Positions 1-28,245 of a DNA stretch of 28,245 nt are shown piece after piece. Position numbers and translations under genes: made by a program. The DNA comes from a virus: the IMG/VR virus record IMGVR_UViG_3300022916_000911, positions 1 through 28,245 of that record, one strand, 5' to 3'. Numbering within the stretch: the stretch's first letter is position 1; each line of letters opens with the position of its first letter. A model generated the notes under the pieces. It did not search any database. It saw only the letters and a list, made by a program, of their open reading frames with translations, and had not been told where the DNA came from.

Positions 1-3
1 TTT

Positions 4-288
4 ATGCAGTCATGGAAAGGTGTATCCATAAAAACTATTGTGTCAGAACCGGAATGGCAAAAATTGAGAAAATCCTTTCTTGGTACATGGAAAAAAGAAC
101 CGGAAGAAAATGTTAAAAAGTTAAGAAAATATCTTAAATCAAATGGTAATGATGATTTAGCATGGGTAAGGGTATACAATTATCTTACTGGATCGGCTTT
201 TAGAATAGGTGTTATATCCCATCCTACAATAACCAAACTGAGCAAAGAAGTGAAGGAATATATAAACACAATAAGGAATAAAAAGTAG
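4..288 (+). CDS. hypothetical phage protein (possibly 5'-truncated)
   Basis: A 94-residue, lysine-rich, probably helical protein without a signal peptide or membrane segment. I do not recognise the family. The reading frame is still open at the window edge (the codon before the ATG is TTT), so the true start may lie upstream. The stop TAG at 286-288 abuts the ATG of the replication initiator at 289, which suggests co-transcription and perhaps translational coupling with it. The short segment with an RVYNYL motif and the ISHP stretch near residues 55-75 are the most distinctive parts, but I cannot assign a function. Confidence 0.6.
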   Translation: MQSWKGVSIKTIVSEPEWQKLRKSFLGTWKKEPEENVKKLRKYLKSNGNDDLAWVRVYNYLTGSAFRIGVISHPTITKLSKEVKEYINTIRNKK

Positions 289-1938
289 ATGTTTACTCCA
301 GATATACCAGATTATTCTGAATTAGAATCCGAAAATTTATTGGATTATTTAGGCGAATATTGGCAAATGAGTAAGTATCTTACCGCTGCTTTTGGTACAA
401 CCTATGCCGTATGGATCACCTTTATGATTGATCATAGAAGGTTTTTGATAAGACATAACATGATAAAAAAAGGGGATTTGTTTTATTGTGACCAATCATT
501 GGTAGAGAAGTGGACCAAGCTACACCCAAACAGACAAACAAGAATTATAAAAAAGTTATCAGAATTAGGAATCATAGATGTGGAACGATGTGGAGTTCCA
601 CCAAGAAACTACTATAAAATAAATATAAAATTTTTGGTAAATTTAAGTACTTTCATTGTTGAAATCAATCATAAAATTCATGAAGAAACCGGAACACAAT
701 CACATATTTTTAAAACTTGTAATATAAACGAGCTATACGTACTAATATCCAGATCCTGTAAAACAATGGATCTGGATCTGTGTTCTGTGTCCAAATCCTG
801 TAAAACAATGGATTTAAAAACATTGTTTTACAGGTTATATATAAATAAGAATAGATCAGAAAAAGAATATAACCTTTCATCTAAAGATGAAAGGGAGACC
901 GAAAACGGTCTCAACAAACTTGAAGGTTCTTTGGACACTGCAAAACCGAAATTAAAAAAAAGGTCTAAGAAGATGCTTCTTATTCCAAAAATGAATATAC
1001 CCGAAGAGGAAGAGAAGAAACAGGAACCTAAACCCAAAACAAGAACTAATCCATTATCAGGAGCTATAAAGGAAATTGTTTATCATTGGAATAACTCACC
1101 TGGAGTTAGAAATCTTCAACTTGTAAAAAATGGTAGTAAACCTAGTAAAACTTATAACAAGGTTATAAAAGTAATTTTACCCAAACTTTTAAATGGTACC
1201 TGGACTATTAGTAAGATTAAAAAATCGATAACAACATATTCAAATATGTTAAATAATAATGTTGATTACTTACTAATGGCCGTTTTACCTGGACATAGAC
1301 CAAGTTTTGAAGAATTTTTATCCGGTTTTGGTAAAAACACGAAAAAAGCCATAAATGATAATAATGTTGTATCTTCAAATCTTATTTGGTTAAAGGAGTG
1401 CAAAAAACCTCAAAAGTATCTGGATCGTATGTATGGTAGAAAAATTAAATCAGATGAAAATCTCTATAAAGAATTCTTACATAGAATTATGCATCCGTAT
1501 GATGATACACCTGCTGGTATTTCCACTTACATTGATCCTACTGAATGGTCAGAACTTCAATTTGATGAAATGGAACAAATTTCAAAAAATGGAGTTTTAT
1601 CTATACATGAGGAGAATACCATTAGAAATGCCTCAAATCATTTGTTGGAATTTATGAAGGTTTATAAAATGGGTACAAAGGTTTGTCCGATTAAAAGAAT
1701 TCCAAATGATCCAAATATGATGGTTATGGTTTTATTTAGGGCCATATCCGAGTCTATTGGAAGATCCAGTAATTTTAAAATATCATTTAGTTGGTTGGGT
1801 TCAGTAAAAACTTATGAGGAAAGAATTCCAAAAATGTTAAAATTTAGGGATAATTTACCAAAAGAATTTGTACCTTATGAGATGCCATGGAAGGATTATA
1901 GAAAGGGTCATGGTAATGGAAATGGAAATGGGTCTTAA
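289..1938 (+). CDS. replication initiator / helicase-loader-like protein with N-terminal winged helix
   Basis: A 549-residue protein. Residues about 60-115 look like a winged helix-turn-helix: a helical segment with VEKWTKLHPNRQTRIIKKL, the GIIDVER turn, and the PPRNYYKIN wing seen in many phage and plasmid replication initiators. Residues about 150-250 are low-complexity, basic and repetitive (SCKTMDL occurs twice), and this DNA holds direct and inverted repeats and hairpins. The C-terminal half (about 255-540) is helical and tryptophan-rich and ends in a Gly-Asn tail. Its place directly before the helicase gene, plus repeats inside the gene, resembles the lambda O plan, where the initiator gene contains the origin. 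Initiator is inferred from the wHTH and context; it could instead be a helicase loader. The start codon follows the upstream stop directly; an AAGGA lies about 11 bases upstream. Confidence 0.6.
   Translation: MFTPDIPDYSELESENLLDYLGEYWQMSKYLTAAFGTTYAVWITFMIDHRRFLIRHNMIKKGDLFYCDQSLVEKWTKLHPNRQTRIIKKLSELGIIDVERCGVPPRNYYKINIKFLVNLSTFIVEINHKIHEETGTQSHIFKTCNINELYVLISRSCKTMDLDLCSVSKSCKTMDLKTLFYRLYINKNRSEKEYNLSSKDERETENGLNKLEGSLDTAKPKLKKRSKKMLLIPKMNIPEEEEKKQEPKPKTRTNPLSGAIKEIVYHWNNSPGVRNLQLVKNGSKPSKTYNKVIKVILPKLLNGTWTISKIKKSITTYSNMLNNNVDYLLMAVLPGHRPSFEEFLSGFGKNTKKAINDNNVVSSNLIWLKECKKPQKYLDRMYGRKIKSDENLYKEFLHRIMHPYDDTPAGISTYIDPTEWSELQFDEMEQISKNGVLSIHEENTIRNASNHLLEFMKVYKMGTKVCPIKRIPNDPNMMVMVLFRAISESIGRSSNFKISFSWLGSVKTYEERIPKMLKFRDNLPKEFVPYEMPWKDYRKGHGNGNGNGS
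747..912 (+). other. candidate replication origin: iteron-like repeats, four hairpins and an AT-rich stretch inside the initiator gene
   Basis: Visible elements: stem 747-756/768-777 (10 bp, 11-base loop); stem 797-810/821-834 (14 bp perfect, 10-base loop); stem 873-881/886-894 (9 bp, TAAA loop); stem 895-901/906-912 (7 bp, AAAA loop), which begins right where the previous one ends. A smaller 6-bp stem follows at 967-981. Between the second and third hairpins, 835-872 is almost all A/T (like a DNA-unwinding element). The loops and stems carry the repeated core CCTGTAAAACAATGG. Origins embedded in initiator genes with iterons next to AT-rich DNA are established for lambdoid phages. That this is the origin here is inference; an RNA-structure role is the alternative. 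Confidence 0.5.
748..813 (+). repeat. direct repeat pair (24 bp, one mismatch) with a nearby inverted half-copy
   Basis: Copies at 748-771 and 790-813 differ by one base and share the core CCTGTAAAACAATGG. They are offset by 42 bp, which is exactly 14 codons and also about four helical turns. The core's reverse complement CATTGTTTTACAGG occurs at 821-834. The repeat encodes a duplicated SCKTMDL segment in the initiator protein. Confidence 0.8.
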
Positions 1939-1946
1939 TATTGACT

Positions 1947-1964
1947 CATATATAGCTATATATG
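1947..1964. promoter_or_regulatory. 18-bp perfect palindrome in the initiator-helicase gap
   Basis: CATATATAGCTATATATG is a perfect 18-bp palindrome. It starts one base after a TTGACT, eight bases past the initiator stop codon. A second perfect palindrome, ATCCTTATAAGGAT, lies at 2007-2020. The 126-base gap (1939-2064) holds no gene. Operators or transcript-end structures are possible; no convincing -10 box is correctly spaced from TTGACT. Confidence 0.35.
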
Positions 1965-2064
1965 TACGTCATGTAAGCAGGGACGGTGAACCGGACCCAA
2001 ATCCATATCCTTATAAGGATTAGTATTATACCTCGTCTTAAAATCGGTATATAGGAGATTGTGT

Positions 2065-3354
2065 ATGTTGAAGTTGAAACGTCGTAGAATTGAAGCCTTA
2101 CAGGAAAAGAAGTTAATGATAAATCTTATTACCTCTACTAGATTTGCAAAGAATATTTTACCTATTGTATCTACCCGTTTTTTGAAATCAGAAAATTCTA
2201 AACTGGCTTTAAGTTGGATCAAATCTTATTACGATAAGTATAAGGAAGCACCAAAGGGTAATTTAATTGCTTTATTTAATGAGGCGACCATAGATGAGAA
2301 TGATTCTAAGTCGGCAGTTGTTTCCGATTACCTTACTTCTTTATCAGAGGAGTATGAAGATTATGATATAAATATTTTGTATGAAATTGATGAGGCAAAG
2401 AAGTATATACAGCAAAGAAGTGTCGAAACTACTTTAGAGGATGCAAAGATTTTGCTTGATAAGAATCAAGTAGAGAAGTCGGAAAATCTTCTAAAAGCAT
2501 TTTCAATGAGGTTAGAGTCATTTGGGGATATTATGATGAATATATCCCATACGGCTATTAAGTCTTCTGATTTTCTTAATAAAGAAATAGAACAACCAAC
2601 TTCAATAATTGATCCTTGGCTAACAGATGGTAACATATCCATGATTTATGCACCAAGGGGTATTGGTAAAACTTGGTTGTCTTTATCAATTGCGGTTATG
2701 GTTTCTAGAAAAAGGGCTACCGGTAAAAGATTTGGACCATGGGAAGTAATGAATGAATCCGGAGTTTTATATGTTGATGGTGAGATGGGCGATTATGAAA
2801 TGCAAAAAAGATTAAAGATATTGAAAAAGTTATATGGTGAGGAGTCGGATGAAAATCCATTGACTTTATTAACATCTGCAAGGTATGCCGCGGAACATGG
2901 GGCACAAATGAATATTTCTTTAGAGGAATATAGAAATGCCCTTTATCAATATTTGTTTGAAAATTCTCATTATAATTTGGTTATTTTAGATAATATTTCA
3001 TCTTTAACCCCAGGACTTTCGGAAAATAGTAAAGAGGATTGGGATCCAATAAATCAGTGGTTGATATCATTAAGACATTTAGGTGTATCCGTAATTTTGA
3101 TTCACCATTCTGGTAAAGGAAATGTTCAAAGGGGTACATCTGGAAGGGAAGATGCCTTGGATTGTATTTTAACTTTGAGAAGATCCACCGTTCAGGTTGG
3201 TAATCAAGGTGCAAGGTTTACAGTTGTTTTTGAAAAGTCAAGGAATATACCACCTGGACCCGGAATTCAATCTTTTGATATGGAGTTGATGGAGGATGGT
3301 AGAGGTGGAGTTGAGTGGGTTAGATTATTTAATGAGGATGATGACGATGAATAA
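2065..3354 (+). CDS. replicative DNA helicase, DnaB/RepA-type RecA-fold ATPase
   Basis: A 429-residue protein. The first roughly 150 residues are helical and look like a DnaB-type N-terminal domain (an EKKLMINLIT stretch, then FAKNILP and a helix-rich block). The ATPase domain has Walker A APRGIGKT at residues 196-203, a DGEM motif near 240, a Walker B-like LVILDNIS near 310, and an IHHSGKG sensor-like segment followed by RGTSGRED, typical of the RepA/DnaB-like AAA_25 group. It would unwind DNA at the phage fork. ATG 2065 is chosen because AGGAG lies 7 bases upstream; the TTG at 2059 is too close to that site. It follows the initiator, the usual initiator-helicase pairing. Confidence 0.85.
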   Translation: MLKLKRRRIEALQEKKLMINLITSTRFAKNILPIVSTRFLKSENSKLALSWIKSYYDKYKEAPKGNLIALFNEATIDENDSKSAVVSDYLTSLSEEYEDYDINILYEIDEAKKYIQQRSVETTLEDAKILLDKNQVEKSENLLKAFSMRLESFGDIMMNISHTAIKSSDFLNKEIEQPTSIIDPWLTDGNISMIYAPRGIGKTWLSLSIAVMVSRKRATGKRFGPWEVMNESGVLYVDGEMGDYEMQKRLKILKKLYGEESDENPLTLLTSARYAAEHGAQMNISLEEYRNALYQYLFENSHYNLVILDNISSLTPGLSENSKEDWDPINQWLISLRHLGVSVILIHHSGKGNVQRGTSGREDALDCILTLRRSTVQVGNQGARFTVVFEKSRNIPPGPGIQSFDMELMEDGRGGVEWVRLFNEDDDDE

Positions 3355-3358
3355 AAGT

Positions 3359-3397
3359 GGTGTAAAAAATATCGGTTTGGTATATAATGGATTAACA
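3359..3397 (+). promoter_or_regulatory. phage promoter-like element P1 upstream of queD
   Basis: GTGTAAAAAATATC (3360-3373) is followed after nine bases by TATAAT (3383-3388), then GGA and TTAACAG. The same arrangement recurs with identical spacing at 4470-4511. If TATAAT is the -10 box, the -35 position is GTGTAA with a 17-base spacer, which departs from the TTGACA consensus. It drives queD, whose AAAGGAGG Shine-Dalgarno starts at 3401. Confidence 0.7.
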
Positions 3398-3418
3398 GAC
3401 AAAGGAGGAGGATTTTAA

Positions 3419-3787
3419 ATGTTATCAGTTACGAAGAAATTTGATTTTTGTTATGGTCATTGTTTGCCAGGTCATAAAGGAAAATGTAAAAACACTCATG
3501 GCCATAATTCTACGCTGGAGGTAGAATTGGTTTCTACAGAAACAACAGACAAAATGAATATTTACGATGGAATGATTATTGACTTTGGTGATTTGAAAAA
3601 TTTAGTTAAGGAGACGATTATCGATAGATTGGATCATCAGTACCTAAATGAAATTTTAGAAGTGAATCCAACAGCTGAGAATTTGGTTAAATGGACTGTT
3701 AGGGAACTTCAGAATGTGTTTGGTAAAAGTTTAGTGAGGGTTAGGATTTATGAGACACCAGATTCTTATGCAGAATGGAGATTATAA
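3419..3787 (+). CDS. queD: 6-carboxy-5,6,7,8-tetrahydropterin synthase QueD
   Basis: QueD converts dihydroneopterin triphosphate (the FolE product) to 6-carboxytetrahydropterin, the second step of preQ0 synthesis. The 122-residue length fits the family. Zinc ligands His14, His27 and His29 (FCYGH and THGHN) and the catalytic Cys23 in GKCKNTHGHN are visible. The LDHQYLNE segment, the PTAENL motif and the C-terminal ETPDSYAEW substrate-binding segment are also present. It has a strong AAAGGAGGAGG ribosome site and its own promoter-like element. The stop TAA (3785-3787) touches the queE ATG, so queD and queE are likely coupled. Confidence 0.95.
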   Translation: MLSVTKKFDFCYGHCLPGHKGKCKNTHGHNSTLEVELVSTETTDKMNIYDGMIIDFGDLKNLVKETIIDRLDHQYLNEILEVNPTAENLVKWTVRELQNVFGKSLVRVRIYETPDSYAEWRL

Positions 3788-4447
3788 ATGAATAAGTTGA
3801 ATATTTACTCTATATTTCCGAGTGTAGAAGGTGAAGTAAGTTTATATGGACAGGGCAGACTTACTACATTCATCAGATTTGCCGAATGTAATCTTACACC
3901 CCCTTGTAAATATTGCGACACCACTTATGCCTTGAAGAAATCCTCTGGTACTGAAATGACCGTACAACAGGTTTTTGATAAAGTTAAAGAGATTGGGATA
4001 CCAAAGGTAACTATAACAGGTGGTGAGCCTTTGTTACAATCAGAAGGGTTTTATGAGTTGACTAAGAAGTTGTATTGGGAAAATTATAGAGTGTCTGTTG
4101 AGACAAACGGTACTCTTCCCTGTGTAGGTTATGGAGTTGGTTCATGGATTGTGGATTATAAGTTGCCTAGTTCTGGTTGTATGGATAAAATGAATTTGGC
4201 TGCTTTTGAAAATCTTAGAGGTACGGATTATGTTAAGTTTGTTATTGAAGATGAAACTGATTTTTTAGAGGCTTTGAATTTTAAAGAATGGTTACAAATA
4301 AGAAATAATGTGCATTTTGCTTTTTCTCCTAGTCATGGAAATTTGAGTCCTGATGAGTTAATATCTTGGTTAATGAAAGAGAAGGTATATGATGCTATTT
4401 TAAATGTTCAGCTTCATAAAGTATTGAATTTAAAGGAAGAAAAATAA
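3788..4447 (+). CDS. queE: 7-carboxy-7-deazaguanine synthase QueE (radical SAM)
   Basis: QueE is a radical-SAM enzyme that contracts 6-carboxytetrahydropterin to 7-carboxy-7-deazaguanine. The 219 residues start with the family hallmark IFPSVEGEVSLYGQGR. The FeS-cluster cysteines are Cys34, Cys40 and Cys43 (CNLTPPCKYC), which is CX5CX2C rather than the canonical CX3CX2C. The SAM-binding GGEPLL motif is near residue 78 and VETNG near 106. The VDYKLPSSG stretch and the FSPSHG segment match QueE proteins. Other spacings of the cluster motif are known in the QueE family, so the enzyme is probably active. The gene begins directly after queD. Confidence 0.93.
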   Translation: MNKLNIYSIFPSVEGEVSLYGQGRLTTFIRFAECNLTPPCKYCDTTYALKKSSGTEMTVQQVFDKVKEIGIPKVTITGGEPLLQSEGFYELTKKLYWENYRVSVETNGTLPCVGYGVGSWIVDYKLPSSGCMDKMNLAAFENLRGTDYVKFVIEDETDFLEALNFKEWLQIRNNVHFAFSPSHGNLSPDELISWLMKEKVYDAILNVQLHKVLNLKEEK

Positions 4448-4469
4448 AAAACAAAAAATATGAAAAAAA

Positions 4470-4511
4470 GGTGTAAAAAATATCACTTCAGCATATAATG
4501 GAGTTAACAGG
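4470..4511 (+). promoter_or_regulatory. phage promoter-like element P2
   Basis: GTGTAAAAAATATC (4471-4484), nine bases, TATAAT (4494-4499), then GGAG and TTAACAGG. It matches P1 at 3359 in sequence and spacing although the nine-base spacer differs, which indicates conserved function. It lies in the 109-base gap between queE and the wHTH gene, about 57 bases ahead of its ATG. Confidence 0.7.
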
Positions 4512-4556
4512 TCAAGGTTAAGTTTTTATTTTTAAACAATTTAAAGGAGGAGTAAA

Positions 4557-5138
4557 ATGGGAATTTCCAAATTGAAAGTGGATATGGATGAGCTTGGTAA
4601 GATGAGTAGTCTTTTGAACGATGCGGGTATTGTCAAGAATAAGATTAAGATTGACAAGAAGATGAAGAAGGTGGATGCAATTGAAAGTTTTATGAAGGCA
4701 GTTGAGTCAATTCCAGAAAAGGTTGAAAATGATATTCCTGCTGAGGTAACAATTTTTTATAATGCATTGGTGGATCAATTGGAGGCACAAGTGGCGGAGA
4801 CTAAAAAGGATAAACCGGAAAAGGTAGATAAACCGAAAGAGACTAAAAAGGATAAACCGGAAAAGGTAGATAAACCGAAAGAGAAAAAAGAGAAGGTTGT
4901 AAAGGAAAAAGTAGGTGAGGATGAATTTGGGTATCGACTTAATACTAAATCCCACTTTTTTGTTGAGGAGCTTAAAAAGGGACCTATTGCAATGAAGGAT
5001 ATAAAGGAATGTCCCTGGAATGATAACAAGGCCACTTATTTTGGCACCTTCAGCGCTTTGAAAAAGGTTGGGGCAGTTTCTAAGGATGAAGATGGCAAAA
5101 TGGTTTTTAATTCCAAATGGGATGAAAAGGAGAAATAG
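4557..5138 (+). CDS. lysine-rich protein with internal repeat and C-terminal winged-helix-like domain
   Basis: A 193-residue protein of unknown function. Residues 1-75 are helical with many lysines. Residues 80-122 are highly charged and include a 14-residue unit (ETKKDKPEKVDKPK) repeated twice in tandem, encoded by an exact 42-bp duplication at 4797-4880. Residues about 128-185 (FVEELKKGPIAMKDI...SALKKVGAVSKDEDGKMVF) have the pattern of a winged helix. Together this suggests a DNA-binding or nucleoid-associated protein with a basic linker; that is inference. The gene has its own promoter-like element P2 and a strong AAAGGAGG site, implying high expression, and it separates queE from queC. 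Confidence 0.6.
   Translation: MGISKLKVDMDELGKMSSLLNDAGIVKNKIKIDKKMKKVDAIESFMKAVESIPEKVENDIPAEVTIFYNALVDQLEAQVAETKKDKPEKVDKPKETKKDKPEKVDKPKEKKEKVVKEKVGEDEFGYRLNTKSHFFVEELKKGPIAMKDIKECPWNDNKATYFGTFSALKKVGAVSKDEDGKMVFNSKWDEKEK
4797..4880 (+). repeat. two perfect 42-bp tandem repeats within a CDS
   Basis: Units at 4797-4838 and 4839-4880 are identical and continue into GAGAAAAAAG. They encode a 14-residue Lys/Glu/Pro linker unit twice. Perfect identity at the DNA level points to recent duplication or slippage. Confidence 0.9.
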
Positions 5139-5139
5139 C

Positions 5140-6768
5140 ATGAGTTCAGTTTTGGTGTTGTTGTCTGGTGGACAAGACTCGGCCACATGTTTGGCCATGG
5201 CCGAGTCTAAGTATGATGAAATTCATACAATATCTTTCGATTATGGTCAACGTCATTTGGTAGAATTGGAGTGTTCAAAGTGGTTGTCAGAGGCGGTTGG
5301 GGCAAAAAGCCATACGGAATTGAAGGTTTCCTCTATACGGCAGCTTGGTGGATCCGCTTTAATAGAAGATGGAAATATTTCTGGTGATCATGTGGTTAAT
5401 AAGGATTTGCCGGCATCTTTTGTACCAGGAAGAAATTATCTTTTTCTTGGATTGGCGGCGGCAAAGTCCTATCAATTAGGTGTAAAGGATATGATTACTG
5501 GTGTTTGCCAAACTGATTTCTGTGTTAGTGGAGATACCCTCATTGATTGTCCTCGTAATCTGGAACTTTATCCTGATGGAATTCCTATTCGAGAATTAGT
5601 TGATAAGGAGTTCATGGTTTGGTCGTGGGATATTGAAAAACAACAAACCGTTTTAAAACCAGCTTTTAATGTTAGAAAAACTTTGGAAAATACACCAATT
5701 TTTGAAGTAAAATATGAATGGGGGGTTGGAAGAAATAAAAGCATTAGAACAATTAAGGCAACAGAAAACCATCGTTTTCTTTTGAGAAGTGGGGAATATG
5801 TAAAACTTAAAGATTTAAAATTGGGTGATTCCTTACAACCTTTTCATACTGCATTTGATAGTAATTATCGGTTGGTAACTGATAGACCTGGTCATGTTTA
5901 TTATGAACATAAAATGATTGTGGTACAACAGGAAAATGTTAAAATGGAATCTACCTTTGATTGGGTTGCACATCACAAAGATAAAAATCCATTGAACAAT
6001 AATTGTGATAATTTGGTTGCCATGGATCATTCCAATCATATGGCAATGCATGCTAAGGAAAAATGGGCCTCCGGAATGATGGATGAGAATAATTTATTTA
6101 TAAATGATAATCCAATGGGTCATAAGGTTTTTAGGAAAAAAGTTTCTAAAAAGAAAAAAGAATGGTGGGATAACATAACCCCTGAAAAAAGGGAAGAATT
6201 TAAGGATCGGGCGAGGGAAAATACTTTAAAACAAATGAAGGAATTAGAATATATAAATCCCTCACAATTGCCTGGGGTTAAATTCAAACAAAGATATATG
6301 GCTTATAAAAGATATGGTAACGAGGATGGAATGGAAAGTGTTCGAATAGAGGCCGAAAGGAATGGTTTTAGTTTAAATCATAAGGTAGTTTCCATAAAAG
6401 CCGTTGGTAATGAGGACGCTTTTGATATAGAAGTTAAGGATACACATAATTTTGCTGCAAATGGAATTTTTATTCATAATTCAGGATATCCGGATTGCCG
6501 GGATACTTCAATAAAGGCAGTTCAGGCGGCTCTTAATTTATGTTTGGATTATGATATTATAATTCATACCCCACTTATGTGGATGACCAAGGCAGGGACA
6601 GTTTTAAAGATGGACTCACTTGGTAAATTGGATTGGTATAAAAATACTGTAACTTGTTATGAAGGAAAGAGACCACCTTGTGGTAAATGTCCCTCTTGTT
6701 TGCTTAGGGCAAAGGGTTTTGAAGAGGCCGGTTTTAAAGATCCTGCAGTGGAGGCATTTAATGGATGA
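5140..6768 (+). CDS. queC: 7-cyano-7-deazaguanine synthase QueC precursor, interrupted by an intein
   Basis: QueC uses ATP and ammonia to turn 7-carboxy-7-deazaguanine into preQ0 (7-cyano-7-deazaguanine). The 542-residue precursor contains a 320-residue intein, leaving a mature protein of about 222 residues, the normal QueC size. The N-extein has the PP-loop SGGQDS at residues 9-14, FDYGQRH and PGRN; it stops at GVCQTDF. The C-extein resumes with SGYPDCRD, and contains the TPLMW segment and the zinc-type CYEGKRPPCGKCPSC. Joined, the extein reads DFSGYPDCR, the conserved QueC motif. ATG 5140 is chosen over upstream starts because AAGGAG lies 7 bases before it; the preceding gene's stop ends at 5138. 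The stop overlaps folE by 8 bases. Confidence 0.95.
   Translation: MSSVLVLLSGGQDSATCLAMAESKYDEIHTISFDYGQRHLVELECSKWLSEAVGAKSHTELKVSSIRQLGGSALIEDGNISGDHVVNKDLPASFVPGRNYLFLGLAAAKSYQLGVKDMITGVCQTDFCVSGDTLIDCPRNLELYPDGIPIRELVDKEFMVWSWDIEKQQTVLKPAFNVRKTLENTPIFEVKYEWGVGRNKSIRTIKATENHRFLLRSGEYVKLKDLKLGDSLQPFHTAFDSNYRLVTDRPGHVYYEHKMIVVQQENVKMESTFDWVAHHKDKNPLNNNCDNLVAMDHSNHMAMHAKEKWASGMMDENNLFINDNPMGHKVFRKKVSKKKKEWWDNITPEKREEFKDRARENTLKQMKELEYINPSQLPGVKFKQRYMAYKRYGNEDGMESVRIEAERNGFSLNHKVVSIKAVGNEDAFDIEVKDTHNFAANGIFIHNSGYPDCRDTSIKAVQAALNLCLDYDIIIHTPLMWMTKAGTVLKMDSLGKLDWYKNTVTCYEGKRPPCGKCPSCLLRAKGFEEAGFKDPAVEAFNG
5521..6480 (+). mobile_element. in-frame intein with HNH homing endonuclease domain in queC
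   Basis: The 320-residue element starts with Cys1 (CVSGDTLIDC, block A) and ends with NGIFIHN, followed by Ser+1 of the extein, all expected for class 1 protein splicing. Block B-like KATENHRFLL carries the TXXH-type His. Block F-like DIEVKDTHNF sits 12 residues before the C-terminal Asn. Between them is an HNH nuclease core: His-His at intein residues 151-152 (HHKDKNPLNNN) with downstream NL and HMAMH. A lysine-rich segment follows. The DNA is continuous in frame with queC, so this is an intein, not an intron. It sits in the most conserved active-site motif, as homing elements usually do. Confidence 0.93.
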
Positions 6769-7321
6769 AAATAGATCCCAATCCTTAGAGGCGGTAACAA
6801 AACTGTTGGAGTATATTGGTGAGGATCCCAATCGGGAGGGTTTGTTGGAAACCCCCGAAAGGGTAATTAAGGCCTACGACTTTTTGTTTTCCGGATATAA
6901 ACATAAAGTTGAGGACGTTATAAAGACCTTTGATTCTGATGGTTATAATCAAATGGTTTTACTTAAGGATATAGAAATGTATTCCTTTTGTGAACATCAC
7001 ATGCTTCCTTTTTTTGGTAAAGTTCATGTGGCTTATATACCAAACAATAGGGTTATCGGAATATCAAAGTTAGCCAGAGTGGTTGAAATTTTTAGTAAAC
7101 GTCTTCAGATACAGGAGAGACTGGGTGAGCAGGTTACTGAGTCTTTGATGACTCATTTACAACCCAAAGGTGCCGCCTGTATAATTGAGGCGAGCCATTT
7201 ATGTATGAGAATGCGTGGGGTAGAAAAACAAAATTCTGTTATGGTCACCTCCAGTTTGAAAGGTATATTTATGACGGATAACGCCGCTCGGGATGAACTG
7301 TTAAAGTTGATAGAATTGTAG
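6761..7321 (+). CDS. folE: GTP cyclohydrolase I FolE
   Basis: FolE converts GTP to dihydroneopterin triphosphate, the entry step shared by folate and preQ0 synthesis; here it most likely feeds QueD. The 186 residues match the family length. Zinc ligands Cys77 and His80 (FCEHHMLPFFGK) and Cys148 (ASHLCMRMRG) are visible. The GISKLARVVEIF, RLQ-Q-RL and AACIIEASH motifs are intact. ATG 6761 is chosen because GGAGG lies six bases upstream and the longer frame would only read through queC. The start overlaps the queC stop by 8 bases, indicating coupled translation. Confidence 0.95.
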   Translation: MDENRSQSLEAVTKLLEYIGEDPNREGLLETPERVIKAYDFLFSGYKHKVEDVIKTFDSDGYNQMVLLKDIEMYSFCEHHMLPFFGKVHVAYIPNNRVIGISKLARVVEIFSKRLQIQERLGEQVTESLMTHLQPKGAACIIEASHLCMRMRGVEKQNSVMVTSSLKGIFMTDNAARDELLKLIEL

Positions 7322-7331
7322 GGGGTTTTGT

Positions 7332-8048
7332 ATGAGAGTAATGGCGGTTTCTCCAATTAATAAGAGATCCGGTAAGGTTGAACTTAGTCGGTATTGTAAA
7401 CTAGCGGAGCAAAGTAAGTGTGACATTATTGTATTTCCGAGTTCCTTTTTGCCTTATTATAAAAATTCTACGGCTTTTTATGAGCAGCAGAATATTGAAA
7501 CCTTACCGGGTAAGGTACCGGATAATCTTATGGTAATTGTTGGGGTAAATGAGAAAGCCGGTGAAAAACTCTATAAAACCACGGTATCCTTTACTTCTAC
7601 TGGAATTAAACATATACACCGAAAAATGAATCTGGAACAACATTATATTGATAAGGGGTTTAGTTCCGGTAGTGGTGAGGATTTTCAGTTTTACTACGAT
7701 ACCTTGGGTATTAAAATAAATCCATTAGAATGTTTTGAGACCCTTTTCTCAGAGAATTGGAAAGGGGCGGATTTGGTAACTGGAAGTGTTGGCTTTGGTA
7801 TGTTGGCTAAAACGGATAATTATGATTGTGATTATTTTGATCAATGGTTAAATGTAATTAAGACTCATTGTTTATTACATAATTGTTATGCCGTTCTTTC
7901 CTGTAATGCCCAGTATAGGGATATTATGACGGTGGCAGTAAATAAATCCGGAGAGGTAGTAGCCATGGCTAGAGATCATGGTTATTTTGTGGTGGATTTG
8001 GATAAGGATGATTTTCAAAGACACAAGACCCCGTATTTACAACAATAA
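7332..8048 (+). CDS. nitrilase / carbon-nitrogen hydrolase-fold protein, atypical active site
   Basis: A 238-residue protein that follows the nitrilase-superfamily fold: MRVMAVSPINKR at the start, CDIIVFPSSF, VIVGVNEK, the lysine motif HRKMNL (Lys98), the cysteine motif ECFETLF (Cys134), and the GEVVA/GYFVVDLD ending. Catalytic Lys and Cys are present. The first glutamate, normally in a PE motif, seems replaced by Ser37 (FPSSF), and the second acidic residue after the lysine looks like Asp107. Substrates of this superfamily are nitriles and amides. It lies between folE and the dpdA-like gene, so the cyano group of preQ0 is an attractive substrate, but this is inference; it may also be a non-hydrolytic binding protein. 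The start follows AGGGGGT. Confidence 0.7.
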   Translation: MRVMAVSPINKRSGKVELSRYCKLAEQSKCDIIVFPSSFLPYYKNSTAFYEQQNIETLPGKVPDNLMVIVGVNEKAGEKLYKTTVSFTSTGIKHIHRKMNLEQHYIDKGFSSGSGEDFQFYYDTLGIKINPLECFETLFSENWKGADLVTGSVGFGMLAKTDNYDCDYFDQWLNVIKTHCLLHNCYAVLSCNAQYRDIMTVAVNKSGEVVAMARDHGYFVVDLDKDDFQRHKTPYLQQ

Positions 8049-8058
8049 GGAAAATGAT

Positions 8059-9033
8059 ATGAAGAAAAAGGTAAGTTTATTTTTGGATTCCGGAGCTTTT
8101 TCGGCATGGTCTAAGAATATAGAAATTAATTTACAGGATTATATAGATTACATAAAGAAGGTTGAGCATATTGTTGAGGTATATGCCACATTAGATGTAA
8201 TTGGAAATCCTGAAAAAACTTATGAAAATCAACTTGAAATGGAAAGACAGGGTTTGAATCCTATTATCACACTTCATAAAGGTGAGGATATGAAGTGGTT
8301 GAAATTGTATTTAGATAGATATGACTATATTGCCTTGGGCGGTATTGCCGGTGGAGTTACAGCGGTTGATATAGAAACTCATTTGAATAAGTGTTGGGAA
8401 ATTATTTGTGATACTCCAGATAGAAAACCTCGCTGTAAGGTACACGGATTTGGTCTTACTTCTTTGAGACTTATAACCAGATACCCATGGTATAGTGTAG
8501 ATAGTACTTCATGGGTTATGACAAGCAGGTTTGGTTCAGTTTATGTTCCGAGAATGAAGAATGGAAAATATGTGTATGTTCCATTTACGGAGGATGGAAA
8601 ATATATACCTAATTTGTCAAGTTGGAAAGTTTGTGTGTCTGAAAGGTCACCTTCAAATAAAGAAGCGGATAAGCATATTACATCCTTTACTGAGATGGAA
8701 AGGAGGATGATTTTAAAGTATTTGGATTACAAGGGTTTTAAGTTAGGTAAGTCAGAATTTAAGGAAGTAGGTAAGGGATATGAACTTAAAGAGGGTGAAT
8801 CCTGGTTTGGTAAGGAAGAATTAAATACGAAGGAGAATATACAAGGTAATGAATGGAAGGGTAAAAAGAGTAGGACTGTTGAAATTATAATTGAACCAGG
8901 GTTGTGCAATGATTATAAACTCCGGGATGAATTGAATATTATTTACTTTAGTGATCTACAAGAGGCTTTTCCGGAGGAACCTTGGAGTTGGACATCACAG
9001 GCTACTCCGAGAATGTCCATGGGGTTAAAGTGA
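8059..9033 (+). CDS. dpdA: DpdA-like 7-deazaguanine DNA transglycosylase (TGT-fold)
   Basis: A 324-residue TGT-like TIM-barrel protein. Asp10 lies in FLDSGAFSAW, the signature of phage DpdA proteins. YATLDVIGNPEKTYENQ, YIALGGIAGG, KVHGFGLTS and YPWYSVDSTSW (Asp148, the likely nucleophile) follow in the family's order. DpdA enzymes swap guanine in DNA for a preQ0-derived base. The C-terminal 110 residues are more variable. Its location after queD-queE-queC-folE supports the DNA-modification role. ATG 8059 is chosen because AAGGA lies 7-8 bases upstream, and the 27 residues gained from the upstream start overlap the nitrilase-like gene. The stop overlaps the next ATG (tgATGa). Confidence 0.87.
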   Translation: MKKKVSLFLDSGAFSAWSKNIEINLQDYIDYIKKVEHIVEVYATLDVIGNPEKTYENQLEMERQGLNPIITLHKGEDMKWLKLYLDRYDYIALGGIAGGVTAVDIETHLNKCWEIICDTPDRKPRCKVHGFGLTSLRLITRYPWYSVDSTSWVMTSRFGSVYVPRMKNGKYVYVPFTEDGKYIPNLSSWKVCVSERSPSNKEADKHITSFTEMERRMILKYLDYKGFKLGKSEFKEVGKGYELKEGESWFGKEELNTKENIQGNEWKGKKSRTVEIIIEPGLCNDYKLRDELNIIYFSDLQEAFPEEPWSWTSQATPRMSMGLK

Positions 9034-9209
9034 TGAAGATATTTTTAGCTACATGGACTGAGGATAATCAAGGGGAGACCTTGTCAAAAGTGGATTACAA
9101 AAATAGACTTATGTCATACTTTTTTCTAAGGGATGTAAAGGATGATGATTTTGTTTTGGAGTATGTTTTTAGAGGCAAGGTAAGGAGAAAAAATGAAAAT
9201 AAAGACTGA
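9033..9209 (+). CDS. short MKIFLA...NRLMSYFF protein downstream of dpdA
   Basis: A 58-residue protein starting MKIFLATW and containing KNRLMSYFFLRD at residues 23-34. The same pattern (MKIYFAG...NRLxSxYY) starts the small proteins at 10208 and 10347 and the polymerase at 10471. The ATG overlaps the dpdA stop in tgATGa, so it is translationally coupled to dpdA; the 3' end overlaps the clamp start at 9193. I recall similar leader sequences at the N-terminus of some longer phage TGT-like proteins, so it may be a detached domain acting with DpdA, but this needs a profile search. Confidence 0.65.
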   Translation: MKIFLATWTEDNQGETLSKVDYKNRLMSYFFLRDVKDDDFVLEYVFRGKVRRKNENKD

Positions 9210-10206
9210 TCTTCTTAAAGAAATTCTTTTGAAGGTAAAGCCAGGTCTGGCCTCAAAAGGTATAGTGGAACAAGCCACCCATTTTATATTTACTGGAGAG
9301 GAAGTTTTAACATATAACGATAGAATATCTATTAGTTATCCATTAAAAACTGATTTTGGGGATTGTTCCGTACCGGCTGAGGTTTTGTATAATATTGTTA
9401 AGGATTTGAAGGGTAAGGAAACAGAAATAGTATTGGAAAAGGATCAATTGTTATTAAAAAGTGGGAAAACCAAGGTCGGTATTAATGTATCAATGGATGA
9501 CAGCATTATGTCATTAGTGGATGCAATGAGTTTACCGGATGATGATTCCTGGAATCCATTGACTCAGGAATTTATTGATGGTTTAAAACTTTGTATATTT
9601 TCTGCATCCACTGATGTTTCAGTGCAGTATTTAACATGTATTAGTGTTGAGGGGAACCGTTTAGTATCAGGTGATGAATTAAGGATTAGTGAATTTGTTA
9701 TGAAAAATAAACTTCCTGACAAATTCTTGATTCCGGCAAAGGCCGCAATAGAATTGGTTAAGTTTGATATTATTGAATACGGTATAAAGTTACCCTGGAT
9801 ATTCTTTGGTACCGATGATGGTATTCTTTTTTCTTCTAAAACTGTTGAAAGTGATTATCCGGATGTGTCAGAATTTTTTGATGTTGATGGTCCCAGTGTA
9901 GTTATACCGGATGGTCTTAACGATAGTGTTAGAGTAGTTTCCCCAATGTCAGATGGAGAGTTTGATGTTGATAAGCAGGTTGAAATTAGTATTGAAAAGG
10001 GGATTGTTAAATGTAGGTCCGAAGGGATGTCTGGTTGGGCGGAAGATGCATTTGATTTAGGTCAGGATGTATCTGGTATTAGATTTAGGGTAAATCCAAT
10101 ATTCTTTTTACAGGTATTGGATAAAGAGACCACCATGATTCATGGTACAGGAAGAATTGTATTGTCTTCTGGTCAGTTTAGACACGTAGTATCATTATTT
10201 GATTGA
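9193..10206 (+). CDS. DNA polymerase sliding clamp (DnaN-like)
   Basis: A 337-residue protein with the beta-clamp pattern: alternating short strands and helices, three repeats of about 110 residues, and a C-terminal RFRVNPIFFLQVLDK ... GQFRHVVSLF segment that matches the last DnaN domain, which ends with the clamp strand used for partner binding. It would encircle DNA and tether the phage polymerase. Sequence similarity is remote, so the call rests on fold pattern, length and position just before the polymerase and clamp loader. The start AAGGAGAAAAAATG overlaps the previous gene by 17 bases. Confidence 0.75.
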   Translation: MKIKTDLLKEILLKVKPGLASKGIVEQATHFIFTGEEVLTYNDRISISYPLKTDFGDCSVPAEVLYNIVKDLKGKETEIVLEKDQLLLKSGKTKVGINVSMDDSIMSLVDAMSLPDDDSWNPLTQEFIDGLKLCIFSASTDVSVQYLTCISVEGNRLVSGDELRISEFVMKNKLPDKFLIPAKAAIELVKFDIIEYGIKLPWIFFGTDDGILFSSKTVESDYPDVSEFFDVDGPSVVIPDGLNDSVRVVSPMSDGEFDVDKQVEISIEKGIVKCRSEGMSGWAEDAFDLGQDVSGIRFRVNPIFFLQVLDKETTMIHGTGRIVLSSGQFRHVVSLFD

Positions 10207-10207
10207 T

Positions 10208-10402
10208 ATGAAAATTTATTTTGCAGGAGTTCCAGGTGGTAGTCTCAGGGAAAGGGAGAAGGAACTTTTCAAGTTGGGAATTAATAGGTTATGTTCCTTT
10301 TACTATTTGGATCAGACGGAAATCACCATTGAGGAGTTTATAAAGAATGATAATTTACTTCGCCGGAAACGGGGGAATTCAAAGGGAAAGATTGTTGATT
10401 AA
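10208..10402 (+). CDS. short MKIYFAG...NRLCSFYY protein (paralogue)
   Basis: A 64-residue protein starting MKIYFAGVPGG with INRLCSFYYLDQTE at residues 27-40. It belongs to the same short family as the proteins at 9033 and 10347. There is no clear Shine-Dalgarno; the ATG lies two bases after the clamp stop TGA, so reinitiation is likely. Its basic C-terminal tail (RRKRGNSKGK) is encoded in the 56-base overlap with the next paralogue, suggesting the tail arose when a longer gene was truncated by tandem duplication. Confidence 0.6.
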   Translation: MKIYFAGVPGGSLREREKELFKLGINRLCSFYYLDQTEITIEEFIKNDNLLRRKRGNSKGKIVD

Positions 10403-10532
10403 GCATAATACAAATCGTCTAGTTTCCTATTTTTATCCTAACCAATTAATACAACTCATGGAGGAGCGAAATGAAGATATATCTTGCCTCAGTGGGACAT
10501 CAACAAGCTCTGGCAAGGATGATGAAATGTAA
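10347..10532 (+). CDS. short MIIYFAG...NRLVSYFY protein (paralogue)
   Basis: A 61-residue protein starting MIIYFAGNGG with TNRLVSYFYPNQL at residues 22-34. It overlaps the previous paralogue by 56 bases in another frame and overlaps the polymerase start by 62 bases, so its last 20 residues (Ser/Thr-rich) may carry no function. GAGGAG lies 10 bases before the ATG. This is the third copy of the short family, followed by a fourth at the polymerase N-terminus. Confidence 0.55.
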   Translation: MIIYFAGNGGIQRERLLIKHNTNRLVSYFYPNQLIQLMEERNEDISCLSGTSTSSGKDDEM

Positions 10533-13209
10533 GAAGGATGTTAATATATTATTTTCATATTATGATTTAAGTGGTCAATCTGGAATTCCATTTAGAAAAG
10601 ATTTATTTGAGGAGATGGTGATGAAAGGATTTTTTTCAAAACAAGAAGTGAGACCATCTGCAACAAAAAAGGGTAATGTAAATCCTTGCGAGGTCTGTAA
10701 ACTTTATAAGAAGGTTGAATCACCGAGAATGGAAATTACTGGGGATGGAGAAAAAGGTATTCTAATAATAGGAGGGTCTCCAGGTAAAACTGATGACGAA
10801 AAATGGAAGGAGTCCGGTTATGATAAACCAACTCAATTTATTGGTAAGTCTGGATCCATTCTCCGAACCTCACTTAGAAAAAATGGTATTTATTTAGATA
10901 AGGATTGTTGGAAAATAAATTCAATTAGATGTAGAAAGCCGGAAAACAAAAAAATTACAAAGAGGGAGTTAAAACTTTGTAGGGATCATTATTTGGATTT
11001 TATAAAGGAGAATAAACCAAAGTTTATATTACTTTTGGGTGATGTAGCAGTTGAATCCTTTTTTATGGGAAGATTTTCTGGTCTTGCCATTAGTAGGTGG
11101 AGGGGTTTATGTGTACCGGATAAGGAAACAAATGCATGGGTTATTCCTTTGTTTCATCCTTCATACATTTTAAAAAATGGTAATGATGTAGGGCTTAAGT
11201 CTTTGTTTGAAAGGGATTTGAAAAGGGCAATTGAACATACAAAACAGTTGTCGCATCCTGAATTTGAGGATTTTGAAAGTCAAGTTGAATTGGCAACTAA
11301 TTTTGACAGGGCAAAGCAGTTATTAAGAAATACACTTGAATTTGCAAGTGAGGTGGCATTTGATTATGAGACATCCGGATTAAAACCATATTGGGAAGGT
11401 CATGTAATTTGGACTTTGGGTATTTGTAATGATATTGGTGATTGTTTTGCCCTACCTTTTGAATATAAGAATTGGTCTGATGATGAGTTGACTGAGCTTG
11501 AAGATATTTGGATTGCCATTCTTGAAAATTCCAGAATAAAGAAAATTGCTCATAACTTAAAATTTGAGGAGGCATGGAGTAGGGTAATATATGATGCCAA
11601 GGTTAAAAATTGGCATTGGTGTTCTATGAATGTTGCCCATCTTTTAGATTGCAGAACCAGGTTTACCGGTTTAAAATTTCAGGCATATATAAATTTTGGT
11701 GTAGGGGAATATGATAAAGACGTAAAGAAATATATGGCCCCAAGGCCTGGTCAAAAGTTAAATCGTCTGGATAAAGTACCAATAAAGAAACTTTTACTTT
11801 ATAATGGTATGGACGCAATACTTACTTATAGATTATATTTGCGTCAGAAGGATTATTTAAAAACCAAGGCCGGTATTCGAAAGGCAAAGGATTTTTGTTT
11901 AAAAGGTCTTTTGGCTTTAGCCGATGTTCAGGATACTGGTATTAATATGGATGAGAAGTATTACAAGGAAAAGACTATAGAGTTAAAGAAACGGATTTCA
12001 AAATTGAATGAAGAAATAAATAATAGTGTGGAGGCTAAATTATTTAAGAAAATTACTAAGCGGGAATTGAGTCTTAGATCAACTAAGGATTTGAAGGAAC
12101 TTTTGTTTGATATTCTTGAGCTTGAACCTACCAAGGTTACTGATAATGGTAATCCTTCAGTGGATAAAGAAGTTATGGCCAATATTGGTATTCCCTTCAC
12201 AGACAAACTTACAGAAATGAGAGTCTTGGATAAAATCCAAGGAACTTATCTTGCTCAGTTTATAAGGGAGATTGAGGATGATAAAATGCATCCTTTCTTT
12301 GATTTACATACGGCAAGAACCTACCGCAGTTCATCTTCTAACCCCAATTTCCAGAACATTCCAACTAGGAGTGAACTGGCCAAAAAAGTAACAAGATATG
12401 GTATTATTCCAAGTCCAGGATGTTTATTATGTGAAGTGGATTATGGGTCAATTGAAGTTAGGGTCGCCGCTTGTTTCACTAAGGATCCAGTATTGGTGGA
12501 TTATATTAATGATACTTCTACCTGTATGCATAGAGATCAGGCAAAATTACTTTTTAAAATGACAGATAAGGAGGTTACTACGGCAGTTGATGGGGCTTCT
12601 ACTAATTTAAGATTTTTTACAAAAAATCAATTTGTATTTCCAGAATTTTATGGTTCATGGTATAAGGCCTGTGCTCGTGGTTTATGGGATAATTGTTTTG
12701 GTTTTTCAATTGATGGTGTGGCTGTAAAAGACCATGTGGGTATGTCGTATGCCCAATTTGAAAATCATGTTAAAAAGGTTGAACAAAAATTTTGGAAGAG
12801 ATTTAAGGTTTTCAAAAAGTGGCAGGAATCTATGATTACTAGTTATAATAAGAAGGGTTATGTAGAAATGATGTTTGGTCACCGTCGTGGTGAATATCTT
12901 AATCATAACAAAATTATTAATACACCAATTCAGGGAACAGCTTTTCATTTACTTTTATGGAGTTTAATTCGGGTTAATGAAATACGTAAAAAGGAGGGAT
13001 GGAAGTCTAGAATTATTGGTCAGATTCATGATAGTATGTTATTAGATGTACATCCGGATGAAAAGGACCATGTTTTTTCTGTAATAAATAGGGTAATGTG
13101 TGAGGACGTTAGGGAGGAATATCCATGGATTATTGTTCCGTTTGAAGTGGATTTTGAAACATCACCAATAGATCGTCCGTGGTATGAAAAGGAGAAAGTA
13201 AAATTATGA
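10471..13209 (+). CDS. family A DNA polymerase with N-terminal family-4 UDG-like domain
   Basis: A 912-residue fusion. Residues 1-45 repeat the MKIYLAS...SYYDL module of the upstream small proteins. Residues about 70-260 resemble family-4 uracil-DNA glycosylase: Cys73-x2-Cys76, IIGGSPG, FIGKSGSIL, Cys154 and Cys170 (CX15C, the FeS spacing), and LFHPSYIL. The usual GEAPG glutamate is Gly. Residues about 290-480 form a 3'-5' exonuclease (Asp298/Glu300, AHNLKFE, YNGMD). The polymerase domain has motif A VDYGSIEVR (Asp657), motif B Arg714...Lys718...YG, and motif C QIHDS (Asp854). It is the replicative polymerase. GGAGGAG precedes the ATG. A UDG-like domain on SPO1-type phage polymerases has been described as far as I recall. 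Confidence 0.9.
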   Translation: MKIYLASVGHQQALARMMKCKKDVNILFSYYDLSGQSGIPFRKDLFEEMVMKGFFSKQEVRPSATKKGNVNPCEVCKLYKKVESPRMEITGDGEKGILIIGGSPGKTDDEKWKESGYDKPTQFIGKSGSILRTSLRKNGIYLDKDCWKINSIRCRKPENKKITKRELKLCRDHYLDFIKENKPKFILLLGDVAVESFFMGRFSGLAISRWRGLCVPDKETNAWVIPLFHPSYILKNGNDVGLKSLFERDLKRAIEHTKQLSHPEFEDFESQVELATNFDRAKQLLRNTLEFASEVAFDYETSGLKPYWEGHVIWTLGICNDIGDCFALPFEYKNWSDDELTELEDIWIAILENSRIKKIAHNLKFEEAWSRVIYDAKVKNWHWCSMNVAHLLDCRTRFTGLKFQAYINFGVGEYDKDVKKYMAPRPGQKLNRLDKVPIKKLLLYNGMDAILTYRLYLRQKDYLKTKAGIRKAKDFCLKGLLALADVQDTGINMDEKYYKEKTIELKKRISKLNEEINNSVEAKLFKKITKRELSLRSTKDLKELLFDILELEPTKVTDNGNPSVDKEVMANIGIPFTDKLTEMRVLDKIQGTYLAQFIREIEDDKMHPFFDLHTARTYRSSSSNPNFQNIPTRSELAKKVTRYGIIPSPGCLLCEVDYGSIEVRVAACFTKDPVLVDYINDTSTCMHRDQAKLLFKMTDKEVTTAVDGASTNLRFFTKNQFVFPEFYGSWYKACARGLWDNCFGFSIDGVAVKDHVGMSYAQFENHVKKVEQKFWKRFKVFKKWQESMITSYNKKGYVEMMFGHRRGEYLNHNKIINTPIQGTAFHLLLWSLIRVNEIRKKEGWKSRIIGQIHDSMLLDVHPDEKDHVFSVINRVMCEDVREEYPWIIVPFEVDFETSPIDRPWYEKEKVKL

Positions 13210-14132
13210 AAATAGATACTCCGTTACATCTTAAGTATCGACCGCAAAGTTTTGATGAAGTAATTGGTAATAAAGGGACTGTTGAATCTTTAAAATCAAT
13301 ATTGGCCAGAAAGAAGGGTAGACCACATTCTTTGTTATTTTCTGGTCCAGCAGGTTGTGGAAAGACCACCCTTGCCCGTATTATAAAGAATGAACTGGGA
13401 TGTTCAGATAGAGACTTTCATGAGTTAAATGCTGCAAATACAAGGGGGATCGATACCATTAGGGAAGTAGGAGTAAATTGTCAGTACTCTCCATCTATTG
13501 GTAGTTGTAAAATATACCTTTTGGATGAGGCCCATAAGTTGACTGTGGATGCCCAAAATGGTATGTTGAAACCTTTGGAGGATACACCATTACATGTTTA
13601 TTTTATCCTTTGTACAACAGAACCTGAAAAGTTAATTGAGGCAGTTCGTCAAAGGTGTACTAAGTTTAAGGTTGCTACTCAAAGAAGGGCGGATATTACA
13701 AAGTTACTTAATTTTGTTTTAGAGTCCGAAGGGGTGGAGGATTTTCCGGTTGAGGCTGTAAAGGAAATAGCAAAAGTGGCCGGTGGTTCTCCTAGAAATG
13801 CCTTAGTAATTTTAGATAGTGTTATAGATATAGAGGATCCACAAGTAGTAATGTCCTCAATTATAGATTTTGTTGTAAAACAAAGTTCAGTAAAAGATTT
13901 ATGTGAGGCATTATTGGCAAATAAGAAGTGGTCGGAAATATCAAAAATTCTTTCCACTATTGATAGTGAACCAGAGAACGTTAGATATGCGGTACTTGGT
14001 TGGATGAATACTGTTTTGTTGAAATCCGGTGATGTAAGGGCGGCTGAAATTATTGTCAATTTTATGGAACCAATGATGTATACTAAAAAAGCTGGTTTAA
14101 CTTATGCCTGTTTTGCCTGCACATCAAAATAA
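13206..14132 (+). CDS. clamp loader ATPase (DnaX / RFC-like)
   Basis: A 308-residue AAA+ protein that opens the sliding clamp. It starts with the clamp-loader box LKYRPQSFDEVIGN. Walker A is GPAGCGKTT (residues 47-55), Walker B IYLLDEAHKL near 106, sensor 1 CTTEPEKL near 140, and the arginine finger region is VRQRCTKFKV. The NGMLKPLEDTP segment matches DnaX (NALLKTLEEPP). Unlike bacterial DnaX it has no four-cysteine zinc module after Walker A. The gene overlaps the polymerase stop (ATTATGA), placing clamp, polymerase and loader in one transcript. Confidence 0.9.
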   Translation: MKIDTPLHLKYRPQSFDEVIGNKGTVESLKSILARKKGRPHSLLFSGPAGCGKTTLARIIKNELGCSDRDFHELNAANTRGIDTIREVGVNCQYSPSIGSCKIYLLDEAHKLTVDAQNGMLKPLEDTPLHVYFILCTTEPEKLIEAVRQRCTKFKVATQRRADITKLLNFVLESEGVEDFPVEAVKEIAKVAGGSPRNALVILDSVIDIEDPQVVMSSIIDFVVKQSSVKDLCEALLANKKWSEISKILSTIDSEPENVRYAVLGWMNTVLLKSGDVRAAEIIVNFMEPMMYTKKAGLTYACFACTSK

Positions 14133-14135
14133 TAC

Positions 14136-14176
14136 GGTAAAATTAATTCTGTTTGCTATATAATATATATGAACAG
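14136..14176 (+). promoter_or_regulatory. possible promoter upstream of the UvsY-like gene
   Basis: GGTAAAATTAATTC, then TGTTTGCTA and TATAAT (about 14160-14165), followed by GAACAGG. It resembles P1 and P2 (A-rich upstream box, TATAAT, AACAG just downstream) but the upstream box is shifted by a base and less similar. It ends in the AGGAGG ribosome site of the next gene. Confidence 0.45.
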
Positions 14177-14188
14177 GAGGTGTATATT

Positions 14189-14680
14189 GTGAGTGATAAA
14201 AGTGAGTACCAGTTAGATTTAGAAGTTAATAGAGATAGATTAGATGAGGAATGGGAGGATCAACCACAACTATATATGAAGTGGGCGGAAAGACTTGTTG
14301 AAGCCATTTATGAGAGGGACAGGGCAAAAGAGAAGCTGGATTTTGTAAAGGCCAATATAGATAGTAAGATTCGAGCAAATCCAAGAGACTTTGGTTTTGA
14401 TAAGAAACCAACTGAATCCGCAATACTAAATAAGATTATTGTTGATGATGAGTACCAGCAGGTGTTAGAAGTATATTTGAAGACCAAGAGAAGTGTTGGA
14501 ATTCTTCAGGGTGTGAAGGAAGCTATGGAGCATAAAAAGAAGGCAATAGAAGGGGAGGTCACTTTATGGGTGGGAGAATATTTTTCTGAACCAAGAGTAT
14601 CCGGAACGGTAAAAGAGAAATCCAGTAGGGAAGTAACAGAAAAAATTAGAAGGCGGTTGCTCCCAAAAAGGGAAAATTAA
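14189..14680 (+). CDS. UvsY-like recombination mediator (putative)
   Basis: A 163-residue, highly charged helical protein. The layout (N-terminal helix with QPQLYMKWAERLVEA, a central linker, then a TESAILNKIIVDDEYQQVLEVYLKTKRSVGILQGVKEAM block) resembles T4 UvsY and its relatives, which load the UvsX recombinase onto SSB-coated DNA. It sits three genes before UvsX, next to SSB, which supports the role. The start GTG 14189 is chosen because AGGAGGTG lies about 6 bases upstream; a longer frame from 14153 runs through the promoter. The similarity is judged by eye, so other helical phage proteins cannot be excluded. Confidence 0.5.
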   Translation: MSDKSEYQLDLEVNRDRLDEEWEDQPQLYMKWAERLVEAIYERDRAKEKLDFVKANIDSKIRANPRDFGFDKKPTESAILNKIIVDDEYQQVLEVYLKTKRSVGILQGVKEAMEHKKKAIEGEVTLWVGEYFSEPRVSGTVKEKSSREVTEKIRRRLLPKREN

Positions 14681-14838
14681 TGGAAATCTGGAACATTGTC
14701 TTATTGATTGTTATTTCATTACTTGCCTTGTATATGGTACCAAGAATTTTGTTTTCTGCAATCTTTAGATCCTATTTTGAACTAAAGAAATTTTTTAATA
14801 CTAATGAGGAGGATGAAAATGGCCAAAAAAGATCGTAA
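14680..14838 (+). CDS. small single-span membrane protein (putative)
   Basis: A 52-residue protein. Residues 4-20 (WNIVLLIVISLLALYMV) form a clear hydrophobic segment, followed by a basic then acidic tail. The ATG shares a base with the previous stop (TAATG), and the end overlaps the SSB start by 20 bases. It may anchor something at the membrane or be a small lysis-type or inhibitory peptide; no function can be assigned. Confidence 0.5.
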   Translation: MEIWNIVLLIVISLLALYMVPRILFSAIFRSYFELKKFFNTNEEDENGQKRS

Positions 14839-15955
14839 AGCTATGGTAGATGCCTTAAAGAAAAGAACTCAGGAAAGTTCCAATAGAAAGTCCGGGGGCT
14901 TTATTTCCATTTTCAAGTCGGATTTGGAAGATGTTTCTTTTTGGAAGTGTAAGGAGGGGGATCATACTCTTGATATTATACCTTATTATGTTGGTGAAAA
15001 TGATCCACATGTGAAGTTGGATGAGCCAGGATATGTTTTGGAACTTAAGGTTCACCAGCAAATTGGGCCTTCCGAAGGTTCCTATATATGTCCGGCTGAG
15101 AATTTTAATAAACCTTGTCCGGTTTGTGAACACAGAAGGGTTTTGAAGCAACAAGGTGCAGATGATGATGATATTAAGGCCTTGTATCCTAAAAATCGTT
15201 GTGTTTATAATGTAGTTTGTTATGATACAGCAGAGGAAGAGGATAAAGGTGTTCAGGTGTGGGAAGTGTCCAGGTGGCTTAGTGAAAGGTATTTTACAAA
15301 GTTAGCTAAACCAAAACGCCGTCGTGGTGGTGAGTCTACGGAACCAATTAATTTTGCTAGTCCTGTTGGTGGTAAAACTATTGAATTTACCAGGGAAGGT
15401 ACAGGGGCAACAAATACGGCTTATATTGGTCATTCTTTTCTTGATAGGGATTATGATATTGAGGAAGATATTTTGGATTTGGCCCATTGCTTGGATGATT
15501 TAGTTATTGTTCCTACCTATGCTGAGTTGTATGAGGCATACTGGGGTGAGGAGCTGGAAGAAGACGCAAAGGAAGGGAAGGAAGAAGAAAAGGAAGAAGA
15601 GAAAGAATCAAAGCCCAGAAGGGGTAGAGGAAAGAAAGAGGAAAAAGAAGAGAAGAAAGAGGAGGAATCAAAGCCAAGAAGGGGAAGAAAGAAAGAAGAA
15701 AAGGAAGAGGAGGAACCAAAGCCCAGGGGTAGAGGAAAGAAAGAAGAAAAGGAAGAAATTAAATGTCCTGGTGGTGGGGTTTTTGGAATAGATATAGATA
15801 CTTTAGATGATTGTGAAGATTGTGATCTTTGGAAGCCTTGTGCTAAAGAAAATGTCAAATCAAAGAAAGAGGATGATAAGGAAGAAAAGAAGGAAGAAAA
15901 GAAGGAAGAAAAGAAAGAGAAGGGAACAACAAGTAGACGTAGAAGAAGGCGTTAA
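14819..15955 (+). CDS. single-stranded DNA-binding protein (gp32-like)
   Basis: A 378-residue protein. Residues 20-230 match phage SSB of the T4 gp32 type: an OB-fold-like region with a zinc motif Cys91, Cys100, Cys103 and His105 (CPAENFNKPCPVCEH). The C-terminal third is low-complexity: three units of (S/P)KPRRGRGKKEEKEE separated by acidic runs, a second cysteine cluster near residues 318-342 (CPGGGVFGIDIDTLDDCEDC...C), then KEEKKEE repeats and a poly-Arg end. The acidic C-terminus of gp32 recruits partners; here the charge pattern is mixed. ATG 14819 is chosen because GAGGAGG lies 6 bases upstream. The neighbours, UvsX and a UvsY-like gene, fit. Confidence 0.82.
   Translation: MAKKDRKAMVDALKKRTQESSNRKSGGFISIFKSDLEDVSFWKCKEGDHTLDIIPYYVGENDPHVKLDEPGYVLELKVHQQIGPSEGSYICPAENFNKPCPVCEHRRVLKQQGADDDDIKALYPKNRCVYNVVCYDTAEEEDKGVQVWEVSRWLSERYFTKLAKPKRRRGGESTEPINFASPVGGKTIEFTREGTGATNTAYIGHSFLDRDYDIEEDILDLAHCLDDLVIVPTYAELYEAYWGEELEEDAKEGKEEEKEEEKESKPRRGRGKKEEKEEKKEEESKPRRGRKKEEKEEEEPKPRGRGKKEEKEEIKCPGGGVFGIDIDTLDDCEDCDLWKPCAKENVKSKKEDDKEEKKEEKKEEKKEKGTTSRRRRRR
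15607..15770 (+). repeat. degenerate repeats encoding RGR/KEE linker of SSB
   Basis: Three imperfect copies of a roughly 50-base unit encode KPRRGRGKKEEKEE-type segments. A further purine-only stretch of GGAAGAAAAGAA repeats lies at 15880-15920. The coding strand is almost pure purine here, which also creates open reading frames on the opposite strand that are not genes. Confidence 0.7.
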
Positions 15956-15958
15956 ATT

Positions 15959-17029
15959 ATGTTGAAAAGAAGAGAAAGATCTACTGGTGATATAGTACAG
16001 GACGTTGAAGAAAGTATAATGTCACCAGTAGAAAAAAAGGTAGATGATCGGATACTTATCCCAACAGGTTCTGCAATGTTAAATCTGGCCTGTTCGGATA
16101 ATATCCGTGGAGGTTACTCTCCAGGTAGAATCGTAAATCTTATTGGTGATAGTTCTAGTGGAAAGACCTTGCTTGCATTATCTATGTTAGCAGAAGTAGC
16201 AAATAAAGAACAGTTTGATGATTACAGACTTATTTTTGATGACGCGGAAGCCGCCTTAGAATTCAATATCGATTATTTATTCGGGTCTGTGGCGGCGGAT
16301 AGAATTGAGACAAATAACTTTTCCGTTACTATTGAAGATTACTATGGGAATGTTTTGAAGGCCATTGATAAGGGTGAACCTTTTATTTATGTGTTAGATA
16401 GTTTTGATTCCATTACTGCTTTAGATGAGATTAAGAGATCCAATCAATATCGTGATGATAAGAAAAACGATAAAGGTAGTTACAAAACTGAGAAGGCTAG
16501 AATGTCAAGTGAGATTTTGAGAGTTATACGTGGGGATATTAATAGTACAAAATCTTTGGTTTTAGTTATTTCTCAGACTCGTGATAATCTTGGATTTGGA
16601 GCAATGTTTCAACCAAAGGTTAGATCTGGTGGAAAGGCCCTTAAATTTTATTGTAGTCATGAAATTTGGTTGGCTGTGGGTAAGAAAGATAAAGTGAAGG
16701 ATTTAGAAATAGGAGTAGAAGTATTTGCTAAAGTATCGAAGAATAAATTAACCGGAAAACGTAGAAATGTGATATTTCCAATTTATTATGATTATGGAGC
16801 GGATGATATTACGTCGTGTATCAATTATTTGATTGAGAATAAAGTGTGGAAACAGCCAAAACAAAAGATAAATACCGAAGGTTTTATCGAAGATGAGTTT
16901 ACAGTTAAAAAATTAATCAAAGTCATAGAAGAAGAAGATTTAGAAGACGACTTACTGGATTTAACTCAACGGGCTTGGACAGATAAAGAGGATAGTGTAA
17001 AATTGAATAGGAAAAGGAAATATGCCTAA
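15959..17029 (+). CDS. UvsX / RecA-like recombinase
   Basis: A 356-residue RecA-fold ATPase that would carry out strand exchange. Walker A is GDSSSGKT (residues 63-70), preceded by RGGYSPGRIVNLI. LIFDDAEAALEF matches the RecA/UvsX Glu-containing loop. Walker B-like YVLDSFDSI is near 140, and LVLVISQTRDNLG and the KVRSGGKALKFYCSHEIWL region match the DNA-binding loops and core. The C-terminal 60 residues are acidic and charged. It follows SSB and overlaps the 5' nuclease gene start by 8 bases. It is closer to UvsX-like phage proteins than to host RecA, judging by length and loop motifs. Confidence 0.85.
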   Translation: MLKRRERSTGDIVQDVEESIMSPVEKKVDDRILIPTGSAMLNLACSDNIRGGYSPGRIVNLIGDSSSGKTLLALSMLAEVANKEQFDDYRLIFDDAEAALEFNIDYLFGSVAADRIETNNFSVTIEDYYGNVLKAIDKGEPFIYVLDSFDSITALDEIKRSNQYRDDKKNDKGSYKTEKARMSSEILRVIRGDINSTKSLVLVISQTRDNLGFGAMFQPKVRSGGKALKFYCSHEIWLAVGKKDKVKDLEIGVEVFAKVSKNKLTGKRRNVIFPIYYDYGADDITSCINYLIENKVWKQPKQKINTEGFIEDEFTVKKLIKVIEEEDLEDDLLDLTQRAWTDKEDSVKLNRKRKYA

Positions 17030-17885
17030 AATTGTAGTTGATTGCAACAATATGGCCTACAGGGCTTTTTATACCACAGGAGTTTTGGACCTTGGTATTG
17101 TTTTTGGTTTTTTAGCAACTATTTTAGATTTAAGTGAAACACTTGAAAGTAACCAATTTATTTTTTGTTGGGATTCTAATCATTCTTATAGAAAGGAAGT
17201 TTACCCAAAGTATAAAACTCGTCCAGATAAGACAGAGGAAGAGCAGATTAAATTGGAAGAGGCAAAAATTCAATTTAAAATGCTTCGTAAGGAAGTGCTT
17301 CCGGAATTGGGATTTACTAATGTGTTTGTATGTCCTGGATATGAAGCCGATGATTTAATGGCATTTGTAGTTAAACAATTTCCAGATGAATATGTAATAG
17401 TTTCTGGAGATGAAGATTTGTATCAAGTATTGAGTGAGGATGTTAGTATTTATCAACCTATACCAAAGAAATTAGTTACAAAGGAGTCTTTTGAATCTGA
17501 TTATGGTATATCATCATCTGAATGGAGTAAGGTAAAATCTTTAGCCGGATGTACTAGTGACACAGTAACAGGAATTCAGGGTGTTGGTGAGAAAACTGCT
17601 ATTAAGTATTTAACTGGTAATCTTACTAAAGGAAAGGTTTTTGATCGTATAGAAGAACAAAAGGATGGAATGGTATCCACCAACTTACCAATAGTTTCCC
17701 TTCCGTATAAGGGAGACAGACCTATTTCCATATCTGGTATAAATATTGACAAATTGTATAGATCTGATTTTATGTCTTCTTTTACTCATTTGGAGATGAG
17801 ATCCTTTTTAAAGGATAATTCTTTTGATGAGTGGGTTGAGGCCTTGGATTTACATCGTACTAAACGTACCATGACTGCTACTTAA
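17022..17885 (+). CDS. 5'-3' exonuclease / flap endonuclease
   Basis: A 287-residue PIN-domain nuclease of the Pol I 5' nuclease / T5 D15 type. The metal-binding acidic residues are visible in VVDCNNMAYRAF (Asp7), FCWDSN, GYEADDLMA and SGDEDLYQVL. The helix-hairpin-helix region LAGCTSDTVTGIQGVGEKTA follows, with Thr in place of the usual Asn. It would remove RNA primers and flaps. The family A polymerase here lacks this domain, so the stand-alone gene supplies it. The start overlaps the recombinase end. Confidence 0.9.
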   Translation: MPKIVVDCNNMAYRAFYTTGVLDLGIVFGFLATILDLSETLESNQFIFCWDSNHSYRKEVYPKYKTRPDKTEEEQIKLEEAKIQFKMLRKEVLPELGFTNVFVCPGYEADDLMAFVVKQFPDEYVIVSGDEDLYQVLSEDVSIYQPIPKKLVTKESFESDYGISSSEWSKVKSLAGCTSDTVTGIQGVGEKTAIKYLTGNLTKGKVFDRIEEQKDGMVSTNLPIVSLPYKGDRPISISGINIDKLYRSDFMSSFTHLEMRSFLKDNSFDEWVEALDLHRTKRTMTAT

Positions 17886-17890
17886 ATATA

Positions 17891-17962
17891 AACTGGTACC
17901 AATGGTCCTCTTTTAAGTTGCCTTGGATTGACGGCCTATTTAAAATGACTTTGGTACCTGTT
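17891..17962 (+). promoter_or_regulatory. sigma70-like promoter flanked by a 12-bp inverted repeat
   Basis: TTGCCT (17918-17923), a 17-base spacer, TAAAAT (17941-17946). The AACTGGTACCAA at 17891-17902 and TTGGTACCTGTT at 17951-17962 form an inverted repeat with one mismatch, enclosing the promoter and spanning its start site. The arrangement suggests operator sites. The 91-base gap precedes the nuclease gene at 17977. Confidence 0.5.
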
Positions 17963-17976
17963 TTAAGGTGTACACA

Positions 17977-18576
17977 ATGGCAAAAGGGGATAGTTTTGAA
18001 AGATTAGTACCAAGGCAATTAAGTCTTTGGTTTACACATGGAAAAAGGGACGATTTATATTGGAGAAAGAAAAACAGAAATAGAAGAGATGGTAATAAAT
18101 ATCAATTAGGTGATATAATTTGTGAGACCTCAGAGGGAAGGGAATTGACTCAGCTTTTTAACATAGAATTGAAGACTGGGTATTCCAAGAGTAGGTCAGG
18201 AACCACGAAAGTAAAGAATGTACCATGGGATTTATTGGATCTAATTGATTATACCATTCGTAAAAACCAGAAGGTTAAGAATTTTGTAATTTTGGATTTT
18301 TGGGAACAAACCACAAGGGATGCAAAATTAACAAGTAGGATTCCATTACTAATATTCAAACGCGATTATCATGTTCCGGTTGTCGTTATAAGTAAGGAAC
18401 ATAAATCTTTGCTTAGTGAGTACTTAGGTGATATAGATGTTGAGTCATTTTTGTCACTTAATTACAAAGATGATGTTTTATTATTTTATCGTAGGGATGA
18501 ATTTTTTGAATGGTTAACACCAGAGATTGTTTGTGTGTTGGCAAATAAATTACGTAACGGTGAAATAACAATTTGA
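17977..18576 (+). CDS. PD-(D/E)XK-type nuclease, possible Holliday-junction resolvase
   Basis: A 199-residue basic protein. Glu8 in KGDSFERLV, Asp46 in LGDII and Glu64-x-Lys66 in NIELKTG are spaced like the PD-(D/E)XK nuclease core. The stretch between is rich in Arg/Lys/Asn (RKKNRNRRDGNK). The family includes phage and archaeal Holliday-junction resolvases, and the recombination context (UvsX before, SbcC/D after) fits a resolvase, but a restriction-like or DNA-repair nuclease is equally possible. ATG 17977 is chosen because AAGGTG lies 6 bases upstream; it has its own promoter candidate. Confidence 0.55.
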   Translation: MAKGDSFERLVPRQLSLWFTHGKRDDLYWRKKNRNRRDGNKYQLGDIICETSEGRELTQLFNIELKTGYSKSRSGTTKVKNVPWDLLDLIDYTIRKNQKVKNFVILDFWEQTTRDAKLTSRIPLLIFKRDYHVPVVVISKEHKSLLSEYLGDIDVESFLSLNYKDDVLLFYRRDEFFEWLTPEIVCVLANKLRNGEITI

Positions 18577-18586
18577 GGAGAATGGG

Positions 18587-19687
18587 ATGGGAATAGATTC
18601 AGTACATTTACAGAATTTTCAATCACATGCGGATAACTTATTGGAATTTACTCCTGGTATAAATGTGATAACAGGTTCTAGTGATGTAGGAAAATCTTCT
18701 ATAATGCGGGCAATAAAGTGGGTGGTTACTAATAGGCCTTCTGGCAACGCATTTACATCCCATTTTGCCTCAAAACCAAAGACTTCCGTTTCTTTGGTTA
18801 TTGATGGAAGGAAGGTAGAAAGAACTCGTTTTAAATCTATTAATAAGTATAGATTAGACAAAGTGGATTACAAGGCAATTCGTACAGACATTCCTCAGGA
18901 AGTTCAGGATTTTGTTAATTTATCAGAAGAAGTGAATTTGCAGTCACAACATGATTCTTATTTTTTGTTACAGGATTCGTCTGGTGAAGTTGCCAAGAAA
19001 TTGAATAAGGTGGCAAATCTGGCTATTATTGATTATTCCCTGAAAAGTGTTAATGTTGGTATTACTGGTACTAATAGGGATGTCAATACCGGTAAGTCTA
19101 CTATTTCTGATTTAGAGTCAGAGTTAGAAAAGTATGATAATTTGGATTGGGTAGAACAGTTATGTTCCGATTTGAATGATTTTTTGAGTGAGATCTCAGA
19201 TTTAGAACAAGAACAGGAAGAATTAGAAGCCTTGTTGGATAGAATAGAGGTAATTGAAAATAATATTTGGGAATGTAATATATATGTATCACTCGAAAAG
19301 ACTGTTGATAATTTAGTATCCCAAACAGGTGAAATACAGGAGTTAATAGACTACAATGATAAGTTATTACAATTAGTGGAGTCCATTGAATCTTCCAAAA
19401 ATGGTATAGAGGATATAGAGATTATTCTTTCCTTCGAGCCGATAATAAAAACTATTTTGGATTTCATAACGGATTATCAGTTTTTGTTTCAAGAAGTGGA
19501 TGATTTGGAAAATTTAGTAAATGCCATAGAGGAATGCGAATCCGGTATACAGGTAGCGGATAAGTTGATAGATAGGACAGTAGCCAAAATGATTAAATTG
19601 GTTAAGGAAACTGGAATTTGTCCAATATGTGGTAATACTAGTACTACTCATGTAGCGGATCATATAATGAGGTGGCTTAATGTCTAG
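18587..19687 (+). CDS. SbcC/Rad50 N-terminal half (Walker A, coiled coil, zinc hook)
   Basis: A 366-residue ATPase fragment. Residues 1-110 form the N-terminal nucleotide-binding lobe with Walker A GSSDVGKSS (30-38) and a LQSQHDSYFLL Q-loop-like segment. Residues about 150-340 are coiled coil. Cys345-Pro-Ile-Cys348 is the zinc-hook motif, and the protein stops 18 residues later. The signature motif and Walker B are missing; they occur in the separate gene at 21422. The two products together with SbcD should form one Rad50/Mre11-type nuclease complex that opens or trims DNA ends. GAGGAGAATGGG precedes the ATG. Confidence 0.85.
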   Translation: MGIDSVHLQNFQSHADNLLEFTPGINVITGSSDVGKSSIMRAIKWVVTNRPSGNAFTSHFASKPKTSVSLVIDGRKVERTRFKSINKYRLDKVDYKAIRTDIPQEVQDFVNLSEEVNLQSQHDSYFLLQDSSGEVAKKLNKVANLAIIDYSLKSVNVGITGTNRDVNTGKSTISDLESELEKYDNLDWVEQLCSDLNDFLSEISDLEQEQEELEALLDRIEVIENNIWECNIYVSLEKTVDNLVSQTGEIQELIDYNDKLLQLVESIESSKNGIEDIEIILSFEPIIKTILDFITDYQFLFQEVDDLENLVNAIEECESGIQVADKLIDRTVAKMIKLVKETGICPICGNTSTTHVADHIMRWLNV

Positions 19688-20261
19688 ACTTTGTGAGTGT
19701 GGGTGCGGACAGGTAGTGAAATCCGGAAATAGATTTATTCAGGGTCATAATAGTAGAGGTAGAATATTAACAAAAGAGCATAAAGAAAAGATACGTAAAG
19801 GTAATAAAAATAAAATCGTTACGGAAGAAACCAAAGAAAAATTAAGGATAGCACAAACAGGAAAAACGTATTCAGAGGAATCGAAGGCTAAAATGAGCAG
19901 GTCTCATATAGGTCAGGCCCCTTCTTCAACCTCTTGGAAGAAAGGAAATGTTCCATGGAATAGAGGTAAGAAATCCAGGTTATCCACAATAGTAAAACTT
20001 ATGCGACCAAGGATTGATGGGTATTGTGATGCATGGAGTGATGAGGAGTACAAAAACGATCTTAGAAAAGGAGCCTGTGAAGAATGCGGAATTACAAATA
20101 TGATGAGTATCCATTTATTTGGATTTATACTAAGTAACCATCACGAAAATGGAAAGGAAAATTGCTCTCCCGATGATATTAGAACATTGTGTCATAGTTG
20201 TCACATGAGTCATCATATGATATTACGACATAAGAAAATGCGGGCAGAAGGAGGATATTAA
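19680..20261 (+). CDS. free-standing HNH homing endonuclease with NUMOD motifs
   Basis: A 193-residue protein. The N-terminus has CECGCG cysteines and a FIQGHNSRG motif, then NUMOD3-type repeats (LTKEHKEKIRKG, VTEETKEKLRIAQTG, YSEESKAKMSRSHIG). The C-terminus has a zinc-type HNH core: CEECG, SNHHENGKENC and TLCHSCHMSHH. It overlaps the upstream SbcC N-half gene by 8 bases and is followed by sbcD. It is probably a selfish mobile gene inserted in the operon. Its presence between the two halves may be linked to how the sbcC gene was split. Confidence 0.85.
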   Translation: MSRLCECGCGQVVKSGNRFIQGHNSRGRILTKEHKEKIRKGNKNKIVTEETKEKLRIAQTGKTYSEESKAKMSRSHIGQAPSSTSWKKGNVPWNRGKKSRLSTIVKLMRPRIDGYCDAWSDEEYKNDLRKGACEECGITNMMSIHLFGFILSNHHENGKENCSPDDIRTLCHSCHMSHHMILRHKKMRAEGGY

Positions 20262-21185
20262 ATGAGCCATTTTCTGGTAACTGGCGACTGGCATATACGG
20301 GCTTCGAAACCCAGATATCGTATGGATAAAAGTTATGTGGATACTGAAGGTAGGAAATTGGAGTGGTTGTTTGCAACTGCTGAGAAATATAATTGTTCCG
20401 CAATTTTACAACCAGGTGATATGTTTGATTCCTATGATATACCTAATTATATGAAAATAAATTTAGTTAACAAATTTCGGGCTGGTTTGCCAGTGTATTC
20501 CATTTATGGTCAACATGATTTAAAGTATAGAAATCATAAAGATACAGTAATGTCCTTATTTGATACGATAGGAGTCGTAAAAGTATTTGATCAACCACAT
20601 CCGGTAGAGATTGACGATTGTAATATTTATGGTTCTGGGTGGGATGAGCCGGTACCTAATATAGTAAATTCAAATAAAGTAAATATATTACTTACCCATG
20701 AAATGATAGTTGGGGATGGGGCATTGTGGTATGGTCAGGAAGATTATATTGAAGCAAAGGATGCTTTAAAAAAGTGGGATGGTTTTGATTTAATTGTGTC
20801 GGGAGATAACCATCAATCTTTTCATTATATGAATAAAAAAAGAATGTTACTTAATTGTGGTTCCTTGATGAGAACCAGTATATCTCAAGTAGATCATAAA
20901 CCAGTAGTATGGATATATGATAGTGTTACAAAAACTGCTGAATGTTTGGAAATCCCGATAGATCCAATAGAAGAGATAATGGACTTAGACCTGGCGGATA
21001 CTATTAAGTTAAATAATAAAAAGTTGGATGAGTATAATGAGTATCTTTCTTCGGATTATTCTGTTGAGTTGGATTTTGAAAAAACAGTATTTAATTCTGT
21101 GAAGATAAATAAGGTAAAAGGTAGGACACAGGCGGTTGTAAAAGGTATCTTTAAATCTTATTACGACGAATTGGGGGTTGGATAA
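20262..21185 (+). CDS. SbcD/Mre11-like nuclease
   Basis: A 307-residue calcineurin-type phosphoesterase, the nuclease partner of SbcC. Metal-binding motifs appear in order: GDWH (8-11), PGDMFD (51-56), GQHD (83-86; usually GNHD), LTHE (144-147), SGDNH (180-184) and NCGS near 200. A C-terminal cap of about 80 residues follows. The ribosome site AGAAGGAGG is excellent. It lies between the two halves of the ATPase. The Asn-to-Gln change in GNHD is unusual because that Asn coordinates metal or phosphate in related enzymes, though it may be tolerated. Confidence 0.88.
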   Translation: MSHFLVTGDWHIRASKPRYRMDKSYVDTEGRKLEWLFATAEKYNCSAILQPGDMFDSYDIPNYMKINLVNKFRAGLPVYSIYGQHDLKYRNHKDTVMSLFDTIGVVKVFDQPHPVEIDDCNIYGSGWDEPVPNIVNSNKVNILLTHEMIVGDGALWYGQEDYIEAKDALKKWDGFDLIVSGDNHQSFHYMNKKRMLLNCGSLMRTSISQVDHKPVVWIYDSVTKTAECLEIPIDPIEEIMDLDLADTIKLNNKKLDEYNEYLSSDYSVELDFEKTVFNSVKINKVKGRTQAVVKGIFKSYYDELGVG

Positions 21186-21428
21186 ATGGATGTAGATACT
21201 GTTCTTAAAGAATTGAATGGTTTTAAACTGATAATCGAGGAGGCAAAACAGGATAAGGGTGAAGCAAAAGGTGCTTTATCTGAGCAAATGAAGGCCTTGA
21301 AAAGTTATGATATAGACTCCGTAAAAGAAGCCAAAAAAATTATAAAGGACAATAAAAAGAGGTTACCGGTATTATTGGAGAAGTTGACTACAGATTTTGA
21401 AGAATTAAAATCGGGATACGAATGGTAA
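21186..21428 (+). CDS. small coiled-coil protein in the SbcCD operon
   Basis: An 80-residue, charged, helical protein (many Lys/Glu, leucines at heptad-like spacing). It lies between SbcD and the SbcC C-terminal half, overlapping the latter by 7 bases. It could be the remaining C-terminal arm of the SbcC coiled coil, now a separate chain, or a small accessory subunit. No family recognised. Confidence 0.6.
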   Translation: MDVDTVLKELNGFKLIIEEAKQDKGEAKGALSEQMKALKSYDIDSVKEAKKIIKDNKKRLPVLLEKLTTDFEELKSGYEW

Positions 21429-22048
21429 TGGGATATGATATCGTTAGTCAATTAGAAGAAGCAAAGAAAAAGTTAAATAGAGATCGTGGTAAACAATCTA
21501 TACTACAATCCCAACTCGAAATTTGCAAAAAGGATTTAAAGAGAAAGGAATTTCATTTATCTTCCTTGATGGAGGCTCGCTCCATTTTTCAGAAAGCCGC
21601 TCAGGATACACAGGCAAAGTTGGAAGAACATATTAGTAATTTAGTAACTTTGGCTTTAAATGCTATATTCGAAGACCCTTATGAGTTTAAACTTGAGTTC
21701 GTTCAAAAAAGAGGAAAAACAGAAGCGGATTTATGGCTTGTTAGAAATGGCCAAAAAGTTAACCCTATGGACGCAGCAGGCGGAGGAGTAGTAGACGTGG
21801 TTTCTTTTGCCCTTCGTTTGGCATATTGGTCTTTGACGAAAAAGACTAGACCAATTTTTTTATTGGATGAACCGTTTAAACATCTTAGTGCAGATTTACA
21901 AAGTAGTGCGGGTGAGATGTTAAAGATGTTATCAGATAAGTTAAATATTCAAATTATTATGGTGAGTCATATTGTTAAGTTGATTGAGTGTTCTGATAAT
22001 ATACTAAGATTTGGAATGGAGGATGGTAAAACTATCAAAGTGAGGTAG
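21422..22048 (+). CDS. SbcC/Rad50 C-terminal half (signature motif, Walker B)
   Basis: A 208-residue protein with a short coiled coil (residues 5-70) and the C-terminal nucleotide-binding lobe. AGGGVVDVVSFALRLA (119-134) is the ABC-type signature region, PIFLLDEPF (144-152) contains Walker B (Asp149-Glu150), and MVSH (180-183) the H-loop. It lacks a Walker A, which is in the gene at 18587. The pair should associate in trans. ATG 21428 (six bases downstream, TAATG overlap) is an alternative start. Confidence 0.85.
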   Translation: MVMGYDIVSQLEEAKKKLNRDRGKQSILQSQLEICKKDLKRKEFHLSSLMEARSIFQKAAQDTQAKLEEHISNLVTLALNAIFEDPYEFKLEFVQKRGKTEADLWLVRNGQKVNPMDAAGGGVVDVVSFALRLAYWSLTKKTRPIFLLDEPFKHLSADLQSSAGEMLKMLSDKLNIQIIMVSHIVKLIECSDNILRFGMEDGKTIKVR

Positions 22049-22050
22049 AC

Positions 22051-22287
22051 ATGAACTTCGATTCGAATAAACTGAGAAATCATTTTGGAATGCACACCAG
22101 GGAAGCAGCAGGGTTCATACTGTTACTATTGAATATGAATGAAGGTGATAAATTCAAATCTAGGATAGGGGAGGTTGTAAAATTGAGTGATAATACATTT
22201 AAAGTTAATTCTAAAAAGTCAATAGAGGAGTTAGCAGACTTATGGGTTGAAGAAACAAGAAATCCGCTTACTAAATTGTTTGATTAG
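22051..22287 (+). CDS. hypothetical small protein
   Basis: A 78-residue protein with no recognised family. It begins MNFDSNKLRNHF and has a hydrophobic LLLLN stretch near residue 25 that is too short for a membrane span. It starts two bases after the SbcC C-half stop and ends five bases before the next gene, so it is in the same transcript. Confidence 0.55.
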   Translation: MNFDSNKLRNHFGMHTREAAGFILLLLNMNEGDKFKSRIGEVVKLSDNTFKVNSKKSIEELADLWVEETRNPLTKLFD

Positions 22288-22292
22288 TAAAT

Positions 22293-23393
22293 ATGTCTGA
22301 CTTTAATAAATTAGTTGAGCAATTTATGTCTCAACAGGACGATGTAGTGGTACCGGATATTTATAAATTCGGGTGTAAGAAAGTAAAAAATTGGATATTT
22401 ATTCAAAGTAGAGTTTCCTTGGATTCTTTTCCAGAAGGATTTGTGGAAGATGTGGTTTTAACTTTTATTTCCAGATTGTACGATCGTACAATTTCAAATA
22501 AGCCAACAAATATATTATTAACGATTGCTAATGAAAAGGCCACTAAATATGCCTTCACTACTTTTACCGATAGTGTTAGCAATAACATTGTAGATTTTAG
22601 AGTAGATAATTCTAAAATTCTTGGTGAATATGTAGAGGATAAGTTAAAGGATTTATCCCCAGAAATACGATCAACTATATTGTATTTATTATTGCATCCA
22701 TCTGAGTATAGTAGGATGTTATCAATGCATAAGGATAATCCGGAATTTTATTTTGGCCTGAGTCGTCTGATATCAATAAGAAAGAAAATAGAAAAACAAA
22801 AAACTTATGGTATATCTAAGAAGGATTTTTCTACTCATACGTCGAAGGCCCTTTTGTTATCTACAATGTATTCTATTCACCCATCTTTAGTAGTGTTGTT
22901 TTTGTTGTTGGGTGATGTTTCCAAATTTTTACAATTCTGTGTCTTATTTTCGGGTGAATCCATACAAATGCCAACTGTTGAACAGTTAAAGAATTGTATT
23001 AGTACTGTTCGTAAATTTGGTGAACGAGTCGAAAAAGGTGAAACCATTACCGATTATTCTTTGGTTCCATTTGTTACTGAGATTGCTTCTCAGGATGTGG
23101 AGGAAGGAGAAGATTATAATTTAACACCAATACTTAATCAATTTTTAGAGTCTTCTTTGAATAAGGTATTAGAAAGTTACGATACTATGTATGACAGATT
23201 AATAAAAGGAGTTAGGATTTGTGACCCTAACGACGTAAAAAGAATTTATAAAATTTTATCGAAGGAGTTGACTTCACAGGTTAAATTAATGCAAAGTATC
23301 AATCAATCGTTTGGATTTGTAGATAGTCTTAGGGGTTTAACGGAAAATTTAATAAAGGAGAAGGAAAATGAAGGCAAAAGTGATGCTAAGTAA
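22293..23393 (+). CDS. unknown protein, N-terminal part weakly sigma-factor-like
   Basis: A 366-residue protein, mostly helical. Residues about 35-90 (FVEDVVLTFISRLYD...LLTIANEKATKYA) recall a sigma region 2, and 115-145 (KDLSPEIRSTILYLLLHPSEY) recalls region 4, but the match is weak and the last 200 residues are unlike sigma factors. No catalytic motif is visible. An upstream sigma or an RNAP partner would fit the beta' gene downstream, but I consider this unproven. Confidence 0.5.
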   Translation: MSDFNKLVEQFMSQQDDVVVPDIYKFGCKKVKNWIFIQSRVSLDSFPEGFVEDVVLTFISRLYDRTISNKPTNILLTIANEKATKYAFTTFTDSVSNNIVDFRVDNSKILGEYVEDKLKDLSPEIRSTILYLLLHPSEYSRMLSMHKDNPEFYFGLSRLISIRKKIEKQKTYGISKKDFSTHTSKALLLSTMYSIHPSLVVLFLLLGDVSKFLQFCVLFSGESIQMPTVEQLKNCISTVRKFGERVEKGETITDYSLVPFVTEIASQDVEEGEDYNLTPILNQFLESSLNKVLESYDTMYDRLIKGVRICDPNDVKRIYKILSKELTSQVKLMQSINQSFGFVDSLRGLTENLIKEKENEGKSDAK

Positions 23394-23541
23394 GGATAAG
23401 TTGAAAAATGGTGATTTGGAGAAAATCAAATTTGATCATGAAGTGATCCGGGAAGACGATAAGGAGATTGTAGTGATGTCTGAAGATGGGGCTGCTTTGG
23501 CTAAAGTATATGAAGGTCTACAAGAAATGAATGAGGCTTAA
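23368..23541 (+). CDS. small acidic hypothetical protein
   Basis: A 57-residue protein starting MKAKVMLSKDKL. It overlaps the end of the previous gene by 26 bases and ends two bases before nrdJ. AAGGAGAAGG precedes the ATG, a good ribosome site. No family is recognised. Confidence 0.55.
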   Translation: MKAKVMLSKDKLKNGDLEKIKFDHEVIREDDKEIVVMSEDGAALAKVYEGLQEMNEA

Positions 23542-23543
23542 CG

Positions 23544-25769
23544 ATGACTGTTACTTACTCAGATAATGCAATAAAAACGTTTGAAAAGTATTATTACAGA
23601 AGGGATAGTAATTCTGAATTTCTTGAAACAACACCTAAAGAAGTTTTTGATAGGGTAGCTAGATATATTTCCAAAGGTGTTAAAGACGAAGAAACGTGGT
23701 ATGATAGATTTTATGATATGATGAATGATGGGTATTTTAGGCCATGTACACCATGTATGATGAATGCTGGAGTTCAAGAACATCCTCAAACCGCTGCATG
23801 CTTTGTTTCCGGTATGTCGGACGATCTGATTTCCATTCTTGATATGGATAAGGAGGCCGCAATTATTTTTGCGTCAGGAAGTGGTATTGGGGCTAACTTT
23901 GGAGTTTTAAGAGAGAAGGGGGCATTACTCAGTTCTGGAGGACAGTCGTCCGGTCCTTTTGCTTTCATGAAAAAGCTTGCATCTACAGGTGATGCTGTAA
24001 AAAGTGGTGGTAGAAGTCGTAGAGCAGCAATCATGGCTATGTTTACAGATGATCATCCTGATCTTTTGGAATTCATTACATTTAAAAATGGTAATGATCA
24101 AGAACTTTTAAAATCTATGAATTTGTCTGTTGCTATTTCAGACGCATTTATGCAAGCAGTAGAAAATGATGAAATGTGGGAATTATATGGTGTTGTAGAT
24201 GGTAAAATAAAAAGCAAACATAAAGCTAAAGACATTTATAATAAGATGGTGGAGAATTCCCACAAGACTGGAGATCCAGGTATTTGGTTTGTAGACAAGG
24301 CTAACAAAGGAAATGGGCTTATAGAACAGTATGGTCAGATTATCAGTACAAATCCGTGTGGGGAACAGAGCCTTCTGCCTAGAAATTGTTGCTCACTAGC
24401 ATCTATAAATTTAGCAAAGTTGATAAAGGAAGATGGAACATTTGATTGGGATAAATTCAAAGAGCTGGCTAGGTATGGTACATTCTTCTTAGATTTTATG
24501 ATTGATAAGAGTGGGTATCCAACACCTGAATACGAAAGGATGGCAAAAGCCACTAGGCCCATCGGTTTAGGCATTATGGGTTTAGCTGATTTGCTTTGTG
24601 TATTGGGTATTCCTTACGATTCCATAGAAGCATACGAATTGGGTAAAACTATTTCACTTACTTTGACACAAGAATCTATAAAAGCATCTATGGATTTAGC
24701 ACAGGAATATGAATCATTCCCAGATTTTGAAGAGAATAGAAAAGGAATGATAGAATTATGTTTAAGGTTTGGTGCAGACATTGGTAGAACCTCTTTACGA
24801 AATTCTAACTGGACTACTATAGCACCTACAGGAACCATTTCAATATCAGCAGATTGTTCATCGGGAATGGAACCTCTTTTCGGAATTACATATACAAAGA
24901 ATCTTGCTGATTCCGATGAGAAGTGGGTATTTGTTAATCCACATTTTGATAGAATGTATAGAGATGAATCTTGGTTTCCAGAAGCAGTAAAAAAGATAGA
25001 AGCAAATCATGGTTCTTGTTATGGGGTGGATATAGTACCCGATGAAGTTCAAAAGGTGTGGAGAACAGCTCACGATATAAATTGGAAAGATAGGATTGAA
25101 ATACAATCCAATTTACAAAAAGGAATATCCAATGCTATCAGTAGCACTATAAACTTACCAAAATCCGCCACAGTGGACGATATGAGGGGTATCTATACCT
25201 TGGCATGGAAAAAAGGATTAAAGGGCATTACGGTGTATCGTGACGGTGCTCTGAACTATCAACCTGTACAATTTGATAAATGCGTAGAGATACTTGGTAA
25301 AAAAGAATTTGTAAGGCCAAGAGTGTTAGAAGGAAAATCATATCAAGTAAACACCGGACACGGAAAAGCTTATTTTACAGTCAATGTAAATCCAGAAGAT
25401 GGCAAAGCCATAGAGATTTTTAATAATGGCGCTAAAGGTGGTGGGGTTTCTAGTGCTATGATGGAAGCCGTAGGAAGATTAGTTTCGTTGTGTTTACAAA
25501 GTTATGTGTCTCCAGAAGCAGTTGCAAAATCTTTACTTGGGATAAGTGATGGTAGGATAGTATGGGATAGGCTACTTGAAACAGATCCAAAGCCTGGTAA
25601 AATCAATAGTATTCCTGATGCTGTAGCTCAAGTTTTGTATCGTTTTTATGTAAATGGACAAATATCAGAAGATCTTAAAAATGGTTTAATGTGTCCAGAA
25701 TGTGGTGGCCCAGCCAGACTTTCGGAAGGTTGCCTAATGTGTAACAATTGCGGATCGAAGTGTGGGTAA
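23544..25769 (+). CDS. nrdJ: adenosylcobalamin-dependent (class II) ribonucleotide reductase NrdJ
   Basis: NrdJ reduces ribonucleotides to deoxyribonucleotides using coenzyme B12, oxygen-independent. The 741 residues match the family. Active-site residues: Cys86 (AACFVSGM), Asn270-Pro-Cys272-Gly-Glu274 (radical Cys272), and RNCCSLASINL (Cys282/283). GSGIGANFG, APTGTISISADCSSGMEPLF and the KGITVYRDGA segment are typical. The C-terminus is a zinc ribbon (CPECGG...CNNCGSKCG) that regenerates the active-site disulfide. GAGG precedes the ATG by about 7 bases. No NrdB radical subunit is needed. The host must supply cobalamin. Confidence 0.95.
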   Translation: MTVTYSDNAIKTFEKYYYRRDSNSEFLETTPKEVFDRVARYISKGVKDEETWYDRFYDMMNDGYFRPCTPCMMNAGVQEHPQTAACFVSGMSDDLISILDMDKEAAIIFASGSGIGANFGVLREKGALLSSGGQSSGPFAFMKKLASTGDAVKSGGRSRRAAIMAMFTDDHPDLLEFITFKNGNDQELLKSMNLSVAISDAFMQAVENDEMWELYGVVDGKIKSKHKAKDIYNKMVENSHKTGDPGIWFVDKANKGNGLIEQYGQIISTNPCGEQSLLPRNCCSLASINLAKLIKEDGTFDWDKFKELARYGTFFLDFMIDKSGYPTPEYERMAKATRPIGLGIMGLADLLCVLGIPYDSIEAYELGKTISLTLTQESIKASMDLAQEYESFPDFEENRKGMIELCLRFGADIGRTSLRNSNWTTIAPTGTISISADCSSGMEPLFGITYTKNLADSDEKWVFVNPHFDRMYRDESWFPEAVKKIEANHGSCYGVDIVPDEVQKVWRTAHDINWKDRIEIQSNLQKGISNAISSTINLPKSATVDDMRGIYTLAWKKGLKGITVYRDGALNYQPVQFDKCVEILGKKEFVRPRVLEGKSYQVNTGHGKAYFTVNVNPEDGKAIEIFNNGAKGGGVSSAMMEAVGRLVSLCLQSYVSPEAVAKSLLGISDGRIVWDRLLETDPKPGKINSIPDAVAQVLYRFYVNGQISEDLKNGLMCPECGGPARLSEGCLMCNNCGSKCG

Positions 25770-25851
25770 AGAGAATATTTTTTTGCCTTAAACTATTCAA
25801 ATCAATTATTATCTTATAAAGATTAAGAATGGTAGGTAAAGGAGGATATAG
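25770..25851 (+). promoter_or_regulatory. 82-base gap with possible weak promoter
   Basis: TATAAA at 25815-25820 followed by GATTAAG, inside a near-palindrome ATCTTATAAAGAT. No clear -35 box. The gap ends with AAAGGAGG, the strong ribosome site of the next gene. Nothing else is seen. Confidence 0.3.
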
Positions 25852-26043
25852 ATGGTTGTGAGTGACTTGATCAGTAAATTAAAAGAATTTCCAATGGATA
25901 TGGAAGTCGTGTTTTCAGATGGATATGATCTTAATTTTTACCATTCAAATGGTATTGAAATAAAGGTTTTTGAAAATACTGTAGACATAGGGCTTGGTGG
26001 TTGTAAACTAACAGAGGAGGAAAGTGATGGGCAAATTAGATGA
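25852..26043 (+). CDS. small hypothetical protein
   Basis: A 63-residue protein. The pattern DLISKLKEFPMDMEVVFSDG at residues 4-23 is like small phage proteins with a sheet-forming DLI-LxxxPxDxxV start, of unknown function. Its AAAGGAGG site is strong, and the 3' end overlaps the Nudix gene. Confidence 0.6.
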   Translation: MVVSDLISKLKEFPMDMEVVFSDGYDLNFYHSNGIEIKVFENTVDIGLGGCKLTEEESDGQIR

Positions 26044-26650
26044 GGTTGTGTATGCAATCAAAGTATCAGAATTATCATCAGATGGTCCTTTGTTTAATGG
26101 TTTTCAACAACCACCAGATCAAACTATACTGAATAAGATTTACAGTAATACTTTATTGATGACCAGAAGGGAATGTGAGAATGATCCAAAATTTAAACAT
26201 ATAATTCCATATACTATAATTACAAGTGGTGCCGACAGGGATTTAATTTTTGTTGTTAAAAGAACTTCTAATCAGACAGAAGCTCGTTTGCATGATAAAG
26301 CTTCAATTGGTATTGGCGGTCATGTTGGACCTATTGAAAATTTACCACCTAAAGATGCCATATTTATGGGCATGTTGCGAGAACTTCAGGAAGAAGTTCA
26401 TGGCATGAAATATATCGCTGATACATTGGGTACTGTTCCCAGATTAGTTGGCTTTGTGAATTATGATTTAGACTCTGTGGGTCAAGTACATTTTGGTATA
26501 GTGTATAATGCCGTAGTGAGTTCAAGGTATATTAATACAATCAAAGTGAAAGAAACTGAAAATATGGTGGGTAAGTGGATGTCTTATGTTGAGGCATTAA
26601 AAGTTCCCAATTATGAAACTTGGAGCAGCTTGATTTTGGGGTTATTGTAA
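26027..26650 (+). CDS. Nudix hydrolase family protein
   Basis: A 207-residue protein with a Nudix box: Gly98-x5-Glu104, then Arg118-Glu-Leu-Gln-Glu-Glu (RELQEE), which is 6 residues longer between Glu104 and Arg118 than the canonical box. It would hydrolyse a nucleoside diphosphate-linked compound, perhaps removing non-canonical nucleotides. ATG 26027 is chosen over the GTG three bases upstream because GAGGAGG lies six bases before it. Its stop shares a base with the kinase ATG. Confidence 0.75.
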   Translation: MGKLDEVVYAIKVSELSSDGPLFNGFQQPPDQTILNKIYSNTLLMTRRECENDPKFKHIIPYTIITSGADRDLIFVVKRTSNQTEARLHDKASIGIGGHVGPIENLPPKDAIFMGMLRELQEEVHGMKYIADTLGTVPRLVGFVNYDLDSVGQVHFGIVYNAVVSSRYINTIKVKETENMVGKWMSYVEALKVPNYETWSSLILGLL

Positions 26651-27162
26651 TGGTAAAAGTAATCTGTGTTAACGGTGTATCCAGGTCTGGCAAAGACACG
26701 TTTATAAAATTTATAAGGGAACAATCAGAAACAACTGTGGTTGTTCATTCTACTATAGATACCATTCGTAAAATGTTGATCGAAAGTGGTTTAATGGTTG
26801 GTGATAGAAAAGGGATTGGTGAAAGAGAATTTATGGTGGCTGTCAAGCAGGCATGGATAAAATATTCCGATGGTCCATACAACCAAGTGATTGATAAAGT
26901 TTTGCGTATTAAAAAGTTTATGGAACCTGCTGACATTATTTTATTTTTTGTGCAAGTCAGGGAACCACAAGAAATCAAGAAGTTAAAATTATATTATGGT
27001 GATGATTTCATAACAGTGGTGGTAAAGAAAAAAGGGATAGAAGCACAAATTTATAATGATATGTGTGTGACTGATATGGAATATGATTTTGTGATTGAGA
27101 ATAATGGGACTGTGGAAGATTTGAAGGTTAGAGCAACGCATTTTTTGAATTCAATAGGGTGA
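26650..27162 (+). CDS. P-loop (deoxy)nucleotide kinase-like protein
   Basis: A 170-residue P-loop protein with Walker A NGVSRSGKDT (residues 8-17). The following VVHSTIDTIRKM and the ILFFVQVREPQEI segment (near residue 95) are typical of phage (deoxy)nucleoside monophosphate kinases such as T4 gp1-like proteins. It would phosphorylate dNMPs, possibly including modified or unusual ones. Position next to NrdJ and Nudix fits nucleotide metabolism; the substrate is inferred. The ATG overlaps the Nudix stop in TAATG. Confidence 0.65.
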   Translation: MVKVICVNGVSRSGKDTFIKFIREQSETTVVVHSTIDTIRKMLIESGLMVGDRKGIGEREFMVAVKQAWIKYSDGPYNQVIDKVLRIKKFMEPADIILFFVQVREPQEIKKLKLYYGDDFITVVVKKKGIEAQIYNDMCVTDMEYDFVIENNGTVEDLKVRATHFLNSIG

Positions 27163-27165
27163 TTA

Positions 27166-28245
27166 ATGAAAACTCAATTACGTTTTATGACATCCGAAGA
27201 ATTACATAAACATTCGTATGGGGAGGTATTATTACCAGATACTTATAATTTTAGGGAGACTCCACCATCTCCAGTACCCACAGGATTAATGTGTGAGGTA
27301 ATATTTGGGCCGGTTGTTGATTATAGATGTACCTGTGGTGCTTTGGATGGAAAAATGAATATTGGTGCAAGATGCCATGTTTGTGGTGTTGATATTGTTT
27401 CTTCTTCCGTCAGATCAGAAAGAATGGGTCATATTTCTTTGTCTTATCCTTGTATACATCCATTGGCAATAAAGTGGCTTAGTTTGGTATTGGATATATC
27501 AACTCAGAAATTAGAAAATGTAATGTACGGTAAAAATTGTATTTCTTTTGTTGAAGGTAGTGGTAATTTGGTACTAAATGATCGAGTTGGTTCTGTGGAC
27601 GTGGAAGAACGAGTTCCTAATAATATTTTAGAAGGTTCAAGTTTTGCTATATCTCAAATTGTTGATCATTTGAATTTAGATCAGTCACTAGACTTGATGG
27701 GTGGAAAACGGGCGGAAATACTGTCTCGTATGAGAGATGGTCAACAGTATATATTAAGGGAAATATTGGTATCCCCTCCAGATTATAGACCTTTGTTATA
27801 TATGGATGGAACTTGGATAACTAGTGCTATAAATCAATTATATGTTGATATTTTAAATCGTGTGAATCGTGTCGATAGAATGAAAATGTATAGACCGCCA
27901 TCTTTAATAGTTTTGATGGAGGCTATACAGTTACAGAAAGCTGTAGATAGATTATTTATAGATGGTATAACAAAGAAAGGTGTACATTACAAATCTTTGT
28001 TAGTAGGGTTATCAAAAAAGGCCGGTTTGTTTCGTACCAATTTATTGGGTAAACGTGTGGATTATTCAGGTCGTACGGTTATTACATCCGGACCGGAATT
28101 AAAACTTGATGAAGCGGGAATTCCAATAAAAATGGCAAAAAATTTATTTGTACCATTTATTATTAATTATTTTCGTAAAAAAGGGTTTAAATTTAAAACT
28201 ATACGAGATATGATAAAGAATGATGATTCTAGAATAGAAGAATGC
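27166..28245 (+). CDS. RNA polymerase beta' subunit, N-terminal part (runs off window)
   Basis: 360 codons without a stop at the window end. The zinc-binding domain Cys55-x-Cys57...Cys70-x2-Cys73 (CTCG...CHVCG) matches the bacterial RpoC zinc finger. LFRTNLLGKRVDYSGRTVITSGPELKL (from residue 288, Lys296-Arg303 at the core) is the most conserved N-terminal region of RpoC. The catalytic NADFDGD motif would lie downstream. It is unlike the split beta'/beta of phiKZ-type jumbo phages as far as seen here. Whether it is full-length and whether a beta subunit is also encoded cannot be told. It starts three bases after the kinase stop. Confidence 0.9.
   Translation, partial: MKTQLRFMTSEELHKHSYGEVLLPDTYNFRETPPSPVPTGLMCEVIFGPVVDYRCTCGALDGKMNIGARCHVCGVDIVSSSVRSERMGHISLSYPCIHPLAIKWLSLVLDISTQKLENVMYGKNCISFVEGSGNLVLNDRVGSVDVEERVPNNILEGSSFAISQIVDHLNLDQSLDLMGGKRAEILSRMRDGQQYILREILVSPPDYRPLLYMDGTWITSAINQLYVDILNRVNRVDRMKMYRPPSLIVLMEAIQLQKAVDRLFIDGITKKGVHYKSLLVGLSKKAGLFRTNLLGKRVDYSGRTVITSGPELKLDEAGIPIKMAKNLFVPFIINYFRKKGFKFKTIRDMIKNDDSRIEEC

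Follow-up and report, generated by a model that had tools for sequence, protein, structure and literature searches.

The queC gene of the virus record analyzed here (28,245 bases, hereafter the window) is interrupted by an element that is, with a probability of about 85%, a full-length class-1 HNH homing intein that would splice out to leave an active QueC, cut intein-free queC, and spread in this manner. The intein sits at a single bond of a QueC motif that is invariant among the viral relatives we aligned, and its closest relative is found at the same bond in an otherwise unrelated phage. As a mobile element it is of an ordinary kind; its landing site is apparently undescribed.

Anatomy of the QueC intein

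The insertion takes up precursor codons 128 to 447, exactly 320 codons, in frame and free of stops (Table 1). Its first residue is Cys1, block B holds T81-x-x-H84 (ATENH), block F reads D302...H309 (DIEVKDTHNF), and the terminus, DIEVKDTHNFAANGIFIHN, places H319-N320 directly before Ser+1; both Cys1 and TENH are kept in the QueC intein of a second phage contig, L002. Pfam Intein_splicing matches the element with 59.5 bits (cut-off, 35.8) and the intein C-terminal model TIGR01443 with 28.1 bits (cut-off, 15.6), while the N-terminal model TIGR01445 reaches 21.0 bits over residues 1 to 87, 3.5 bits under its cut-off of 24.5. The DnaB mini-intein 1mi8 aligns over residues 2 to 103, DnaB-type inteins in the PDB align with both ends of the element, and a DnaX intein aligns with its C-terminal region. 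All sequence features of a class-1 intein are present: Cys1, TxxH, a C-terminal His-Asn followed by Ser, HINT homology, and a precise in-frame insertion. A first-pass annotation of this DNA had called a complete-looking 320-residue HNH intein at the DFSGYPDCR bond; its coordinates proved exact to the base, and the splicing motifs and the Pfam match (E = 4.3e−16) bear the call out. An intron in queC was ruled out by the open frame and by Rfam, where no RNA family, introns included, was matched in the queC region.

Removal of the intein is predicted to leave a full-length QueC of 222 amino acids, in agreement with the product of about 222 residues expected earlier. When the exteins are joined, TIGR00364 recognizes a complete QueC in one uninterrupted match (217 bits; equivalog cut-off, 150.3); the joined sequence aligns nearly end to end with Bacillus subtilis QueC (3bl5) and contains the motifs SGGxDS and SGYPDCR and the C-terminal cysteine motif. 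For the N-extein, the evidence is the Pfam QueC match over precursor residues 4 to 128 together with the 3bl5 alignment. In the AlphaFold model of the precursor, only the QueC halves are good, matching 3bl5 and 2pg3, and a separate model of the intein was unusable (pLDDT, 39); we therefore make no structure-based claim of a HINT fold.

Between the splicing halves, HNH_3 matches residues 149 to 174 with 21.5 bits, below its cut-off of 24.8, and PHROG 7545 (HNH endonuclease) matches the intein at 1e−7. The residues H151, H152, N160, N164, H173, and H177 (HH...N...N...H) are invariant in the three inteins compared. In the nuclease region, the codons of the window and L002 inteins are 66% identical at first, 74% at second, and 47% at third positions, a pattern consistent with purifying selection in the one pair compared, with third positions near saturation. 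With just two sequences of the HNH lineage found, this is a weak test of selection on the nuclease, and the transfer may have happened long ago. Residues 244 to 283 are 72.5% identical between these two inteins, compared with 39.5% for residues 201 to 243, and possibly serve in DNA binding.

Table 1 Features of the intein-bearing queC gene, neighboring preQ0 pathway genes in the window, and further inteins at the same QueC bond
Feature	Location	Strand	Basis or description
queC, intein-bearing	5140-6768	+	542 codons plus stop
QueC N-extein, residues 1-127, terminus ...GVCQTDF	5140-5520	+	Pfam QueC, 3bl5 alignment
Intein, 320 aa, Cys1 ... His319-Asn320	5521-6480	+	Pfam Intein_splicing, 13 empty QueCs, L002 homologue
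N-terminal splicing region, residues ~1-107, blocks A and B (TENH 81-84 = 5761-5772)	5521-5841	+	TIGR01445, 1mi8
HNH core, residues ~147-177 (DWVAHHKDKNPLNNNCDNLVAMDHSNHMAMH), between splicing halves	5959-6051	+	HNH_3, PHROG 7545, conserved residues
Conserved segment, residues 244-283	6250-6369	+	Identity between the two HNH QueC inteins
C-terminal splicing region, residues ~284-320, blocks F and G	6370-6480	+	TIGR01443; PDB DnaB/DnaX inteins
QueC C-extein including stop, start S-G-Y-P-D-C-R, contains CGKCPSC motif	6481-6768	+	TIGR00364 on joined exteins
QueD	3419-3787	+	PHROG 2389, QueD-like, 1.4e−23
QueE	3788-4447	+	PHROG 2076, QueE-like, 3.7e−28
FolE, GTP cyclohydrolase I	6761-7321	+	PHROG 2197, 3.3e−70; start overlaps queC stop
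DpdA-like transglycosylase	8056-9033	+	PHROG 887, queuine tRNA-ribosyltransferase, 8.8e−49
HNH intein in QueC of L002 (IMGVR_UViG_3300003536_000020; phage contig, 53.7 kb)	2939-3892		318 aa
Intein in QueC of L009 (phage contig, 60 kb)			374 aa, LAGLIDADG-like domain, terminal Gln
Intein in QueC of L005 (Omnitrophota MAG)			488 aa, Ser1, LAGLIDADG
Intein in QueC of L003/L022 (Deltaproteobacteria MAG NP119)			446 aa, Ser1, LAGLIDADG

A recurrent insertion site in QueC

Alignment with 13 intein-free viral QueCs places the opening at a single clean bond, D-F/S-G-Y-P-D-C-R (the slash marks the insertion), which is empty in 13 of the 15 QueCs aligned. The flanks, D-[FY] and S-G-Y-P-D-C-R, are invariant across those 13, and because of this invariance the SGYPDCR motif presumably lies in the QueC active site. 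Since its codons are conserved, they would also present a homing nuclease with a conserved target; the central 30 nucleotides of the joined site of the window are identical at 21 of 30 positions to those of L002 and likewise at 21 of 30 to those of L026, a phage contig with an empty site. In INPHARED, no record covers the intein-bearing QueC query at 80%, and 60 records spaced evenly down the ranking of 284 QueC matches all have intein-free length save one fragment.

Scanning viral contigs at the protein level, seeded with nothing but the window intein, returned no relative. DNA patterns for the splice junctions did better: viral contigs were scanned with the C-terminal pattern (HN or QN, then [STC]GYPDCR) and with the N-terminal one, and a genome collection of about 85,000 species with the C-terminal pattern. 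Beyond the window, four further inteins were found at exactly this bond, two in phage contigs and two in bacterial MAGs. An extra N-side DNA pattern for the bacterial QueC motif gave no matches. Pattern matches on L004, L006, L007, and L010 arose by chance and were ruled out by the absence of a QueC frame. A second intein-like match (L021; G003:C76:66251-66598) lies in a 1,598-aa frame of the Omnitrophota MAG.

The intein of L002 resembles that of the window in its bond, its Cys1 and terminal HN, its Ser+1, and its HNH domain; every catalytic motif is retained, and the two are 61.6% identical over 318 aa. The inteins of L009, L005, and L022 occupy the same bond but carry LAGLIDADG rather than HNH domains (that of L009 is LAGLIDADG-like, just under the Pfam cut-off); those of L005 and L022 begin with Ser1, that of L009 ends in Gln, and none is similar in full length to the window intein. 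Full-length similarity is confined to the pairs window/L002 (61%) and L005/L022 (24%), and hence at least three intein lineages occur at this bond. The sequences support the view that DF/SGYPDCR is a recurrent intein hotspot, colonized by unrelated lineages in both phages and bacteria. The insertion point given in the first-pass annotation stands, whereas its uniqueness is reduced by the four additional inteins.

Horizontal spread between phages

In a maximum likelihood tree of 68 QueCs, the QueC of the window groups with the intein-free QueCs of L026 and L033 (support, 100/97), and that of L002 sits within a separate clade (support, 99/91). Constraining the window and L002 QueCs to one clade was rejected (AU test, P = 0.000284). 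The QueC nearest to that of the window, with 63% identity and an empty site, belongs to L026, a contig syntenic with the window over ten genes at 40 to 65%, which encode a repO-like protein, a helicase, QueD, QueE, a basic protein, QueC, FolE, DpdA, a clamp, and a UDG-PolA protein. The L002 contig, compared with the window proteins at an E-value of 1e−4, shares only QueC (44%; 44.2% between the exteins) and remote forms of RecA (29%) and ribonucleotide reductase (26%); nothing else in the two contigs comes close to the intein in similarity. Horizontal spread of the HNH intein between phages, as a homing element does, is the best explanation of these sequence relationships. The mobility proposed in the first-pass annotation is therefore borne out in outline, because the same intein resides in an otherwise unrelated phage.

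Other mobile-type nucleases were seen in these contigs. L026 encodes an HNH endonuclease domain (residues ~1 to 226) fused in frame ahead of FolE (3636 to 4880), a second mobile-type nuclease beside the preQ0 pathway, in a syntenic relative with an empty QueC site. The window itself has a free-standing NUMOD3/homing-endonuclease-like ORF (19680 to 20261) between an SbcC-like gene part (18587 to 19687) and an SbcD-like gene (20262 to 21185).

The preQ0 pathway of the phage

FolE, QueD, QueE, QueC, and a DpdA-like transglycosylase are all encoded within the window, and the transglycosylase is expected to use preQ0 in DNA modification. The QueC product would be required for this pathway of the phage itself. 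It is established that phages shield their DNA from restriction with 7-deazaguanines (Hutinet et al. 2019, cited in PMC10343443). A lysine-rich repeat protein (KPKETKKDKPEKVD; 4557 to 5138) is encoded between QueE and QueC and has a counterpart in the syntenic L026. Between FolE and the DpdA-like gene lies a carbon-nitrogen hydrolase gene (nitrilase-like, PF00795; 7332 to 8048); because preQ0 bears a nitrile, a further base-modification step by its product is conceivable, if speculative. Elsewhere in the window (10471 to 13209), a uracil-DNA-glycosylase domain is fused to a family A DNA polymerase that has a 3'-5' exonuclease.

Proposed homing and alternative explanations

We hypothesize that the intein is translated in frame with QueC and would excise itself via an N-S shift at Cys1, transesterification to Ser+1, and cyclization of Asn320. 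Splicing would join precursor residues 127 and 448 into the active 222-aa QueC that serves the preQ0 DNA-modification pathway of the phage. When two phages share one cell, the HNH domain would cut intein-free queC at the conserved DFSGYPDCR codons, and repair of the cut gene would copy the intein in; such cutting and copying would explain why unrelated phages carry it. The first-pass annotation had the HNH domain presumably cutting queC of competing phages or hosts; homing of the ordinary sort into intein-free queC would suffice, and nothing supports a role against competitors beyond it.

Might the intein still splice with an HNH nuclease that is already inactive, its spread being a remnant of the past and its persistence due to the precise deletion from an essential motif that loss would need? 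HNH_3 stays under its cut-off in the window and drops further in L002, to 15.8 bits, and we found no closely related pair of which one member has the intein and the other lacks it, hence no case of recent homing. However, three inteins share the same HNH core residues, codon-position conservation is kept in the nuclease region, and occurrence in unrelated phages requires past mobility; we regard an inactive nuclease as unlikely. The assembly could also have joined two sequences, as the virus record that makes up the window comes from a public collection of contigs rather than from a finished isolate genome, but both junctions are in frame, the splice residues lie exactly there, and L002 independently shows the same junctions, which makes an artefact of this sort barely credible. 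It is very improbable, too, that the insertion does not splice at all, being either an element of the ShiLan type, whose HNH gene is out of frame, or an insert domain that is never removed. Phage methylase genes do carry HNH insertions that lack detectable splicing domains (PMC11855218), but the HNH of the window is in the QueC frame, the set of splicing motifs is complete (Pfam, 4e−16), and an unspliced insert should destroy the invariant QueC motif that it splits.

Splicing might instead be delayed or triggered by redox, metal, or temperature and so gate preQ0 synthesis and DNA modification, a conditional reading that the first-pass annotation had also raised; in one variant, a disulfide trap might arise between Cys10 of the intein and the QueC cysteines at −5 and +6. 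The two HNH QueC inteins have both Cys1 and Cys10 in common, phage QueCs often carry the −5 and +6 cysteines, and mycobacterial DnaB inteins are reported to splice in a manner sensitive to oxidative stress and zinc (PMC6195587, PMC7360933). Yet the syntenic relative L026 manages without an intein, and a selfish element needs no regulatory role, so that we hold such a switch to be quite improbable. We give similarly little credence to the combined proposal that a hotspot of at least three lineages goes together with cue-gated (e.g., redox-gated) splicing that delays preQ0 synthesis and DNA modification in 7-deazaguanine phages; if it were true, both processes would wait on splicing. Homing by a splicing-competent intein with a working nuclease remains our preferred reading.

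Relation to known inteins and implications

That phages carry inteins close to the functional motifs of conserved enzymes is well known (PMC5050341). Like the window intein, the TerL inteins of mycobacteriophages lie near functional motifs of an ATP-using enzyme, but their extein and insertion sites differ; their splicing and, for some, endonuclease activity were demonstrated experimentally (PMC5050341). Splicing-domain homology to the window intein is detectable in the 158-residue DnaB mini-intein 1mi8 and in the RtcB-type intein model NF052663, both with exteins other than QueC. An intein in a phage portal-like protein (L012, 8001 to 9056) has Cys1, an HNH domain, and 27% identity to the window intein in a different extein. 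The portal-like gene (7749 to 11627) contains two close inteins, the first with HNH and the second apparently without a nuclease. In the papers searched for inteins with QueC and its synonyms, no QueC intein was found, in line with the first-pass remark that inteins favor replication and nucleotide proteins and are not known from a queuosine-pathway enzyme; hence, the site may be undescribed.

In summary, a gene of the queuosine pathway and of DNA modification joins the list of intein hosts, and the window and L002 clearly illustrate the movement of a single intein between phages that are otherwise unrelated. The finding raises the question of whether a homing nuclease can cut recipient phage DNA that itself carries 7-deazaguanine. 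The most useful addition is the hotspot itself, a single QueC bond on which at least three intein lineages converge.
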